Source: Bifidobacterium breve
Lineage (GTDB): Bacteria; Actinomycetota; Thermoleophilia; Solirubrobacterales; Solirubrobacteraceae
Reading direction: 5' to 3'
DNA: 64,000 nucleotides
Assembly: GCA_945878865.1 (NCBI GenBank)
Contig: CAMCUD010000002.1
Coordinates: forward strand, 124,001 to 188,000
Shown: positions 1-64,000 of the stretch, piece after piece
Layout: each line of letters opens with the position of its first letter
How positions within the stretch are numbered: the first letter of the stretch is position 1
The notes under the pieces: model-generated
Seen by the model: the letters and a program-made list of their open reading frames with translations, nothing else
The model's database searches: none
Told to the model about the DNA's origin: nothing
Position numbers and translations under genes: made by a program

Positions 1-69
1 GTGCTCATGGGCGGCGGGGCCTTCGGGCTCTACGCCACCTGGCGGCACTACCGCGAGTACTCCATCTGA
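1..69 (+). CDS. C-terminal end of an unidentified protein (5' truncated)
   Basis: An open frame runs in from the left edge and stops with TGA at 67-69. The last residues are small and aromatic (GGGAFGLYATWRHYREYSI), which looks like the end of a membrane helix followed by a short basic tail. It lies on the same strand 65 bases upstream of two TadE-like genes, so it is probably another Tad/Flp pilus operon member (for example the TadC or a small membrane partner). That is inferred from position only; too little remains to identify it. Confidence 0.5.
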   Translation: MLMGGGAFGLYATWRHYREYSI

Positions 70-134
70 CTTCCTGCGCGAAGTCGTCACGAACGCGTCT
101 GGTTCCGTGACACCCCGCCCGGGAGGCTCCGGGC

Positions 135-485
135 ATGCCCGCCAGCGCCTCCCGTCTCCGCGCCGATGACGGCTCGACGACCGTCGAGTTCGTCGCGATG
201 CTGCCGGTCGTGGTCGTCCTCGCGCTGGCGGCGTGGCAGGTGCTCGTCGCCGGGCAGGCCGCCTGGCTGAGCGGCGGCGCGGCCGCGGCAGCCGCGCGGG
301 CACAGGCGATCGGGGCTGACCCGCGCGCGGCCGCGAGGGGGCGGCTGCCCGGGCCGCTGCAGCGCGGCGTCCGCGTGCGGACGAAGGACGGCGAGGTGAC
401 GGTGCGCGTCGTCGTCCCCGTGATCGTCGGGCGGGGCAGCCTGGGGAGCTTCACGGCGCGCGCGCACCTGCGTGACCAGTCATGA
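135..485 (+). CDS. TadE-like pilus assembly protein
   Basis: Encodes 116 residues. The N-terminus has the TadE signature: a short basic leader, then D-D-G-S-T-T-V-E-F followed by one hydrophobic helix (about residues 19-42), then an alanine-rich amphipathic stretch and a short beta-rich C-terminus. TadE family members are minor pseudopilin-like membrane proteins of Tad/Flp pili. A GGGAGG ribosome site lies 7 bases before the ATG. The stop overlaps the start of the next TadE-like gene by four bases (ATGA), so the two are translationally coupled. The family call is good; the role in an actual pilus depends on genes left of the window. Confidence 0.75.
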   Translation: MPASASRLRADDGSTTVEFVAMLPVVVVLALAAWQVLVAGQAAWLSGGAAAAAARAQAIGADPRAAARGRLPGPLQRGVRVRTKDGEVTVRVVVPVIVGRGSLGSFTARAHLRDQS

Positions 486-829
486 CGCGGGCCGGTGAAG
501 AGCGCGGGCAGTCGACGGTCGAGGTCATCGCCCTGCTGCCGCTCCTGCTGGCCGTCGTGCTCGCCGGCGCACAGCTGCTCGCCGCCGGGCTCGCGCGAGA
601 GCAGGCCGGCACGGCGGCGCAGGCCGCCGCGATGGCGTTGCTGCAGGGCGACGACCCGCAGGACGCGGCGCGCGACGCGGTGCCGGGCTGGTCGAAGTCA
701 CGGGTGACGGTCCGTGTGAGGGCGCGCCGCGCCGAGGTGCGCCTACGCCCACCCGTGATCGTGCCCGGCCTGGCCGGTCGTCTCGAGGCGCGGGTTGTGG
801 CCGACGCCGGTCCGGAGGCCCAGCCATGA
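482..829 (+). CDS. Second TadE-like pilus assembly protein
   Basis: Encodes 115 residues with the same plan as its upstream neighbour: R-G-Q-S-T-V-E-V-I then a single transmembrane helix (about 17-36), an Ala/Gln-rich helix, and a C-terminal beta segment. The conserved Glu five residues into the motif is the feature shared by pilin-like and TadE/TadG proteins. Start ATG overlaps the previous stop and its own stop overlaps the next ATG (ATGA at 826-829). Tandem TadE-like genes are usual in actinobacterial Tad operons. Confidence 0.75.
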   Translation: MTRAGEERGQSTVEVIALLPLLLAVVLAGAQLLAAGLAREQAGTAAQAAAMALLQGDDPQDAARDAVPGWSKSRVTVRVRARRAEVRLRPPVIVPGLAGRLEARVVADAGPEAQP

Positions 830-1479
830 GCGCGTTGCGCGCGCTGGTCGAGCACTTCGTCGCACCGCCGGAGGAGGCGCCGCTCGTCGCGCCTGCGCCG
901 GTTGTGTCCGTTCCGCCTGCGGTGGCGTTGCTCTGCGGCGCCCGGCACGCCCGGTCGGCGGGCGGCATCCTCGGCCTGCGCCTGGCGCAGCGCCACGGCG
1001 TGCGCGCCGCGCTCGTGGCCGTCTGGACCGGGCAGCACGCCGGCGGCGCCGGGGCGGGCACGGCAGGCGGGCCCACCACGCGCGAGGCGCGACGAGTCGC
1101 GCGGGCGTGCGTGAGCCGTGAGCTGACGGCGCACGCCGCCGGCCGCGTCGTGGTCGTCGAGCTGCCCTCGGACGAGGTCGCTGCTGCGGCGGCGGCACAG
1201 CGCGCATTCGGGGTCGCCGCGTCGCTTCCCACCGTGCTCGTCGTTGCGGGCGCCCGTGACACGCCGATGGCCGACCTGCTGGCGTCGCGCGATCTCGTCC
1301 TCGTCGCCGGGGATGACGCACTGGCGGATCTCGCGGTCGACGCCCTGCGCCGCGACGGCGTCACCGCCCGCCGCTGCGCGCTGCCCGCCGCGCCGGCGGC
1401 AGCCGCCGCGATGCGCGGCATGCCTCTCGGCCCGGCCGCCCGGCGGGCCTGTGACCTCGCGCTGGAAGGAGCGCCATGA
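826..1479 (+). CDS. Uncharacterised protein of the Tad-like operon
   Basis: Encodes 217 residues. Not recognised. It alternates hydrophobic beta strands (VVSVPPAVALLCGA, VVVVELPSDEV, TVLVVAGARD, DLVLVAGDD) with Ala-rich helices, a pattern of an open alpha/beta Rossmann-type fold but without a P-loop or nucleotide-binding motif. Position inside an ATGA-coupled pilus operon suggests a cytoplasmic accessory, perhaps a degenerate relative of the CpaE/septum-site-like ATPases that accompany Tad genes; this is inference from context. Confidence 0.55.
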   Translation: MSALRALVEHFVAPPEEAPLVAPAPVVSVPPAVALLCGARHARSAGGILGLRLAQRHGVRAALVAVWTGQHAGGAGAGTAGGPTTREARRVARACVSRELTAHAAGRVVVVELPSDEVAAAAAAQRAFGVAASLPTVLVVAGARDTPMADLLASRDLVLVAGDDALADLAVDALRRDGVTARRCALPAAPAAAAAMRGMPLGPAARRACDLALEGAP

Positions 1480-2792
1480 CCGACGACCGCGGGCAGGCCA
1501 CGCTGCTGCTCATCTGGATCCTCATCGGCGTCGCCGCTGCAGTGCTGCTGCTCGGCGGCGTCGCCCGCGGGATCGGCGCGGGCAACGACCGCCAGCGCGC
1601 CGCCGACCTCGCCGCGCTGTCGGCTGCGCGGGCGATGCACGCGCGCTTCGGCGGGCTCTTTGCCTCCGGCGGCACGCACGTCGAGCTCACCGCCTACCGC
1701 CGGGCCGCCGAGGACGCGGCCCGCGAGACCGCCCGCCGTAACGGCGCCGAGCGCGTCGCCGTCTCGTTCCCCGAACGCGACAGCTTCGCGCCGACGCGCG
1801 TGCGGGTCGAGATCCGCGACGCGATCGCGGTGGGAGACGAGGCCGTCACCCATCGCGCCGTCGCGGTGGCCGAGCTGGCTCCCCCGGCGGACGTCGCGTT
1901 CGCCGGCGGTGCGGGGGAGGGCGACTACCGCGGGCCGCTTGCGACTCGCCAGGGCAAGCAGATGCGCCCGGATGTCGCGATCGCGTTCGACCGGATGTAC
2001 GCCGCGGCGAAGAAGGCCGGTGTCTCGCTGGTGATCACCAGCGCGTACCGCAGCAACGCCGAACAGGCCGCGCTCTTCGCCAAGCACCCGGACCCGAAGT
2101 GGGTCGCGCCGCCGGGCAAGTCGCTGCACCGCCTCGGCACCGAGCTCGACCTCGGCCCGCCTGCCGCGTACGGCTGGCTGGCGGCCAACGCGAAGCGGTT
2201 CGGGTTCGTCCAGCGGTACTCGTGGGAGCCGTGGCACTACGGCTTCGTCCGGAACGCGGGGTCGACCTCGGTGGGCTATGGCCGGGCGGGGCGTGCGGCG
2301 GGGCGGGGGTCGTTGTTGCGTGACGAGGGTGGCGATGGGGAGCGGTCGCGGAGCATGCCGTCGTTCGTGCCGGCGCGGTTCGCGCCGATGATCTCGCGGG
2401 CGGCGCAGCGGTGGAATGTGGGTGCGGCGCTGTTGGCGGCGCAGCTGTACGCGGAGTCGAACTTCAATCCGTATGCGCGCAGTTCGGCGGGGGCGCAGGG
2501 GATCGCGCAGTTCATGCCGGGCACGGCGGCGGCGTATGGGTTGCGCAATCCGTATGACGCGGAGGCGGCGATCGATGCGCAGGGGCATCTGATGCATGAC
2601 CTGCTGCGGCAGTTCGGGGCGGTGCCGTTGGCGTTGGCGGCGTACAACGCGGGGCCGGCGCCGGTGCAGCGGTGTGGGTGTGTGCCGGCGATTCCGGAGA
2701 CGCGGGCGTATGTGGCGAAGATCCTCGGGCTGCTGGGTGGGGCGGGGGATCTGCCGGCGGGTGGTGGGCTCGAGGTACGGCTGGTCGCGTGA
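1476..2792 (+). CDS. TadE/TadG-like anchor fused to VanY peptidase and SLT lytic transglycosylase
   Basis: Encodes 438 residues in three parts. Residues 1-130 are Tad-like: D-D-R-G-Q-A-T-L then one membrane helix (about 9-31) and a region resembling putative Flp-pilus assembly TadG/E proteins. Residues 158-258 form an M15B (VanY-like) D,D-/L,D-carboxypeptidase with zinc-ligand motifs SLHRLGTELDLG (216-227) and EPWHYGF (251-257). Residues 303-420 are an SLT-type transglycosylase: AAQLYAESNFNP with catalytic Glu327, GAQGIAQFMPGTAAAYGL and LALAAYNAGP. The architecture predicts a membrane-anchored wall-remodelling enzyme cutting both glycan and peptide, perhaps opening peptidoglycan for the pilus. 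Codon use shifts from C-ending to G/T-ending at about 2265, exactly at the SLT part, hinting that this domain was added separately. Confidence 0.8.
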   Translation: MTDDRGQATLLLIWILIGVAAAVLLLGGVARGIGAGNDRQRAADLAALSAARAMHARFGGLFASGGTHVELTAYRRAAEDAARETARRNGAERVAVSFPERDSFAPTRVRVEIRDAIAVGDEAVTHRAVAVAELAPPADVAFAGGAGEGDYRGPLATRQGKQMRPDVAIAFDRMYAAAKKAGVSLVITSAYRSNAEQAALFAKHPDPKWVAPPGKSLHRLGTELDLGPPAAYGWLAANAKRFGFVQRYSWEPWHYGFVRNAGSTSVGYGRAGRAAGRGSLLRDEGGDGERSRSMPSFVPARFAPMISRAAQRWNVGAALLAAQLYAESNFNPYARSSAGAQGIAQFMPGTAAAYGLRNPYDAEAAIDAQGHLMHDLLRQFGAVPLALAAYNAGPAPVQRCGCVPAIPETRAYVAKILGLLGGAGDLPAGGGLEVRLVA

Positions 2793-2804
2793 GATGGCGC
2801 GACG

Positions 2805-2810
2805 TACCAT
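2805..2810 (+). promoter_or_regulatory. -10 box (TACCAT) of the Uma2-family gene
   Basis: TACCAT lies 7 bases before ATG 2818. With a start site about 7 bases downstream of the -10 box, transcription would begin at the ATG itself, giving a leaderless mRNA. This selects ATG 2818 over the in-frame ATG at 2794, which lies upstream of the box. Confidence 0.5.
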
Positions 2811-2817
2811 CAGCCCT

Positions 2818-3381
2818 ATGGCGCTCACCGACGGGGACCGCGACGTCCGGCCGCTCACCGCGGAGGAGGTGCTGCGGATGGTGGACGCGGGCATTCTCGG
2901 TGAGGACGAGCCGGTCGAGCTGCTGCAGGGGGTGCTCACTGCCGTGAGCCCGAAGTCGCCCGCCCACGGGATGGTGAAGACGCGGCTCATCAGCTGGCTC
3001 GCACCGGTTGTCGTCGAGGGCCGCTGCGCACTGCGCGTCGAGGAGCCGCTCGTGGTCCCGGACGGGACGAGCCTTCCGGAGCCCGACCTGGCGGTGGTCG
3101 AGGGTGACATCGCCACAGGCCATCCGCATACGGCGCTGCTTGTCGTGGAGGTCGCCGTCACGTCGCGCACTGTCGACCTCCGGGTCAAGCCCGACCTCTA
3201 TGCGGGCGCGGCGCCGGAGTACTGGGTCGTCGATGTGACGGAGCGGTGCGTGGAGATCTTCACGTCTCCGCGTGACGGTCGGTACACGCATCGAGGCGTT
3301 GCGCGCGCCGGCGACCAGATCATCCCTGTGGCGGTTGCCACGCCGCCGCTCGACGTGATGGCGCTGCTCGCCGGCGTCTGA
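2818..3381 (+). CDS. Uma2 family (DUF820) protein
   Basis: Encodes 187 residues with the Uma2/DUF820 restriction-endonuclease-like core: Y/L-E-x-L-x-G motif (EPVELLQGVLTAVSPKSPAH), PDGTSLPEPDLAVVEGD with the active-site-type Asp, LLVVEVAVTSRTVDLRVKPDLYAGA (E-x-x and K) and PEYWVVDV. These correspond to the PD-(D/E)XK-type catalytic residues of the family, whose cellular role is undefined. The chosen start follows a -10 box by 7 bases. The gene stands alone between the pilus operon and greA. Confidence 0.8.
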   Translation: MALTDGDRDVRPLTAEEVLRMVDAGILGEDEPVELLQGVLTAVSPKSPAHGMVKTRLISWLAPVVVEGRCALRVEEPLVVPDGTSLPEPDLAVVEGDIATGHPHTALLVVEVAVTSRTVDLRVKPDLYAGAAPEYWVVDVTERCVEIFTSPRDGRYTHRGVARAGDQIIPVAVATPPLDVMALLAGV

Positions 3382-3405
3382 GCCCCGCCGTCCTCCGGCG
3401 GCCGG

Positions 3406-3411
3406 TACCGT
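3406..3411 (+). promoter_or_regulatory. -10 box (TACCGT) of greA
   Basis: TACCGT ends 7 bases before the greA ATG at 3419. There is no Shine-Dalgarno sequence in the short gap, so a leaderless transcript is likely. Confidence 0.45.
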
Positions 3412-3418
3412 CCCCGGG

Positions 3419-3880
3419 ATGGAGCGCAACCTCATGACCGCCGAGGGACTCGAAGAGCTCAAGAAGGAGCTCGAGCGTCTGGAGACCGTCGAACGGCATG
3501 CCATCGCCGAGCGCATCAAGACGGCGCGCGAGTGGGGCGACCTCAAGGAGAACGCCGAGTACCACGACGCGAAGAACACCCAGGCCCACCTCGAGACGCG
3601 CATCCTCCAGCTGCGCCAGCGGCTCGACACTGCCGAGGTCGTCGAGGTCACCACCGGCGACACGATCGGCTTCGGCTCCACCGTCACGGTCAAGGACGAA
3701 CAGAGCGGCAAGGAGACCACGTACCGGCTCGTCTCCTCGCGTGAGGCAGACCCGGGGAAGGGGCTCATCTCGTTCGAATCCCCCGTCGCCGCGGCGCTCC
3801 AGGACAAGCGCGCCGGCGACGTCGCCGTGGTCACGACGCCGCGCGGCGAGCGCCGCCTGGAGATCGTCTCCGTCGCCTGA
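3419..3880 (+). CDS. greA: Transcription elongation factor GreA
   Basis: Encodes 153 residues, the normal GreA length. The N-terminal coiled coil (about residues 8-75) contains the family motifs MTAEGLEELKKELERLE and ARE-WGDLKENAEYHDAK with the acidic tip (D-x-x-E-N-A-E-Y) that enters the RNA polymerase secondary channel. The C-terminal half is the FKBP-like globular domain (IGFGSTVTVKDEQ, GDVAVVTTPRGERRLEIVSV). It rescues backtracked polymerase by stimulating transcript cleavage. Monocistronic by context. Confidence 0.95.
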   Translation: MERNLMTAEGLEELKKELERLETVERHAIAERIKTAREWGDLKENAEYHDAKNTQAHLETRILQLRQRLDTAEVVEVTTGDTIGFGSTVTVKDEQSGKETTYRLVSSREADPGKGLISFESPVAAALQDKRAGDVAVVTTPRGERRLEIVSVA

Positions 3881-3893
3881 ACGCGGACGTCTG

Positions 3894-3920
3894 TACGGAC
3901 ATCCGTATGAGGTCCGTATG
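3894..3920 (+). promoter_or_regulatory. Repeat cluster upstream of the HDOD gene (candidate operator)
   Basis: TACGGA (3894-3899), a 2-base spacer and TCCGTA (3902-3907) form a perfect inverted repeat. A further copy TCCGTATG at 3913-3920 repeats 3902-3909 at exactly 11 bp, one helical turn. The cluster lies in the 86-bp gap between greA and the HDOD gene, about 50 bases before its start. The spacing suggests protein binding on one DNA face; the regulator is unknown. Confidence 0.4.
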
Positions 3921-3966
3921 GGTCGCGCTCAAGGCATCGCGTCCATCACCCGAATCAGGGAGGGCC

Positions 3967-5367
3967 ATGGAGGCTTCATTCGTCGCAACGGACTGCGGCG
4001 CGTGGCGGGACGCGATCGATGCTGGGGTCGCGGCCGACGTCACTCGCGCCATCGATCAACTCGCCGAGTTCCCCGTGCTGGACGGCACCGTCCAGCGCAT
4101 CCTGCAGCTGTGTGACGAGCCCGATGCGACGACGGCGGATCTCGTCGGCGCCCTCGAGCTCGACCAGGCGTTCGCCGCCAACCTGCTGCGGTACGCGAAC
4201 TCCGCCGCGCTCGCGCGGCCCATCCGCGCCAAGACCGTCCGCCAGGCGGTCATGCTCGTCGGCCGTCGCGCACTGCGCCGGCTGTCGCTGGAGGCGGCCA
4301 CGTTCCGCTTCCTCGAGCGTGCCCCCGGCAACGGCGGCACCGTACGCGGCCAGCTGCACCTGCACGCCGTCTCGGTCGCCGTGACCTCCGCGCTGGCCGC
4401 CGACATGGCGCGCGTCCGCGGTGAGGCGCCGCACCTCGCCGGCCTGCTGCACGACATCGGCAAGCTCGTCCTGCCGATCGCCTTCGGCGAGGAGGCGATC
4501 GAGGAGATCACGAGCGAGCACCCGAGCGGCCAGGGCCGGGTGGACCTCGAGCGTGAGCGGCTGGGCATCGACCACGCGCTCGCGGGCGCGCTGCTCGCCG
4601 AGCGCTGGGGCTGCGCCCCCGAGGTCGTCGAGGCCATCGCCTTCCACCACGGCGGGCCGACCGGCATCGCCGTCCCGACGCCCGAGACCGCGTGCGTCCA
4701 GCTCGCCAACGGCGTCGCCGACATGCTCAGCGGCGGCGAGGCCGACCACCCGCTGCTCGAGGCCGCACTCGACCGCCTGGGCCTCGACGCCTCCGCGCTC
4801 GACCGCCTCGCCGAGGCTGCCAGCACGCCGCTCGGCGCCGTGGCCAGCGGCCGGATCGGCGAGCAGGTCGCCGACACCTCCCAGCTCGCCCAGCAGGACG
4901 ACCTCACCGGCCTGGCCAACCGCCGCCACTGGCTGCAGACCGTCCGCGGTGAGCTGTCCGAGCGCGGCACCGGCGCCGTGCTCGTCGTGACCGTCGGCGG
5001 CCTCGCCGACGTCACCCGCACCCACGGCTACGGGGCGGCGAACCTCGTCCTGACCGAGGTCGCGCGGGTCGTCTCCCGGCACGGCCTCGCCGGCCGTCTG
5101 GGCGGCGTCGTCCTCGGGGTCTGGCTCGACGGCAGCGCCGACGACGCGGTCGCCGCCGGGGAACTCATCCGCGCCGAGGTCTCCGCCGCCGAGCGCGACG
5201 GGACCCCGCCGGTGGACCTGCACATGGGCGTCGCCAGCGCCCCCGCCGACGGCGACGACCTCGCGCTCCTGCTCGAGGCCGCCGATGAGGCGTCGGCCAA
5301 GCAGCGCGACACCGTCCGGCCGCTCGAGCGCCGCGACGACATCACAGTCGACCGCCGCGCCGCGTAG
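3967..5367 (+). CDS. HDOD-domain signalling protein with degenerate GGDEF domain
   Basis: Encodes 466 residues. The N-terminal half is an HDOD domain: LPVLDGTVQRILQL-type start, VNRANSAAL-like LLRYANSAAL, and LLHDIGKLVLPIAF plus HHGG, here with an intact HD pair. The C-terminal 170 residues have the D-D-L-T-G-L-A-N-R-R opening of GGDEF domains, but the signature is GGVVLG instead of GGDEF, so cyclase activity is unlikely. HDOD proteins act in bacterial signalling and motility/pilus control. The ATG at 3967 is chosen because AGGGAGGG precedes it by a few bases; an upstream in-frame GTG/ATG at 3907 would overlap the repeat cluster. Confidence 0.8.
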   Translation: MEASFVATDCGAWRDAIDAGVAADVTRAIDQLAEFPVLDGTVQRILQLCDEPDATTADLVGALELDQAFAANLLRYANSAALARPIRAKTVRQAVMLVGRRALRRLSLEAATFRFLERAPGNGGTVRGQLHLHAVSVAVTSALAADMARVRGEAPHLAGLLHDIGKLVLPIAFGEEAIEEITSEHPSGQGRVDLERERLGIDHALAGALLAERWGCAPEVVEAIAFHHGGPTGIAVPTPETACVQLANGVADMLSGGEADHPLLEAALDRLGLDASALDRLAEAASTPLGAVASGRIGEQVADTSQLAQQDDLTGLANRRHWLQTVRGELSERGTGAVLVVTVGGLADVTRTHGYGAANLVLTEVARVVSRHGLAGRLGGVVLGVWLDGSADDAVAAGELIRAEVSAAERDGTPPVDLHMGVASAPADGDDLALLLEAADEASAKQRDTVRPLERRDDITVDRRAA

Positions 5368-5376
5368 GGCCGGCGG

Positions 5377-7014
5377 TCAGGCGTCCGCGACGAGACCCTT
5401 GTCGCGGACGATCGCCCAGTCGAGCATCTTGTAGCCCACCCGGTCGAACACGATGGTGACGTGGCCGTCCTCGGCTCCCGTCACCGTGCCCGGGCCCCAC
5501 TCGCGGTGCTCCACGCGCGTGCCGACCCCCGGCAGCCCCGTCGTCGCGGCACCGCCTTCGCCCGCGTCGCACCGGTCGCAGTTGCCGCACGGCGGCGCGT
5601 ACGCCTCGCCGAAGTAGCCGAGGAGGAACGCGCGGCGGCAGCCGTCGTGCTCGGCGTACCCGCGGATCATGTCGACCCGAGAGCGGTCGAAGGCCTCACG
5701 CTCGACCTCGACCCGCGCCGCCTCGTCGACGAGCGCGGCCAGCTCGTCATCGTCCAGCCCGCGCGCCCGCGCTGACGCCGTGGCGGTGCCGTCCTCGCCG
5801 AGGTCCACGAGACCCGTCCGCTCCAGGCGGTGCAGTGCGGTGCCCAGCCGGGCCTCAGAGAGGTCGAGATCGTCGGCCAGGGCCGCGTGCTCCACGGGAC
5901 CGCCCGCGGCGCGCAGGCCGCGAGCCAGGCGGTCCAGCGCGTCACGTTCGACCCGTCCCGCGGCGTGAAACCGGCGCAGGCCGAGGTCCTGCGGGCGGTA
6001 GAACAGGACGGCGCGCGCGGGCTCGCCGTCGCGGCCGCCGCGGCCGACCTCCTGGTAGTAGGCGTCCACCGACTCGCTGACGTCGTGGTGGACGACGAAC
6101 CGCACATCCGGCTTGTCGACGCCCATGCCGAACGCGATCGTCGCGACCATGACGTCGACGGTCCCGTCGTCCATGAACGCCTCCTGCGCGGCGTCGCGCT
6201 CCTTCGCGCTCATGCCCGCGTGGTACGCGCCGGCGCGCACGCCGCGCTCGCGGAGTTCCTCCGCGAGCTCATCGGTGCCACGCTGCGTCGAGCAGTAGAC
6301 GATGCCGGGGCCCGGCGCCGCGTCGACGACCCAGTCCACCAGCGCGCGGGTCTTGCGGTGCGCGTCCTCATGGCGTTCCACGGCGAGGTGGATGTTCGGC
6401 CGGTCGAAGCCGCGCACGATGATCTCCGGGTCACGCAGCGCGAGCGTGCGGACGATCTCCTCGCGGACGGGCGGCGCCGCGGTCGCCGTCAGCGCCAGGA
6501 TCGGCGGCCGACCCACCGCCTCGGCGGCGTCGGCGAGCCGCAGATACTCCGGGCGGAAGTCGTGGCCCCACTGCGAGACGCAGTGCGCCTCGTCGACGAC
6601 GAACAGCGACGGCCGTGCCTCGCGCAGCCGGGCCAGCACGTCCTCCCGCGCGAGCTGCTCGGGGGCGAGCAGCAGGAACTCCACCTCGCGCTCCTCGACC
6701 TCCTCGAGCACCTGCTCACGCGCCTTCGGCGACAGCGTCGAGTTCAGCAACGCCGCCTCGCCCTCCGGCACGGCCGCGACCTGCTCGGCCTGGTCGGCCT
6801 GCAGCGAGATGAGCGGGGACACGACGATCGTCGGGCCCGGAAGCCGCAGGCCGGCGAGCTGATAGATCGCCGACTTGCCCGAGCCCGTCGACATCACCGC
6901 GAGCGTGTCGCGCCCGTCGAGCACCGCCGCGACGCCCTCGGCCTGGCCGGGACGCAGCCGCGCGAAGCCCAGGCGCTCTCGGGCGAGCGCGGCGATCTCG
7001 TCCGCAGAAGCCAC
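5377..7014 (-). CDS. recQ: ATP-dependent DNA helicase RecQ
   Basis: Encodes 545 residues from GTG at 7014. Motif I is STGSGKS (about 42-48), motif II DEAHCVSQWGHDFRPEY, motif III LTATA, motif VI YYQEVGRGGRDG; then a RQC zinc-binding region (C-R-R-A-F-L-L-G-Y-F-G-E and PPCGNCDRC). RecQ unwinds DNA 3' to 5' in recombination repair. Instead of an HRDC domain, the last about 45 residues (GTRVEHREWGPGTVTG...YKMLDWAIV) resemble the small tudor-like domain found at the end of UvrD/PcrA. It is divergent from uvrC with only 36 bp between starts, so the two repair genes share a promoter region. Confidence 0.9.
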   Translation of the reverse strand: MASADEIAALARERLGFARLRPGQAEGVAAVLDGRDTLAVMSTGSGKSAIYQLAGLRLPGPTIVVSPLISLQADQAEQVAAVPEGEAALLNSTLSPKAREQVLEEVEEREVEFLLLAPEQLAREDVLARLREARPSLFVVDEAHCVSQWGHDFRPEYLRLADAAEAVGRPPILALTATAAPPVREEIVRTLALRDPEIIVRGFDRPNIHLAVERHEDAHRKTRALVDWVVDAAPGPGIVYCSTQRGTDELAEELRERGVRAGAYHAGMSAKERDAAQEAFMDDGTVDVMVATIAFGMGVDKPDVRFVVHHDVSESVDAYYQEVGRGGRDGEPARAVLFYRPQDLGLRRFHAAGRVERDALDRLARGLRAAGGPVEHAALADDLDLSEARLGTALHRLERTGLVDLGEDGTATASARARGLDDDELAALVDEAARVEVEREAFDRSRVDMIRGYAEHDGCRRAFLLGYFGEAYAPPCGNCDRCDAGEGGAATTGLPGVGTRVEHREWGPGTVTGAEDGHVTIVFDRVGYKMLDWAIVRDKGLVADA

Positions 7015-7038
7015 TCGGGGTCTGACGCTAGCCGTTCC

Positions 7039-7044
7039 TATCCT
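7039..7044 (+). promoter_or_regulatory. -10 box (TATCCT) of uvrC
   Basis: TATCCT ends 6 bases before GTG 7051 inside the 36-bp recQ-uvrC divergent gap. This geometry indicates a leaderless uvrC message and fixes the GTG start. Confidence 0.5.
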
Positions 7045-7050
7045 CGAAGA

Positions 7051-8943
7051 GTGGCCACGGAAGACAAGCTCAGTCGCACCGAGCGTCTGAAGCAGCAGCG
7101 CAGGACCCTTCCGGACGGGCCCGGCGTCTACCTCATGCGCGACGCGCGCGGGCGCGTGATCTACGTCGGCAAGGCGAAGTCGATCCGCAAGCGGGTCAAC
7201 AGTCACTTCTCCAAGCCGGTCACGCGCGGCGCGAAGGACATGGTCAGCGAGATCGACCACATCGAGTTCCTCCTGGTCGCCAGCGAGTCCGAGGCGCTGC
7301 TGGCCGAGCAGAACTTCATCAAGCAGTACCGCCCGCGGTTCAACATCCGCCTGCGCGACGACAAGTCGTATCCGTTCATCGCGATCTCGATGGACGAGGA
7401 GTACCCGCGCGTCTACTTCACGCGCGAGCGTCACCGCAAGGGGCGGCTGTACTTCGGCCCGTACTCGAACGCCAAGCGCGTGCGGGGCACACTCGACCTG
7501 CTCGGGAAGATCTTCCTCTACCGCTCGTGCAACGGGGTGGAACCGGGGCGGCGCAGCGGCTCGCCATGCCTGGACTACTACATCAAGCGCTGCGGGGCGC
7601 CCTGCGTGGGCTACGTCGACCAGGCCGAGTACCGCGAGGCGATCGACGGCGTCGTCGACTTCCTGCAGGGCCGCTACCGCGAGATCGAACGCGACCTCGA
7701 GGCGAAGATGAAAGCCGCGGCCGCCGAGCAGGAGTTCGAGCAGGCCGCGCTGGAGCGCAACCGCCTGCGCGCCGTGCGCGAGCTGCTGCAGCGCCAGCGC
7801 GTGGCCAACGAGTCGGTCGGCACGCTCGACGCGGTGGCCGTCGCGGTGAGCGGCACCGACGCGAACGCCCAGGTCTTCCAGGTCCGCGACGGCGTCCTCT
7901 CCGACCGCCAGTCCTTCTACCTCGCCAACGAGAGCGAAGGCGGCGTGGGGGAGGTCATCGAGGAGTTCCTCCTGCAGTACTACGGCGGCGCGCTGTCGAT
8001 CCCCGCGCAGATCGTCGTCCAGGGCGAGCTCGAGGACGAAGAGGTCGAGGTCATCGAGGAGCTGCTCTCCGAGCGGCGTGGCGGCCGGGTGGAACTGCGC
8101 CGCGCCGAACGCGGCGACAAACGGCGGATCCTGGAACTCGCCGAGCGCAACGCCAAGCTCGCGCTCGACACCGAGCGCCTGAAGGTCGAGCGCCAGCGCC
8201 AGCAGCGCGTCGAAGCGCTCGACGAGCTCCAGCGCGAGCTGGGCATGGACACGCTCCCGATCCGCATCGAGTGCTTCGACATCTCGAACCTCATGGGGAC
8301 GAACACCGTCGCGTCGATGGTCGTCTTCGAGGGCGGCGCGCCGAAGAAGCGCGACTACCGCCGCTTCAAGATCCGCGGGACGACCGAGGGCGTGCCCGAC
8401 GACTTCGCGTCGATGGAGGAGGTCCTCAGCCGGCGGATGGCGCAGTTCGAGGCCCAGCAGGACCTCTCGCCGCATGACCCCAAGCGCAACGAGTCGTTCG
8501 CGGCGCTGCCGAGCCTCATCGTCATCGACGGCGGGCCGGGCCAGCTGGCCGCCGGCATGCGCGCGCTCGAGGGCTTCCGTGAGCGTGGCGTCACGATCGT
8601 CGGCCTGGCCAAGCGCCTCGAGGAGGTCTGGTTCCCCGGGCAACGCACGCCGCTCGTCCTGCCGCACGACACCAACGCGCTGCAGCTCCTGCAGCGGGTG
8701 CGCGACGAGGCCCACCGGTTTGCGATCACGCATCACCGTGAGCGGCGGGACAAAGAGCTCACGACGTCGGTTCTGGACGGCCTCCCCGGGATCGGGCCGG
8801 TCCGCAAGCGGACGCTGCTCAACCACTTCGGCTCGCCCGAGGCGGTGATGAGCGCGTCGCGTGAGGAGCTCGAAGGCGTGCGGGGGATACCGGCGAAAAC
8901 GGCCCGCGAGCTCTACGCGCTCCTGCACCGCGCAGGTGACTGA
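7051..8943 (+). CDS. uvrC: Excinuclease ABC subunit C
   Basis: Encodes 630 residues, standard UvrC size. Order: GIY-YIG nuclease (GVYLMRDARGRVIYVGKAKSIRKR, about 24-47), a Cys cluster (CNGVEP...SPCLDYYIKRCGAPC), UVR motif region (AAAEQEFEQAALERNRLRAV), the RNase H-like endonuclease domain (IECFDISNLMGTNTVASMVVFEGG, LIVIDGGPGQL) and two C-terminal helix-hairpin-helix motifs (LPGIGPVRKRTLL, RGIPAKTARELY). It makes both incisions in nucleotide excision repair with UvrA and UvrB. The next gene begins 73 bases downstream and is not part of the usual uvrC-rapZ pairing. Confidence 0.95.
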   Translation: MATEDKLSRTERLKQQRRTLPDGPGVYLMRDARGRVIYVGKAKSIRKRVNSHFSKPVTRGAKDMVSEIDHIEFLLVASESEALLAEQNFIKQYRPRFNIRLRDDKSYPFIAISMDEEYPRVYFTRERHRKGRLYFGPYSNAKRVRGTLDLLGKIFLYRSCNGVEPGRRSGSPCLDYYIKRCGAPCVGYVDQAEYREAIDGVVDFLQGRYREIERDLEAKMKAAAAEQEFEQAALERNRLRAVRELLQRQRVANESVGTLDAVAVAVSGTDANAQVFQVRDGVLSDRQSFYLANESEGGVGEVIEEFLLQYYGGALSIPAQIVVQGELEDEEVEVIEELLSERRGGRVELRRAERGDKRRILELAERNAKLALDTERLKVERQRQQRVEALDELQRELGMDTLPIRIECFDISNLMGTNTVASMVVFEGGAPKKRDYRRFKIRGTTEGVPDDFASMEEVLSRRMAQFEAQQDLSPHDPKRNESFAALPSLIVIDGGPGQLAAGMRALEGFRERGVTIVGLAKRLEEVWFPGQRTPLVLPHDTNALQLLQRVRDEAHRFAITHHRERRDKELTTSVLDGLPGIGPVRKRTLLNHFGSPEAVMSASREELEGVRGIPAKTARELYALLHRAGD

Positions 8944-8969
8944 TTCGCGCCAGCGCTCAAGAAGTGAGG

Positions 8970-8985
8970 CACATCGACCGATGTG
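8970..8985 (+). promoter_or_regulatory. 16-bp inverted repeat upstream of the PAS-GGDEF gene
   Basis: CACATCG (8970-8976), AC, CGATGTG (8979-8985) are perfect 7-base arms, 31 bases before ATG 9017. No T-run follows and the loop is only 2 bases, so an operator is more likely than a uvrC terminator. It supports placing the start of the next gene downstream of this element. Confidence 0.35.
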
Positions 8986-9016
8986 GTACCCGATGGTCCC
9001 GCCTTTTGGGTATGCC

Positions 9017-10828
9017 ATGGCCGATCCGGGAGACGCTTCCGGCCGCAGCCCGGCGGTCGAGTTCCCGGTACAGCTGCTGGTGGACTCCCTTCCGGCGATG
9101 GTCGGCTACTGGGACACGGAGCTGCGCAACCGGCTGGCCAACGCGGCCTACACCGAGTGGTTCGGCCACACGCCCGGGGAGATCCTCGGGATGTCGATGC
9201 CCGAGCTGCTCGGCCCCGACCTGTTCGCGCGCAACGCGGCGTTCGTGGAGGCCGCGCTGCGTGGCGAACGCGCCACGTTCGACCGGACCCTGCGCGACAT
9301 CGACGGCACCGAACGCCACGTGCAGGCGCACTACGTGCCGGATGTCCCGGATGGGGTCGTCCGCGGGTTCTTCGTGCTGGTCACGGAGATCACCAGCCGG
9401 GTTGAGGCGCACCAGGAGGTGCTCTCCGCCGCCGAGCAGTACCGCGCGCTGATCCGCAGCATGCCCGCCGGCTTCGCGCTGCTGTTCGATCGCGATCTGC
9501 GGTTCACGATCGCCGACGGCGAGGCGCTTCCGGCGTTCGGCTACACGCGCGAGCAGCTCGAGGGCCGGACGCTGGCCGACGCCCTCCCCGCTGAGCTGGC
9601 CGCCGAGCTCGAGCCGCGCTATCTCCGCGTGCTGCTGGGCGAGACGGTGGTGTGGGAGCGCACGATCGGACGGCGGGTCTACACCCTGAAGGCAGGCCCG
9701 GTTCGTGCCGCCGGCGACGAGATCACCGGCGGGGCCGTCGTCTGCACCGACGTGACCGAGGAGCGCCGCGGCGCCGCGATCGCCCGCGCCCTGTCGGCCA
9801 TCTCCGCGGCCGTCGCGTCGGAAGGGACGCCCGTCGCCGAGCTCGCGCCGCGCATCGCGCAGGTGCTCCGGGAGATCTTCGCGCTCGACCACGTCGGGCT
9901 GATGCGCGTGCGGGAGAACCGGTGGGCGCGACCGATCGCCGCGAGCCCGCCGACGGACGAGCTCGATCCCGCGCTGGTCGTCGAGTTCGATCTCGCCGGC
10001 TCGGGCATGGCCCTCGCGGAGTCCGTCCGGACGGGTCGGCCGGCGCTGCAGCTCTACGGGGCCGATGGCAGCGGCATGTCCGCACAGATGTACGCGATGG
10101 GGCAGCGGGTCGGCGCGTCCGCGCCCATCTTCGTCCGCGGGGAGCTGTGGGGCGCCCTCAGCCTCACGTCCGCCGATCCCGACGCGATCGACCAGGCGCT
10201 CATCGACCGCCTCGAGAGCGTCAGCGAGCTTGTCGGGATCGCGATCGCGAGCTCGGAGGCGTGGGAGAAACTGCGCGCGGAGGCGACGACCGATCCGGTC
10301 ACGGGCCTGGCCAACCACCGGGTCTTTCAAGAGCGTCTCGCGCAGGGGTTGGGGGAGGCACGCCGCGACGGGCGCGGCTGCGGCCTGGTCCTCCTCGACC
10401 TCGACCACTTCAAGTCCGTCAATGACACGCACGGCCACCCGGCCGGCGACGCCGTGCTGCGCGAGGTCGGCCGGCGCCTGGCCGCGCACGCCCGGGCGCA
10501 CGAGCTGGCCGCGCGCATCGGCGGGGAGGAGTTCGCGCTCATCATCGGCGGCACGGACATCGACGGCACGATGGCCGTCGCCGAGCGCGCCCGCCGCGCG
10601 ATCGCCGACGAGCCGTTCCCGGAGGTGGGGACGGTCACGGTGTCCGCCGGCGTGGCCGTCGCCGGCGGCGGCGACCGAGCCATCGTGCCGAGTGAGCTCA
10701 TCGACGCGTCGGACCGCGCGTTGTACGCGGCCAAGCGCGCCGGGCGCAACCGGGTCATCGGCCCCGGTGGCCAGGCCGTCGTCGGTCGCGGCGGCGACCG
10801 CACGAAGCTCGGCCGACGCCACCGCTAG
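9017..10828 (+). CDS. PAS-PAS-GAF diguanylate cyclase
   Basis: Encodes 603 residues if started at ATG 9017 (in-frame ATGs at 8981 and 8993 are alternatives; no clear ribosome site decides). Domains: PAS (about 15-135: PAMVGYWDTELRNRLANAAYTEWFG), PAS (140-260: MPAGFALLFDRDLRF), GAF (270-425: LREIFALDHVGLMRVREN), GGDEF (430-590). The cyclase carries DPVTGLANHRVF and an active-type signature RIGGEEFALI, so it should make cyclic di-GMP. No membrane segment is seen, so it is a cytosolic sensor. It separates uvrC from rapZ, which are adjacent in many Gram-positives; an insertion into that neighbourhood is likely. Confidence 0.85.
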   Translation: MADPGDASGRSPAVEFPVQLLVDSLPAMVGYWDTELRNRLANAAYTEWFGHTPGEILGMSMPELLGPDLFARNAAFVEAALRGERATFDRTLRDIDGTERHVQAHYVPDVPDGVVRGFFVLVTEITSRVEAHQEVLSAAEQYRALIRSMPAGFALLFDRDLRFTIADGEALPAFGYTREQLEGRTLADALPAELAAELEPRYLRVLLGETVVWERTIGRRVYTLKAGPVRAAGDEITGGAVVCTDVTEERRGAAIARALSAISAAVASEGTPVAELAPRIAQVLREIFALDHVGLMRVRENRWARPIAASPPTDELDPALVVEFDLAGSGMALAESVRTGRPALQLYGADGSGMSAQMYAMGQRVGASAPIFVRGELWGALSLTSADPDAIDQALIDRLESVSELVGIAIASSEAWEKLRAEATTDPVTGLANHRVFQERLAQGLGEARRDGRGCGLVLLDLDHFKSVNDTHGHPAGDAVLREVGRRLAAHARAHELAARIGGEEFALIIGGTDIDGTMAVAERARRAIADEPFPEVGTVTVSAGVAVAGGGDRAIVPSELIDASDRALYAAKRAGRNRVIGPGGQAVVGRGGDRTKLGRRHR

Positions 10829-10829
10829 G

Positions 10830-11777
10830 GTGGCCCGTGAGGTGGGCGACGCCGACGCGATCACGACCGAGGGCAAGGAGGCCGCCGAGCCGCTCACGAG
10901 CGCGTTCGACGAGCTCGTGATCATCACCGGCTTCTCCGGTGCGGGGAAATCGACGGCGATGAACGTCTTCGAGGACGCCGGCTACTTCTGCGTCGACAAC
11001 CTGCCGCCGGAGATGATCCGCGGGCTCATCGAGCTCTTCCTCCATGAAGGCGCGAAGGTCGAACGCGCCGCTGTCGTCTCCGACGTCCGCGGCGGCGAGT
11101 ACTTCGAGGCGCTGCGCCGCGTGCTGGGCATGCTCGGCCGCCAGGGGATCCGCCACCGGGTGCTTTTCCTCGACGCCGAGGAGCAGACGCTCGTCAACCG
11201 CTACAAGGAGACGCGCCGCCGGCATCCGCTCGCCCCTTCGGGCAGCGTCGTGCAGGGCATCGCGCGCGAGCGCGAGCTGCTCGATCCGGTGCGCCCCTAC
11301 GCCGACGCGATCATCGACACGACGGAGCTGAAGGCCGCGACGCTGCGGCGCAAGATCGCCGCCGAGTTCCTGCCCCGCCAGACGAGCACGCCGCTGGCGG
11401 TGACCTTCTCGAGCTTCGGCTTCAAGCACGGCCCGCCGCGCGACGCCGACCTCACGTTCGACGTCCGCTTCCTGCCCAACCCGCACTGGGAGCCCGACCT
11501 CAAGCCGCTCACGGGATTCGACTCGCGGGTGGTCGACTACGTCGGCCGCGAGGGCACGCTCGAGGAGTTCTACGGGTTGCTCATCCCGCTGCTGGACTTC
11601 CTTCTGCCGCAGTACGAGGCGGAGGGCAAGGCGCACCTCTCGATCGCGATCGGCTGCACCGGAGGACGCCATCGCAGCGTCGCGATCACCGAGCACCTCG
11701 GTGCCCGGTACGGCGGGCGCGAGGACCTGCGGGTCGAGGTCACACACCGCGACGTCGAGAAGGGCACGGCGCAATAG
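10830..11777 (+). CDS. rapZ: RNase adapter protein RapZ / YvcJ-type nucleotide-binding protein
   Basis: Encodes 315 residues. Walker A is GFSGAGKST near the N-terminus, followed by the family motifs ALRRVLGMLGRQG, RRRHPL, RERELLDPVR, SFGFKHG-P, DVRFLPNPH and the C-terminal IGCTGGRHRSVAI. In Gram-negatives RapZ controls glmS small RNAs; in Gram-positives the homologue YvcJ binds and hydrolyses nucleotides with an unclear role. The start is uncertain: GTG 10830 overlaps the previous gene's stop region, GTG 10842 is in frame as well and lies a plausible distance from a TAGGGT -10 box at 10826-10831. Confidence 0.92.
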   Translation: MAREVGDADAITTEGKEAAEPLTSAFDELVIITGFSGAGKSTAMNVFEDAGYFCVDNLPPEMIRGLIELFLHEGAKVERAAVVSDVRGGEYFEALRRVLGMLGRQGIRHRVLFLDAEEQTLVNRYKETRRRHPLAPSGSVVQGIARERELLDPVRPYADAIIDTTELKAATLRRKIAAEFLPRQTSTPLAVTFSSFGFKHGPPRDADLTFDVRFLPNPHWEPDLKPLTGFDSRVVDYVGREGTLEEFYGLLIPLLDFLLPQYEAEGKAHLSIAIGCTGGRHRSVAITEHLGARYGGREDLRVEVTHRDVEKGTAQ

Positions 11778-11860
11778 CCGCGCTGCCGCCGGCGCCGCCT
11801 CCCTCGGCGGCGGAGGCTCAGGCCGTCCCAGAGCCGTCGAACGGCGACCGGATCGCCGCG

Positions 11861-13270
<1,410 letters not shown>

Positions 13271-13271
<1 letters not shown>

Positions 13272-14440
13272 TGCGCACCCTCGCCGACCTCAGCGACGTC
13301 AGCGGCAAGCGCGTCCTCGTCCGGGTGGACTTCAACGTCCCCCTGGACGGTGACGGCAATGTCACCGACGACACCCGCATCCGTGCCGCGCTGCCCACGA
13401 TCACGTGGCTGCGTGAGCGCGGCGCGCGCGTGATCCTCGTCAGCCACCTCGGCCGCCCGAAGGGCGAGGTCAAGCCCGAGTTCTCGCTGAAGCCCGCCGC
13501 TCTGCGCCTCGCGCACCTCCTCGACGCGCCGGTGCAGCTCGCGCCGGCGGTCGTCGGGCCGGAGGTCGAGGCCGAGGCGAACGGGCTGGCGGACGGCGAG
13601 GTGCTCCTGCTGGAGAACGTGCGCTACGAGCCGGGGGAGACGAAGAACGACCCCGGGCTGGCCAAGCAGCTCGCCGCGCTGGCCGACGTCTACGTCAACG
13701 ACGCGTTCGGCGCGGCGCACCGCGCGCACGCCTCGACGGAGGGCGTGGCGCACCTTGTGCCGGAGAAGGCCGCGGGCCTGCTGCTCCAGCGCGAGGTCGA
13801 GACGCTGAAGGGCATCCTCGCCGACCCGGCGCGCCCGCTCGTGGCGATCGTCGGCGGCGCGAAGGTGACCGACAAGATCGGCGTCATCGACCGCTTCCTC
13901 GAGGTCGCCGACGCCGTGCTCATCGGCGGCGCGATGTGCTTCCCATTCTTCAAGGCGCAGGGGCACGCGGTCGGCGCGTCGCTGTGCGAGGAGGAGGGCA
14001 TCGAGCCGGCGCAGCGCGCACTCGCCGCGGGGGGCGACAAGCTCAAGCTGCCGGTGGATCTCAAGCTCGGCCGCGAGTTCTCCGCGGACACCGAGACGCG
14101 GGATCTCGACGGCCTTGAGGTGCCGGACGGGTGGATGGGTCTCGACGTCGGGCCGAAGACGGCCGCGCTGTACGCCGAGCTGATCCGCCCGGCGGGCACG
14201 GTCTTCTGGAACGGGCCGATGGGCGCCTTCGAGCTGGAGCCGTTCAGCGCCGGCACGCGCGACGTCGCGCTGGCCGTCGCGGACTGCCCGGGCACCACGG
14301 TTGTCGGCGGCGGCGACTCGGTCGCCGCGGTCGCGAAGTTCGAGCTGGAGGACCGCATCACCCATGTCTCCACGGGCGGGGGAGCCTCGCTGGAGCTGAT
14401 CGAAGGCCGGGCCCTGCCCGGCGTGGAGGCGCTGACATGA
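13271..14440 (+). CDS. pgk: Phosphoglycerate kinase
   Basis: Encodes 389 residues from GTG 13271. Family motifs: VRVDFNVPLDGDGNVTDD, SHLGRPKG, LLLENVRYEPGE, FVNDAFGAAHRAHAS-like YVNDAFGAAHRAHAS, GGAKVTDKIGVID, WNGPMGAFE and GGGDSVAAV. Transfers phosphate from 1,3-bisphosphoglycerate to ADP. Coupled to gap by a 1-base overlap and to tpiA by ATGA. Confidence 0.97.
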
Positions 14441-15192
14441 GCCGGACCCCGTTCATCGCGGGCAACTGGAAGATGCACAAGACCGTCGCGGAGGCCGAGG
14501 AGTTCATCAGCGGCCTGCTGCCGAAGGTCTACGCCGCCGACGGCGTGGATGTCGCGATCTGCGTGCCGTTCACGGCGCTCCAGGCGATGGTCGACTCGAC
14601 CCGCGGCTCGCGCGTCGAGGTGTTCGCCCAGAACATGCACGAGGCCGACTCCGGCGCGTTCACCGGCGAGGTCTCCGCCCCGATGCTCACCGAGATCGAC
14701 GTGCACGGCGTGGTGCTCGGCCACTCCGAGCGCCGCCAGTTCTTCGGCGAGACCGACAAGGCGCTGGCGAAGAAGCTGCCGGCCGCGCTGGCCGCGGGCC
14801 TGAAGCCGATCCTCTGCGTCGGTGAGACCGAGGAGGAGCGCGAAGCCGGCGACACCGAGCGCAAGCTGCGCCACCAGGTGCAGGAGGGTCTCCACGACCT
14901 GACGCCGGCGCAGGTCGCCGAGGTGACGATCGCCTACGAGCCGATCTGGGCGATCGGCACGGGCAAGACCGCCACGCCGGAGATCGCGCAGGAGGCGTGC
15001 TCGTTCGTGCGCGCGCTCGTGGCGGACAAGGCGCCGGAGGCCGCGGAGGTCGTCCGCGTGCTCTACGGCGGCTCGGTGAAGGGCTCGAACGCCGCGGAGC
15101 TGCTCGGCCAGGCCGACATCGACGGCGCCCTGGTGGGCGGCGCGTCGCTGGATCCGGCGGGCTTCAGCGAGATCATTGACGCAGTGAAGTAG
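14437..15192 (+). CDS. tpiA: Triosephosphate isomerase
   Basis: Encodes 251 residues. AGNWKMHKT with the catalytic Lys, GHSERRQFFGETD with the catalytic His, AYEPIWAIGTGKTATPE with the catalytic Glu and flexible loop, and the phosphate-binding LYGGSVKGSN. Interconverts dihydroxyacetone phosphate and glyceraldehyde 3-phosphate. ATG overlaps the pgk stop by four bases. Confidence 0.97.
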   Translation: MSRTPFIAGNWKMHKTVAEAEEFISGLLPKVYAADGVDVAICVPFTALQAMVDSTRGSRVEVFAQNMHEADSGAFTGEVSAPMLTEIDVHGVVLGHSERRQFFGETDKALAKKLPAALAAGLKPILCVGETEEEREAGDTERKLRHQVQEGLHDLTPAQVAEVTIAYEPIWAIGTGKTATPEIAQEACSFVRALVADKAPEAAEVVRVLYGGSVKGSNAAELLGQADIDGALVGGASLDPAGFSEIIDAVK

Positions 15193-15199
15193 AGGTTCC

Positions 15200-16722
<1,523 letters not shown>

Positions 16723-16723
<1 letters not shown>

Positions 16724-18057
16724 TGCCGCCCGAGCCCGCCGCCGTCGACGCCGCCGCACGGGCCTTCCTCTACGGCTACCCGCTCGTCTACGACCTGGAC
16801 GAGTGCGCGAAGTTCGTCGCAGGAGCGGGGAGCTTTCCCACGAGCGCGCCGTACAACGCGTTCGGGCACGTCCGCGAACTGGCCGGCCCCGAGTTGACGT
16901 TCGTCTCGCCCAACAACGACACGCTGTATTCCCTGGCGGTCTGCGACGTCCGGCAGGGGCCGCTCGTCCTCGACGTCCCTGACACGGCGGGCCGCTACTA
17001 CGTGCTGCAGTTCGTCGACGCGTGGACGAACAACTTCGCCTACGTGGGCCGGCGGGCCACGGGCACGGCTGCGGGCCGGTTCTTGCTGGCGCCGCCAGGC
17101 TATGACGGCCCGGTGCCCGACGGCGCCCATCTCATCGAGGCGCCGACCGGCGTCTTCACGATCGTCGGCCGTGTGGAGGTCGACGGCGAAGCGGACCTCG
17201 CCGCGGTCCATGCGCTGCAGGACGGCTTCACGCTCGCGCCGCTCGATCGCGCCCAGGCCGCGCCCGAAGGCGTGCCGGCGCCCGACCCGCGGGTGCCCGA
17301 CGAGCTCGCCTGGTGGGAGCGGTTCCGGGTCATGCTCGCGGCGTTCCCGCCGCCGGCCGCCGACCAGCCCTTCCTCGACGCCTGCGCCGCGCTCGGCCTC
17401 CTGGAGGCCGAGACGCCGTACGCCGACCTCGATCCGGCGCGTGCGGCGACGCTCGTCGAGGCCGCGCGCGCGGGCGCGGCCCAGATCGAGGAGCTCATGC
17501 AGCAGGTGCAGCGCAGCCCGGCGGGCTGGCAGTCGGCGATGCACCTCTTCGACTACAACCTCGACGCGCTCGGGCCGGGCACACTCGACGATCCCTCGTG
17601 GAAGATCGCCGATCGCACGCGCGCGTACGTGATCCGCGCGGTCGCCGCGCGCGGGGGCCTCTGGGGCAACCACGGCTACGAGGCCAACTACGAGCTCATC
17701 TGGATCGACGAGGACGGGCAGCCGCTCGACGGCGCAGGGCGCTACGAGCTCGTGCTCCAGACACCGCCGCCCGTCGACGCCTTCTGGTCACTGACGATGT
17801 ACGACGTCCCGGACTTCTACCTGGTCGCCAACCCGATCTCCCGCTTCTCGATCGGCGACCGGACCGCCGGGCTCGAGGTCGCCGCGGACGGCAGCATCAC
17901 GATTCTCATGCAGCGCGACAGCCCCGGGCCCGAGCGCGAGGCCAACTGGCTGCCGACGCCCGACGGCGCGTTCCGGCCGATCATGCGCATGTACCAGCCG
18001 GGCGCCGACGTGCTCGAGGGCCGGTACGCGCTGCCGGCGATCCGCCGCGTCGGCTGA
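16723..18057 (+). CDS. DUF1254/DUF1214 domain protein
   Basis: Encodes 444 residues. N-terminal DUF1254 (AARAFLYGYPLVYDLDECAKF, FVSPNNDTLYSLAVCDV, DTAGRYYVLQFVDAWTNNFAYVGRRATG) and C-terminal DUF1214 (YELVLQTPPPVDAFWSLTMYD). Function of the family is unknown. The ATG shares one base with the gpmI stop (TGATG), so it is co-translated with the glycolytic operon, although a metabolic link is not evident. No signal peptide, unlike many Gram-negative members. Its stop directly abuts the stop of the convergent downstream gene (TGATCA). Confidence 0.85.
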
Positions 18058-19068
18058 TCAGGCGGCGACGGCGAGGTGCGGCGCGGCCGCGCCTGCCGTG
18101 ACGACGCGCCGGCGGCCGGTCTCCTTCGCCGCGTACAGGGCGCGGTCGGCGGCCTGCAGCACGTCCTCGGGGGTGTGCGTCGCAGGGCCGGCCGTGGCGA
18201 CGCCGGCACTCGTGGAGAGCATCACCTGCTCGTCGAGCGTGTCGGCGATGAGGAGCGCGGAGACGCCCTCGGCCCAGCGGATGGCCTCGGCCTCGCCCTT
18301 GCCGTACAGCAGCACGGTGAACTCCTCGCCGCCCGTGCGGGCCGCGGCGTCGTCGCCGCGCAGCTCGCCGGCCACGAGCGCGCCGAAGCGGCGGATCGCG
18401 TCGTCCCCGGCGGCGTGGCCGAACAGGTCGTTGACCCGCTTGAAGTGGTCGAGGTCGAACGCGACGATGCTCACCGGCGTGCCGGTCGGCCGGGCGCGCT
18501 CGAAGGCGTCGTCGAGGATGGGACCGAACGCCCGCCGGTTCAGCAGCCCGCTGAGCTCGTCGGTCGTGGCGAGCTTCGTCACCTGCTCGGCGAGATGACC
18601 GACGGTGAGCGCGACGATCGTCGAGATCCCGACGGTCGCCATCCACGTGCTGCCGGTGATCTCGTCGGACTGGCTGACCTTCAGCGCGATCGCCGAGCCG
18701 ACGGCGATGAGCACGAGGTTGCCGACGAGCTCGCGGCGGGTGCAGAAGTAGCCGGCGGTGACGGCAGGCCAGCAGTAGAACATGAGCGCCGCGCCCATCG
18801 GGAGGATCTGGCTGACCATGAGGCTCACTGCCGCGGTCGTGCACGAGATCGCCAGGAGCTTGATCACGCGCTCGGGCAGACCGCGGCCGAGGAACAGCGT
18901 GATGCCCAGGAAGAGCGGGACCAGCGCGACGACGTACAGGCGGTGATGGTCGCTGGGATCGGGGTCTGGCAGGACCGTGGTTCCGAGCAGCATGAGGAAG
19001 GCGATGACGTCGCCGCCCGCGGCGATGCGCCGCAGGGTGTCGATGCTGCCGATCTTCGTCCTGCCCAC
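18058..19068 (-). CDS. Membrane-bound diguanylate cyclase (GGDEF)
   Basis: Encodes 336 residues from GTG 19068. The first 175 residues hold about six hydrophobic helices of an uncharacterised sensor domain (VIAFLMLLGTTVL, LYVVALVPLFLGITLFLG, LLAISCTTAAVSLMVSQ, LVLIAVGSAIALKV). The C-terminal GGDEF domain has TDELSGLLNRRAF, FDLDHFKRVNDLFGHAAGDD and an active RTGGEEFTVL signature, so c-di-GMP synthesis is expected. Start chosen because upstream in-frame sequence runs into the divergent gene and reads as low-complexity Arg-rich. Sits tail to tail with the DUF1254 gene. Confidence 0.82.
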   Translation of the reverse strand: MGRTKIGSIDTLRRIAAGGDVIAFLMLLGTTVLPDPDPSDHHRLYVVALVPLFLGITLFLGRGLPERVIKLLAISCTTAAVSLMVSQILPMGAALMFYCWPAVTAGYFCTRRELVGNLVLIAVGSAIALKVSQSDEITGSTWMATVGISTIVALTVGHLAEQVTKLATTDELSGLLNRRAFGPILDDAFERARPTGTPVSIVAFDLDHFKRVNDLFGHAAGDDAIRRFGALVAGELRGDDAAARTGGEEFTVLLYGKGEAEAIRWAEGVSALLIADTLDEQVMLSTSAGVATAGPATHTPEDVLQAADRALYAAKETGRRRVVTAGAAAPHLAVAA

Positions 19069-19136
19069 GAGCGAGGATGTCGACCTTCGGTACGTGGATG
19101 TTGAGTATCCGCGGCGGATCTCGACGGATGCTCTCC

Positions 19137-19142
19137 TAGGAT
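19137..19142 (+). promoter_or_regulatory. -10 box (TAGGAT) of the downstream membrane-protein gene
   Basis: TAGGAT overlaps the first in-frame ATG (19141), so that codon cannot be in the transcript. Seven bases after the box comes GTG 19150, in frame, which fits a leaderless start. Confidence 0.5.
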
Positions 19143-19149
19143 GGGCGGG

Positions 19150-19767
19150 GTGTCCGGGCCCGATCGCCACGACGGCGGCGGCATCTCCGTCGTCACCCTC
19201 GTCATCGCCGCCGCAGCATCGGCGAGCGCGGCGTTCGTCGTGTCCCGCGTCTGGGGGTCGGGGACGCTCATCGGGGCCGCGGTGACGCCGATCATCGTCG
19301 CGGTGGTGACCGAGCTCCTGCGCCGGCCGGCGACCCGGCTGCCGGACCTGCGGACGCCACCGCCGCCGACCGGCGGACGGAGCCCCGCGGGGTCCGCCGA
19401 ACCGCCCGTGCACGTGTACCGTGCGGCGCCGGCGGCCCGCCACTGGCGCATCGTCGCGCTGACGGCGCTCGCGGCGTTCGTCATCGGTGTGAGCCTGTAC
19501 GTCGTCCTGGACCGCGTGGCCGGCGGCTCTGGGCGGCTGGTGCCCGAACGCGAGGGGCGCCCGCCCGCGCAGACCGTGACCAGCGCCCCGCAGACCGCCA
19601 CGGTGGTGACGCAGCGCACGGTCACCGTGTCCACGGTGACGGTCCAGCAGGAGCGCACCAGGACGGTCACCGTCCCGGCGCCGACGACGCCGCGGACCGT
19701 CGCGACGTCCCCGACGCAGAGCGCGCCGGAGACGCAGACCGCTGGGGCTGCGCCTCCGGAGGGCTGA
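19150..19767 (+). CDS. Membrane protein with Thr/Val-rich tail, unknown
   Basis: Encodes 205 residues from GTG 19150. Two hydrophobic segments near the N-terminus (VVTLVIAAAASASAAFVV and LIGAAVTPIIVAVVTELL), a Pro-rich linker, a third helix (IVALTALAAFVIGVSLYVVL) and an extracellular tail made of short T-V-T-V / T-V-V-T-like repeats (about 140-205). No family recognised. A related Thr-rich tail occurs in the lipoprotein at 27500-28051. Probably a cell-envelope protein with a wall-spanning, possibly glycosylated stalk; this is inference. Confidence 0.6.
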   Translation: MSGPDRHDGGGISVVTLVIAAAASASAAFVVSRVWGSGTLIGAAVTPIIVAVVTELLRRPATRLPDLRTPPPPTGGRSPAGSAEPPVHVYRAAPAARHWRIVALTALAAFVIGVSLYVVLDRVAGGSGRLVPEREGRPPAQTVTSAPQTATVVTQRTVTVSTVTVQQERTRTVTVPAPTTPRTVATSPTQSAPETQTAGAAPPEG

Positions 19768-19773
19768 GGTCCG

Positions 19774-20433
19774 TCAGTCCCGCGCGGCGGCGGGGGTGCG
19801 GTCGGCCACCCAGCGCTGCAGCTCCGGGATGAGCCGCGGCTCGACGTGGTGGGCCGCGTCGGTCTCGTGGTACGTGACGTCGAGGCCCCCTGCGAGGAGG
19901 GCGTCTCGCGCGCTGTGGGCGAAGCCGATCTCCATGATCGGGTCGCGCCGCCCGTGCACGATCGTGACGGGCAGCCCCTCACGACCGGCGAGGTCGGGCC
20001 GCCAGCCCGCGACGACCGGGATGAACCCGCTCATCGCGAGGATCCCGGCGGGGGAGGGGCGCCCCGGCCCGAGCCCGACCGCGTAGGACATGACGGTTCC
20101 CTGTGAGAACCCGCCGATCACCGTCTGCGACCAGTCGAGCCCGTGCTCGGCCAGCCACCCGTCGAGGAACGCCGTCAACTGCGCATATGTCGCGTTGAAC
20201 GTGTCGGGGTCGGGGTAGCCCACGCGCGGGACGACGTACCAGTGCCGGCCGCCGGGCGGCAGGAACAGCGGGCCGCCGACGGTGAGGCCGAGCAGCCGCC
20301 GCTGCGGGTCCAGCGCCTCGAGCACCGGCTGGAGGTCGTACTCGTCGGCGCCCCGTCCGTGCAGGAGGATCAGCGCGCCCTCCGGCGTGCCGGCGGCGGG
20401 CCGCTCGACGTAGGGCAGGGGCTCGGTGGTCAC
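19774..20433 (-). CDS. Phospholipase/carboxylesterase-type alpha/beta hydrolase (MhqD-like)
   Basis: Encodes 219 residues. LILLHGRGADEYDL is the oxyanion-hole region, GGFSQGTVMSYAVGL the nucleophile elbow, HGRRDPIMEI carries the acid and H-H-V-E-P the catalytic His. It belongs to the YpfH/MhqD group of small carboxylesterases. The ATG overlaps the stop of the upstream ring-cleaving dioxygenase gene by four bases, so the two are one operon, matching the Bacillus MhqO/MhqD quinone-detoxification pair. Expected to be controlled by the divergent MarR protein. Confidence 0.85.
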   Translation of the reverse strand: MTTEPLPYVERPAAGTPEGALILLHGRGADEYDLQPVLEALDPQRRLLGLTVGGPLFLPPGGRHWYVVPRVGYPDPDTFNATYAQLTAFLDGWLAEHGLDWSQTVIGGFSQGTVMSYAVGLGPGRPSPAGILAMSGFIPVVAGWRPDLAGREGLPVTIVHGRRDPIMEIGFAHSARDALLAGGLDVTYHETDAAHHVEPRLIPELQRWVADRTPAAARD

Positions 20434-21356
20434 GACGACACCTCGCTGGTCTCGCGCGGGTTGGGCAGGGGCGTGAGGATCTGCTCCAGCTGCGGGCGCA
20501 GTCGCTCGTACTGCGGCGGCAGCTTCAGCGCGGTCCCCAGGGACTCGAGCGGCTCGTCGACGTCGAAGCCGATGTCGCCCGTGGCCAGCTCGAACAGCAC
20601 CCCGCTCGGGATCCGGAAGTAGACCGAGTGGAAGTACTGGCGGTCGACGATGCCCGTCGGGTGCCCGCCCGCGTCACTGATCGTCGCGCGGTAGGCGTCG
20701 AGCTCGGCATCGTCCGCGGCGAACCAGGCGACGTGGTGGATCGTCCCGGCGCCTTGCAGGCCGCGGGCAGCCGGTGCGGGGTCGAACGAGATCGCGCCGC
20801 GCCGGTCGACGCCGGCGGCCTCCCACGTTCCCGGGTTGGTCTCCTTCAGGCCGAGCGCCTCGAGCAGCGGCCTGCTGCGCTCGGCGTCGCCGTATGCGCG
20901 GACGCCGTTGAAGCCCTGCAGCGCGTGCTCGGGCGGGATGCCCTCCGCGGCGGCGCGCAGCGGGAGGTCCGGCGAGCGGTTCGGCAGCAGGACGTGCTGC
21001 AGGCCCTCGAAGTCCTCGAAGTGCAGCTCGTCGCCCTCGTAGCGCGTCTCGACGCCCTCGCCCTTGAGGCGGTCGGCCCAGAACGCCAGGGAGTCCTCGC
21101 TGTCGACGCGCCACTCGATGCGGTACGGCATGCCGTCGCCGTGCCGGCCGCGGGCGGCATTCGGGAACTCGAAGAACGTCAGGATGCTCCCGGGCGCGCC
21201 GCGCTCGTCACCGAAGTAGAGGTGGTAGACGTCGGGCGCGTCGAAGTTGACCGTCTTCTTCACCAGGCGAAGACCCAGCACGCGTGCGTAGAAGTCGACG
21301 TTGCGCGGTGCGTCGGCGGTGATCGCGGTGATGTGGTGCAGCCCCTCCAGTGCCAT
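20430..21356 (-). CDS. VOC-family ring-cleaving dioxygenase (MhqO-like)
   Basis: Encodes 308 residues comprising two glyoxalase/VOC modules: HHITAITADAPRNVDFYARVLGLRLVKKTVNFD at the N-terminus and GTIHHVAWFAADD at about 205. Metal ligands are the two leading histidines and a glutamate in the last strand (SGVLFELATGD). The family includes MhqO, linked to hydroquinone and catechol degradation under thiol/quinone stress. First gene of a two-gene operon with the esterase. The promoter region (21357-21441) is shared with a divergent marR and carries two operators, one overlapping this gene's likely -10 box (TATAGT on the minus strand). Confidence 0.88.
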   Translation of the reverse strand: MALEGLHHITAITADAPRNVDFYARVLGLRLVKKTVNFDAPDVYHLYFGDERGAPGSILTFFEFPNAARGRHGDGMPYRIEWRVDSEDSLAFWADRLKGEGVETRYEGDELHFEDFEGLQHVLLPNRSPDLPLRAAAEGIPPEHALQGFNGVRAYGDAERSRPLLEALGLKETNPGTWEAAGVDRRGAISFDPAPAARGLQGAGTIHHVAWFAADDAELDAYRATISDAGGHPTGIVDRQYFHSVYFRIPSGVLFELATGDIGFDVDEPLESLGTALKLPPQYERLRPQLEQILTPLPNPRETSEVSS

Positions 21357-21372
21357 CTGGTGTCCCTTCGGG

Positions 21373-21390
21373 TAGTTGTGCTAGCAACTA
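21373..21390. promoter_or_regulatory. MarR-type operator 1
   Basis: TAGTTG, 6-base spacer, CAACTA: perfect inverted repeat in the divergent dioxygenase-marR gap. The -10 sequence TATAGT for the leftward operon overlaps the right arm, so binding would block that promoter. Shares the core GTTG-N6-CAAC with operator 2. Confidence 0.65.
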
Positions 21391-21397
21391 TATCAGA

Positions 21398-21417
21398 ATG
21401 GTTGTCAGCGCAACCAT
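21398..21417. promoter_or_regulatory. MarR-type operator 2
   Basis: ATGGTTG, 6-base spacer, CAACCAT: perfect 7-base arms. Its centre is 26 bp from the centre of operator 1. It lies just upstream of TATCCT (21426-21431), the probable -10 of marR, so it fits autoregulation of the regulator. Confidence 0.65.
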
Positions 21418-21441
21418 GGACCCACTATCCTGGGGACCAGC

Positions 21442-21936
21442 ATGGCAACCGCAGCGCGCACGGCCCAGGACGGGCCGCTCACAGACCTCGAGCTCGGCGC
21501 CTGGCGCGGCCTGCTTCGCGTCCACGCCCGGCTCGTCAAGGCGCTTGACGCCAATCTCGAAGCCGCGCACGGGCTGCCTTTGTCGCAGTACGACGTGCTC
21601 GTCCAGGTCGCCGGCGCGCCTGGTGAGCGGATGCGCATGTGCGAGCTGGCCGACGGGGTCCTGCTCAGCCGCAGCGGGCTCACGCGCCTCGTCGACCGGA
21701 TGGCCAAGGACGGGCTGCTCTCGCGGTGTGCCTGCGAGGACGACGCGCGCGGGTCGTTCGCGTGTCTGACGCCCGCGGGCAAGGCGCGGCTCGACGAGGC
21801 GCGCTCCACGCACCTCGCCGCCGTGCGCGAGCTCTTCCTCTCGGAGTTCACCGAGGACGAGCTCACCTGTCTAGCCGGCCTGTGGGAGCGCGTGCTGCCT
21901 TCCTGCGCCGGGTTGGATGTCTGCGCCGGCGACTGA
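21442..21936 (+). CDS. MarR family regulator (MhqR-like), cysteine-rich
   Basis: Encodes 164 residues. Winged-helix region with LSQYDVLVQVAGAPGERMRMCELADGVLLSRSGLTRLVDRMAKDGLLSR and wing CACEDDARGSFACLTPAG. Seven cysteines are present: one in the helix before recognition, three around the wing, three in the last 25 residues, unusually many for MarR, suggesting thiol-based sensing of electrophiles or quinones. Divergent from the MhqO/MhqD-like operon, with two matching operators between them, so it is the likely repressor of both directions. Effector is inferred. Confidence 0.85.
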   Translation: MATAARTAQDGPLTDLELGAWRGLLRVHARLVKALDANLEAAHGLPLSQYDVLVQVAGAPGERMRMCELADGVLLSRSGLTRLVDRMAKDGLLSRCACEDDARGSFACLTPAGKARLDEARSTHLAAVRELFLSEFTEDELTCLAGLWERVLPSCAGLDVCAGD

Positions 21937-22002
21937 TCCCGCTCGGGTGCGTCTGCTGGTAGGCCCGCCCGTCGCCGGGTGGCGATCGCGCGTGCAGATC
22001 TA

Positions 22003-22030
22003 TTGCGATGACGCTGAGATTTGCTACATT
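22003..22030 (+). promoter_or_regulatory. Housekeeping-type promoter of hsp20
   Basis: TTGCGA (22003-22008), 16-base spacer, TACATT (22025-22030). It is the clearest -35/-10 pair in the window and is followed by a leader of about 35 bases with GGAGGT at 22061-22066. No CIRCE element or HAIR (CTTGAGT-N7-ACTCAAG) repeat is seen around it. Confidence 0.6.
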
Positions 22031-22072
22031 CCACGGCACGACAAACCTTCCCCGTGTCTTGGAGGTACTGAC

Positions 22073-22525
22073 ATGGCCATTGTCCAGTGGGAGCCCGCGC
22101 GCGAGCTGACCTCGCTCCAGTCCGAGGTCAACCGCCTCTTCAACTCCTTCTTCGAGCCCAGCGCGGCCCGACCGAGCGGCCGCCGGTGGAGCCCCGCCCT
22201 CGACGTGGTCGAGCGCGAGGACCACTACGTCCTGCGCGCCGACGTCCCCGGCGTCCGCGAGGAGGACATCTCCGTCGAGCTCGACGGCAGCGTCCTGACG
22301 ATCTCCGGCCGTCGGGAGGCCGAGCACGACGAGCAGCGCGCGGGCTACCACCGCGTCGAGCGGGTGACCGGCGAGTTCTCCCGGGCGCTGACGCTGCCCG
22401 AGGGCGTCGACGCCGACGCGATCACCGCCGCGTACGACCGCGGCGTCCTCGAGGTCCGCGTACCCAAGCCCGAGCAGGCCAAGCCGCGCAAGGTCGCGAT
22501 CTCCGTCGGCGACATCGAGGCCTGA
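22073..22525 (+). CDS. Small heat shock protein, Hsp20/alpha-crystallin family
   Basis: Encodes 150 residues. Short N-terminal arm (LTSLQSEVNRLFNSFFEP), alpha-crystallin domain (about 42-135: WSPALDVVEREDHYVLRADVPGVREEDISVELDGSVLTISGRRE, GEFSRALTLPEGVDADAITAAYDRGVLEVRVPK) and short C-terminal tail. ATP-independent chaperone that holds unfolding proteins. A typical class A-type bacterial sHsp of normal size with the G-V-L motif. Has a true leader and ribosome site, unlike most neighbours. Confidence 0.93.
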   Translation: MAIVQWEPARELTSLQSEVNRLFNSFFEPSAARPSGRRWSPALDVVEREDHYVLRADVPGVREEDISVELDGSVLTISGRREAEHDEQRAGYHRVERVTGEFSRALTLPEGVDADAITAAYDRGVLEVRVPKPEQAKPRKVAISVGDIEA

Positions 22526-22545
22526 CCACCCCCGCCACCGCCGAA

Positions 22546-22583
22546 CGTCGAAATGTTGTCGCTGGAGCGACAACTCCTCGACG
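22546..22583 (+). terminator. Two-part hairpin between hsp20 and tgt
   Basis: Inner stem GTTGTCGC (22555-22562), loop TGGA, GCGACAAC (22567-22574); outer stem CGTCGA (22546-22551) with TCGACG (22578-22583), separated by a symmetric 3x3 internal loop. No U-tract follows, so it may be a factor-assisted terminator or RNA stability element of hsp20, or alternatively a DNA-binding palindrome ahead of the tgt promoter. Confidence 0.4.
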
Positions 22584-22606
22584 CTCGGCGCGGGGTGGCG
22601 GTGCGG

Positions 22607-22612
22607 TAGCGT
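22607..22612 (+). promoter_or_regulatory. -10 box (TAGCGT) of tgt
   Basis: TAGCGT overlaps the first in-frame GTG (22611) and lies 10 bases before GTG 22623, which is therefore the better start; leaderless geometry. Confidence 0.45.
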
Positions 22613-22622
22613 GGCGCGCCTC

Positions 22623-23828
22623 GTGAGCGTCCTCGAGATCCGTCACCGCGACCCCGCCACCCAGGCCCGCGCTGGGATCCTGCGCACGGTCCACGGCGAC
22701 GTCCGCACCCCGGGGTTCGTCCCCCTCGCCACGAAGGCGACGGTGAAGGGCCTCGAGCCCCGCGACGTCAAGGCGCTGGGCTACGACATCGTCCTGGGCA
22801 ACACGTTCCACCTGTTCCTCACGCCGGGGCACGAGCTCATCCGCCACTTCGGCGGCCTGCACCGCTTCATGCGCTGGGACGGCGCGATCGTCACCGACTC
22901 CGGCGGCTTTCAGGTCTTCTCCATGGGGCACGGCACGGTGGCCGACGAGATCAAGGGCCGCGCGCCGAGCGGCTCGGAACGGGCCGGGCGAATCCTCGAG
23001 ATCGCTGAGGAGGGCGTGCGCTTCCGCTCGTACCTCGACGGCTCGGAGAAGTTCATGGGCCCGGAGACGTCGATGGAGATCCAGGCGGCGCTGGGCAGCG
23101 ACCTCGCGCTGGTCTTCGACGAGTGCACGCCGTTCAACGTCAGTCGCGAGTACACGCAGCGCTCGACCGAGCGCACGCACCGCTGGCTGGATCGGTGCGT
23201 GGCCTGGCACACCCAGCATGCGCCCGACCATCAGCTGATCTACGGGATCGTGCAGGGCGGCGTCTACGAGGACCTGCGCGTGGAGTCCGCCGAGGCGGTC
23301 GCCGCGCGCGGGGTGGACGGGATCGCGATCGGCGGGTCGCTCGGCGACCACAAGGAGCAGATGTACGAGGTGGTCGGCTGGGCCACGCGGGCGATCGATG
23401 ACGATGCGCGCCCGCGCCACCTGCTCGGCATCGGCGACGTCGACGACCTCATCCGCGGCGTCGAGCTCGGCATCGACACGTTCGACTGCGCGATGCCGAC
23501 GCGCCTGGGCCGCCACGGCGTCGCGGTGGTCCCGGACCCCGAACGTCGCTGGCGCGTCGACATCACCGGCAAGCGGTGGGAGCGCAGCGAGGAGCCGCTG
23601 ATGGAGGGCTGCCCGTGCCCGACCTGTGAGGCCGGCATGACCCGCGGGTATCTCCGCTACCTCGTCCGCAACAAGGAGCTCTCCGGGCTGCGGATGCTGA
23701 CGATCCACAACCTCGCCTATCTGGCGCGGCTCATGGCCGACCTGCGCGATGCGGTCGCCACCGGCACGCTCGCCGAGCGGGCGAAGGCGCTGCGCGACGG
23801 CGCCCCGCCGCGCACCGGCCTGCTGTAG
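22623..23828 (+). CDS. tgt: tRNA-guanine transglycosylase
   Basis: Encodes 401 residues from GTG 22623. TIM-barrel with GYDIVLGNTFHLFL, the catalytic DSGGFQVFS, FDECTPFNVSREY, the base-recognition GIVQGG, IGGSLGDHKEQMYEVV, FDCAMPTRLGRHG and a zinc site CPCPTCEAG...H near the C-terminus. The family exchanges guanine 34 for a 7-deazaguanine in GUN-anticodon tRNAs. The segment usually T-R-N-A-R-N-G reads T-R-L-G-R-H-G, a divergence also expected in actinobacterial-type enzymes. No queuosine synthesis genes are in the window. Confidence 0.92.
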   Translation: MSVLEIRHRDPATQARAGILRTVHGDVRTPGFVPLATKATVKGLEPRDVKALGYDIVLGNTFHLFLTPGHELIRHFGGLHRFMRWDGAIVTDSGGFQVFSMGHGTVADEIKGRAPSGSERAGRILEIAEEGVRFRSYLDGSEKFMGPETSMEIQAALGSDLALVFDECTPFNVSREYTQRSTERTHRWLDRCVAWHTQHAPDHQLIYGIVQGGVYEDLRVESAEAVAARGVDGIAIGGSLGDHKEQMYEVVGWATRAIDDDARPRHLLGIGDVDDLIRGVELGIDTFDCAMPTRLGRHGVAVVPDPERRWRVDITGKRWERSEEPLMEGCPCPTCEAGMTRGYLRYLVRNKELSGLRMLTIHNLAYLARLMADLRDAVATGTLAERAKALRDGAPPRTGLL

Positions 23829-23843
23829 CGGCTCGCCCCCGCG

Positions 23844-23875
23844 GGTGGTACGGTCGGGACACCATCCGTACCACC
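23844..23875. promoter_or_regulatory. Long inverted repeat upstream of the DUF2236-tetR operon
   Basis: GGTGGTACGG (23844-23853), 12-base spacer, CCGTACCACC (23866-23875): perfect 10-base arms in the 65-bp gap between tgt and the DUF2236 gene. The size and position fit an operator for the TetR protein encoded second in the operon. The start ATG follows 18 bases later with GGGAGGGGC as ribosome site. Confidence 0.6.
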
Positions 23876-23893
23876 TCCACCGCAGGGAGGGGC

Positions 23894-24820
23894 ATGCTCG
23901 ACGTCGTCAGACGGCGCATCGTCGCCGATCACAACGCCATCGCCGGCCGCCACGACGACCCGGCCATCTTCGGCGGACCGCCGGGCGACCCCGGCCTCCT
24001 CGGACCCGGGAGCATGTCCTGGGAGCTCCACGGCGATGTCGCGTCGATGGCGGTGGCCGGGCCGGCCGCCATCGTCATGGAGATCATGCACCCGTCGGTC
24101 ATGGCCGGGGTGAATGACCTGTCGTCCTACCGCGAGCAGCCGTTCAAGCGGGCGCGGACCACCGCCGGATACGTCATCGCCACGACCTTCGCGAGCACCG
24201 CGATGGCCGAGTCGGAGATCGCCCGCGTGCGGCGCATGCATGAGCGGGTGACCGGCACGCGCCCGGACGGCACGCCGTACCGCGCGATGGACCCGGAGCT
24301 CATCGGCTGGGTCCACACGTGCATCCCGTGGGCGATCATGGCGGCGTTCGAGCGCTACCACCGCCCGCTGAGCCCGGCCGAGCGCGACCGCTATCTCGCA
24401 GAGCAGGCCGACATCGGCCGCCGCGCCGGGGCCGCAGACATCCCGGAGACGGCCGGCGACCTCGCCGAGTACGTCGAGGCGATGCGCCCGACGCTCGCGA
24501 TCACCGAGCAGACGCGCACGTTCTTCCGCTTCCTCATGGATGCGCCGTTCGGGCCGAAGCTCCCGGCGCCGATCGCGCGCCGGCTCAAGCTGCTGGCGGT
24601 GCAGGGTTCGATGGGCGTCCTGCCCGACTGGACGGCCGAGCTGACGGGCTTCCGGCCCGGGACCGCGGCAGAGCGTGCGGTCGCCGACGCGAACCTGCGG
24701 GTCAACGCCCACGCGCTGCGCTGGGCGTTCGGCACCCCACCGTACAAGGCGCTCGCGCTGGCCCGGACGCAGGGCCAGGGGGCGCCGGCGGCCGCGCGCG
24801 CGTACGCCGGGACGACTTGA
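23894..24820 (+). CDS. DUF2236 / MpaB-like oxygenase family protein
   Basis: Encodes 308 residues. Family features: SMSWELHGDVASMAVAGPAAIVMEIMHPSVMAGV near the N-terminus, RTTAGYVIATTFAS, HERVTGTRPDGTPYRAMDPELIGWVHTCIPWAIM with the conserved His, and LRVNAHALRWAFG. MpaB/latex-oxygenase relatives of this domain bind heme through a conserved His; substrate unknown here. Followed immediately by tetR (1 base between TGA and ATG), indicating an operon with self-regulation through the inverted repeat. Confidence 0.85.
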   Translation: MLDVVRRRIVADHNAIAGRHDDPAIFGGPPGDPGLLGPGSMSWELHGDVASMAVAGPAAIVMEIMHPSVMAGVNDLSSYREQPFKRARTTAGYVIATTFASTAMAESEIARVRRMHERVTGTRPDGTPYRAMDPELIGWVHTCIPWAIMAAFERYHRPLSPAERDRYLAEQADIGRRAGAADIPETAGDLAEYVEAMRPTLAITEQTRTFFRFLMDAPFGPKLPAPIARRLKLLAVQGSMGVLPDWTAELTGFRPGTAAERAVADANLRVNAHALRWAFGTPPYKALALARTQGQGAPAAARAYAGTT

Positions 24821-24821
24821 C

Positions 24822-25460
24822 ATGGCCGAGCTCGCCGGCTTGCTCGTCCGGGCGATCACCGCCGACCCCGTCGACGATGGGGAGGACCCGACCCGCGCTC
24901 GCATCCTCGACGCCGCGCTCGACGAGGCCGCCGCGGTCGGCCTGGCGCGCATGACGGTCGAGGACGTCGTGCGGCGCAGCGGCCTGGGGCGGATGACGGT
25001 CTACCGCCGGTTCGCCAAGCGCGACGAGGTGGTGGACGCTCTCGTCGTGCGCGAGTGCCGGCGGTTCCTGGATGCCGTCGCCGACGGACTGCGCGCCGGA
25101 GACACCGCCGAGGACGCCACCGCCGCCGCGTTCGTCGCCGCGATGCGCTTCGCCCGTACGCACCCGCTGCTGCGCCGGGTGGCGGACACCGACCCCGGCT
25201 CGGTCCTGGCGACCGCCGCGGCACGCGACCGCCAGGTGCTCGGCCTCGGCCGGGACTTCATCGCATCGCAGATCGCGCAGTCCCGGCCCGACGCCGACCC
25301 GCGCGCGGTGCGCCGCACCGCCGACCTGGTCGCCCGGCTGTTCCTCACCTACGTCGCGGTGCCGCCCGACGACCCCGACCCGCGCGACGAGGCCGAGCTC
25401 CGGGCCTTCGCCCGGGACGTCCTCGCGCCGGTGATCGCGGCCGGATCAGGCGCGGGCTGA
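24822..25460 (+). CDS. TetR family regulator
   Basis: Encodes 212 residues. DNA-binding domain at about 24-70: TRARILDAALDEAAAVGLARMTVEDVVRRSGLGRMTVYRRFAKRDE, with the canonical L-x-x-M-T-V-Y-R-R-F recognition helix. The C-terminal ligand domain is all-helical and unassigned. Likely binds the 23844-23875 inverted repeat and controls the DUF2236 gene and itself. Its last 15 bases overlap the convergent SDR gene. Confidence 0.88.
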   Translation: MAELAGLLVRAITADPVDDGEDPTRARILDAALDEAAAVGLARMTVEDVVRRSGLGRMTVYRRFAKRDEVVDALVVRECRRFLDAVADGLRAGDTAEDATAAAFVAAMRFARTHPLLRRVADTDPGSVLATAAARDRQVLGLGRDFIASQIAQSRPDADPRAVRRTADLVARLFLTYVAVPPDDPDPRDEAELRAFARDVLAPVIAAGSGAG

Positions 25461-26327
25461 CGGCGAGGCGGCGTCCTCGGGCTCGCTCGGCCCCCAGGGG
25501 GTCGCGTCGGCCAGCTTCACCGACTCGGCGACCGCCGGGTCGGCGCCTGTCCGGGCGAACGTGAACTCGAACAGGCCGCGGCCGACGAGCGCGGGGCGGA
25601 CCCACCAGGGCGCGACGATCGTCGCGGCACGGCGTTCGACGCCCTGCTCGATCGCCTTCGCGGCCGCCGACACCGGGATCGGCTTGAAGAGCGTCCCGGG
25701 CTGGTTGGCCTGCATCTTCTGCGTGGCCTCGTGCGAGAAGCCGGTCCGCACGAGGTCGGTGTCGATGAACCCGAAGTACGCGACGCCGACCTTGGTCCCG
25801 GTGTGCGCGATCTCCTGCTGCAGCGACCGCGTGAGGTTCTCCGCGGCCGCCTTCGACGCGGTGTACGGCGCCATGAGCGGCGCTGGGCCGGGCGCCGAGA
25901 GCGACGCGATGGTCAGGAGGTAGCCCTGGCGCTCGATCACCGGCTCCATCGTGGCGCGCAGCGTGTTCCACACGCCGATGAGGTTCACCGAGATCGTGCG
26001 CTCGAACGCCTCGTCGGGAAGCGTGCGCACCGTGCCGACGGGCGAGATGCCGGCGTTGGCGATCGCCACGTCGATCCCGCCGAACCGCTCGACCGTGCCG
26101 TCGACGGCGGCGCGCAGGGCGTCGCGGTCGGTCACGTCGGCGTGGAACCACGCAGCCTCGCCGGACAGCGCGGCGGCCTCGCGCTCGAGCAGTTCGGGCT
26201 CGAGGCCGACGAGCGCGACCTTCGCGCCGCGGGCGGACAGGCGCTTGGCGGCGGCGAGGCCGATGCCGCGGGCCGCGCCCGTGATGAGGATGACCTTGTC
26301 GCGGAGGTCGTAGCGCTCTCGTGCCAT
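25446..26327 (-). CDS. Short-chain dehydrogenase/reductase
   Basis: Encodes 293 residues. Classical SDR motifs: ILITGAARGIGLAAA (TGxxxGIG), D60-like HADVTD, IANAGI (NAG), catalytic Ser in SLSAPG, Y-T-A-S-K (Tyr/Lys pair) and a C-terminal extension of about 50 residues. NAD(P)-dependent oxidoreductase; substrate not predictable. SDR enzymes next to DUF2236 proteins and TetR regulators are common in actinobacterial lipid or steroid gene sets, so a hydrophobic substrate is plausible. Confidence 0.88.
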   Translation of the reverse strand: MARERYDLRDKVILITGAARGIGLAAAKRLSARGAKVALVGLEPELLEREAAALSGEAAWFHADVTDRDALRAAVDGTVERFGGIDVAIANAGISPVGTVRTLPDEAFERTISVNLIGVWNTLRATMEPVIERQGYLLTIASLSAPGPAPLMAPYTASKAAAENLTRSLQQEIAHTGTKVGVAYFGFIDTDLVRTGFSHEATQKMQANQPGTLFKPIPVSAAAKAIEQGVERRAATIVAPWWVRPALVGRGLFEFTFARTGADPAVAESVKLADATPWGPSEPEDAASPSARA

Positions 26328-26348
26328 GCGCTCGACCCTACCCGCTTG

Positions 26349-27503
26349 TCAGCGGGTGTTCTCGTCGATGAGCGACTGCATCTGCGAGACGATCTCCTGC
26401 GTCGTCTCGCCCGTGATCCGCTGGGTCTGCACGGTGCCCTGGCCCTGGCGCAGCGCCAGCCAGCCGGCGAGGGCGAGGATGGCGACGATGGCCGCCGCGG
26501 CGACCCAGCGCGCCGTGTTCTGGCGCTTCTTCTTCGTCAATGGCGCGGCGCGCTGTGCTTCGGGTGCGTACGTCGGCGGGTCGTAGCGCGGCTCGATCCG
26601 CCGGACCGGCGGTGCGGCCCGCGTGGCGTCGGTTGCTGCGACGACGCGAGTGGCGTCGGTCGCCGCGCTCGCGACACGGCCGCCGGACGCGCCGGTGTGC
26701 AGCGCCTGGCGCATCTCCTCCGCGGTTGCGTACCGGTCGTCGGCGCCCATCGCCAGCGCCCGCTCGATCGCCGTCGCCACGCCCTCGGGGATCGTGCGGT
26801 CCATGGCGTCCAGTCGTGCAGGGGGCTGGCGCTGCTGCAGGAGCACGAGCTCGGGCAGCGTCGTCGCCTCGTACGGCAGGCGGCCGGCGAGCAGCTGGTA
26901 GACGACGACGCCCAGGCCGTAGATGTCCGACCGTGGCGTGGCGGGCTCGCCGTGCGCCTGCTCGGGCGCGAGGTACGCGGCAGTGCCGAGGACCGAGCCG
27001 ACCTGCGTGATCTGCGAGCTGCCCATCGCCTTGGCGATGCCGAAGTCCGCGAGCTTCACCGTGCCCTCGTCGGCGCGCAGGATGTTGCCCGGCTTGACGT
27101 CGCGGTGCACGACGCCGTTGCGGTGGGCGTAGTGCAGCGCGCGACACGCGCCGTCGGCGAGATGCAGGACCTCGTCGAGAGTGAGCCGGCCCTCGTCGCG
27201 CAGCAGCTCGGCGCACGAACGGCCCTTGACGTACTCCATGACGATGAAGTGCCGCCCCGACGCCTCGTCGAAGCCGAAGTCGAAGACCTGCACGATGTTC
27301 GGGTGCACCAGCCGCGCGGCGGCCAGCGCCTCGCGGCGGAACCGCGAGACGAACTGCGGGTCGTCGGCGAGATGCTCGGCCAGCAGCTTCACGGCGACGT
27401 CGCGCTCCAGCCGGCGGTCGAACGCCAGCTGCACCGTGGACATGCCGCCGGTGCCGACGCGCTCGCCGAGCTCGTAGCGGTTGGCGATCACCAGGCCGCT
27501 CAC
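26349..27503 (-). CDS. Serine/threonine protein kinase with single transmembrane helix
   Basis: Encodes 384 residues. Hanks-type kinase domain at about 8-265: GERVGTGGMSTV (glycine loop), VAVKLL (Lys), HRDVKPGNIL (catalytic loop), ADFGIAK (DFG), GTAAYLAPEQ (activation segment), SDIYGLGVVVYQLL. A juxtamembrane linker, a membrane helix (WVAAAAIVAILALAGWLAL) and only about 33 extracellular residues follow; no PASTA repeats, so the ectodomain is minimal. The GTG start overlaps the stop of the lipoprotein gene upstream (GTGA), placing it third in a coupled operon. Confidence 0.9.
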   Translation of the reverse strand: MSGLVIANRYELGERVGTGGMSTVQLAFDRRLERDVAVKLLAEHLADDPQFVSRFRREALAAARLVHPNIVQVFDFGFDEASGRHFIVMEYVKGRSCAELLRDEGRLTLDEVLHLADGACRALHYAHRNGVVHRDVKPGNILRADEGTVKLADFGIAKAMGSSQITQVGSVLGTAAYLAPEQAHGEPATPRSDIYGLGVVVYQLLAGRLPYEATTLPELVLLQQRQPPARLDAMDRTIPEGVATAIERALAMGADDRYATAEEMRQALHTGASGGRVASAATDATRVVAATDATRAAPPVRRIEPRYDPPTYAPEAQRAAPLTKKKRQNTARWVAAAAIVAILALAGWLALRQGQGTVQTQRITGETTQEIVSQMQSLIDENTR

Positions 27504-28051
27504 GGCGTCACCCCCGCGCCGCCCTCGCCGCCGGTGCCGTCCGACGGCGGCGTGACGCCGCCGGTGTCCGTCTGCGGTGGCGGCGTGGTCTCCGTCGTCG
27601 GCGGCGTGGTCGTCTGCGTCTGCGTCGGCGTGGTCGTCGTCTGCGTCTGGGTCGGGGTCGTCGTCGTGGTCGTCTGCGGCACGGTCTCCACGGTGGTCGC
27701 CGTCGTCGGCGTCGTGGTCGTCTTCACGGTCTCGGTCTTCGTGCTGTTGCAGTCCTTCACGGCGGCGGTCCGTAGACGGTCGAGCCCCTGGTTGAGGTTG
27801 CTCACGAGCGCGGGGTCGACGTCGCTGGGCAGGTTGTCGATGCCCTCCTGCACCTGGCGCAGCTGGCCGTTCAGCCCGCTGCACTCGCCGCGTTCGACGA
27901 ACTCCTGGACGTCGGAGAGCTGCTGGTTGAGGCTCGAGGCGTCGCTCTTGGGGATGCCGTCCTTCGTCCCCCCGCACGCCACGAGGGCCGCGGCGGCCAG
28001 CCCCAGGGCGAAGGCGCAGGAGAGCAGCAGCAGAAAGCGACGCACGTTCAT
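27500..28051 (-). CDS. Lipoprotein with Thr-rich C-terminal stalk
   Basis: Encodes 183 residues. Signal peptide with lipobox (MNVRRFLLLLSCAFALGLAA then A-L-V-A-C), mature N-terminal Cys-Gly-Gly. A helical region follows (SSLNQQLSDVQEFVERGECSGLNGQLRQVQEGIDNL) with a Cys pair, then a tail of T-P-T-Q-T-Q-T-T-type repeats ending in a Gly/Pro-rich segment. ATG overlaps the phosphoesterase stop (ATGA) and the stop overlaps the kinase start, so it may be a surface partner or sensor for that kinase; this is contextual inference. The start is fixed by the lipobox spacing. Confidence 0.78.
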   Translation of the reverse strand: MNVRRFLLLLSCAFALGLAAAALVACGGTKDGIPKSDASSLNQQLSDVQEFVERGECSGLNGQLRQVQEGIDNLPSDVDPALVSNLNQGLDRLRTAAVKDCNSTKTETVKTTTTPTTATTVETVPQTTTTTTPTQTQTTTTPTQTQTTTPPTTETTPPPQTDTGGVTPPSDGTGGEGGAGVTP

Positions 28052-28779
28052 TGACCGTACTGGAGCCGCTCGGCGAGAGATGAAGGGAGTCCTGCGGCGA
28101 CGATCACGGCGGCGGCTCCCTCGATGTCGTACGGGACCCGTCGCCATTCGGCCGTCCACGCGTCCGTGTCGAGCAACAGCCACGCCGCGCGTGGGTCGCC
28201 GTCGCGCGGCTGTCCCACGGACCCGGGGTTGATGAGCCACTGGCCGCCGCCGATGCCGATGCGGTCACCGCCGCGCCGGGTCTGCCCGTCGACGGCCTGG
28301 CCGGGCATCCGCGAGAACGAGAGCGCGACGTGGGTGTGGCCGATCAGCGCCACGCGCTGCTCCTGGACGTCGAGGCAGCGTGCAGCTAGGACGGAGCTCA
28401 GGACGTACTCCCAGACCGGGTCGCGGGGGCTGGCGTGAAACAGGCCGATGTCTCCCTCCAGGCCGTCCGGCGCGAGGCGGCGGAGGAACTCGATGTTGTC
28501 GAGGTCCATTTCGTCCTGGGTCCATCGCGCGGCGACCGCGGCGTTGCGGGAGAAGTCGTCCATCGGCATGACACCCGTGACCACGAGGTCGTGGTTGCCC
28601 GCCAGGCAGATCGCGCAGTGCTGGCGGGCCAGGCGCACGCAGGCGTTCGGCTCGGCGCCGTAGCCGACGAGGTCGCCGAGGCACCACGCCTCGTCGACGG
28701 CCTCGCGGTGAGCGTCGGCGAGCACCGCCTCGAAGGCGTGCCGGTTGCCGTGGATGTCGGAGAGGACCGCGATGCGCAT
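28048..28779 (-). CDS. Metallophosphoesterase (YfcE/MJ0936-like)
   Basis: Encodes 243 residues. Calcineurin-like metal motifs in order: LSDIHGN (D-x-H), CLGDLVGYG (GDxxG), LAGNHDLV (GNHD), LIGHTHVA (GHTH). Di-metal phosphoesterase, probably acting on small phosphodiesters. The first gene of a three-gene coupled operon with the lipoprotein and kinase. Divergent from the M48 protease with only 8 bases between start codons. Confidence 0.88.
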   Translation of the reverse strand: MRIAVLSDIHGNRHAFEAVLADAHREAVDEAWCLGDLVGYGAEPNACVRLARQHCAICLAGNHDLVVTGVMPMDDFSRNAAVAARWTQDEMDLDNIEFLRRLAPDGLEGDIGLFHASPRDPVWEYVLSSVLAARCLDVQEQRVALIGHTHVALSFSRMPGQAVDGQTRRGGDRIGIGGGQWLINPGSVGQPRDGDPRAAWLLLDTDAWTAEWRRVPYDIEGAAAVIVAAGLPSSLAERLQYGQ

Positions 28780-28787
28780 GTGCGACA

Positions 28788-30020
28788 GTGCGTGGGGTGC
28801 TGCGGGAACGCCTGCGCCTGCCTGCCGCGGTGATCGCGGCCGTCCTCGTCGCCGAGGTGGCGGTGTTGGCGCTGCAACCCCGGGACGGCGTGCTCGAGCC
28901 GGTCCCGGTGAATGCGCAATCGTACTTCAGCGCCACCGAGCTCCAGCGGGCGCGGGACTTCCGGCGCCCGCAGCTGTGGTGGCTGGGCGCCACGTACGTC
29001 ATCGAGGCGGGGGTCCTCATCGCCCTCGTGGCGCGCCCTCCGCGGGCGCTGCGCGGCGCGCGCCGGCCTGTCCTGGCCGCGGCGGCCGGAGGTGCCGGGA
29101 TCGCGGTCGCGCTCGACGCCGCGACCTTGCCCGTGCGTGCGGTGATGCGGTCGCGGGCGGTGGACGTCGGTCTCATCACGCAGTCCTGGGGCGGCTGGGC
29201 CGCAGACGTGGCGAAGTCCAGCGCGATCGGCGCGGTCATCGCCGCGGCGGGCGCCGCCGGGGCGATCGCGTTGATGCGCCGCTTCCCGCGCCGCTGGTGG
29301 ATCCCTGCGTCCGGTGTGATCGTCGGCTACGGGGTCATCAGCGTCTCCCTCGCGCCGGTGGTCCTCGACCCGCTGTTCAACCGCTTCACCGACCTCAAGG
29401 GCCCCGTTCGTGCGGAGGTCATCGCGCTGGCGCGCAAGGCCGATGTCGACGTCGGCTCGGTGCAGGTGGTCGACGCGAGCCGCCGCACGACCGGCGCAAA
29501 CGCCTACGTCACCGGCATCGGCTCGACGAAGCGCGTCGTGATCTACGACACGCTGCTGGAGAAGTTCACCCCGGAGGAGGTGCGACTCGTCGTCGCCCAC
29601 GAGCTCTCGCACGTCCACCACCGCGACGTTCCCCACGGCCTCCTGTACCTCGCGATCGTGGCGCCGTTCGGGATGTTTGCCGCGGCGCAGCTGACCCGTC
29701 GGCTGGCGCCCGACCCAGACGATCGAGGCAAGCCGGGCGCCGACGCCCTGCCCGCGCTCGCGCTCTCGACGATCCTCATGGCGGCCGTGATCGGGGTGAT
29801 CAGCAACCAGCTCTCGCGGGCCGTCGAGGCCCGGGCCGACAGCTACGCGCTGCAGCTGACGGGAGAGCCGAAGCCGTTCATCGGCTTCGAGCGCCGGATC
29901 TCTATCCAGAACGTCGGGGACCCCGATCCGCCCCGGCTCGTCACGTTCCTGCTCGGCACCCATCCGCCGACGGTGAAGCGCATCGGGATGGGCGTCGCCT
30001 ACGAACGCGGAGCGCGGTGA
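28788..30020 (+). CDS. M48 family (Ste24/HtpX-like) membrane metalloprotease
   Basis: Encodes 410 residues from GTG 28788 (GTG 28797 is an in-frame alternative). Several membrane helices (about 11-29, 60-80, 91-110, 144-165, 176-195, then two after the active site), zinc motif VVAHELSHVHHRD (H-E-x-x-H) at about 268-272 and the third ligand in SRAVEARADSYAL (E-x-x-x-D). The domain order and N-terminal region match CAAX-type M48 peptidases, which process membrane proteins. Divergent from the phosphoesterase operon. Confidence 0.88.
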   Translation: MRGVLRERLRLPAAVIAAVLVAEVAVLALQPRDGVLEPVPVNAQSYFSATELQRARDFRRPQLWWLGATYVIEAGVLIALVARPPRALRGARRPVLAAAAGGAGIAVALDAATLPVRAVMRSRAVDVGLITQSWGGWAADVAKSSAIGAVIAAAGAAGAIALMRRFPRRWWIPASGVIVGYGVISVSLAPVVLDPLFNRFTDLKGPVRAEVIALARKADVDVGSVQVVDASRRTTGANAYVTGIGSTKRVVIYDTLLEKFTPEEVRLVVAHELSHVHHRDVPHGLLYLAIVAPFGMFAAAQLTRRLAPDPDDRGKPGADALPALALSTILMAAVIGVISNQLSRAVEARADSYALQLTGEPKPFIGFERRISIQNVGDPDPPRLVTFLLGTHPPTVKRIGMGVAYERGAR

Positions 30021-30023
30021 GGC

Positions 30024-30323
30024 TCAGACGCCCGGACCGGACTCCGGCAGGTTCCTGATCCCCTGCTGGGTGCTCCAGCGCCCCACGGCGTCCTGGAGCG
30101 CCGTGCTCAGCTCGGCGGCGAACTGCGGCGAGAGGTTCATCCGGGAGACGACGACACCGGGGATCTCCTGCTCCTCGACCTCGTGGTCCACCCGCGCGAA
30201 CGTGATGGTGAACTCGTAGTCGGAGAAGGAGACGTTCGCGAAGTTCGCGTACGTCCCGGCCATGATCTCCGGGGAGAAGTGCAGGTTGATGGAGCGCTCG
30301 GGCCCCGCATCGCTGTCGGACAT
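30024..30323 (-). CDS. DUF3467 family protein
   Basis: Encodes 99 residues. The family pattern N-x-x-x-V-x-F-x-x-Y-E-F-x-x-x-F (ANFANVSFSDYEFTITFA) is followed by V-V-V-S-R-M-N-L-S-P-Q-F-A-A-E-L-S-T-A-L. Small cytosolic protein of unknown role. Start ATG 30323 is preferred; an in-frame ATG at 30334 adds MVRP. Divergent from rlmH with 21 bases between starts. Confidence 0.75.
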   Translation of the reverse strand: MSDSDAGPERSINLHFSPEIMAGTYANFANVSFSDYEFTITFARVDHEVEEQEIPGVVVSRMNLSPQFAAELSTALQDAVGRWSTQQGIRNLPESGPGV

Positions 30324-30344
30324 GGGGCGTACCATCGCACAGCG

Positions 30345-30755
30345 ATGCGCTTCATCGTCCTCGCCGTCGGCCGGCTGCGGCCGCCCTACGTCGATGACAT
30401 GCAGCACTACCAGAAGCTCATCGCCCGCCAGGCGCGCGTCGAGGTCGTCGAGCTGCGCGAGGAGGAGAAGGTCGGCAAGCGGATCCCGGAGGGGGCATTC
30501 GTCTCGATGCTCGACGCCGGGGGCGAGGAGATGGATTCCGTGGCGTTCTCGCGGTTCCTCGAAGACCGGCGGCAGGGCGGCCGCGACGTGTGCTTCGTCA
30601 TCGGGGGCCCGAAGGGGCTGGAGCTCGACCGGCCCGTCGACCACAAGCTGTCGCTGGGCCGGATGACCCTGCCGCACCAGCTGGCGCGGGTCGTGCTCAT
30701 GGAGCAGCTGTTCCGCGGCCACAAGATCCTCGCCAACGAGCCGTACCACTACTAG
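30345..30755 (+). CDS. rlmH: 23S rRNA pseudouridine-1915 N3-methyltransferase RlmH
   Basis: Encodes 136 residues, slightly shorter than the usual 155. SPOUT-fold features: N-terminal MRFIVLAVGRLRPPYV, the SAM-binding knot region CFVIGGPKGLE, and the C-terminal LPHQLARVVLMEQLFRGHKILANEPYHY characteristic of RlmH. Methylates the 70S ribosome at helix 69. A TACCAT -10 box ends 9 bases before the ATG (30330-30335). Confidence 0.92.
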   Translation: MRFIVLAVGRLRPPYVDDMQHYQKLIARQARVEVVELREEEKVGKRIPEGAFVSMLDAGGEEMDSVAFSRFLEDRRQGGRDVCFVIGGPKGLELDRPVDHKLSLGRMTLPHQLARVVLMEQLFRGHKILANEPYHY

Positions 30756-30761
30756 CTCGAC

Positions 30762-30767
30762 TAACCT
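30762..30767 (+). promoter_or_regulatory. -10 box (TAACCT) of argS
   Basis: TAACCT ends 7 bases before GTG 30775, in the 19-base gap after rlmH. Leaderless geometry; it implies that argS can be transcribed independently of rlmH. Confidence 0.45.
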
Positions 30768-30774
30768 CGAAGGT

Positions 30775-32436
30775 GTGTCCCGATCCTCTGCCGCCACCGT
30801 GCCCCTCGACGTCCTGAGAAGCGCGCTGCGCGAGGCGGCCATCGCCGCGGGCGGGGACGGGCAGGCGGCTGAGCGGGCGACGCTCGAGCGCCCCAAGCGC
30901 GACGATCACGGCGACTACGCCACGAACGTCGCGATGCTCCTGGCGCCCACGATCGGCGGGCCGCCGCGCGACATCGCCGCGAAGGTCGGCGAGGAGCTGC
31001 AGAGCCGGCTGGGCGCGCAGCTCGACCGCGTCGAGGTCGCCGGCCCGGGCTTCCTCAATCTCTTCCTCTCCGACGCCTGGCACGCGGCGGCGCTGGCGCA
31101 CGTCCTGGAGGCCGGCGACCGGTTCGGCAGCGGAGGCGCCGCGGCGCCCGAGCGGATCAACGTGGAGTTCGTCAGCGCGAACCCCACCGGCCCGCTGCAC
31201 GTCGGCCACGCGCGCAACGCCGCGTATGGCGACGCGCTGTCGCGCATCTACGCCTTCTCCGGCCACGAGGTCACCCGCGAGTACTACGTCAACGACTACG
31301 GCTCGCAGATCGCCCGGCTCGCCGAGTCGGTGCAGGCGCGGGCGCGTGGCGAGGCGGTGCCCGAGGACGGCTACCAGGGCGACTACGTCCAGGCGGTCGC
31401 CGACGCGATCCCCGACGCCGCGACCCTCGAGCTCGGCGAGCTCGGCCAGCGCGCCGTGGCGCTCATGGTCGAGCGCATCCGCGACTCGTTGCACTTCTTC
31501 GGCGTGAACTTCGACGTGTGGTTCAGCGAGCGGTCGCTGCACGAGCCCAGCGCGAAGCTCGACGGCACCGACCCGGTGACCCACGCGTTCGAGCGTCTGG
31601 CCGAGCTCGACCAGACCTACGCGCACGAGGACGCGCTGTGGCTGCGCTCCAGCGCGCACGGCGACGACAAGGACCGCGTCCTCGTGCGGTCGACCGGCGA
31701 GCACACGTACTTCGCCAGCGACATCGCGTACATGCTCGACAAGCAGGAACGCGGGTTCGACCGCCTCATGTACGTCCTCGGCGCCGACCACCACGGCTAC
31801 AAGGGCCGCATGGCCGCGGCGTTCGAATCGCTAGGCGGCGACGTCTCGGCGCTCGACCTGCTGATCATGCAGTTCGTCCACCTCGTCGAGCGCGGCGAGC
31901 GCGCGTCGATGAGCAAGCGCAGCGGCGAGTTCGTCACGCTTGACGACCTGCTGGCCGAGATCGGCGTCGACGCCGCCCGGTGGTTCCTGCTGCAGCGCAG
32001 CCACGACACGACGATCGACCTCGACCTCGACCTCGCGCGCGAGCAGACGAACGAGAACCCGGTCTACTACGTGCAGTACGCGCACGCCCGGATCTCGTCG
32101 GTGCTCGACAAGGCCGGGGCCGAGCGGGTGTCGGCCGCACTGGCCGCCGACACGTCGGCGGTCGCGCTGCACCCGTCGGAGAAGGCGCTCGTCAAGAAGC
32201 TGCTGATGTTCCCGGCGGAGATCGAGGAGGCCGGCGCGAAGCGGGCGCCGCACCGCATCTCCGCCTACGCGCTCGAGCTCTCGCAGACGTTCACGGCGTT
32301 CTACCGCGACTGCAAGGTGGTCGGCGCCGAGGGCGACGGCGTGGAGGACCTGCGCCTCGGGCTCTGCGTCGCGGCGCGGACGACGATCGCCACGGCGCTC
32401 GGGCTGCTCGGGGTGAGCGCGCCCGAGACGATGTAG
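30775..32436 (+). CDS. argS: Arginyl-tRNA synthetase
   Basis: Encodes 553 residues. N-terminal Arg-tRNA synthetase additional domain (about 1-95), catalytic core with NPTGPLHVGHARNAAYGDAL (HIGH motif at about 142) and the signature RASMSKRSGEFVTLDDLL (KMSKS-like, about 379), then the helical DALR anticodon-binding domain (ALELSQTFTAFYRDCKV). Essential for tRNA-Arg charging. Its TAG directly abuts the stop of the convergent ccdA gene. Confidence 0.96.
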   Translation: MSRSSAATVPLDVLRSALREAAIAAGGDGQAAERATLERPKRDDHGDYATNVAMLLAPTIGGPPRDIAAKVGEELQSRLGAQLDRVEVAGPGFLNLFLSDAWHAAALAHVLEAGDRFGSGGAAAPERINVEFVSANPTGPLHVGHARNAAYGDALSRIYAFSGHEVTREYYVNDYGSQIARLAESVQARARGEAVPEDGYQGDYVQAVADAIPDAATLELGELGQRAVALMVERIRDSLHFFGVNFDVWFSERSLHEPSAKLDGTDPVTHAFERLAELDQTYAHEDALWLRSSAHGDDKDRVLVRSTGEHTYFASDIAYMLDKQERGFDRLMYVLGADHHGYKGRMAAAFESLGGDVSALDLLIMQFVHLVERGERASMSKRSGEFVTLDDLLAEIGVDAARWFLLQRSHDTTIDLDLDLAREQTNENPVYYVQYAHARISSVLDKAGAERVSAALAADTSAVALHPSEKALVKKLLMFPAEIEEAGAKRAPHRISAYALELSQTFTAFYRDCKVVGAEGDGVEDLRLGLCVAARTTIATALGLLGVSAPETM

Positions 32437-33183
32437 CTACAGGTCGTAGACGAAGTCGAGCCCGAGCTTGCTCATCAGCTGCTGGGCCTCGTCGTTGAGC
32501 GTGGTCATCTCGCCGGTGAAGAGCAGGACGCCCATGAGGATGAGCACCGCGCCCGACACCGCGGTGATGACGACGTAGTGCTGGCGCAGCCACTTGAACG
32601 CCGTCGTCGCCTTGTCGAACGCCAGCGCGAACAGCAGGAACGGGACGGCCAGGCCGAGCGAGTAGAAGGCCAGCAGGACCCCGCCCTGGCCGACGGTGTC
32701 CGACGCTGACGCGGCCGTGAGGATCGACCCGAGGGTCGGCCCGACGCACGGCGTCCAGGCGATCGCGAACGCGGCGCCGGCGATGATCGGCCCGCCCGTC
32801 GCGCGGACCATGAGCGCCTCGGGCCGCCACTCCTTGTTGAGCTTGTCGACGAACGGCGTGAGCAGGAAGTAGATGCCGAGCAGGATGATCACGGCGCCCG
32901 CGATCTGCTCGAGCATCCGCCGGTTGTCCGACAGCACCGATCCGAGGCCGGTCGCCGTCATCCCGAGCGCGACGAAGATGACGGTGAACGAGAGGCAGAA
33001 GATCGCGCTGGGCCACAGGACGTCACGCGCCCGGTGGTCGCCCTCCTGCAGCTCGTTGATGGTCACGCCGCTGACGGCCGCGAGATACCCGGGCACGAGC
33101 GGCAGGACGCAGGGGGAGATGAAGCTCGCGAAGCCGACGGCGAACGCGGCGACGACGGTGGTGTCGGCGGCGGCGAGGATCAC
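32437..33183 (-). CDS. ccdA: Cytochrome c biogenesis protein CcdA
   Basis: Encodes 248 residues with six membrane helices. The two redox cysteines are in SPCVLPLVPGY (first helix) and WTPCVGPTLGSIL (fourth helix), the hallmark of CcdA/DsbD transmembrane electron carriers. It passes reducing power from cytosolic thioredoxin to extracytoplasmic thioredoxin-like proteins such as the adjacent CcmG. ATG overlaps the ccmH stop by four bases. Confidence 0.93.
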   Translation of the reverse strand: MILAAADTTVVAAFAVGFASFISPCVLPLVPGYLAAVSGVTINELQEGDHRARDVLWPSAIFCLSFTVIFVALGMTATGLGSVLSDNRRMLEQIAGAVIILLGIYFLLTPFVDKLNKEWRPEALMVRATGGPIIAGAAFAIAWTPCVGPTLGSILTAASASDTVGQGGVLLAFYSLGLAVPFLLFALAFDKATTAFKWLRQHYVVITAVSGAVLILMGVLLFTGEMTTLNDEAQQLMSKLGLDFVYDL

Positions 33184-33647
33184 GCGTCGAACCTGGCGAG
33201 ATCAGCGTCGAGGCGTGCGGCGTCCTCGGCGCTGATCTCGGGCGTCTCGACGTCGTCGGCGGCGGGGCCTTCACCAGCGCCGCGGCGACGCCGGCGCGGC
33301 AGGGCGACGGCGAGCCCGGCGGCCAGCAGCACGATGACCACGATCGGGACGATGTACGCGGCGCGGCCGAACCCGTCGTCCGAGGGCGTGGCGAGCACCT
33401 CCTTGCCGTACTCGCTGACGAGTGCGGCCTTGATCTGCTCCTTGTCCTTGCCCTGACGGATGAGGTCGCGGATGTACGCGCGCTCGCGGTCGGCCTGCGG
33501 GCTCTGCGCGGTGTTCAGCGGGACCCGGCAGGTCACGCACATCACCTCGTCCTCGATGTCCGGGAGCGACGCGGCGGCGGCCAGCGCGCCCGCTGGCGCG
33601 AGTGCGAGCGCGAGCGGGACGAGGATGAGCGTCAGCGCGCGGCGCAT
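33180..33647 (-). CDS. ccmH: Cytochrome c maturation protein CcmH
   Basis: Encodes 155 residues. Signal peptide (about 1-27), then the thiol motif EVMCVTCRVPLNTAQSPQADRERAYIRDLI (Cys-x-x-Cys, the LRCxxC-like motif of CcmH), KEVLATPSDDG, one membrane helix (IVPIVVIVLLAAGLAVAL) and an acidic tail. It reduces apocytochrome c cysteines before heme ligation. Start ATG shares a base with the ccmG stop (TGATG); order on this strand is ccmG-ccmH-ccdA. Confidence 0.9.
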   Translation of the reverse strand: MRRALTLILVPLALALAPAGALAAAASLPDIEDEVMCVTCRVPLNTAQSPQADRERAYIRDLIRQGKDKEQIKAALVSEYGKEVLATPSDDGFGRAAYIVPIVVIVLLAAGLAVALPRRRRRGAGEGPAADDVETPEISAEDAARLDADLARFDA

Positions 33648-34186
33648 CACGAGGCCTCCAGCTGCGCCAGCGCGTTCTGCATGAACTTCTCGCTGACCTG
33701 CCCGCGCGAGACGGCCACGATCTTGCCGTCGGCGTTGATGACGAACGTCTCGGGCAGCTTGTTCGTCCCGTACGCCTCTGCGAGCTTGCCGTCGACGTCG
33801 CGGAGGTTCGGGTACGTGATCTTCTGGTCGGCGATGAACTTCTTCGCATCGGGCGTCGCGTCGCGGTACGTCACGCCGAGCACGGTGCCGCCCATGGCCT
33901 GCAGGCGCTTCTGCGCGTCCTCGAGTAGCGGTGCCTCGTCCTTGCACGGCCCGCACCACGACGCCCAGAAGTTCAAGATCACCGGCTTGCCGCGCAGCTC
34001 AGCCAAGGACGTGGGCCCGCTCGGCCCGATGCGCGGCAGCGTGCGGCTCGGCGCCTCGGGCTGCTCGCCGGACTTCACGGCGTCGTCGATGGTGTTCCCA
34101 TCGCCGCCGTTGATCAGGCCGTAGCCGAGCAGCGCGATGAGCGCGGCGGCGGCCACGGCCGCGACGATCGGACCCACTTTCGACAT
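33647..34186 (-). CDS. ccmG: Thiol-disulfide oxidoreductase CcmG/TlpA-like
   Basis: Encodes 179 residues. Membrane anchor (VGPIVAAVAAAALIALLGYG), then a thioredoxin fold with NFWASWCGPCKDEAPLLEDA (active site WCGPC) and the cis-Pro loop TNKLPETFVINADGKIV. Keeps heme-attachment cysteines reduced with CcdA and CcmH. ATG 34186 is chosen: on the minus strand TACCCT lies 7 bases upstream, and the other in-frame ATG (34192) would be too close to it. First gene of the ccm trio. Confidence 0.9.
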   Translation of the reverse strand: MSKVGPIVAAVAAAALIALLGYGLINGGDGNTIDDAVKSGEQPEAPSRTLPRIGPSGPTSLAELRGKPVILNFWASWCGPCKDEAPLLEDAQKRLQAMGGTVLGVTYRDATPDAKKFIADQKITYPNLRDVDGKLAEAYGTNKLPETFVINADGKIVAVSRGQVSEKFMQNALAQLEAS

Positions 34187-34209
34187 CACCATGAGGGTAC
34201 GGGACGGGC

Positions 34210-34530
34210 TCAGTGGCCCGACGCGACCTTCAGCCCGCCGGCGCACGCGACGATCCCGAGGAGGAGCAGGGCGCGGACGGGATCCATGGCTTCGCCGAGC
34301 CACAGCCAGCCCGCCAGCGCGGTGCCGGCGGTGCCGATCGCGACCCAGACCGCGTACGCGGTGCCGATCGGCAGGTCGCGGACGGCGAGGCCGAGACAGG
34401 CCATGCTCGCGACGATCGCGCCGACGGTCAGCGCGGTGGGCAGCGGCCTGGTGAAGCCGTCCGTGGTGGACAGGCCGACCGCCCACCCGACCTCGAGCAG
34501 ACCGGCGATAATGAGGAACAGCCACGGCAT
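34210..34530 (-). CDS. sugE: SMR-family guanidinium exporter (SugE/Gdx)
   Basis: Encodes 106 residues in four membrane helices. N-terminal MPWLFLIIAGLLEVGWAVGL carries the essential Glu13, and GTAYAVWVAIGTAGTALAGW is the SMR signature helix 3. SugE-type members export guanidinium rather than broad drugs; the upstream guanidine-III riboswitch (34561-34603) supports this substrate directly. A strong AGGAGG ribosome site precedes the ATG by about 7 bases. Confidence 0.92.
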   Translation of the reverse strand: MPWLFLIIAGLLEVGWAVGLSTTDGFTRPLPTALTVGAIVASMACLGLAVRDLPIGTAYAVWVAIGTAGTALAGWLWLGEAMDPVRALLLLGIVACAGGLKVASGH

Positions 34531-34560
34531 GAGACGCCTCCTGACGACACGGGGTGCAGG

Positions 34561-34603
34561 TGTGCGTCGTCGTGCGTGACCGGGTACGGCGCTCCTCGTC
34601 CGG
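34561..34603 (-). ncRNA. Guanidine-III (ykkC-III) riboswitch
   Basis: On the minus strand the leader reads CCGGACGAGG, A, then GCGCCGTACCCGGTCA, then about 14 bases ending ACGACGC. As remembered, this matches the ykkC-III/guanidine-III consensus almost base for base through CCGG...CCGGTCA: the P1 helix pairs CCGG with CCGG and GCGCCGT pairs with the 3' ACGACGC (one A-C mismatch) as the pseudoknot. A TAAGGT -10 box lies at 34627-34632. The 3' strand GACGAC can instead pair with GTCGTC just before the AGGAGG of sugE, a plausible translational switch. Consensus comparison is from memory, the pairing is seen. Confidence 0.88.
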
Positions 34604-34683
34604 GCCGGGCGAACCCGGCAGCAACCACCTTAGAAGCTCGGCGGCGACCGTCGGCGCCGATCCGGCTACGATGGCGATTCGCT

Positions 34684-34756
34684 GCGGACGTAGCTCAGTT
34701 GGTAGAGCGTCGGCTTCCCAAGCCGAAGGTCGCGGGTTCGAGGCCCGTCGTCCGCT
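34684..34756 (+). tRNA. tRNA-Gly (anticodon CCC)
   Basis: 73 bases. Acceptor GCGGACG pairs with CGTCCGC (34749-34755); D stem GCTC/GAGC; anticodon stem TCGGC/GCCGA with loop TTCCCAA (anticodon CCC at 34717-34719); T stem GCGGG/CCCGT around TTCGAGG. CCA is not encoded. A TACGAT -10 box lies at 34667-34672. The 3' half, from the anticodon stem on, is duplicated at 42927-42974, marking it as an integration site. After integration the gene's 3' half was restored from the element. Confidence 0.96.
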
Positions 34757-34759
34757 TCA
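34712..34759 (+). repeat. attL: 48-bp direct repeat copy within tRNA-Gly
   Basis: Spans the anticodon arm to three bases past the tRNA end (GGCTTCCCAAGCC to CCGCTTCA). It is identical over 48 bases to 42927-42974; sequences diverge on either side of both copies. This is the left boundary of the island. Confidence 0.93.
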
Positions 34760-34820
34760 AGTAAATCCCTGGAAATGGCAGTTTTATATTCCGGGGTGCA
34801 TTGCTTTAGACCATCGGTTA

Positions 34821-34842
34821 TTTTCTGCCCGCGGGCATAAAC
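34821..34842 (+). repeat. Left inner copy of inverted 22-bp island-end motif
   Basis: Reads TTTTCTGCCC, GC, GGGCATAAAC; the core TGCCCGCGGGCA is itself a palindrome. The reverse complement of 42813-42834 is identical except for the two central bases (AT instead of GC). It lies 61 bases inside attL, in non-coding DNA. Confidence 0.75.
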
Positions 34843-34940
34843 TCCCCACAGCCTCCGGAACTGGACGTCGTGGGCGTTCGCGAGATGCGCGCCAGACGAC
34901 ACGGCATCCGTCTGCTGGTCGCCGGCCCGACGACGCGGCC

Positions 34941-35405
34941 TTATCGCCGAGCGCCGCTGTCGCACGTAGAGGAGCGACTGCGTTCGCTTCGGGTCCTCGA
35001 CCCCGCCGACTGCTCGGAACTTCCGCTACGTGGGATCACAGGCTCCTGGACGGACTCGGCGAGCGTGAGCGCGTGCGAGTGGAGCTGCGTCTGGATCACG
35101 CCACCGCCAAGCGCCAGCAGCGCGCCCTGAGCCATTTCCAGGTGATGCTGGAAGACGCCATCCGGACGCTCGAACTCGGCATTGGTCCCAGCCTCGAAGG
35201 TCGCGAAGTGCAGCGTGAGGACACCCATCAGGGTGCGCACGTCGGTCCCGTCCACTGCGGTGGGCAGCGCCCTGGCCGCTTCGGCGAACCTCGGCTGGGC
35301 TTGCTCAAAGCCTTGCCGAACGAGTTCGGCTAGCCGCTGACGCTCCTCCGCCGGCATGCCGAACGCGACAAGATGCTGGGGCGAGTCCGCGTCGGGCTCG
35401 GTCAT
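34941..35405 (-). CDS. Uncharacterised island protein
   Basis: Encodes 154 residues from ATG 35405 (MTEPDADSP). No family recognised. Residues 10-110 look all-helical (PAEERQRLAELVRQGFEQAQPRFAEAARAL, VRTLMGVLTLHFATFEAG, FQHHLEMAQGALLALG), and the last 30 are a Ser/Arg-rich disordered tail. Cytosolic. Base composition is closer to the flanks than the next genes. A longer in-frame start at 35513 would add an Arg/Ser-rich leader and is less likely. Confidence 0.5.
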   Translation of the reverse strand: MTEPDADSPQHLVAFGMPAEERQRLAELVRQGFEQAQPRFAEAARALPTAVDGTDVRTLMGVLTLHFATFEAGTNAEFERPDGVFQHHLEMAQGALLALGGGVIQTQLHSHALTLAESVQEPVIPRSGSSEQSAGSRTRSERSRSSTCDSGARR

Positions 35406-35658
35406 CGTCGGATTGTCGCTACTCGAGCGGTAGCACCAGCTTGCGAGATCCCGGGTTCGGCGAAGCGTGTCGATTGCCGCAGACGAGCTCGCCGGACGAC
35501 GCCAGGTTGGCATACCCAGTCACCGGCACCGATCAAAAGAACCAGTTGCTGCGGGGCGGCGTCGCGTCGTCGACTTCAAGCGCTCCCATTGCTCTGAAGG
35601 GCAGTTCCTGGCACTGCGACCGCTTGATGCGCTCGCAGGGTGTCGGGAATCGCTGGCG

Positions 35659-36378
35659 CTAGCTGGCGTCGCGCTTCGGATTCTGCGGATGCGGCTCAAC
35701 CGGTACCGGATCGCCGATGGTCAGACCGCGGTAATCGATGTAGGCGACCATCAGGTACTCGAACCACTTGTGGAACGCAAGGGCGCCGTCACGTGTTCGC
35801 TCGGACGTCGTCGTGAGTTCATCGAGCGCTTCTCGTGGACGATGCAGGCCACAGGCGAGTCTGAAGGCTGCCTCGTCAGCGAACGTCATCGAGACCTGGT
35901 TCTTCGCATGAGTCACGTAGACGTGGACGCCGAAGTCATCCATGGCTGCAAGCACATCCCGCAGAGCGGCATCAGACGAGGGGTTGTACGCGGGATCCGG
36001 TGCTGGGTAGTGGAACGTCGCGTGGCGCATACTCTCGATGGGCGCCGCATCCTGTGCTGTTCGGATCACGAGCTTTAGGAGCTGCTTGGCCTCGGGCGAC
36101 GTGCGGTTGAGCAGTTTGCGAACTTCCTCGAAGTTCTCGCGATAGCGGCGCAGCGCGCTGATTGCCTCGAGAAGGTGTGAGCTGAGAAGGCGGATCCTGT
36201 ACTTGAAGTCTTGCGTGCCAGTCTGGCCCGCCTGCAAGACGTCGCGTAGCGCAAAGTCAATGTCGTTCCGAGCCATGCCCATGGAGACGACGAAGCGCGA
36301 TGCGGGATCGTCAGGGGGAAAGGCCTCTGGTACAGGCGGGCCGACGAGGTGATCTGCTCGCGGGGTGTCCTCGGCCAC
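35659..36378 (-). CDS. Uncharacterised island protein, helical
   Basis: Encodes 239 residues. Not recognised. A helical N-terminal half (MARNDIDFALRDVL, YRIRLLSSHLLEAISALRRYRENFEEVRKLLNR) with conserved-looking Arg/His positions is followed by IESMRHATFHYPAPDP and a C-terminal helical hairpin (LAFHKWFEYLMVAYIDYRG). The arrangement resembles HEPN-like or DUF-type proteins that accompany defence genes, but no R-x4-6-H signature is certain. Divergent from the 36612 gene across 233 bp of non-coding DNA. Confidence 0.6.
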   Translation of the reverse strand: MAEDTPRADHLVGPPVPEAFPPDDPASRFVVSMGMARNDIDFALRDVLQAGQTGTQDFKYRIRLLSSHLLEAISALRRYRENFEEVRKLLNRTSPEAKQLLKLVIRTAQDAAPIESMRHATFHYPAPDPAYNPSSDAALRDVLAAMDDFGVHVYVTHAKNQVSMTFADEAAFRLACGLHRPREALDELTTTSERTRDGALAFHKWFEYLMVAYIDYRGLTIGDPVPVEPHPQNPKRDAS

Positions 36379-36611
36379 AGCGCGGATCGTACGCCCGCCT
36401 GAGACCGTCGGCGAGCTTCACAGGTCCGATCGTTGTGCATCCTCCTCGCACGGCGGTACTTGACCTGAGTACGCCTCGACGGACCGCGTGGCCTAGCCAC
36501 TCGCGCGCGATCGGCGCCGGCCCTCGCGAGGAAGGGCCAACCCTCGCTCGTGAGCGCGCAGCTTTCACCCGCGGAACGGTCCCCGGCAGACGGTGGGAAG
36601 ATCCGGCGGCA

Positions 36612-37394
36612 GTGAGCAGCAACGAACCACGCAACCTCGACGACATCGCCCCACATGCGGTTGATGCCGCCTTGTCGCGGCTTGCGCAACTCGTGGAAGA
36701 ACAGCTACCGGCTCGCTTCGAAGCGGGCGAAGGCCAGGCAAGGTACGTCGGAACCCTCTTGCTGGTGCGCATGCAGATCGCACGCGCGATCGGCACACTG
36801 GTGACGGCCGGTCACTCATCGGAGGCGTTTGTGCTCGTGCGTTCGCTCTACGAGCACATGGTGGTGCTCGCGTGGGTGTGCGTTTCGCCAGAGGAGCGGG
36901 CCGGGCTCTGGATCGGCGCGTCGCACCAGAGGGGCCTCACGCTTTACCGCGAGGCCCAGCGCTACGGCCTCGCGGCCCTATCTGACGCGCAGGTGGCCTC
37001 CATGTCGGAGTCCGGGACGCGCCTGCCGCCCGTCCAGGCGATGGCTCATGGAGTTGACGATTTCTGGCCGGATCACATCCCCGGATTCCGTTCTTGGATC
37101 GAAGGGGTCCATCAGGACAACGTCCTGACCGTGGCGGGGCTCTATACGGCGGTCTACCGCAGTGCGAGCGCGCTGGCCCACGGCGAGGGTGGTGGCATCC
37201 GGGGGATCATCGCCGAAGACGAGCAAGGCCGGCCGATCATCACGTTGGGCACAGATCCGGTCGCACATCTCGTGTCACTTGCGGTCCCATTGTTCGTGAT
37301 GGGCCTGCAGGTGTACGAGTACCGGTTCGACCGACCCATCGGGGGTCCCGCCGGGGAGATCCTCACAGGGTTCGTGAACGGCGCTGGCGAGTGA
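36612..37394 (+). CDS. Uncharacterised island protein, DUF5677-like
   Basis: Encodes 260 residues from GTG 36612. The segment AFVLVRSLYEHMVVLAWVC (R-S-L-x-E in a helix) and later SASALAHGEGGG match the general pattern of DUF5677-type helical proteins, in which an R-x-L-x-E helix pairs with an S-x-x-x-H-G motif. No signal peptide or membrane segment. Function unknown; family assignment tentative. Upstream codons in the same frame read as Arg/Pro-rich low-complexity and are not part of the gene. Confidence 0.6.
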   Translation: MSSNEPRNLDDIAPHAVDAALSRLAQLVEEQLPARFEAGEGQARYVGTLLLVRMQIARAIGTLVTAGHSSEAFVLVRSLYEHMVVLAWVCVSPEERAGLWIGASHQRGLTLYREAQRYGLAALSDAQVASMSESGTRLPPVQAMAHGVDDFWPDHIPGFRSWIEGVHQDNVLTVAGLYTAVYRSASALAHGEGGGIRGIIAEDEQGRPIITLGTDPVAHLVSLAVPLFVMGLQVYEYRFDRPIGGPAGEILTGFVNGAGE

Positions 37395-37408
37395 GCCGCC
37401 GCTGGCAT

Positions 37409-37436
37409 ATCGGGATAGATAGCTCCCAATCGGGAT
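37409..37436 (+). promoter_or_regulatory. Direct repeats upstream of the toxin-antitoxin-like operon
   Basis: ATCGGGAT occurs at 37409-37416 and 37429-37436, 20 bp apart (two helical turns). A further inverted repeat CAGACA (37496-37501), 12 bases, TGTCTG (37514-37519) overlaps the probable -10 (CAGAAT, 37500-37505) and start codon. Such elements fit autoregulation by the operon's N-terminal HTH protein. Confidence 0.4.
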
Positions 37437-37512
37437 CCGCCGCTACTAACGCGAGGCCCGTTCGGCTCCGGCATAGGTGCAGGGCTGACTCGATTCAGAC
37501 AGAATCGTTCGA

Positions 37513-38658
37513 GTGTCTGTGCGCGTAGATGTCGCTCCTGAGCTCCTCCAGTGGGCAATCACTCGATCCCGGCGCGATCCGGTCGAAATCGCGGGGAGCG
37601 TTCCGCAGCTGGCTGCCTGGCAAGCCGGCGAGCGCAAGCCCACGCTGAAGCAGCTGGAGAAGTTCGCGCGAGCTACGCGGGCTCCGGTAGGGGCGCTGCT
37701 TCTTTCCGTGCCTCCGGTCGAGCGCCTGCCGATCCCCGATCTACGTACTGTCGCCGATCGAGGCATCCGTGAGCCGAGCCCCGATCTGCTCGACACGATC
37801 ACCATCTGCACCCAGCGGCAGGAGTGGTATCGCGACTTCGTGAGGAGCGAAGGGCAAGGTCCGCTCGCGTTTGTGGGTTCGGTGGCGACGGCTGACGATG
37901 CGTCCCTTGTCGCGGGTCAGATGCGCGACCTGTTGGACTTCCAGACAGACGAGCGACGGCAGTACCCGTCGTGGGCGCAAGCGCTACGGAGTCTGATCGA
38001 CAAGGCCGAGGCGGCCGGTGTCTTGGTCATGACCAACGGCGTGGTTGGTAGCAACACACACCGGCCGCTTGATCCGGACGAGTTCCGCGGCTTCTCGCTC
38101 GCGGACGACTACGCCCCGGTCGTGTTCATCAATGGCGCCGACTTCAAGGCAGCGCAGATCTTCACGCTTGCCCACGAGCTTGCCCACGTGTGGCTCGGGC
38201 AGTCCGGCGTCTCCAACCCAGGGCTGGCTCACGCTCAAGACGTGGACCTCGAGCGATGGTGCAACCGCGTCGCGGCTGAGTTCTTGGTGCCAGCCGATTC
38301 GATCCGGGCGGAACTCGGCGAAGACCCGGCCTCGGCCAGCGAGCTGCAGCGTCTCGCGCGGCTGTATCGCGTGAGCACACTGGTCGTGTTGCGGCGGGTG
38401 TACGACCTCGGGCGACTCAGGTGGGACGATTATCGGGCCGCTTACCAGGAACAGCTCGACGCGATTGAACAGTCGCCGGGCGGGGACGGCGGCAACTTCT
38501 ACAACAGTCAGCCCCTCCGGGTGAGTCCTCAGTTCGCCCGAGCATTGATAGCGAGCACCTTGGAGGGGCGCACGCTGTACAAGGACGCATTTCGCATGCT
38601 CGGGTTTCGGAAGCACGCGACGTTCGAGGAGATGGGCCGTCGGCTCGGCGTGGCGTGA
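37513..38658 (+). CDS. ImmA/IrrE-type metallopeptidase with N-terminal HTH
   Basis: Encodes 381 residues from GTG 37513. Residues about 8-62 are an XRE-like helix-turn-helix (LLQWAITRSRRDPVEIAGSVPQLAAWQAGERKPTLKQLEKFARAT). The ImmA/IrrE (DUF955) protease domain at about 180-300 has AAQIFTLAHELAHVWLG (zinc motif H-E-x-x-H) and DLERWCNRVAAEFLVP. In phage-like and toxin-antitoxin settings such proteins act as regulators or antitoxins. The following DUF4411 gene overlaps its stop (TGATG), forming a known two-gene arrangement. Confidence 0.88.
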   Translation: MSVRVDVAPELLQWAITRSRRDPVEIAGSVPQLAAWQAGERKPTLKQLEKFARATRAPVGALLLSVPPVERLPIPDLRTVADRGIREPSPDLLDTITICTQRQEWYRDFVRSEGQGPLAFVGSVATADDASLVAGQMRDLLDFQTDERRQYPSWAQALRSLIDKAEAAGVLVMTNGVVGSNTHRPLDPDEFRGFSLADDYAPVVFINGADFKAAQIFTLAHELAHVWLGQSGVSNPGLAHAQDVDLERWCNRVAAEFLVPADSIRAELGEDPASASELQRLARLYRVSTLVVLRRVYDLGRLRWDDYRAAYQEQLDAIEQSPGGDGGNFYNSQPLRVSPQFARALIASTLEGRTLYKDAFRMLGFRKHATFEEMGRRLGVA

Positions 38659-39173
38659 TGTACGTCATAGACTCCGACGTGCTGATGCAGGCGAAGAACC
38701 TGCACTACGGCTTCGACTTCTGCCCGGCGTTCTGGTCGTGGCTCGACGAGGCACACGCTGCGGGAACGGCGATCAGCGTGCAGAAGATCCAGGACGAGAT
38801 CAAGGCTGGTCAGGATGAACTCGCTGAGTGGGCAACCGCTCGCCCCGGCTTCTTCCCCGAGCCAGACCAAGAGGTACGGACGCAGCTGGTCGGCGTTGCC
38901 GAGTGGGCGAACGGGTCGGACTACGACGCCGGAGCGAAGTCGGAGTTCCTTGGCTCCGGCGACTACTACCTCATCGCCCACGCACGAGCGAAGGGGCTGA
39001 CGGTTGTCACCCACGAGAGGGCGGCCGACACCAAGGCCAAGGTGAAGATCCCAAACGCGTGCGCGGCCCTGCACGTCACTTGCATCGACCCCTTCGCGAT
39101 GCTCCGAGACGCCGGCGCACAGTTCGTTCTCGGCCAGGGGGCCGATGCCAAGACCCCGGGCATCGGTGCTTGA
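38658..39173 (+). CDS. DUF4411 PIN-like protein (putative toxin)
   Basis: Encodes 171 residues. N-terminal YVIDSDVLMQAKNLHYGFDFCPAFWSWL carries the first PIN-type Asp; SVQKIQDEIKAGQDELAEW holds an acidic pair; GSGDYYLIAHARAKGLTVVTHE the third and fourth acidic sites (D, E). DUF4411 is a PIN-domain-related family paired with HTH-ImmA/IrrE proteins, so RNA cleavage as a toxin is plausible. Start ATG 38658 shares a base with the previous stop. Confidence 0.85.
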   Translation: MYVIDSDVLMQAKNLHYGFDFCPAFWSWLDEAHAAGTAISVQKIQDEIKAGQDELAEWATARPGFFPEPDQEVRTQLVGVAEWANGSDYDAGAKSEFLGSGDYYLIAHARAKGLTVVTHERAADTKAKVKIPNACAALHVTCIDPFAMLRDAGAQFVLGQGADAKTPGIGA

Positions 39174-39402
39174 ACGCGACGGAATCTGTGGACATCCGAG
39201 CTGGGACGTCGGTCGGGTAGGTTGCGGACTCGTCGCCCGGGTTCCTGCGCGTTAGCGCCAGATCGACCGAGGAATTCTCGCGATCGTGCCCCTCCTCCTA
39301 TCAGTAAGGTCCTCCTGGGTATTGCATGAACCTAGAGGGGGTGCCCGTCGCGCTCTTGGACACATCACGCGCGTTTTGCGGCCTCCCAGGGGAGGGCGCT
39401 TG

Positions 39403-39795
39403 ATGAAGGGGGAGACCTCGCTTCGTTTGGTCGCATACACCGGTCTGACATCGCTTGGTGCCGTTGCGCTGTACGCCGTTCTTGCGGTGTCTGTTCTCCA
39501 CGGCGAGGTCGACTCTGATTCGCTTGCGCGGTCCCTCGAACAAGAGGTAGGGGCGGGTGATCACATCTATGCGGACATCGACTACGGGTGTCATCGTGAA
39601 TCAGGGCGTCGGCCGCGCGTCTGGACCTGTGTCGTGCCGAACGCCGACAGTGGCGTGGTGGACTATCGCGTCGAGGTCCAGCGCGGCGCGTCGTGCTGGA
39701 CCGCAATCATCGCGTCGTCGGACGCCGAAGCTGGGGCTGGAATGCCTAAGCGCGCCGGCGGTTGCGTTCGTCGGTGGGAGGTCGGTTGGTTCTGA
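39403..39795 (+). CDS. Small membrane-anchored or secreted island protein
   Basis: Encodes 130 residues. One hydrophobic segment near the N-terminus (LVAYTGLTSLGAVALYAVLAVSVL, about 8-31), then an extracytoplasmic domain of about 100 residues with four cysteines (DYGCHRE, VWTCVVPN, ASCWTAI, GGCVRR), probably two disulfides. No family recognised. A GGGGAGGG ribosome site precedes the ATG. It is convergent with the VCBS gene, 38 bases apart. Confidence 0.6.
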   Translation: MKGETSLRLVAYTGLTSLGAVALYAVLAVSVLHGEVDSDSLARSLEQEVGAGDHIYADIDYGCHRESGRRPRVWTCVVPNADSGVVDYRVEVQRGASCWTAIIASSDAEAGAGMPKRAGGCVRRWEVGWF

Positions 39796-39833
39796 CGTTC
39801 CGGACGAGATTCGCGCAGCCGATTTCGGCCGGG

Positions 39834-42518
39834 CTAGATGGTGCAGTCCAGTCCTGTCAGCGTGACCTTCGTAAGGGCTGTTCCGCCGCTCTTCTCATAA
39901 AGCGTCCGCCAGATCGGGTGACCGTTTGTGAACTGGAAGGGATCGCTGTCGACGGGGATCTTCCTGCCTGCCGACCAGACTTCGTTGAGTAAGCGCGCGC
40001 AAATGGAACGCTCGGACTCAGAGCGGAAGGCGATCCCCCACTCGGCGCCGATCGCGTTGTTCACCATGTCCATGCGCGACTTGCGCCCTTCGTTGTCGGA
40101 GCGGTTGTAGGCACCCTTCTCGTGCGCCGTCGACATTGTCAGCACCGCCTTTCGACGTCGTTCATCCGATCCGGACTGCACGGACTTGGCCATCAATGCA
40201 TTCCAGAGTGCATGCTGAAACGCATTGGCGATCGTGCTGTCCGAGCGCCCGGCCAGGCCTGTCCACAGCCGTTCGGTCATAGCGATTGCCTCGTCTCTGT
40301 CCCCATACCACCGTTCGCAGATGTCCTTCCCGTAGGACACGCACACCGCCACCTCCGCGGGGCTAATCTCGTCCGTCGGGCTGCTGCGAGGATAAGAATC
40401 AGGATCGTCCTCTCCGATCTGATCCATGAGGCATATGTCCTGGTAAGCCTGCGGGTCATTGCCCACCACAGCGCGGCATACGGCGCTCGCGTCCTGGACC
40501 TGTGCTCGATCTCGGGGCCTCATGCCTGTCTGGAGGGCGTTCCGAGTCGCTTGGTCTTGGCTGACAGCCATGTCCCCATAGCTAAGCCACTCCTCCTCGG
40601 TGCTAATCGAGCGGTCTGTTCCGCCGTACTGCCAGCTGGTGGGGTAGACCCGCTGAAGGTCGGCTGGTGACAGGCCGGAAATGAGTGCCTCTTGGTCCGA
40701 CGTGGGCGCGGCTTCGATAGCGGCTCTAACAGCGGCAACCTCAGCATCTGTGTCCGCCAAGTGATTTGCCGCCCCGTACTGCCACGAGGTCGGGTAGCGG
40801 CGGGAGATGTCGCCCGGCCCGGCCCAGTCGGGGTTGCCCATGCCGCTGCGCCAGGGCGCGACGATCAGGAACGTGCTGCCGTCGCTCAGCGCGGTGCTGA
40901 TCTCCTGGCCACCACTGTGGTACCAGGCCAGGTCGTCACGGCCGTTGCGATCGAAGTCGCCGACGCCTGCCCAGTCGGGGTTGCCCATGCCGGTTCGCCA
41001 GCGGGTGACGCTGCTGAAGCTGGTGCCGTCGCTGAGGGCGACGCTGATGGCTTGGTCGCCTTCTTTGTGGTACCAGGCGATGTCGTCTTTGCCGTTGCCG
41101 TCGAAGTCGCCGACGCCTGCCCAGTCGGGGTTGCCCATGCCGCTTCTCCACGGTGCGACGATGAGGAAGGTGCTGCCGTCGCTGAGTGCGACGTTGATCT
41201 GCTGGCTCTCCTTGTGGTACCAGGCGACGTCGTCCTTCCCGTCCCGGTTGAAGTCGCCTGCCCCGGCCCAGTCGGGGTTGCCCATGCCGCTGCGCCAGAC
41301 GTTGACCAGTGAGAAGGAACTCGAGCCGTCACTCAAGACTGCGCTGATCTGCTGGCTGCCCTTGTGGTACCAGAACAGGTCATCGGCACCATTGCCGTCA
41401 AGGTCCGCGCCCGGACCAGTTGCTTGAATCGGTCGGGCGCCGTTGCCGGCCCACCGCGGGCGCCCGAGACCCCCGGCCCAGGGTGTTGCTGCGCCGAACG
41501 CCGAGCCCGTGCTTCGCATGACATCCGCGCTGCCGGTTGTCGCTGTGCCGGGGCGGTACCACGACAGGTCGTCCTTGCCGTCACCGGTGTAGTCCCCGAC
41601 TCCCGCCCACTCCGGGCGCTGGAGGCCAGTCGCCCACCTACCCGTGTAAGCGAACCCGCTCGTGCCGTTGCTGATGAGCGAGCTCACGGTGCCCGCCGCG
41701 CTTCCGTCGGCGTGGTACCAGGCCAGGTCATCACGACGATCGCCGTTGAAGTCGCCCGTTCCAACCCAGTCGGGAAGCGAGAGACCGCTGATCCATCGGC
41801 CGGAGTAGGCGAAGCCGCTCGTACCGTTGCTGAGGAGAACACTGACTGTTTGGGCGGCACTGCCGCTCGCGTGGTACCACGCGAGGTCATCCTTCCCGTC
41901 GCCGTTGTAGTCACCGACCCCTGCCCAGTCGGGAGAGCCGAGGCCCGTGGCCCATCGCCCCACGTAGGTGAACCCAGTTACGCCGTTGCTCAACAGGACG
42001 CTCACCGTTTGCGCGGCACTGCCCGTGGCGTGGTACCACGCGAGGTCGTCCTTGCCGTCGCCGTTGAAGTCGCCGACACCGACCCATGTGGGTCGTCCGA
42101 GTCCGCTCACCCAGCGACCGGCGAACCCAAAGCTGCTCCCGTTACTCGGCAGGACGCTGACCGTTCCCTCTGCGCTCCCAGCGGCGTGATACCACGCGAG
42201 GTCGTCCTTGCCGTCGCCGTTGAAATCGCCAATCCCCGACCAGTCGGGAATCGCCAGGCCGGTCCGCCATTGCCCTGAGTATCGGAGTGAGGAACCGTTG
42301 CTTGTGAGGACGTGGGCGACCCCAGTGCCCTCTCCGTGGTACCAAACCAGGTCGTCCTTGCCGTCGCCGTTGAAGTCGCTGCCGGGCCGCGACGTCCCGG
42401 TCATGTCCCAGGCGCTCGCCGCACCCGGGAGGTAGACGAGCGCGAAGACGAGTACGAGGACAGCAGCCGACGCGACGCGTGGCAAGCGGCTGGAAGGGAA
42501 GATCCGGAATCGGTCCAC
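39834..42518 (-). CDS. Secreted FG-GAP/VCBS-repeat protein with DUF6973-like C-terminal domain
   Basis: Encodes 894 residues from GTG 42518, chosen for AAAGGA six bases upstream and because a signal peptide follows directly (VASAAVLVLVFALVYLPGAASA). Then come ten FG-GAP-like repeats of about 41-48 residues, each with D-F-N-G-D-G-K-D-D-L-A-W-Y-H or a variant; the acidic loops suit calcium binding and a beta-propeller. The last about 200 residues are different: VCVSYGKDICERWYG, ANAFQHALWNALMAKSV, STAHEKG and SRMDMVNNAIGAEWG, a His/Glu/Asn pattern that resembles DUF6973. A surface-displayed or released effector is plausible; DUF6973 assignment is from memory of the motif. Confidence 0.82.
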   Translation of the reverse strand: MDRFRIFPSSRLPRVASAAVLVLVFALVYLPGAASAWDMTGTSRPGSDFNGDGKDDLVWYHGEGTGVAHVLTSNGSSLRYSGQWRTGLAIPDWSGIGDFNGDGKDDLAWYHAAGSAEGTVSVLPSNGSSFGFAGRWVSGLGRPTWVGVGDFNGDGKDDLAWYHATGSAAQTVSVLLSNGVTGFTYVGRWATGLGSPDWAGVGDYNGDGKDDLAWYHASGSAAQTVSVLLSNGTSGFAYSGRWISGLSLPDWVGTGDFNGDRRDDLAWYHADGSAAGTVSSLISNGTSGFAYTGRWATGLQRPEWAGVGDYTGDGKDDLSWYRPGTATTGSADVMRSTGSAFGAATPWAGGLGRPRWAGNGARPIQATGPGADLDGNGADDLFWYHKGSQQISAVLSDGSSSFSLVNVWRSGMGNPDWAGAGDFNRDGKDDVAWYHKESQQINVALSDGSTFLIVAPWRSGMGNPDWAGVGDFDGNGKDDIAWYHKEGDQAISVALSDGTSFSSVTRWRTGMGNPDWAGVGDFDRNGRDDLAWYHSGGQEISTALSDGSTFLIVAPWRSGMGNPDWAGPGDISRRYPTSWQYGAANHLADTDAEVAAVRAAIEAAPTSDQEALISGLSPADLQRVYPTSWQYGGTDRSISTEEEWLSYGDMAVSQDQATRNALQTGMRPRDRAQVQDASAVCRAVVGNDPQAYQDICLMDQIGEDDPDSYPRSSPTDEISPAEVAVCVSYGKDICERWYGDRDEAIAMTERLWTGLAGRSDSTIANAFQHALWNALMAKSVQSGSDERRRKAVLTMSTAHEKGAYNRSDNEGRKSRMDMVNNAIGAEWGIAFRSESERSICARLLNEVWSAGRKIPVDSDPFQFTNGHPIWRTLYEKSGGTALTKVTLTGLDCTI

Positions 42519-42756
42519 GTTGATCCTTTGTCGTTGGCGACTCCGGCCAATGCGAAGGAGTCGCGTACCGAACGCCGCGAAGAGAGTAGTGAGAGGTAGC
42601 TGTTCGGAAATTTGCGAGAACGCTACTCCGGTATCGCGACGATCGCGAACCGCGTGACGACTTTGCACAGGTTCTGGGCGGGATTCCGCGCAACACCGTC
42701 CCTGGGGGTGCGGCGAGCGCGCCGCGTGTTCGCGTCAGGGGGCGAGGCGTCAGGTC

Positions 42757-42792
<36 letters not shown>

Positions 42793-42812
42793 CGGTTGAT
42801 CTGGTCGGGCAG

Positions 42813-42834
42813 GTTTATGCCCATGGGCAGAAAA
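42813..42834 (-). repeat. Right inner copy of inverted 22-bp island-end motif
   Basis: Reads GTTTATGCCC, AT, GGGCAGAAAA on the plus strand, the inverse of 34821-34842 with only the two central bases changed. It lies 92 bases inside attR. Confidence 0.75.
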
Positions 42835-42926
42835 CCGCGGTGTTATCCCGCAATTTGCGGACATCTGAAGTCGGCCTTATCGGCTGAGAAACGTGCTGTT
42901 TGCAGCCAGGTTGTCGCTAAGTGGCT

Positions 42927-42974
42927 GGCTTCCCAAGCCGAAGGTCGCGGGTTCGAGGCCCGTCGTCCGCTTCA
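42927..42974 (+). repeat. attR: 48-bp direct repeat copy of the tRNA-Gly 3' half
   Basis: Identical to 34712-34759. It lacks the 5' half of the tRNA and is not a functional gene. This is the chromosomal 3' half displaced by integration, so the original neighbour of the tRNA is the gene at 43082. Confidence 0.93.
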
Positions 42975-43081
42975 GGGAACGTCCATCGTTCGTTGAACGT
43001 GGGCCCTCTGGGGAGGTGGCGCGGCACGACGGTGCCGACACCGAAGGTGACCCCGCTCACCACCACCTTCCGGAGTCACCC

Positions 43082-43561
43082 GTGCTGCCTCGCGCCATCC
43101 CGTTCATCATCACCGTCACCGTCGGAGCGCTCACGATCGCATCGTCAGCCGGCGCGCAGGGCATCTCCGTCCCGAGCGACTACGGGCCCTACCCGCCGCA
43201 GGTCACCGGCGCGCCGCCCGCGAGCACCACCTCGACCGACGCCGAGATCACGTGGACAAACGGGGTTCGTGACGTGTCCGTCGTCTGCGCGGTGGACGCC
43301 CAGGACCGGCTTCCGCGCGACCATCAGATCTGCACGAGCCCGCTCCAGCTGACGGGCCTGCAGCCTGGGACGCACCAGGTGTGGCTGTGGGGGAAGAACG
43401 CGACCGGCTACTCGGCGCAGAAGACCGTGTCGTGGACCGTCACCGCGCCGTCGTCCGCGCCCGCGGGTGTCGTGGCGGACAGCCGCTGCACGCTGCGGAT
43501 GCCGCTCGGCCCGTGTGACGTGCGCCGCCACCCGCTGCTGACGCTCACCTCCTCGTCGTAG
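43082..43561 (+). CDS. Secreted protein of unknown function
   Basis: Encodes 159 residues from GTG 43082. Signal peptide (FIITVTVGALTIASSAGAQG), then a beta-rich region resembling a single Ig/fibronectin-like domain (AEITWTNGVRDVSVVCAVDAQDRL, LTGLQPGTHQVWLWGKNATG, KTVSWTVTAP) with paired cysteines. No specific family. The frame extends upstream through attR, but the signal peptide sets the start. First gene on the chromosome side of the island. Confidence 0.6.
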   Translation: MLPRAIPFIITVTVGALTIASSAGAQGISVPSDYGPYPPQVTGAPPASTTSTDAEITWTNGVRDVSVVCAVDAQDRLPRDHQICTSPLQLTGLQPGTHQVWLWGKNATGYSAQKTVSWTVTAPSSAPAGVVADSRCTLRMPLGPCDVRRHPLLTLTSSS

Positions 43562-43651
43562 GACGAACCCGACTGAGGAAAGGTCCGCTCCGCGACCATT
43601 TCTTCAGGAGCGTTTCGCGGACACGGCGGCGGACGGACCCTGCACCGCCAC

Positions 43652-43657
43652 TAGCGT
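43652..43657 (+). promoter_or_regulatory. -10 box (TAGCGT) of the DEAD-box helicase gene
   Basis: TAGCGT ends 8 bases before GTG 43666, leaderless geometry; it argues against the in-frame TTG at 43660. Confidence 0.45.
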
Positions 43658-43665
43658 CGTTGGGC

Positions 43666-45348
43666 GTGTCTGCCGTGACGACCTTCGCCGACCTCGACCT
43701 GCGCCCTGAGCTCCTGCGCGCCCTGACGGGGCTCGGCTACGAGGAGCCGACACCGATCCAGGCCGAGGCGATCGGCCCGCTCCTGGCGGGCAGGGACCTC
43801 CTGGGCCAGGCCGCCACCGGCACCGGCAAGACCGCCGCGTTCGCGCTCCCGCTGCTCCAGCGCATCGCCCCCGACGGCAGCGCGCCCACGGGCAGGGGGC
43901 CGCGCGGCCTGGTCCTCGTTCCCACGCGCGAGCTCGCCATGCAGGTCTCCGAGGCGATCCACAAGTACGGCCGCGAGCTCGGCACCCGGGTCCTGCCCGT
44001 GTACGGCGGGACGCCGATCGTCCGCCAGCTCAAGGCGCTGCAGCGTGGCGTGGACGTCGTCGTCGCCACGCCGGGCCGCGCGCTCGATCACATCTCGCGC
44101 GGGTCGCTCGTCCTCGGGGGCCTCGACGTCGTGATCCTCGATGAGGCCGACGAGATGCTCGACATGGGCTTCGCCGAGGACATCGAGACGATCCTCGACG
44201 GCGCAGGGGAGGACCGGCAGACCGTGCTCTTCTCCGCCACGATGCCGTCGCGGATCGCGGCGCTGGCCAAGCGCCACCTCACCGACCCGGTCAAGATCGA
44301 GCTCGCCCGCGAGAAGCCGGCCGAGGGCGAAGCGCCGAAGGTCCGCCAGACCGCGTACATCGTCAACCGCGCGCACAAGCCTGCCGCACTGACCCGGGTG
44401 CTCGATCACGAGGAGCCGACCGCCGCGATCGTCTTCTGCCGCACCCGCGCGGAGGTTGACGAGGTCACCGTCACGCTGAACGGCCGCGGCTACCGCGCCG
44501 AGGCGCTGCACGGCGGCATCGACCAGGAGCAGCGCAGCCGGGTCGTCGAGCGGCTGAAGAGCGGGGCGACGGAGCTCGTCGTCGCGACCGACGTCGCGGC
44601 CCGCGGCCTGGACGTCGACACGCTCACGCACGTCGTCAACTACGACGTGCCCGCCGCCCCCGAGGCGTACGTCCACCGGATCGGCCGCGTCGGCCGGGCC
44701 GGGCGCGAGGGCGTCGCGATCACCTTCGCCCAGCCGCGCGAGCACCGGATGCTCAAGGCGATCGAGCGGCTCACGCGGCAGAAGATCGCGATCGAGCAGG
44801 TGCCGACCGTCGCCGACCTCAAGGCGCGGCGGCTGGAGCTCACGCGCGCGAGCCTGCGCGAATCGATCCTCGAGGACGACCTCGGGCAGATGCGCACCGT
44901 CGTGGAGGGGCTCGCCGAGGAGTTCGACCTCATGGACGTCGCGCTCGCCGCCGTGAAGCTCGCGCATGACGCGAGCGGCTCGACCGCCGACGAGGAGGAC
45001 ATCCCGCAGGCCGCACCGCCCAAGCCGCGCGACCGCGATCGCGACCGTGGCTCAGCGCGTGGCAAGCCGGGCGGCGGCAAGCCGCACCGCGGGCTCGACG
45101 GGCCGACCACCCGCCTGTTCGTCGGCGCGGGGCGCGCGGCGCACGTGCGCCCGCAGGACCTCGTCGGCGCGATCACCGGCGAGTCCCCGCTCAGCGGCCG
45201 TGAGATCGGCAGCATCCAGATCCACGACCGTTTCTCGCTCGTTGAGGTCCCGGAGGACTCCGCCGATCTCGTCGTCACCGCGCTGCGCCGGACGACGATC
45301 AAGGGCCGCAAGCCGCAGATCCGTCGCGAGACCGCACGGCACCGCTGA
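43666..45348 (+). CDS. DEAD-box RNA helicase with DbpA-type RNA-binding domain
   Basis: Encodes 560 residues. Q motif and motif I (TPIQAEAIGPLLAGRDLLGQAATGTGKT), PTRELA, ATPGR, DEAD (ILDEADEMLDMGF), SAT, VATDVAARGLD, HRIGRVGRAG. A basic low-complexity linker (RDRDRDRGSARGKPGGGK) leads to a C-terminal DbpA RRM-like domain (TRLFVGAGRAAHVRPQDLVGAI...RFSLVEVP). It resembles CsdA/DeaD and DbpA helicases acting in ribosome assembly and mRNA turnover, especially in the cold. Confidence 0.92.
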   Translation: MSAVTTFADLDLRPELLRALTGLGYEEPTPIQAEAIGPLLAGRDLLGQAATGTGKTAAFALPLLQRIAPDGSAPTGRGPRGLVLVPTRELAMQVSEAIHKYGRELGTRVLPVYGGTPIVRQLKALQRGVDVVVATPGRALDHISRGSLVLGGLDVVILDEADEMLDMGFAEDIETILDGAGEDRQTVLFSATMPSRIAALAKRHLTDPVKIELAREKPAEGEAPKVRQTAYIVNRAHKPAALTRVLDHEEPTAAIVFCRTRAEVDEVTVTLNGRGYRAEALHGGIDQEQRSRVVERLKSGATELVVATDVAARGLDVDTLTHVVNYDVPAAPEAYVHRIGRVGRAGREGVAITFAQPREHRMLKAIERLTRQKIAIEQVPTVADLKARRLELTRASLRESILEDDLGQMRTVVEGLAEEFDLMDVALAAVKLAHDASGSTADEEDIPQAAPPKPRDRDRDRGSARGKPGGGKPHRGLDGPTTRLFVGAGRAAHVRPQDLVGAITGESPLSGREIGSIQIHDRFSLVEVPEDSADLVVTALRRTTIKGRKPQIRRETARHR

Positions 45349-45384
45349 CGCTACGCCTGCACGCAGACCGGGTAGGGGTCCGGC

Positions 45385-45648
45385 ATGTCACCTCTCCATC
45401 TCAGGCGTCGCGGCGCGAAGAAGGCCGCGAAGGTCACGGCCAAGCACGTCGTGCACGGCACCACGTCAAAGGCGAAGCGCCGCCCGCTGCGCAGCGTCGC
45501 CCTGCTCGCCGTCGGCGCGCTGATCGGCAGTGTCGCGACGCGCGCGGCGATGGGGCAGGGCACGCCCGGGGCGCCCGCCCGCCGCGTGAAGCCTCCAGAT
45601 TCCGGTAGCGTCGCGCAATGTCCCGCGCGCTGCTGCTGTCCCTGCTGA
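45385..45648 (+). CDS. Small basic membrane protein, hypothetical
   Basis: Encodes 87 residues. Very basic N-terminus (LHLRRRGAKKAAKVTAKHVVHGTTSKAKRRPLR), then one hydrophobic segment (VALLAVGALIGSVATRAAM) and a Cys-rich end (CPARCCCPC). TAGGGG lies 6 bases before the ATG. The last 31 bases overlap the lipase gene in another frame, so the C-terminus or the gene itself is uncertain. No homology recognised. Confidence 0.45.
   Translation: MSPLHLRRRGAKKAAKVTAKHVVHGTTSKAKRRPLRSVALLAVGALIGSVATRAAMGQGTPGAPARRVKPPDSGSVAQCPARCCCPC
45606..45611 (+). promoter_or_regulatory. -10 box (TAGCGT) of the lipase gene
   Basis: TAGCGT ends 6 bases before ATG 45618; leaderless geometry inside the end of the small upstream frame. 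Confidence 0.45.
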
Positions 45649-46535
45649 GCCTGCTCGTCCTGATCGCGGTTCCCGCGGCCGCGCGGGCCGAGCTTCCGGT
45701 GACCTACCGCATGCCCTCCGGGGTGCCACAGGACTGGGAGGCGGCGCCTGCCGGCGCCAACGATTGGTCGTGCGTCCCGAGCGCACAGCACCCGCGCCCC
45801 GTGATCCTCATCCCGTCGACCGGCAGCCTCATGGTCGTCAACTGGGCGACGCTGTCGCCGCTGCTGAAGAACGAGGGCTACTGCGTCTTCAGCCTGAACT
45901 ACGGCCTCTACACGAGTCCGTTGGGGCGGACCGCGTTCGGCGGCCAGCCGGTGGAGTCCTCGGCGGCGGAGCTGGCCGCCTTCGTCGAGAGGGTCCGGGC
46001 GGCGACGGGCGCGGCGCAGGTCGACCTCGTCGGCCACTCGCAGGGCGGCATCCTCGCCGAGTACTACGTGAAGTTCCTCGACGGTGCGCCGAAGGTCCGC
46101 ACGATCGTCGGGCTGGCGTCGCCGACGAAGGGGGGAACGCTCAACGGACTGCTGCAGGCTGCCGAGAACCTGCGCCGGATCTCGCCACTGATCGGCGACG
46201 CGCTGTGGACCCTCGTCGAGGGTGAGGCGCCGTCGATGTTGCAGCTGCGGATCGGCTCGCCGCTGATCGCCAAGCTCAACAGCGTCCCCGAGCCGGCTGG
46301 CATCTCGTACACGAAGATCGCCTCGCGCTACGACCCGATCGCCACGCCATACGAGAACGTCTTCATCGACGGGCAGAACAACGTGCTCGTCCAGTGGCGG
46401 TGCCGGCTGGACTTCGCCGATCACAGCGCGCTGGCGTTCGACCGGATCGCGCTGCGTGAGGTCCGCAACGCGCTCGACCCGGCGACCGCCGGGCGCATCG
46501 GCTGCACCGTCGTGCTGCCGACCGTCGGCGGCTGA
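45618..46535 (+). CDS. Secreted lipase/esterase (alpha/beta hydrolase)
   Basis: Encodes 305 residues. Signal peptide (LLLSLLSLLVLIAVPAAARA), then PRPVILIPSTGSLMVVNWATLSPLL with the oxyanion region, VDLVGHSQGGILAEYYVKF (nucleophile elbow G-H-S-Q-G), ASRYDPIATPYENVF (acid) and DHSALAFD (His). This order matches actinobacterial secreted EstA/Lipase_2-type lipases. Four cysteines probably pair outside the cell. Confidence 0.85.
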   Translation: MSRALLLSLLSLLVLIAVPAAARAELPVTYRMPSGVPQDWEAAPAGANDWSCVPSAQHPRPVILIPSTGSLMVVNWATLSPLLKNEGYCVFSLNYGLYTSPLGRTAFGGQPVESSAAELAAFVERVRAATGAAQVDLVGHSQGGILAEYYVKFLDGAPKVRTIVGLASPTKGGTLNGLLQAAENLRRISPLIGDALWTLVEGEAPSMLQLRIGSPLIAKLNSVPEPAGISYTKIASRYDPIATPYENVFIDGQNNVLVQWRCRLDFADHSALAFDRIALREVRNALDPATAGRIGCTVVLPTVGG

Positions 46536-46588
46536 CCCCGACGGCCGGGGGGAATGGCGCTCGGACACCTGTCGAGCGGTGCCTGTCC

Positions 46589-46602
46589 ACTTGTATACTA
46601 GT
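46589..46602. promoter_or_regulatory. GntR-type operator overlapping the -10 box
   Basis: ACTTGTATACTAGT is a 14-base palindrome with one mismatched pair, of the T-x-G-T-A-T-A-C-x-A type bound by FadR/FCD-subfamily GntR proteins. It contains TATACT (46594-46599), which ends 8 bases before ATG 46608. Binding would block transcription of the regulator itself. Confidence 0.6.
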
Positions 46603-46607
46603 CGGCA

Positions 46608-47297
46608 ATGCGCATCCCACTCAGCGAACGCGCCGGCCGAGGCGCCGCCCGCGACCAGGTCTACTTCGTCCTGCGCGAGGCGATCGTGCGCGCCGAGCTC
46701 GAGCCCGGCCGCAAGCTCTCGGAGAACGAGCTCGCCGACCGGCTGGGCGTCTCCCGCACGCCCGTGCGCGAGGCGCTGGTGCGGCTGCGCGATGAGCGGC
46801 TCGTCGCGATCGTCCCGCAGCTGGGCACCTTCGTCACGCTCATCAGCGACGAGGGGATCGCCGACGCCGAGTTCGTGCGCGAGGCGCTGGAATGCAGCGC
46901 CATCCGGCTGGCTGCCGAGCGCGCGCAGCCCGCCGACCTGGAGGAGATCCAGGCGAACCTCGCCGCCCAGGAACGCGCGGAGCGCGAGGGCGACTACGAC
47001 GGCTTCTACGTCCTCGACGAGGCGCTGCACCGCCAGCTGTGCGCCCTGTCGGGGCACGAGATCGCATGGGCGCTCGCGCAGCGCGCCCGCGGCCACCTCG
47101 ACCGGGTCCGGCGTCTGAGCCTGCCGGAACCCGGGTATCTCGGAGAGATGGTGGCCGAGCACCGGTCCGTCGTGGCCGCCGTCGCCGACGGCGACCCCGA
47201 TCGCGCCGAGCGCGAGCTGCGCCACCACCTGCGGATGGTCCTCACCCGAGTACCGGCCATCCGTGAGGCGAACCCCGAGTACTTCGAGGAGAGCTAG
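46608..47297 (+). CDS. GntR family (FCD-domain) regulator
   Basis: Encodes 229 residues. Winged helix at about 15-80: LREAIVRAELEPGRKLSENELADRLGVSRTPVREALVRLRDERLV. The C-terminal FCD ligand domain has the metal-binding pattern (D-E-A-L-H-R, EHRSVVAAVADGD, LRHHLRMV). Separated from the downstream E1alpha gene by 9 bases, so it is the probable regulator of the 2-oxoacid dehydrogenase operon and of itself via the palindrome at its promoter. The ligand could be a carboxylate related to that pathway. Confidence 0.88.
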   Translation: MRIPLSERAGRGAARDQVYFVLREAIVRAELEPGRKLSENELADRLGVSRTPVREALVRLRDERLVAIVPQLGTFVTLISDEGIADAEFVREALECSAIRLAAERAQPADLEEIQANLAAQERAEREGDYDGFYVLDEALHRQLCALSGHEIAWALAQRARGHLDRVRRLSLPEPGYLGEMVAEHRSVVAAVADGDPDRAERELRHHLRMVLTRVPAIREANPEYFEES

Positions 47298-47306
47298 GAG
47301 CCCATC

Positions 47307-48380
47307 ATGGCCGTCACCGTCCCGCCCCGCACGGATCAGCTCGACCGGGACACACGGCGCGAGCTCTACGAGACGATGGTGCTCAGCCGGGTCTTCGAGA
47401 CCGAGGCCGAGCGCCAGTACAAGGCGGCCCGCATCGGCGGCTACTGCCACCTCTCCTCCGGCCAGGAGGCCATGACGATCGGCGCGATGCACGCACTGCA
47501 CGCCGACGACCTGCTCGTCACCGGCTACCGCTCGCACGGCTTCGCGCTGGCCCGCGGGATCCCGCCGGAGGCCGTGATGGCGGAGCTCTTCGGCCGCGTC
47601 GACGGCTGCGCGCATGGCCGCGGCGGCTCGATGCACCTGCTCGACCCGTCGCGCGGCTACTACGGCGGGTGGGGGATCGTCGCCGGCCAGCTGCCGATCG
47701 CCACCGGTCTCGCGCTGGCGCTGCGCCGCCAGGGCCGCGAGCAGGCTGTGCTCTGCGAGCTCGGCGACGGCGCGGTGAACATGGGCGCCTGGCACGAGTC
47801 GCTGAACCTCGCCTCACTCTGGGACCTGCCCGTCGTCTTCCTCGTGGTCAACAACCTCTACGGGATGGGCACGGCGGTCGAGCGCGCCTCGGCCGAACCG
47901 GACCTCTACAAGCGCGCGAGCGCCTACCGGATGCACGGCGAGCGCGTCGACGGCGACGACCTCGACACGATGATCGAGGCTGCCGACCGCCTGCTGACCG
48001 CCGCGCGCGAGGAGCACCGTCCCGCGGTCCTCGAGGCCGTGACGTACCGCTACCGCGGCCACTCTGTCGCCGACGCCGGCCTCGCGTACCGCTCGAAGGA
48101 GGAGATCGCCGAGCACCAGCGCCACGACCCGATCGTCCGCGAGCGGGAGAAGCTCCTGGCCGAGGGCGTCAGCGAGGAGGAACTCGCCGCGATCGACACG
48201 CACGCGGACGAGCGGGTCGCCGCCGCGGTGCAGGCGGCGCTCGACAGCCCCGCGCCCCAGCCCGACCGCCTGGCCTACGGGATGCACGGCGTCGGCAGCG
48301 CCGAGCAGTTCGCCCGGATGCGACCGGGCAGTGCCTACGGCGAGGAAGCGCTTACCTTCGACGCGGGGCTGGGCGCATGA
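47307..48380 (+). CDS. 2-oxoacid dehydrogenase E1 component, alpha subunit
   Basis: Encodes 357 residues. ThDP-binding motif LCELGDGAVNMGAWHESLNLASLWDLPVVFLVVNN (GDG...NN), the family start (YETMVLSRVFETEAERQYKAARIGGYCHLSSGQEA), GRGGSMHLLD and TYRYRGHS. Together with the beta subunit it decarboxylates pyruvate or a related 2-oxoacid and acylates the E2 lipoyl group. Closest pattern is pyruvate/acetoin dehydrogenase. ATGA overlap with the beta gene. Confidence 0.9.
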   Translation: MAVTVPPRTDQLDRDTRRELYETMVLSRVFETEAERQYKAARIGGYCHLSSGQEAMTIGAMHALHADDLLVTGYRSHGFALARGIPPEAVMAELFGRVDGCAHGRGGSMHLLDPSRGYYGGWGIVAGQLPIATGLALALRRQGREQAVLCELGDGAVNMGAWHESLNLASLWDLPVVFLVVNNLYGMGTAVERASAEPDLYKRASAYRMHGERVDGDDLDTMIEAADRLLTAAREEHRPAVLEAVTYRYRGHSVADAGLAYRSKEEIAEHQRHDPIVREREKLLAEGVSEEELAAIDTHADERVAAAVQAALDSPAPQPDRLAYGMHGVGSAEQFARMRPGSAYGEEALTFDAGLGA

Positions 48381-49399
48381 GCACCGCCGAAGCCACCACG
48401 ACGACGGGCACCGAGGTCATGACCTACCGCGAGGCCCTGCGCCTCGCGCTGCGCGAGGAGATGGAACGCGACGAGCGCGTCTTCCTCATGGGCGAGGAGG
48501 TCGGCGTCTTCGAGGGCGCGTACAAGGTCAGCGCCGGCCTCATGGATCAGTTCGGCGCCGACCGGGTCCGGGACACGCCGATCAGCGAGGAGGGCTTCGT
48601 CGGCGCGGGCGCGGGCGCGGCGATGCTCGGCGAGCGGCCCGTCGTCGAGATTATGACCCTGAACTTCCTCCTCGTCGCGATGGATCAGGTCATCAACCAC
48701 GCGGCGAAGGTCGGCGCGATGTTCGGCGGCGAGGTCCGCTGCCCGATGGTCATCCGCACGCCGAACGGGGCGGGCAACCAGCTCACCGCGCAGCACTCGC
48801 AGTCGTTCGACGGCTGGTTCGCCGGCACGCCCGGGCTGAAGGTCGTCGCGCCCGCGTCGCCTGCCGACGCCAAGGGCCTGCTGAAGGCCGCGATCCGCGA
48901 CGAGGATCCGGTCCTCGTGCTCGAGAACCTGCCGATCTACAAGGAGAAGGGCGAGGTCTCGCTCGACCCGGAGTTCGTCACGCCGATCGGCCTGGCGAAC
49001 GTGGCGCGGACGGGCGAGGACCTCACGATCGTCTCGCACGGCTTCGCGACGGTCCGCGCGCTGCACGTCGCCGAGCAGCTGGCCGCCGATCACGGGATCG
49101 ATGCGGAGGTCGTCGACCTGCGCTCGCTGCGCCCGCTCGACGTGCAGACGATCGCCGAGTCGGTCGCCAAGACCAACCACGTGCTCTGCGTCGAAGAGGG
49201 CTGGCCGAGCTACGGCGTCACCGCTGAGATCGCCGCGCGCGTACAGAAGGCCTGCTTCGACGACCTCGACGCGCCGGTCGAGCGCGTCGGCATGGCCGAG
49301 GTTCCCCTGCCGTACGCCAAGGAGCTCGAGCTCGCCGCGATGCCCCACGAGGAGCGCATCGCCGCGGCGGCGCTCGCGACGCTGGGGCGCGCGTCGTGA
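48377..49399 (+). CDS. 2-oxoacid dehydrogenase E1 component, beta subunit
   Basis: Encodes 340 residues. MTYREALRLALREEMERDERVFLMGEEVGVFEGAYKVSAGL, DTPISEEGFVGAGAGAAM, the central RCPMVIRTPNGAG and QHSQSFDGWFAGTPGLKVVAPA, and the C-terminal ATVRALHVAEQL-type transketolase domain are all typical. Pairs with the alpha subunit as an alpha2beta2 E1. Start is coupled to the alpha stop, end to the E2 GTG (GTGA). Confidence 0.92.
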   Translation: MSTAEATTTTGTEVMTYREALRLALREEMERDERVFLMGEEVGVFEGAYKVSAGLMDQFGADRVRDTPISEEGFVGAGAGAAMLGERPVVEIMTLNFLLVAMDQVINHAAKVGAMFGGEVRCPMVIRTPNGAGNQLTAQHSQSFDGWFAGTPGLKVVAPASPADAKGLLKAAIRDEDPVLVLENLPIYKEKGEVSLDPEFVTPIGLANVARTGEDLTIVSHGFATVRALHVAEQLAADHGIDAEVVDLRSLRPLDVQTIAESVAKTNHVLCVEEGWPSYGVTAEIAARVQKACFDDLDAPVERVGMAEVPLPYAKELELAAMPHEERIAAAALATLGRAS

Positions 49400-50613
49400 T
49401 CGAGGTCACGATGCCGCGCCTCTCCGACTCCATGGAGGAGGGGACGATCCTGCAGTGGCTGGTCACCGAGGGCGCCGCCGTCTCGCGCGGCGACGAGCTC
49501 GCGGAGATCGAGACGGACAAAGCCACGATGACCTACGAGGCCGACAGCGACGGCCTCGTGCACCTCGTCGCCCGTGAGGGCGACACGCTGGCGGTGGGCA
49601 CGCCGATCGCGGTCCTCCTCTCCGATGGGGAGGAGGCGCCTGTGCGGCACCAGCAAGCCACCGGCCGGCAGGGCGAGGTCGCCGCGCAGCCCGCAGCGGC
49701 CGTCACGACCGCCGCCGCGGCGTCCCCCCGGGCCGCGGCGGCGGATCGTCCACGCTCGTCGCCCCTGGCGCGGCGGGTCGCCCGGGCGCACGACGTGGAG
49801 CTGGCCGCGCTCACGGGCAGCGGACCGGGCGGGCGCATCGTCCGCGCTGATGTCGAGGCGTACGTCCGCGAACACGCGAACGGCAACGGTGCGGCGCCCG
49901 CGGCTCCGGCGGCCCCTGCGCCTGACGGCAACCGGGGCACGGTCACGCGGATCGAACCGACCCGCACGCAGACCGTCATCGCGCGCCGCATGGCCGAGTC
50001 TCGCTCGACGATCCCGGCGTTCGACGTCAGTGTCGAGGCGGACGTCACCGCGCTGCTTGCGCTGCGCGCCGAGCTCAAGCAGGCGGGCCGCGTGGCGTCC
50101 GTCAACGACTTCGTCGTCAAGGCCGCTGCGCTGACGCTGCGCGAGCACCCGCGGGCCAACGGCGCCTGGCGCGACGGGGGCTTCGAGACCTACGAGCGGG
50201 TGAACATCGGGATCGCGGTCGCCGCGGACGACGCGCTCATCGTCCCCACGATCTTCGACGCCGACCGCAAGCCGGTCACGGCGATCGCCGAGGACGCGCG
50301 CGCGCTCGCCGCGAAGGTGCGCGACGGGGCGATCACGCCGCCGGAGCTGTCGGGCGGCACGTTCACCGTGTCGAACCTCGGGATGTTCGGGGTCACCGCG
50401 TTCAACGCGGTCATCAATCCCGGGCAGGCCGCCATCCTGGCCGTCGGCGCGGCGATCGACCGGGTGGTCCTCGACGGCGGGGTCCCGGCGGTGCGCAAGG
50501 TCATGACGCTCACGCTCTCCAGCGACCACCGCATCCTCTACGGCGCGGACGCGGCGGCGCTCCTCGCCGCGCTGCGTGAGCGCCTCGAGCACCCGCTGGC
50601 GCTGCTGAGCTGA
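49396..50613 (+). CDS. 2-oxoacid dehydrogenase E2 (dihydrolipoamide acyltransferase)
   Basis: Encodes 405 residues. One lipoyl domain (1-76) with EIETDKATMTYE (lipoyl Lys), an Ala/Pro linker, a peripheral subunit-binding domain (SSPLARRVARAHDVELAALTGSGPGGRIVRADVEAYV) and the acyltransferase core from about 180. The C-terminal catalytic motif reads SSDHRILYGADAA, where most E2 enzymes have H-R-x-x-D-G: the His is kept but the Asp position is Tyr. No E3 gene is in the window, so it must be shared with another complex. Confidence 0.88.
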   Translation: MIEVTMPRLSDSMEEGTILQWLVTEGAAVSRGDELAEIETDKATMTYEADSDGLVHLVAREGDTLAVGTPIAVLLSDGEEAPVRHQQATGRQGEVAAQPAAAVTTAAAASPRAAAADRPRSSPLARRVARAHDVELAALTGSGPGGRIVRADVEAYVREHANGNGAAPAAPAAPAPDGNRGTVTRIEPTRTQTVIARRMAESRSTIPAFDVSVEADVTALLALRAELKQAGRVASVNDFVVKAAALTLREHPRANGAWRDGGFETYERVNIGIAVAADDALIVPTIFDADRKPVTAIAEDARALAAKVRDGAITPPELSGGTFTVSNLGMFGVTAFNAVINPGQAAILAVGAAIDRVVLDGGVPAVRKVMTLTLSSDHRILYGADAAALLAALRERLEHPLALLS

Positions 50614-50650
50614 TCCGGACCGACCGGCCGGTTCGTCCGGTCGGCTGGTC

Positions 50651-50656
50651 TACCTT
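50651..50656 (+). promoter_or_regulatory. -10 box (TACCTT) of the alpha/beta hydrolase gene
   Basis: TACCTT ends 7 bases before ATG 50664, leaderless geometry; it rules out the in-frame TTG at 50655. Confidence 0.45.
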
Positions 50657-50663
50657 GTGGACC

Positions 50664-51806
50664 ATGGGTGCCGCAGCAATCGCGCAGGGTCCGGTCATGC
50701 CGCCGGAGATCTCCGAGGACGACGTCCCATCAGCCGGGTCACTGGAGGGCGGCGGCGGGCTCGCCTACCACGGCGCGGTCCTCGTCGACTACGGGCTGCG
50801 AACCGCGCTCGCGTCGATCATCGCCGGGTCCGTCATCCCACAGGCCGTGGCTCCCGGCTCCCGCGCCGAGCGCGCGCGGCTGCCGTTCTACGGCGAGCTG
50901 GCAGCCGGGCGTGACGCTGCGGCGGTCTTCGCCACGCCGCCGCAGGACATCGAGGTCGAGACCCTCCCCGGCCGCGGGCCGGGCGTCGAGGGCGGCCGGG
51001 TCGAGCTTCTGCGCTTCGAGAGCCCGTTCGTCCCGCTGCACCCCGACCTGCGCGACGGCTGGCACCGGCACGAGAACAACCGGCTCGCACGCGCCCAGCA
51101 CTGGCGCCACGACAGCGGTCCGCGCCGGACGCTGTGCGTCATCCACGGGTTCGGCGCCTCGCAGGCGTGGCTGAACACCGCATTCTTCGGCCTCAAGCGC
51201 TTCTTCGCCGAGGGCTGGGACGTCCTGCTCTACACCATGCCGTTCCATGGCGGCCGGCGCGGCTCGCACACGTTCGTCAACGGGCTCGACCTGTTCCGCC
51301 ACGGGTTCTCGCACTTCAACGAGGCGATCATCCAGGCGGTCCACGACTTCCGCGCGTTCGTCGACCACCTCGAGCGCACGGGCGCGCCGCGCGTGGGCGT
51401 CACGGGCATCTCGCTCGGCGGCTACACGAGCGCGCTGCTGGCGGCCGCCGAGCCGCGGCTGGACTTCGTCATCCCCAATGCGCCGGTGATCTGGCTGGCA
51501 GGTTTGATGGACGACTGGTACCCGGCGAACATTGTCAATGCCGCGACGCGGCGGTTGCACGGCGTCTCGCGCGAGGACTACGACCAGATGCTCGCGGTGA
51601 CGAGCCCGCTGACGTACCGCCCGGTCGTCCCGCGCGAGCGGCTCATGGTCATCGGTGGTCTGGGCGATCGGCTCGCGCCGCCCGAGCAGAGCCTGCTGCT
51701 GTGGGAGCACTGGGATCGGCCGCGGCTGGAGTGGTTCCCGGGCAGCCACATCATCCACATGGGCCAGGGCGCGTATCTCGCGGCGATGCACGACGTCATG
51801 GGTTGA
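50664..51806 (+). CDS. Alpha/beta hydrolase
   Basis: Encodes 380 residues. The fold is clear from TLCVIHGFGASQAWLNTAFFGLKRFFAEGWDVLLYTMPFHGGRR, the nucleophile elbow VGVTGISLGGYTSALLAA (G-I-S-L-G), MVIGGLGDRLAPPEQ (acid) and GSHIIHMG (His). The first 110 residues are an unusual N-terminal region without membrane segments. Resembles the Abhydrolase_18/DUF2048 group. Substrate unknown. Confidence 0.75.
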   Translation: MGAAAIAQGPVMPPEISEDDVPSAGSLEGGGGLAYHGAVLVDYGLRTALASIIAGSVIPQAVAPGSRAERARLPFYGELAAGRDAAAVFATPPQDIEVETLPGRGPGVEGGRVELLRFESPFVPLHPDLRDGWHRHENNRLARAQHWRHDSGPRRTLCVIHGFGASQAWLNTAFFGLKRFFAEGWDVLLYTMPFHGGRRGSHTFVNGLDLFRHGFSHFNEAIIQAVHDFRAFVDHLERTGAPRVGVTGISLGGYTSALLAAAEPRLDFVIPNAPVIWLAGLMDDWYPANIVNAATRRLHGVSREDYDQMLAVTSPLTYRPVVPRERLMVIGGLGDRLAPPEQSLLLWEHWDRPRLEWFPGSHIIHMGQGAYLAAMHDVMG

Positions 51807-51807
51807 T

Positions 51808-51827
51808 ATTTCGGGAAGTTCCGAAAT
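51808..51827. promoter_or_regulatory. Probable ArsR-type operator upstream of the VOC-arsR pair
   Basis: ATTTCGG (51808-51814), 6-base spacer, CCGAAAT (51821-51827): perfect 7-base arms. AATGAT (51825-51830) just after it could be the -10 box for ATG 51837. It fits control by the ArsR protein encoded directly downstream. Confidence 0.6.
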
Positions 51828-51836
51828 GATGTGCCC

Positions 51837-52184
51837 ATGACCCCGACCCACGCCGCCAACGCCATCGCGCACGTCGACATCTTCGGCCCGGAGATCGAGG
51901 CGCTCACCACGTTCTATCGGGACACGCTCGGGTGGGACATCGCCCCGAAGGGCCCGGGCTACGCGCTCGTGTCGACCCCCGAGGGCGGCCCTGACGGCGC
52001 GCTCGTCGAGGCGGAGACGCCCGCGATGGTGATGGGCGTGGTCGTCGAGGATCTCGACGCGGCGGTCGCGGCCGCGGTCGAGCACGGCGGCACGATCGTC
52101 ATGCCGCCCGTCGACAACGGCTGGGTCGTCAAGGCGCGTATCGCCGACCCGGCCGGCAACCCGCTCACGCTGATCCAGCGCTGA
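51837..52184 (+). CDS. VOC family (glyoxalase-like) protein
   Basis: Encodes 115 residues. AIAHVDIFGPEIEALTTFYRDTLGWDIAPKGPGYALV and VVVEDLDAAVAAAVEHGGTIVMPP...RIADPAGNPLTLIQ form the two beta-alpha-beta-beta-beta halves of a single VOC module. Might bind a small thiol adduct or drug. Joined to the arsR gene by a 4-base overlap (CTGA), so the two are co-expressed under the same operator. Confidence 0.82.
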   Translation: MTPTHAANAIAHVDIFGPEIEALTTFYRDTLGWDIAPKGPGYALVSTPEGGPDGALVEAETPAMVMGVVVEDLDAAVAAAVEHGGTIVMPPVDNGWVVKARIADPAGNPLTLIQR

Positions 52185-52453
52185 CCGAGGACGAGCTCAC
52201 CGAGCGGCTGCGCGCGCTGGCCCACGCCGAGCGCCGGCGGATCGTGGCCGACTGCCTCGATGCGCCACAGGCGGCGGGGGAGCTTGCGGCGCGGTCCGGC
52301 CTCGCGGCCGCGACGGTGTCCGAGCACCTGAAGGTCCTGCGCAAGGCGGGGCTCGTCGTGCTCGACCGGCGCGGACGGTTCTGGCTGTACCGCACCGATG
52401 GTGAGGCCCTCACGCGTGTGGTGGCCGCGGTTAGCGCGATCACGGATCCGTGA
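52181..52453 (+). CDS. ArsR family winged-helix regulator with probable CTG start
   Basis: Encodes 90 residues if started at CTG 52181, which overlaps the VOC stop (CTGA). The conserved first helix of ArsR (LRALAHAERRRIVADCLD) lies upstream of the first standard start in frame (GTG 52244), which would cut the domain; no ATG/GTG/TTG exists before it. HTH is AAGELAARSGLAAATVSEHLKVLRKAGLVV and the wing DRRGRFWLYRTD. No metal-site cysteines are present. Likely binds the 51808-51827 palindrome. Confidence 0.72.
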   Translation: MTEDELTERLRALAHAERRRIVADCLDAPQAAGELAARSGLAAATVSEHLKVLRKAGLVVLDRRGRFWLYRTDGEALTRVVAAVSAITDP

Positions 52454-52479
52454 CTGCGCCAGGCGACGGGTCGCTGGAG

Positions 52480-52485
52480 TACCTT
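52480..52485 (+). promoter_or_regulatory. -10 box (TACCTT) of the three-repeat secreted protein
   Basis: TACCTT ends 9 bases before ATG 52495; leaderless geometry. It selects this ATG over the in-frame GTG at 52450. Confidence 0.45.
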
Positions 52486-52494
52486 GGCGAGCCC

Positions 52495-53358
52495 ATGCGC
52501 CGAGCTCTCTGCCTCCTCCTCTTCTGCGTCGCGGCCTGTGCCGCCGTCCCCACGTCCGCAAACGCCGCCACCGCGGCGACCTGCCCCGGGACCTTTCAAG
52601 TGCTGCACAACGACCGCATCGGCGCGCTGAAGCTGCCCGCCGGCGGCTACCAGATCCTCGCGACCGGGCTGTCCTGCCAGCAGGCGTCCTCGCTGTTCAC
52701 CCGGTTCCTCAACGACTGGGACGGCGTGCTGCCGACGCCCTGGCGGGTCGTCGCGCCGCGCTCGCAGTTCGTGCGCGGCACGTCGAACATCAACTTCATC
52801 GTCAAGCGGGTGACGTCGCCGGCCACGGCGGGCGCATGCCCGGGGACGTTCGCGATCTACGAGCCGGTCACGGCGGCCGGCCTGAAGATCGGCCTCGGCC
52901 AGTGGGCGCTCACGGTGTCCGGCGGCCTGTCGTGCACCACCGCCTTCAAGGTGTTCGCCCAGACGGCGGACGCGAACCTCGTGCCGCCCGGCTGGACGGT
53001 CGACCCGGCGACGACCACGTTCCGCAAGGGCGGCCAGAGCTTCACCGCCGCGGACGTCGGCCCGGCGCCGTCAGGGATCGGGCGCTCGACGGGCACGCAG
53101 TGCACCGCGACGTTCAGCGTGCTGCACAACGACGCAATCGGCGCGCTGAAGCTGCCGAAGGGCAAGTACCTCATCTCGCTGCTGCCGAACTCCGGGCTCA
53201 GCTGCCCGGTCGCCTCGGACCTGTTCTCGTCGTTCCTGCGCTACCCGAACGGCAAGCTGCCGAGCCCGTGGGTGCTTGACGCGCAGACGGGCACGTTCAC
53301 GCGCGGGAAGGGCTCGAGCGTCGGGTTCCTCGTCGAGCCGGCGGGCAACGCGAAGTAG
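52495..53358 (+). CDS. Secreted protein with three tandem repeats, unknown
   Basis: Encodes 287 residues. Signal peptide (RRALCLLLFCVAACAAVPTSANA). Three repeats of about 85-90 residues start at C-P-G-T-F / C-P-G-T-F / C-T-A-T-F; repeats 1 and 3 are close (QVLHNDRIGALKLPAGGYQI versus SVLHNDAIGALKLPKGKYLI; SCQQASSLFTRFLNDW versus SCPVASDLFSSFLRYP), the middle one diverged. Each has a pair of cysteines. No known family recognised; probably a surface or wall protein. Confidence 0.7.
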   Translation: MRRALCLLLFCVAACAAVPTSANAATAATCPGTFQVLHNDRIGALKLPAGGYQILATGLSCQQASSLFTRFLNDWDGVLPTPWRVVAPRSQFVRGTSNINFIVKRVTSPATAGACPGTFAIYEPVTAAGLKIGLGQWALTVSGGLSCTTAFKVFAQTADANLVPPGWTVDPATTTFRKGGQSFTAADVGPAPSGIGRSTGTQCTATFSVLHNDAIGALKLPKGKYLISLLPNSGLSCPVASDLFSSFLRYPNGKLPSPWVLDAQTGTFTRGKGSSVGFLVEPAGNAK

Positions 53359-53364
53359 GGCCGC

Positions 53365-53835
53365 TCAGGCGTCGGGCCGCAACGGCGGCCCGACGACCTC
53401 CATGCCGGCCTCGGCACCGAGCCGGCGGAACGCCGCGGGGATGTCGGCGTCGGCCGGTAGCTCCGCAAAGGCGTCGAAGAAGCGCTCCATGCCGGCGGGG
53501 CTGAACATCACGAGGATCCGCGCCGGGGCATCGCCCACGTTGATGAACGCATGTGGCGTGCCGCGCGGCACAAACACGAACGTGCCCGCGGGCGCCTCCG
53601 CGTCGTGCTCACCGAGGCGGAAGCGCAGCGTGCCTTCGAGCACCTGCCACATCTCGTCCTCGGCGGCGTGAAGGTGCACCGGTGGGCCGTCGCCCGGGGC
53701 GATGACGTTCTCGATCGCCAGAAAGCGGCCGCCGGTCTGCTCGCCGCGGACCTTGAACGTGAGTGGGCCGCCGGCGGGACCCTGGACGGTGCGGCCCTCT
53801 CCGGGCGGCACGGCCGTGGGCGCCGGCGCAACCAC
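53365..53835 (-). CDS. Cupin domain protein
   Basis: Encodes 156 residues from GTG 53835. Cupin motifs: PPVHLHAAEDEMWQVLEGTLRFRLG (H-x-H...E) and PRGTPHAFINVGD (second His). Metal-dependent enzyme or small-molecule binding; substrate unknown. The GTG shares one base with the stop of the preceding membrane gene (TAGTG), so the two are coupled. It is convergent with the secreted repeat gene, 6 bases apart. Confidence 0.85.
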   Translation of the reverse strand: MVAPAPTAVPPGEGRTVQGPAGGPLTFKVRGEQTGGRFLAIENVIAPGDGPPVHLHAAEDEMWQVLEGTLRFRLGEHDAEAPAGTFVFVPRGTPHAFINVGDAPARILVMFSPAGMERFFDAFAELPADADIPAAFRRLGAEAGMEVVGPPLRPDA

Positions 53836-54242
53836 TAGATCCCGCCGCCCTTGGCGAAGAACATGAACCAGATCCCGAACAGGATCAGCGCCGACCCGAC
53901 CGAGATCACCATGACCACGTCGAGCACCGTGCGCGGGCGATGCAGGTCGCGCTCGTCACGCATGGACCGCATCCACGGCGCGCGGATCTGCACCTCGTTC
54001 GTCGTGCCCTCGAGCTCGGCGTACTTGTCGTTGAGCCGGCCGAGGCCCTTGCCGATGAAGAACATCGTCGCCGGAATGCCGACGACGACCACCACGATCG
54101 CGCTCATGCTCACCCGTGAGGCGGTCGAGAGGTGCGACGCCACGTAGATCCAGCCCACGGGCGCGCCGATCCACATGAAGATGCTGCCGATCGCCATCAG
54201 GGCGATCAGGCCGGCTTTCGCAGCAGAGGACGCCATCGTCAT
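53835..54242 (-). CDS. Membrane protein, unknown
   Basis: Encodes 135 residues from ATG 54242 (ATG 54236 possible). Three hydrophobic helices (AKAGLIALMAIGSIFMWIGAPVGW, MSAIVVVVVGIPATMFFIG, VVMVISVGSALILFGIWFMFF) with a charged cytoplasmic loop between the second and third. On the minus strand CATGCT lies 6 bases before the ATG. No family recognised; coupled to the cupin gene. Confidence 0.6.
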   Translation of the reverse strand: MTMASSAAKAGLIALMAIGSIFMWIGAPVGWIYVASHLSTASRVSMSAIVVVVVGIPATMFFIGKGLGRLNDKYAELEGTTNEVQIRAPWMRSMRDERDLHRPRTVLDVVMVISVGSALILFGIWFMFFAKGGGI

Positions 54243-54297
54243 CGCGCAAGCATGCCGCAAATGGCGGCGGCGCGCTACGACTTCGATAGTGGTGGTC

Positions 54298-54543
54298 TCA
54301 CCAAGCCTGCTCGCCGCCGCAGTTCGGGCATGCGACCGTGGTGCTCACGGGCGCCTCGAACAGGTATCCACAGGCGCACGAGTAGGTCGCACGATCGTCC
54401 GGGCCACCCGCGTCGCGCAGCCGGCGCTCGGCGGGATGGACAGGCTCGGGCAGGGGAGCCGGGTCGGGGACGACGTGGAGACGTGCGCCGCGGCTGCGGC
54501 GGACGGCGGGGAGGGAGGTGGGGAGAACTCTGGCGCTTTGCAT
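54298..54543 (-). CDS. Small zinc-ribbon protein
   Basis: Encodes 81 residues from ATG 54543. The C-terminal 35 residues are a zinc ribbon: YSCACGYLFEAPVSTTVACPNCG (C-x-C-G...C-P-x-C-G). The N-terminal half is Pro/Arg-rich and unstructured. Similar short zinc-ribbon proteins act as FmdB-like regulators or unknown; function here is not known. The frame upstream of the ATG is only antisense low-complexity. Confidence 0.55.
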   Translation of the reverse strand: MQSARVLPTSLPAVRRSRGARLHVVPDPAPLPEPVHPAERRLRDAGGPDDRATYSCACGYLFEAPVSTTVACPNCGGEQAW

Positions 54544-54691
54544 GCGGTCTCTGACAAAGAACGTCGGCGGGTCCCAAAGGTTTCTGTGCCTGAAGGGAAA
54601 ATCCCTCGCACATCCGTCCGAAGGGGTTTGACAGGACCGTGGAGCAGCCTGGCACCGGCCCCGCCAGCGGGTTCGGCATACTGAAGGGGCG

Positions 54692-55093
54692 ATGGACCCC
54701 TCACGTAAGCGCCGGATCCGGCTGATCGTCGCGCTCACCGCCGCCATCTGCCTGGCCGGCGCCCTTATGGTCACGACGTTCAGCGCTGCGAGCCCCGAGC
54801 GCATTCCCAGCCAGCTCGTTGCCAGTGCCGAGCCCGGCAAGACCTACAAGCTCGGCGGCAAGGTCGTCGACGGCTCGATCAAGCGCGAAGGCGACACGAT
54901 GGTGTTCCGCGTGCGCGATCCGAAGGGCCGCGCGACGGTCCCCGTCTCGTACACGGGCGCGGTGCCCGACCCGTTCCGCGAGGGACGCGAGGTCATCGTC
55001 ACCGTCAAGAAGCACGGGAACACGTTCGTCGGCGAGCGCGACTCGCTCGTGACGAAGTGCCCGTCGAAGTTCCAGAACGAACAGAAGTCGTAG
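54692..55093 (+). CDS. ccmE: Cytochrome c maturation heme chaperone CcmE (cysteine type)
   Basis: Encodes 133 residues. N-terminal membrane anchor (LIVALTAAICLAGALMVTTF), then the OB-fold (YKLGGKVVDGSIKREGDTMVFRVRDPKGRATVPVSYTGAVPDPFREGREVIVTVK). Classical CcmE binds heme through H-x-x-x-Y; here the end is TKCPSKF, so the ligand is Cys with Phe in place of Tyr. Cys-type CcmE is known from archaea and some bacteria. A CATACT -10 box lies 9 bases before the ATG. ccmF follows 7 bases later. Confidence 0.88.
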   Translation: MDPSRKRRIRLIVALTAAICLAGALMVTTFSAASPERIPSQLVASAEPGKTYKLGGKVVDGSIKREGDTMVFRVRDPKGRATVPVSYTGAVPDPFREGREVIVTVKKHGNTFVGERDSLVTKCPSKFQNEQKS

Positions 55094-55100
55094 GTCCCGC

Positions 55101-57287
55101 GTGGCGACCTTCGGCAGCGCCTGTCTGATCCTGGCCTTCGCCGTCTCCCTCTTCGGGATCGGCGCGTCGCTCATGGGCGCGCAGCGCGGCCGGGCGGACT
55201 GGATCGCCTCCGGGCGCCGGGCGGTGTTTGCGCTCGCGGGCCTGGCGACGGCCGCCTTCGTCGTCCTGGAGTCGATGTTCCTGACCGACGACTTCTCCAA
55301 CGAGGTCGTCGTCTCGCACTCGTCGACGACGACGCCGTTCTTCTACAAGGCGGCCGCCGCGTGGTCCTCGCAGGAGGGCTCGCTGCTGCTCTGGCTGTTC
55401 CTGCTGTCGGTCTGGTCGAGCCTCGTGCTCGTCCTGGTGCGCCGCCGTCTGCGCGACGTCACGCCGTACGCGACGGCTGTCCTGCTCGGACTCGGCGCGT
55501 TCTTCGCCGGGCTGCTCGTCTTCCTCGAGCACCCGTTCTCGACGCTGCCGGCGGCGCCGTCGGAGGGCATCGGCCTGAGCCCGCTGCTGCGCCACCCGAG
55601 CATGATGATCCACCCCCCGATGCTGTACTCGGGGTACACGCTCTTCACGATCCCGTTCGCGTTCGCGATCGGCGCGCTCATCGTGCGCCGCGTCGACGCT
55701 GAGTGGATCCGCTCGACCCGGCGGTTCGCGCTCGCCGCGTGGATCTTCCTCGGGGTCGGGATCATCCTCGGCGCGCGCTGGTCCTACGCCGAGCTCGGCT
55801 GGGGCGGGTACTGGGCCTGGGATCCCGTCGAGAACGCGTCGCTCATGCCGTGGCTGGTCGGCACTGCGTTCATCCACTCGGTGATGATCCAGGAGAAGCG
55901 CGGGATGCTGAAGGTCTGGAACGTCTCGCTGATCCTCGGCACCGGCATCCTCTGCCTCCTCGGCACGTTCCTCGTGCGCAGCGGCATCCTGCAGTCGATC
56001 CACGCCTTCGGCGCGTCGACGCTGGGCGTCCCGTTCATCACGCTCATCGCGCTGCTGATCTTCGGATCGATCGCGCTGGTCGTCAGCCGCCGCGACAGCC
56101 TGCGGTCCGAGCACCGGCTTGACTCGCTGTGGTCGCGCGAGGCGATCTTCCTGATGAACAACATCGTCCTCGTCGGCCTGTGCGTCGTGGTGTGGTGGGG
56201 GACGTTCTTCCCGCTGATCAGCGAGGCGATCACCGGCGACCCCGCCTCCGTCGGCCCACCCTGGTTCGACAAGTACGTGGTGCCGCTGACGATCCTGCTC
56301 GTGCTGCTCAGCGGGATCGCGCCGCTCATCGCGTGGCGGCGCTCGACGCTTGCCAACGCGCGCCGCAACCTGCTGTGGCCGGCGGTCACCGCCGTCGTGG
56401 CGTTCGTGGCGCTTCTGCTTCTCGGCGTGGGTGAACGGCCGTGGGCGCTGCTCATGTTTGTCGTCGGGGCGTTCGTCCTTGCGGCCGTGGCGCAGGAGTT
56501 CTGGCGCGGCACCGTCGCACGCCGCGCGATGTCCGGCGAATCGCCGCCCCGCGCGCTGCTGCAGCTCGTGCGCCGCAACCGCCGGCGCTACGGCGGCTAC
56601 ATCGTGCACGCCGGCATCGCGGTGCTGTTCATCGGCGTCGCGGCGTCATCGGCGTTCCAGGACGCCGTCGACGCACGCCTGCAGGTCGGGCAGAGCGCGA
56701 AGGTCGGTGAGTACACCGTCACGTACCAGAAGCCGTTCGCCGACCTCGTGATCGCCCGCGGCGACCTCGAGCGCATCGACATCGGCGCGGTCATGCGCGT
56801 GGAGAAGGACGGCAAGTACGTCACGACGATGCGCCCGTCGCGCGGTTTCTATCCGTCGCGCGCGTTCGTCGCATTCGGTCCGGTCGGCCGGTTCTTCGAA
56901 GGTGAGGCGACGAGCGAGGTCGGGCTGCAGGCCGGTCGCCTACGTGACGTGTGGGTGGCGATGACGCCCGACATCAACACGCTCGAGCCGGTCATCAAGG
57001 AAGGCAACAAGGTCTTCACCGACGCCGCCGACGAGCTCCCGCCCGAGATGGCCGGCGCCGCGCTCGCACAGGCGCTGCGCGGCATCACGCAGCGCTACGT
57101 CGCGGACCCGCCGCCCGCGACGTTCCGGATGCACGTCTCACCGCTCGTGTCGTGGGTGTGGATCGGTGCGCTGCTGGTGCTGCTGGGCGGGATCACCGCC
57201 GCGTGGCCGGGCGGCCCCGATCTGGCGACCCGCAAGGTCAAGGCCGGGTACGCCGCCCGCGTCGCGCAGGACCTCGGCCGCGCGTAG
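55101..57287 (+). CDS. ccmF: Heme lyase CcmF
   Basis: Encodes 728 residues from GTG 55101, a multi-helix membrane protein. The heme-handling WWD region is WGGYWAWDPVENASLMPWLVGTAF, with FYKAAAAWSSQEGSLLLWLFLLS and conserved His in HPSMMIHPPMLYSGYT upstream. C-terminal domain has a large extracytoplasmic loop (QDAVDARLQVGQSAKVGEYTV). It ligates heme to apocytochrome c from CcmE. Together with ccmE here and ccdA-ccmH-ccmG at 32.4-34.2 kb this makes a near-complete System I. Confidence 0.93.
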   Translation: MATFGSACLILAFAVSLFGIGASLMGAQRGRADWIASGRRAVFALAGLATAAFVVLESMFLTDDFSNEVVVSHSSTTTPFFYKAAAAWSSQEGSLLLWLFLLSVWSSLVLVLVRRRLRDVTPYATAVLLGLGAFFAGLLVFLEHPFSTLPAAPSEGIGLSPLLRHPSMMIHPPMLYSGYTLFTIPFAFAIGALIVRRVDAEWIRSTRRFALAAWIFLGVGIILGARWSYAELGWGGYWAWDPVENASLMPWLVGTAFIHSVMIQEKRGMLKVWNVSLILGTGILCLLGTFLVRSGILQSIHAFGASTLGVPFITLIALLIFGSIALVVSRRDSLRSEHRLDSLWSREAIFLMNNIVLVGLCVVVWWGTFFPLISEAITGDPASVGPPWFDKYVVPLTILLVLLSGIAPLIAWRRSTLANARRNLLWPAVTAVVAFVALLLLGVGERPWALLMFVVGAFVLAAVAQEFWRGTVARRAMSGESPPRALLQLVRRNRRRYGGYIVHAGIAVLFIGVAASSAFQDAVDARLQVGQSAKVGEYTVTYQKPFADLVIARGDLERIDIGAVMRVEKDGKYVTTMRPSRGFYPSRAFVAFGPVGRFFEGEATSEVGLQAGRLRDVWVAMTPDINTLEPVIKEGNKVFTDAADELPPEMAGAALAQALRGITQRYVADPPPATFRMHVSPLVSWVWIGALLVLLGGITAAWPGGPDLATRKVKAGYAARVAQDLGRA

Positions 57288-57300
57288 GCCGCCCCGCCGC

Positions 57301-57588
57301 ATGGAGATCCTCGCTGCCGTGCTGGTGATCGTCGCGCTGGGCGTGGTCGTCTGGTTCGTCGGCGCGCCGCTTCGCGCAGGCGCGTCGGCCGTGGATGCCG
57401 AGCAGCGCGACCTCGAGGCGCGCCGCGACGCGCTGGAGGCTGAGCGCGAGTCGAAGTACCGCGAGATCCGCGAGACGGAGATCGACTACCGCACCGGCAA
57501 GCTCACCGAGGACGAATGGCGCCGGCAGGACCGCGAGCTGCGCGCCCAGGCCGTCGACGTCCTGCGGCGGCTCGACGAGCTCGGCTAG
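57301..57588 (+). CDS. CcmI-like small membrane coiled-coil protein
   Basis: Encodes 95 residues from ATG 57301. One membrane helix (ILAAVLVIVALGVVVWFVGAPL) and a charged helical tail (DAEQRDLEARRDALEAERESKYREIRETEIDYRTGKLTEDEWRRQ) that resembles the first part of CcmI, which helps hold apocytochrome for CcmF/CcmH. Directly after ccmF (13 bases). Assignment rests on the D-x-x-x-G-K-L-x-x-x-E-W/D pattern and position. Confidence 0.7.
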   Translation: MEILAAVLVIVALGVVVWFVGAPLRAGASAVDAEQRDLEARRDALEAERESKYREIRETEIDYRTGKLTEDEWRRQDRELRAQAVDVLRRLDELG

Positions 57589-57591
57589 ACT
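57586..57591 (+). promoter_or_regulatory. -10 box (TAGACT) of secG
   Basis: TAGACT, formed at the stop codon of the CcmI-like gene, ends 8 bases before GTG 57600; leaderless geometry, suggesting secG has its own promoter. Confidence 0.4.
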
Positions 57592-57599
57592 TCCGCGCC

Positions 57600-57827
57600 G
57601 TGCTGGAGAACGTGCTCCTCATCGTCCAGGTCGTGCTCAGCGTGGCCGTCATCTTCCTCGTGCTCATGCACTCGGGCAAGGACGCCGGCCTGTCCGGCGC
57701 CTTCGGTGTCGGCTCGGGTTCCGGCCCGCTCGGCGGCGGCTCGCTCGTCGAGCGCAACCTGAACCGCTGGACCGTGGTGTTCGCGACGCTGTTCATCGTG
57801 AACACCGTCGTGCTCCTCAAGATCTAG
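57600..57827 (+). CDS. secG: Preprotein translocase subunit SecG
   Basis: Encodes 75 residues. Two membrane helices: VLLIVQVVLSVAVIFLVLMHSGKDAGLSGAFG and NRWTVVFATLFIVNTVVLLK, joined by the Gly/Ser-rich loop with SGSGPLGGG, as in SecG. Stabilises SecYE during export. In many actinobacteria secG follows tpiA; here it has moved to the end of the ccmEF locus. Confidence 0.9.
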   Translation: MLENVLLIVQVVLSVAVIFLVLMHSGKDAGLSGAFGVGSGSGPLGGGSLVERNLNRWTVVFATLFIVNTVVLLKI

Positions 57828-57873
57828 TGCCGACTGCGTCGGCATTGAGAGTTCGGCTGGCGCCGAACTCTCA
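57828..57873. terminator. Tandem hairpins between convergent secG and tldE
   Basis: Hairpin 1: TGCCGA (57828-57833) and TCGGCA (57839-57844). Hairpin 2: TGAGAGTTCGGC (57846-57857), loop TGGC, GCCGAACTCTCA (57862-57873), a perfect 12-bp stem. They fill the 43-bp gap and the second overlaps the stop codon of the minus-strand gene. A bidirectional terminator without U-tracts is likely. Confidence 0.65.
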
Positions 57874-59235
57874 GGCGCCGCCGGTCACCCGCAGGCCGCC
57901 CACGCGGATCGGCGGGCACAGCACGCCGTGCGCGAAGCGCCGGCCGTAGAACTCGCCGTGCCCGATGAGGCGCTGGCCGGCGCCGAGCGCCTCGACGTCG
58001 GTGAGCAGGCGCAGCAGGCTGTCGGTGATCCGCACGTCGCGGATCGGGCGCGTGATCCGGCCGTTCTCGATGAGGAACGTCCCGTCGCGCGTCATCGACG
58101 TCACGACCGCGTCGCGTTCGCGGACGGTGTTCGTGTACCAGAAGCGCGTCACGTAGATCCCGCGCTCGATCGGCGCGCACAACGCCGCGACGTCTTCGGC
58201 GTCGCCGGGGGCCAGGACGAGATTCGTGGTCTCGGGGCCTTCCGGTGAGCCACCCGGCGCGACCGCGTGACCCGTCGAGCCCGCGCCGTCGCCGGCGACG
58301 GCGGCGGACCGCAGGTCGTGGACCACGCCGCGGGCGATGCCGCGCTCGATGAGCGGGATCGCGCGCTTGGCGACGCCGTCGGCGTCGAACGTCCGCGGGA
58401 GCGTGCCCGCCGCGCGCGGGTCGTCGGTGATCGTGACCTTCGTCGACGCGACCTCCTCGCCCAGCCGGCCTGAGAGCGCGCCCCGGCCCTCGGCGTGGGC
58501 GAGGCCGTTGAACGCCAGGGTCCCGGCGAACGCGAGCAGCTCCCCGACGGCGTCGGCGTCGAGCACCGCGGTGTAGCGCCCGGGCGGCAGGTCGATCGCG
58601 GTCGCAGGGGTGACCTTCTCGCTGGCGACGCGCGCCAGCGCGGCGCCGTCCACGGTGGCGAGGCGCATGTCCGTCGATGAGGCGAAGCCGCAGCGCGCTT
58701 CATCGTCGCGGCAGATGACCTTCATGTAGCTGTCGGTGACCCGGTCGACGAGCCGCGCGCCCTCGGTGGAGGCGATCGCGTGCGTCACCTCGCCGGCCGA
58801 CCAGATCCCGAACGCCTCGAGCCCGTGCGTCCCCGCCTCGACGATCGCCGCCTCCACCTCGGCGCCCCCGTCCGAAGGATCGAGCTCGGCCGTGCGGCCG
58901 TCCCATCCCGCGAGCCCTTCGATCACCGCGCCGGGTGCGGGCGCGGGGTACGGCCCCGCGCCGGACGCGTGGGCGGCGGCGATCGCCGCGGCCTCCTCGG
59001 CGCGGCGGGCCGCGGCGCGCAGGCCGTCGTCGTCGATCCGGTTCGTCGTCGCCAGGCCGGCGTGCCCGTCGCGCAGCACGACCACCTCGACATCGAGATC
59101 CTCGACGGACGTCGACTGCGTCGGGGCCGATCGGGCGAAACGCAGGCTGAGCGACCGCTCGGCGACGACGCGGACCAGTGCCTGCCCGGAAGTCATCGCC
59201 AGGACGTGCTCGGCCAGCGCGATGGCGTCCCTCAT
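57871..59235 (-). CDS. TldE/PmbA-like metalloprotease subunit
   Basis: Encodes 454 residues. Contains the conserved C-terminal DUF-type PmbA/TldE region (TRFWYTNTVRERDAVVTSMTRDGTFLIENGRI, TDSLLRLLTDVEALG) and lacks the HExxxH active site, as TldE subunits do. With TldD it forms a heterodimeric peptidase that digests unfolded peptides or matures some peptide products. ATG overlaps the tldD stop by four bases. The start is chosen at 59235 because the upstream frame lies inside tldD. Confidence 0.88.
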   Translation of the reverse strand: MRDAIALAEHVLAMTSGQALVRVVAERSLSLRFARSAPTQSTSVEDLDVEVVVLRDGHAGLATTNRIDDDGLRAAARRAEEAAAIAAAHASGAGPYPAPAPGAVIEGLAGWDGRTAELDPSDGGAEVEAAIVEAGTHGLEAFGIWSAGEVTHAIASTEGARLVDRVTDSYMKVICRDDEARCGFASSTDMRLATVDGAALARVASEKVTPATAIDLPPGRYTAVLDADAVGELLAFAGTLAFNGLAHAEGRGALSGRLGEEVASTKVTITDDPRAAGTLPRTFDADGVAKRAIPLIERGIARGVVHDLRSAAVAGDGAGSTGHAVAPGGSPEGPETTNLVLAPGDAEDVAALCAPIERGIYVTRFWYTNTVRERDAVVTSMTRDGTFLIENGRITRPIRDVRITDSLLRLLTDVEALGAGQRLIGHGEFYGRRFAHGVLCPPIRVGGLRVTGGA

Positions 59236-60701
59236 GCGACGCCGACCTCGACGTCGCGGAAGCGCGCTGGCGCGGTTCCGTGGCCGACGGGGAGCATCTG
59301 GCCCGGCTCGCCCTTCCCGCAGTTCATGACGCCCCAGACCCGCCACGCCGGTGCGGAGCAGACGGCGTCAAGTCCGCCCCAGAACGTGGGCGTGACCCCG
59401 GCGTAGCTCGGGTCGCGGTACAGCCGGCCGAGCTTCCCGTCGCGGATCTCACGGGCCGTCTCGCAGCCGAACTGGAAGTGCAGCCGGCGGTCGTCGATCG
59501 ACCACGAACGGTTCGTCTCCAGTAGGAGCCCGTGCTCGGTGGCGGCGATGAGGTCGTCGAGGCTGCCCGCCGCGCCTGGCTCGATCGAGACGTTCGTCAT
59601 GCGGACGATCGGCTGGCGCGCGAAGCCCTCCGCCCGGCAGCACGCCGTCGACGCCGGCAGCCCGAGCTGACCCGCGGATGTGCGGTCGGAGAGCGTGGCG
59701 CGCAGGACGCCGTCCTCGATGAGCGTCGTCCGGCCGCCCGGGACCCCCTCGTCGTCCCAGGCCGCCGAGCCCAGCGCGCCCGGCAGGGTCGCGTCGGCGG
59801 TCACCGTCAGGTGCTCGGAGCCGTAGCGCAGCGCGCCGAGGTCGCCGGCGGCGACCCAGCTCGCGCCCGCGTACGCGGCCTCTTCGAGAAGGATGCGGTC
59901 GAGCTCGAGTGCGTGACCGATGGACTCGTGGACCTGCAGCGCGAGCTGCTCACCGCCGAGGATCACCGTGTGGCGCCCGGACGGGCAGGGGGGCGCGGCG
60001 AGGAGCTCGAGCGCCTCGTCGCGCACCCGCGGCGCCTCGGCGACAAGGTTCAGGGCGAGGACGTGCTCCCATCCGGCGAGCGCGACGTCGCCGCCGTGCG
60101 CGGCGGGGTAGGACCGGGTCTGCACGACGTCCCCGTCGGCGGCCAGGACCTGGAGCCCGCCGCCGCACTCGGTGCGGATCTGCGTGCACGCTGCGCCGTC
60201 GGTCGTCACGAGCGCCCACGTCTCGCGCATCGCGTGGGTCTCGCCGCCGCCGCGGCGGATGCGGGGATCGGCGCGGAGCAACGCGTCGGCCTCCAGCAGC
60301 AGGCTCAGCTTGTCCTCGACCGAGACCGCGAACGGGTCGAGCTCGCACGGCGAGGCCCAATGGCCGCGCGCGGGGAGCTCGGGCCCCGGGGCCAGCTCGC
60401 TCGCGCCCCGGCTGGCGACCGGGCCGGTGCGGGCGACGTGCAGCGCGCGGTCGAGCGCGTCCTCGATCGCCTCCGCCGTGATCTCTCGTGTCGCGGCGAA
60501 TCCCCAGCGTCCGTCGGCGCGCACGCGCACGCCGATCCCTTCGGACGTGCCGGTGTCGATCGCGTCGGTCTCGCCGTTGCGGACTCGGATGCGCTCGAAC
60601 GTGCGGCCCACGAAGCGCGCCTCGGCGTACGCGCAGCCGCGCGGCGCCGCGTCGATGCGGTCGCGCAGGAGAGCGAGGAGCGCGGGATCGGGAACGGTCA
60701 C
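59232..60701 (-). CDS. TldD-like metalloprotease subunit
   Basis: Encodes 489 residues from GTG 60701. Active-site motif ALQVHESIGHALELDRILLEE (H-E-x-x-x-H), and VMNCGKGEPGQ with the third ligand Cys near the C-terminus, as in TldD. It binds zinc and works with the adjacent TldE. GTG overlaps the stop of the Fe-alcohol dehydrogenase gene (GTGA), so the operon order is ADH-tldD-tldE. Confidence 0.9.
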   Translation of the reverse strand: MTVPDPALLALLRDRIDAAPRGCAYAEARFVGRTFERIRVRNGETDAIDTGTSEGIGVRVRADGRWGFAATREITAEAIEDALDRALHVARTGPVASRGASELAPGPELPARGHWASPCELDPFAVSVEDKLSLLLEADALLRADPRIRRGGGETHAMRETWALVTTDGAACTQIRTECGGGLQVLAADGDVVQTRSYPAAHGGDVALAGWEHVLALNLVAEAPRVRDEALELLAAPPCPSGRHTVILGGEQLALQVHESIGHALELDRILLEEAAYAGASWVAAGDLGALRYGSEHLTVTADATLPGALGSAAWDDEGVPGGRTTLIEDGVLRATLSDRTSAGQLGLPASTACCRAEGFARQPIVRMTNVSIEPGAAGSLDDLIAATEHGLLLETNRSWSIDDRRLHFQFGCETAREIRDGKLGRLYRDPSYAGVTPTFWGGLDAVCSAPAWRVWGVMNCGKGEPGQMLPVGHGTAPARFRDVEVGVA

Positions 60702-61675
60702 CAGGCCGCGCGGTAGATCGCGCGGAGCTCATCCGCGGTGGGGGCGGGGGGCGTGCGCTCGAGCTCGGGGCGCTGGAGGGCGGCCGCCACCGAGATCTCG
60801 ATCACGTCGGGATGCACGCCGAGCGCGCGCAGCGACCGCGCGTCGGCACACGCGGCGAGCTCCTCCGCGAACGCGCGATGGTCGGCGGCGTCGACCAGGC
60901 CGCGGCGGTCGAGCGCGGCGATCGTGTGGGGGAGCAGGGCGGCGTTGACCGTGCCGTGCGGCAGGCCGCTTGCGCGCACGAGCGTCTGGGAGAGGACGTG
61001 ATGGAGGCCGATGCCGGCGGCGTCGAGGGCGTAGCCGGAGAGCAGGGCCCCGAGGGCGAGCTCGTCGCGATCGGGCTCCGTGGCGGAGAACCCGCCGGCA
61101 AGCCGGCGCGCGGCGTCGTGCGCGGCGAGGGTCGGCACCGGCGACGCGCCGGTCGTCGCTGTCGCTTCGACGGCGTGGGCGAGGGCGTTCGCCGTGCTGC
61201 CCGCGAGCTCGCGTGCCGGCTGCGACGCGGAGATCGCCGGGTCGTTGAGCACGAGCGTCGGCCGCCGGCGCGGGGTGGCCGGGTCGATTCCCGTGGCGTG
61301 GCGGTGCGCACGCGTCATCTCCGCGGCGGACAGGGTCGTCGGCACGGCGGCGACGTCGAGCCCGCCGAGCCCGGCGGCGACGGCCTTCGCGACGTCCACG
61401 ACCCGGCCTCCGCCCAGCGCGACGATCGGCCGGTCAGCGGGGAGGTCGACCTCGGCGAGGGTCGCGAGGACGCCGGCGGCGACGCCGTCAACCTTCCCGG
61501 CGGGGACATCACGGGACACGGCGGCCGCCTCGGCGATCGCCGGGGCGGCCGCGCGTCCGCGGGCGGTGGTCAGCAGCGTGAAGCCGCTCCCGAGGAGGGT
61601 GCCCGCATCCGAGACGGTCCCGCGACCGAATCGGATCGTGCGCTCGCCGTCTCGCCAGGTGAAAGGCTCGACCAT
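60698..61675 (-). CDS. Iron-containing alcohol dehydrogenase family (maleylacetate reductase-like)
   Basis: Encodes 325 residues. NAD-binding ALGGGRVVDVAKAVAAG (GGGS-like), AAVPTTLSAAEMT, ALAHAVEATA, LHHVLSQTLV and GLPHGTVNAALLPHT with the metal-ligand histidines. The layout matches maleylacetate reductases of the Fe-ADH family. It may reduce a ring-cleavage intermediate. First gene of a coupled operon with tldD and tldE, an unusual partnership. Confidence 0.82.
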   Translation of the reverse strand: MVEPFTWRDGERTIRFGRGTVSDAGTLLGSGFTLLTTARGRAAAPAIAEAAAVSRDVPAGKVDGVAAGVLATLAEVDLPADRPIVALGGGRVVDVAKAVAAGLGGLDVAAVPTTLSAAEMTRAHRHATGIDPATPRRRPTLVLNDPAISASQPARELAGSTANALAHAVEATATTGASPVPTLAAHDAARRLAGGFSATEPDRDELALGALLSGYALDAAGIGLHHVLSQTLVRASGLPHGTVNAALLPHTIAALDRRGLVDAADHRAFAEELAACADARSLRALGVHPDVIEISVAAALQRPELERTPPAPTADELRAIYRAAW

Positions 61676-61735
61676 GCGAGACAGTCTGCCCGTTTGCCAG
61701 GATGGCCGCCGCGCGGCACATCCCGGCGCGCCGGG

Positions 61736-62050
61736 TCAGGCGCGTGCGGCGACGGTGCGGCGCCCGCGCCGCGCGCGGATCACGCGGCGGCGACGGGGCG
61801 TCTCGGCCCGGAGCCGACTGGCGCGCAGCTCGAGCAGCTCGACCGTTTCGGCCGTTCGGACGAACGGATCGGCGGCGATGAGGCCGTCGGTGAGCGACAG
61901 CGCGGCGACCGGCATGCCGTCCTGCTCGGCGACGAGCGCGGGAAGGTAGATCCGGGCGGTGTCGTCGAGCGCGGCGAGGCGCTCGAGCGCCGGCGTGTCG
62001 GCCTCGGTGGCGGTCCTGATCGTGATGGTGGGGTCGGCGGTGGGGGTCAT
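61736..62050 (-). CDS. Partial GNAT-like protein
   Basis: Encodes 104 residues. N-terminal ITIRTATEADTPALERLAALD resembles the first helices of a GNAT acetyltransferase, followed by ALVAEQDGMPVAALSLTDGLIAADPF (strand pair), then only a basic tail (RRRRVIRARRGRR). The acetyl-CoA motif Q/R-x-x-G-x-G/A is missing, so it is probably not an active enzyme. Short proteins of this form occur widely in actinobacteria. Divergent from lysR. Confidence 0.6.
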   Translation of the reverse strand: MTPTADPTITIRTATEADTPALERLAALDDTARIYLPALVAEQDGMPVAALSLTDGLIAADPFVRTAETVELLELRASRLRAETPRRRRVIRARRGRRTVAARA

Positions 62051-62131
62051 CGTTCGCTCCTCGTTCCTCGTCCACCATCACGTTGCCAGGCGTGGGCCAT
62101 CAGATCCAATGACATTTGGGCGAGGCAGCGA

Positions 62132-62137
62132 TAAGCT
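62132..62137 (+). promoter_or_regulatory. -10 box (TAAGCT) of the LysR gene
   Basis: TAAGCT ends 6 bases before ATG 62144; leaderless geometry. It lies 94 bases from the start of the divergent GNAT-like gene. Confidence 0.45.
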
Positions 62138-62143
62138 GACCTA

Positions 62144-63079
62144 ATGCTCGACGTTCGCCGCCTGCGCGTCCTGAAGGAGGTCGCGGTTCAGGGCTCGTTC
62201 TCGGCGGCCGCCGAATCGCTCGACTACACGCAGTCGGCCGTCTCACAGCAGATCGCCGCGCTGGAGCGCGAAGCGGGGGCGCGCCTGCTCGAACGCCATC
62301 CGCGCGGCGTGCGGCTGACCGATGCCGGCCGCGCGCTCGTCGCGCACACGGAGGTCATCCTCTCCCGGCTTGCCGACGCCGAGGCCGAGCTCGACGCGAT
62401 CGCCGGGCTGCGTGGCGGCCGGCTGCGCCTCGTGGCCTTTCCCACGGCGGGCGCGTCGATCCTGCCCGAAGCCATCGCGCGGTTCCGCGCCGAAGCGCCG
62501 GGCGTGGAGCTCTCGCTGGAGCCGCGCGAGCCCGACGAGGGCCTGGCCTGCCTGCACGCCGGCGAGTGCGACATCGCCGTCACGATTCGCGCCCCGCACC
62601 GCGGGACGCCGGACGACGGCACCATGCGCCGGCACCTCGTCGACGACGCGATGTGTGTCTGCCTGCCGGCTGGACATCGCCTCGCGACCGCGCCCACGCT
62701 GCGCCTCGCCGACCTCAGCGACGAGGCGTGGCTCGTCGGGTCGACCGGGCGCTGCCCCGACACCGCGGTGCTCCTCCACGCCTGTCAGAGCGCGGGCTTC
62801 GAGCCGCGCATCGGGTTTCACTCCGACGACTACCTGGCGATGCAGGGGTTCGTCGCCGCGGGGGTCGGCGTGGCGCTCATCCCCGAGCTCGCGCTCGTCA
62901 CGGTCCGCGACGATGTCGTCATCCGTGAACTCGCCGGAGAGAACCACCACCGGGTCATCGAGGCGGCCACGCTCGACGGCGCCTACTGCTCGCCCGCCAC
63001 ACAACTCATGCTCGACCTGCTCGCCGACGTCAGCGACGCGTTCCCCCGGCGCGGTGGCGGACTCGCACTCGCGTCCTGA
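62144..63079 (+). CDS. LysR family regulator
   Basis: Encodes 311 residues. Winged HTH at about 1-60: MLDVRRLRVLKEVAVQGSFSAAAESLDYTQSAVSQQIAALEREAGARLLER, then the periplasmic-binding-protein-like effector domain (LRLVAFPTAGASILPEAIARFRAEAPGVELSLE, QGFVAAGVGVALIPELAL). Usually controls a divergent gene, here the short GNAT-like gene, or genes elsewhere. Effector unknown. Confidence 0.9.
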   Translation: MLDVRRLRVLKEVAVQGSFSAAAESLDYTQSAVSQQIAALEREAGARLLERHPRGVRLTDAGRALVAHTEVILSRLADAEAELDAIAGLRGGRLRLVAFPTAGASILPEAIARFRAEAPGVELSLEPREPDEGLACLHAGECDIAVTIRAPHRGTPDDGTMRRHLVDDAMCVCLPAGHRLATAPTLRLADLSDEAWLVGSTGRCPDTAVLLHACQSAGFEPRIGFHSDDYLAMQGFVAAGVGVALIPELALVTVRDDVVIRELAGENHHRVIEAATLDGAYCSPATQLMLDLLADVSDAFPRRGGGLALAS

Positions 63080-63193
63080 TCCGTCGATCTTGCACAGGTT
63101 CGCGACGTCGCGCGCTCGCCATCCCGTGCATCGGCGCACGCGATGCAGGGGCACGTAAGACTCCCCGGAACAGGTGACCCTGGTGCCGACGCG

Positions 63194-64000
63194 ATGACGC
63201 TCAACCGCCGCCTCTACGTGCTGGTCGCGGTGCTCGCGGCCATCGTCGCCGTCGTGGTGGCGCTGCTGGTCGCGGCCCTCGTCCAGTACCGCGACGCGCA
63301 GCGGCAGGCCGACGACGTGCGCGACGCGCTGGCCGTGGCCGCCGAAGCCGAGCAGGCGGCCACCGACCTGCGCTTCTCCGCCAGCGGGCTCGCCCTGAGC
63401 GGGGCGCGGCGCTTCCGTGTGCGCTACGTCGCCGAGGAGGCCCGCCTGAACCGGCTCGTCCAGCGGCTCGATGCCGCGACGCAGGACCCCGCCGGACTGC
63501 GCGACGCGGCGGCCCAGACGCAGGAGGCCATCGACACGTTCCAGCGGGAATACGCCGAGTCGCTCGTGGTGCAGGCCGACGAGGACCCCGCCGCGGCGCG
63601 ACGGCGGGTGATCGACGGGGAGGAGGGGCGGGAGCAGACCGACGCGCTGGTCGCGGGGTTCACGGTGCTGCGGCGCGTGGGCGAACGGGTCGTCGGGCAA
63701 CGCGAGCAGCGAGCAGAAGACGCGTCCCGCCGGGCGGTGCTCGCGATCATCGCGGCCGGCGTGGGCGTGCTGCTGATCCTCGTCGGCGCGGTGCTCTACC
63801 AGCGCAACACGGTCATCCGGCCGCTGCGCCGGCTCGGCGCAGCGGCGGCGAAGATGGCGGCCGGTGATCTCGGCGTGCGCGTGGAGGACTACCGCGACGA
63901 CGAGATCGGCGACGTGGCGCGGTCGTTCAACGCGATGGCGGCGTCCCTCGACGCGACGCAGTCCGAGCTCGAGGCGCAGAACGCCGAGCTCGAGCAGGCC
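63194..64000 (+). CDS. HAMP-domain sensor protein (3' truncated by window edge)
   Basis: An open frame of 269 codons runs from ATG 63194 to the right edge. It holds an N-terminal membrane helix (LYVLVAVLAAIVAVVVALLVAALVQ), a helical extracellular region (about 35-160, CHASE3-like: EQAATDLRFSASGLALSGARRF), a second membrane helix (AVLAIIAAGVGVLLILVGAVLY), a HAMP domain (VIRPLRRLGAAAAKMAAGDLGVRVEDYRDDEIGDVARSFNAMAASL) and the start of a coiled coil. The output domain (histidine kinase or GGDEF) lies outside. A TAAGAC -10-like box sits near 63156. Confidence 0.8.
   Translation, partial: MTLNRRLYVLVAVLAAIVAVVVALLVAALVQYRDAQRQADDVRDALAVAAEAEQAATDLRFSASGLALSGARRFRVRYVAEEARLNRLVQRLDAATQDPAGLRDAAAQTQEAIDTFQREYAESLVVQADEDPAAARRRVIDGEEGREQTDALVAGFTVLRRVGERVVGQREQRAEDASRRAVLAIIAAGVGVLLILVGAVLYQRNTVIRPLRRLGAAAAKMAAGDLGVRVEDYRDDEIGDVARSFNAMAASLDATQSELEAQNAELEQA

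What the first reader, a model, noticed from the sequence alone, without database searches (positions are those of the whole stretch)
34561..34603. Guanidine-III riboswitch controlling a SugE/Gdx exporter
The minus-strand leader of sugE contains the ykkC-III core (CCGGACGAGG-x-GCGCCGTACCCGGTCA) with a pseudoknot partner. Directly downstream, GACGAC of the pseudoknot strand can pair with GTCGTC adjoining the AGGAGG ribosome site, giving a simple translational on/off model. The exporter is therefore very likely a guanidinium transporter. One A-C mismatch in the pseudoknot is notable.
Basis: partly seen in the sequence, partly recalled or inferred. Interest (0 to 1): 0.7.

Follow-up and report, generated by a model that had tools for sequence, protein, structure and literature searches.

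The report
Guanidine-III riboswitch before Gdx exporter

Summary
Window 34624-34561 (-) matches Rfam RF01763 (Guanidine-III) at 47.5 bits (gathering score 36, E 9.4e-7), the only hit in the genome. It ends 30 nt upstream of a 106-aa SMR protein carrying every Gdx residue checked (E13, W16, S42, Y59, W62). In the same class, 20 of 21 over-threshold aptamers lie directly before an SMR gene. It is an ordinary new member of a known family.

(1) The C-A mismatch (C34589/A34567; C15/A38 in T. fusca numbering) is the commonest state of that pair: 61 of 121 distinct aptamers, nearly universal outside Actinomycetia, yet C-G in the crystallised T. fusca RNA. Third-strand A10 occurs with C15-A38 (38/40) or A15-U38 (2/40), never with G38. 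The full-leader fold favours (96% vs 3%) the same strand pairing GCGUC between SD and AUG. Expression platforms differ between lineages, and no single one is proven here.

The genome also carries a guanidine-I riboswitch elsewhere. Low to moderate interest; the conserved mismatch is the part worth a bench test.

The parts
34564..34603 (-). Guanidine-III aptamer core (H-type pseudoknot). P1: CCGG 34603-34600 with CCGG. P2: GCGCCGU 34592-34586 with ACGACGC 34570-34564
   Evidence: RF01763, 47.5 bits, E 9.4e-7; pairing as in T. fusca structure PDB 5NWQ (PMC5696562)
34604..34624 (-). Optional 5' hairpin of the Rfam model (GCCGG/CCGGC, extendable to GCCGGG-UUCG-CCCGGC)
   Evidence: included in the RF01763 match; folds as a hairpin
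34589..34589 (-). C15 of the C15-A38 mismatch in P2
   Evidence: sequence; 61 of 121 distinct aptamers have C-A here
34567..34567 (-). A38 equivalent of the C15-A38 mismatch
   Evidence: sequence
34543..34550 (-).
   Evidence: 8-pair duplex with P2 3' strand, -12.0 kcal/mol; about 3% of free ensemble
34537..34542 (-). Shine-Dalgarno AGGAGG
   Evidence: sequence, 6 nt before AUG
34533..34537 (-). GCGUC, overlapping the last G of the SD: predicted dominant OFF partner of the P2 3' strand
   Evidence: 96% pairing probability in the free ensemble; P2 3' strand to SD-AUG pairing 7.8 vs 2.1 expected from aptamer shuffles
34210..34530 (-). gdx/sugE, 106-aa small multidrug resistance protein of Gdx type
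   Evidence: PF00893 87 bits; nearest solved structure Gdx-Clo 6wk5 E 6.8e-19; E13, W16, S42, Y59, W62 present

Best explanation
This is a guanidine-III (ykkC-III) riboswitch in the 5' leader of a Gdx-type guanidinium/H+ exporter gene, acting as an ON switch for translation. Without ligand the 3' strand of P2 (ACGACGC) is free to pair with complementary sequence around the ribosome site, most likely GCGUC between SD and AUG and alternatively GUGUCGUC just 5' of the SD, which hinders initiation. Guanidinium stabilises the pseudoknot and its P2 triplex, takes that strand back and exposes the SD, so the pump is made. The C15-A38 pair is a normal family variant and should not prevent binding. Shown here: aptamer identity, gene identity, their linkage across the class, the recurrence of the mismatch. 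Inferred: ligand binding, direction of switching, which anti-helix forms.
For: RF01763 hit over threshold with the whole model matched. Nucleotides of the ligand pocket described for T. fusca (C6, G7, G17; PMC5696562) are all present. Gdx residues including Gdx-specific W16 are present; the nearest solved protein is Gdx-Clo. 20 of 21 over-cutoff aptamers in the class directly precede an SMR gene. P2 3' strand complementarity to the RBS region is better than about 97% of dinucleotide shuffles; SD-AUG is unpaired 0.17 vs 0.35 with shuffled aptamers, shuffle rank 0.03. No terminator-like hairpin in the leader, which favours translation over termination. Published work describes guanidine-III as a translational ON switch.
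Against: No binding, probing or reporter data for this RNA. Nearest-neighbour folding ignores the pseudoknot, and the SD opening cost differs little between the free and blocked-aptamer proxies (6.6 vs 6.1 kcal/mol). Anti-helix position is not conserved among relatives. The NCBIfam SugE equivalog model scores below its cut-off (97.8 vs 126), so the exporter is a divergent Gdx.
Confidence: 0.93

Rival explanations
1. Same aptamer and gene, but control is mainly through mRNA stability: the folded aptamer near the 5' end blocks RNase E scanning, with little role for a specific anti-SD helix.
For: This effect is reported for guanidine-III (Richards and Belasco 2021, as cited in PMC12186494). No single anti-SD helix is conserved across the family.
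Against: In this leader the P2 3' strand is unusually complementary to the SD-AUG region. Whether this organism has RNase E was not checked.
Confidence: 0.25
2. The OFF state uses the 5' strand of the aptamer (CCGGACGA) pairing with UCGUCAGG, which includes the first GG of the SD, as appears likely in some relatives (L137 CUCGUCCGGAGG, L126 CUCGUCCG).
For: Five-prime-strand complementarity is enriched in Thermoleophilia (mean -1.26 kcal/mol, p 0.03) and strongest in L137 and L126, p 0.01 each.
Against: For this window the 5'-strand duplex is weaker (-9.5 kcal/mol, shuffle p 0.28) than the 3'-strand duplex (-13.2, p 0.03).
Confidence: 0.15
3. The C-A mismatch makes this a decayed or non-binding aptamer.
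For: One non-Watson-Crick pair in the P2 triplex next to the ligand core.
Against: C-A is the commonest state of this pair, in about ten phyla, mostly in front of intact SMR genes, and is kept even where P2 is lengthened to 9 pairs (L003, L132). The Rfam model marks it as a positively scoring pair.
Confidence: 0.03

Closest known systems
Guanidine-III (ykkC-III) riboswitch, Rfam RF01763; T. fusca structure 5NWQ
   Same: Same conserved core CCGGACGAGg..CGUACCCGG, same H-type pseudoknot, same position upstream of an SMR gene
   Different: C15-A38 instead of C15-G38; A11 in the third strand instead of U11; 3' strand one nt nearer (40- rather than 41-nt core)
Gdx-Clo (PDB 6wk5) and the E. coli SugE/Gdx subfamily of SMR transporters
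   Same: Full-length alignment 1-104, all checked substrate-site residues identical
   Different: Divergent in sequence, below the NCBIfam SugE equivalog cut-off (97.8 vs 126 bits)
Guanidine-III platforms of Myxococcota
   Same: P2 3' strand complementary to GUCGUC/GCGUC around SD and AUG
   Different: There the GUC usually touches the AUG; here the GCGUC element ends two nt before it and a second element precedes the SD

Membership tests
Guanidine-III riboswitch (RF01763) | Covariance-model score at or above gathering | tested here: met
   47.5 vs 36 bits
Guanidine-III riboswitch (RF01763) | Invariant core and ligand-pocket nucleotides (C6, G7, G17 and neighbours) | tested here: met
   Sequence against PMC5696562
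Guanidine-III riboswitch (RF01763) | P1/P2 H-type pseudoknot pairing | tested here: met
   P1 4 of 4 pairs, P2 6 of 7; the seventh is the C-A found in 61 of 121 members
Guanidine-III riboswitch (RF01763) | Upstream of a guanidine-related gene | tested here: met
   SMR gene 30 nt downstream
Guanidine-III riboswitch (RF01763) | Binds guanidine and activates expression | not testable with these tools
   Needs in-line probing and a reporter
Gdx (guanidinium exporter subtype of SMR) | SMR fold family | tested here: met
   PF00893, 87 bits vs 23.7
Gdx (guanidinium exporter subtype of SMR) | E13, S42, Y59, W62 and Gdx-specific W16 | tested here: met
   All present at the same numbers; roles from PMC7695847
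E. coli-type SugE equivalog (NCBIfam NF008512) | Curated score cut-off of the equivalog model | tested here: not met
   97.8 vs 126 bits, though best of all NCBIfam SMR models; the model is narrow, so this argues against the name E. coli-type SugE rather than against Gdx
Gdx (guanidinium exporter subtype of SMR) | Guanidinium/H+ exchange | not testable with these tools
   Needs transport assay

The most novel reading that the evidence does not exclude
In most lineages the guanidine-III aptamer keeps a non-Watson-Crick C15-A38 pair (perhaps a protonated A+-C wobble), coupled to third-strand base A10 or G10, as a working part of the P2 triplex. The only member crystallised in the literature found here (T. 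fusca, C15-G38-G10) would then show the minority version, and the mismatch may tune P2 stability or pH response so that the strand can switch.
Probability: 0.35. Interest if true: 0.45.

Novelty: new member of a known kind. Interest (0 to 1): 0.3.

Why it matters
It adds a firm gene-function assignment (guanidinium export) and a guanidine-III switch in Thermoleophilia (order Solirubrobacterales). More useful is that the mismatch turns out to be the family's usual state outside Actinomycetia, while structural work used a C-G member. That makes a simple experiment worthwhile: does C15-A38 behave as a protonated pair, and does it set the switch point?

Tried and rejected
A uniform family-wide anti-SD helix: per-sequence complementarity of the P2 3' strand to the whole linker was not enriched over dinucleotide shuffles (median p 0.47, 4% at or below 0.05), and later tests gave lineage-dependent answers. 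Coupling between base 38 and its would-be partner at -5: no clear pattern. Linker length as the reason for A38: holds within Actinomycetota (medians 33 vs about 15 nt) but not in Myxococcota or other phyla. Sigma-70 promoter and terminator scans of the leader: nothing. The guanidine-III validation paper and the RNase E paper were not held, so whether they already describe the C-A pair could not be checked; a full-text search for related terms found nothing on it.

Full report
Check of the observation. The minus strand carries the core exactly as described. The Rfam scan gives Guanidine-III (RF01763) at 34624-34561 (-), 47.5 bits against a gathering score of 36, E 9.4e-7, over the full model. 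It is the only RF01763 match in the genome. P1 is CCGG with CCGG; P2 is GCGCCGU with ACGACGC and one C-A mismatch. By the published numbering (PMC5696562) the pocket bases C6, G7 and G17 are all present.

The gene. The 106-aa ORF 34530-34210 (-) is an SMR protein (PF00893, 87 bits). Its nearest solved relative is the guanidinium exporter Gdx-Clo (6wk5, E 6.8e-19), with EmrE entries much weaker. E13, W16, S42, Y59 and W62 are present. W16 is conserved in Gdx but glycine or alanine in the Qac subtype (PMC7695847). It is below the narrow NCBIfam SugE cut-off (97.8 vs 126 bits), so it is best called a divergent Gdx. The genome's only other SMR gene (L148) reads EVLAT where Gdx reads EVGWA, so it looks like the Qac type (by eye), and the one guanidine-III match of the genome is not near it.

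Where it comes from. One genome the tool calls 'same order' (G390; its aptamer contig is 21387 bases, L125) matches the record JAFKLL010000045.1, a Solirubrobacterales MAG contig of the same length (L051). The window therefore most likely belongs to Solirubrobacterales, class Thermoleophilia (inference). The aptamer is patchy: 36 of 399 class genomes have a match, 21 over the cut-off, and the two congeners searched have none. Comparing coordinates between, 20 of the 21 over-cutoff aptamers (all but G112) lie directly upstream of an SMR gene.

The mismatch. At pair 15-38: C-A 61, C-G 34, U-G 12, U-A 8, G-C 4, A-U 2. By lineage (phyla assigned from record titles) C-A is found in 22 of 23 Myxococcota, all 4 Planctomycetota, 8 of 10 Pseudomonadota, 3 of 4 Acidobacteriota, single members of Deinococcota, Bdellovibrionota, Binatota and Chloroflexota, and the 6 Thermoleophilia of that set; C-G and U-G dominate only in the other Actinomycetota, which include the crystallised T. 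fusca RNA. Among wider class hits both A38 and G38 forms occur. The mismatch is kept even where P2 is extended to nine pairs (L003, L132). Third-strand base 10 is coupled to it: A10 goes with C15-A38 in 38 of 40 and with A15-U38 in two, never with G38; G10 goes with both. Collapsed by genus the association is 32:1 vs 15:18, Fisher p 4e-6, still confounded by descent. In the T. fusca structure these three positions form a base triple C15-G38-G10. So the mismatch is a family trait, plausibly a non-Watson-Crick pair inside the triplex; that it is protonated is conjecture. The window RNA itself has G10 and A11; that third-strand pair was seen only once in the sample.

The expression platform. For this leader the P2 3' strand has a better duplex with the RBS region than about 97% of shuffles, and with the aptamer free the SD-AUG stretch is less open than with shuffled aptamers (0.17 vs 0.35, shuffle rank 0.03). 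Among relatives the platform varies: GUC touches the start codon in 46 of 119 riboswitch genes against 23 of 706 other starts in the same loci (the sequences are related, so the Fisher p of 4e-26 is inflated) and 0 of 29 SMR genes without a riboswitch, but only 2 of 20 in Thermoleophilia. Some Thermoleophilia instead carry CUCGUCCGG(AGG), the complement of the aptamer 5' strand, overlapping the SD (L137) or just before it (L126).

Verdict. A real guanidine-III riboswitch, almost certainly an ON switch for a Gdx exporter: an ordinary new member. The conserved mismatch is the only part that might surprise a specialist, and whether it has already been reported could not be checked because the key papers were not held.

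Noticed in passing
G000:C6:96971-97081 (-), locus L150:1611-1501 (-): The same genome has a guanidine-I riboswitch (77.9 bits vs 63) about 42 nt upstream of an isochorismatase-family cysteine hydrolase gene (L150:1458-847 -); a divergent arginase/agmatinase-family gene lies on the other strand. Two guanidine riboswitch classes in one genome.
   Followed up: partly
window 34192-32437 (-): gdx is followed on the same strand by ResA/CcmG-like, CcmH-like (by eye) and CcdA/DsbD-like genes; this arrangement was seen in no other fetched gdx locus (many loci hold only 1.5 kb of flank).
   Followed up: partly
window 34684-34756 (+): tRNA-Gly(CCC) lies divergently about 60 nt from the aptamer, so the leader promoter must sit in or beside this short gap; TAAGGT near 34632 is a possible -10.
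   Followed up: no
L137, L126, L003, L132, L130 (leaders): In several Thermoleophilia a complement of the aptamer 5' strand (CUCGUCCGG, CUCAUCCGG or CUCGUC) overlaps or abuts the SD, which suggests an OFF state different from that in Myxococcota.
   Followed up: partly
L022 (BNCN01000013.1, labelled Comamonas sp. KCTC 72670): Aptamer, leader and protein start are almost those of Myxococcus (L048), so the record is probably mislabelled or contaminated.
   Followed up: no
L024, L053, L058-L060, L078, L081, L094, L100, L108, L110, L122 (mycobacteria): Guanidine-III aptamers stand before a non-SMR protein whose start contains ..NAEGAWAQQAEA.. or similar; its function was not examined.
   Followed up: no
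L150:1540-2961: Similar peptide-like stretches (..VNQRSP....NVGSPG..) recur in translations of both strands, suggesting a dispersed intergenic repeat.
   Followed up: no
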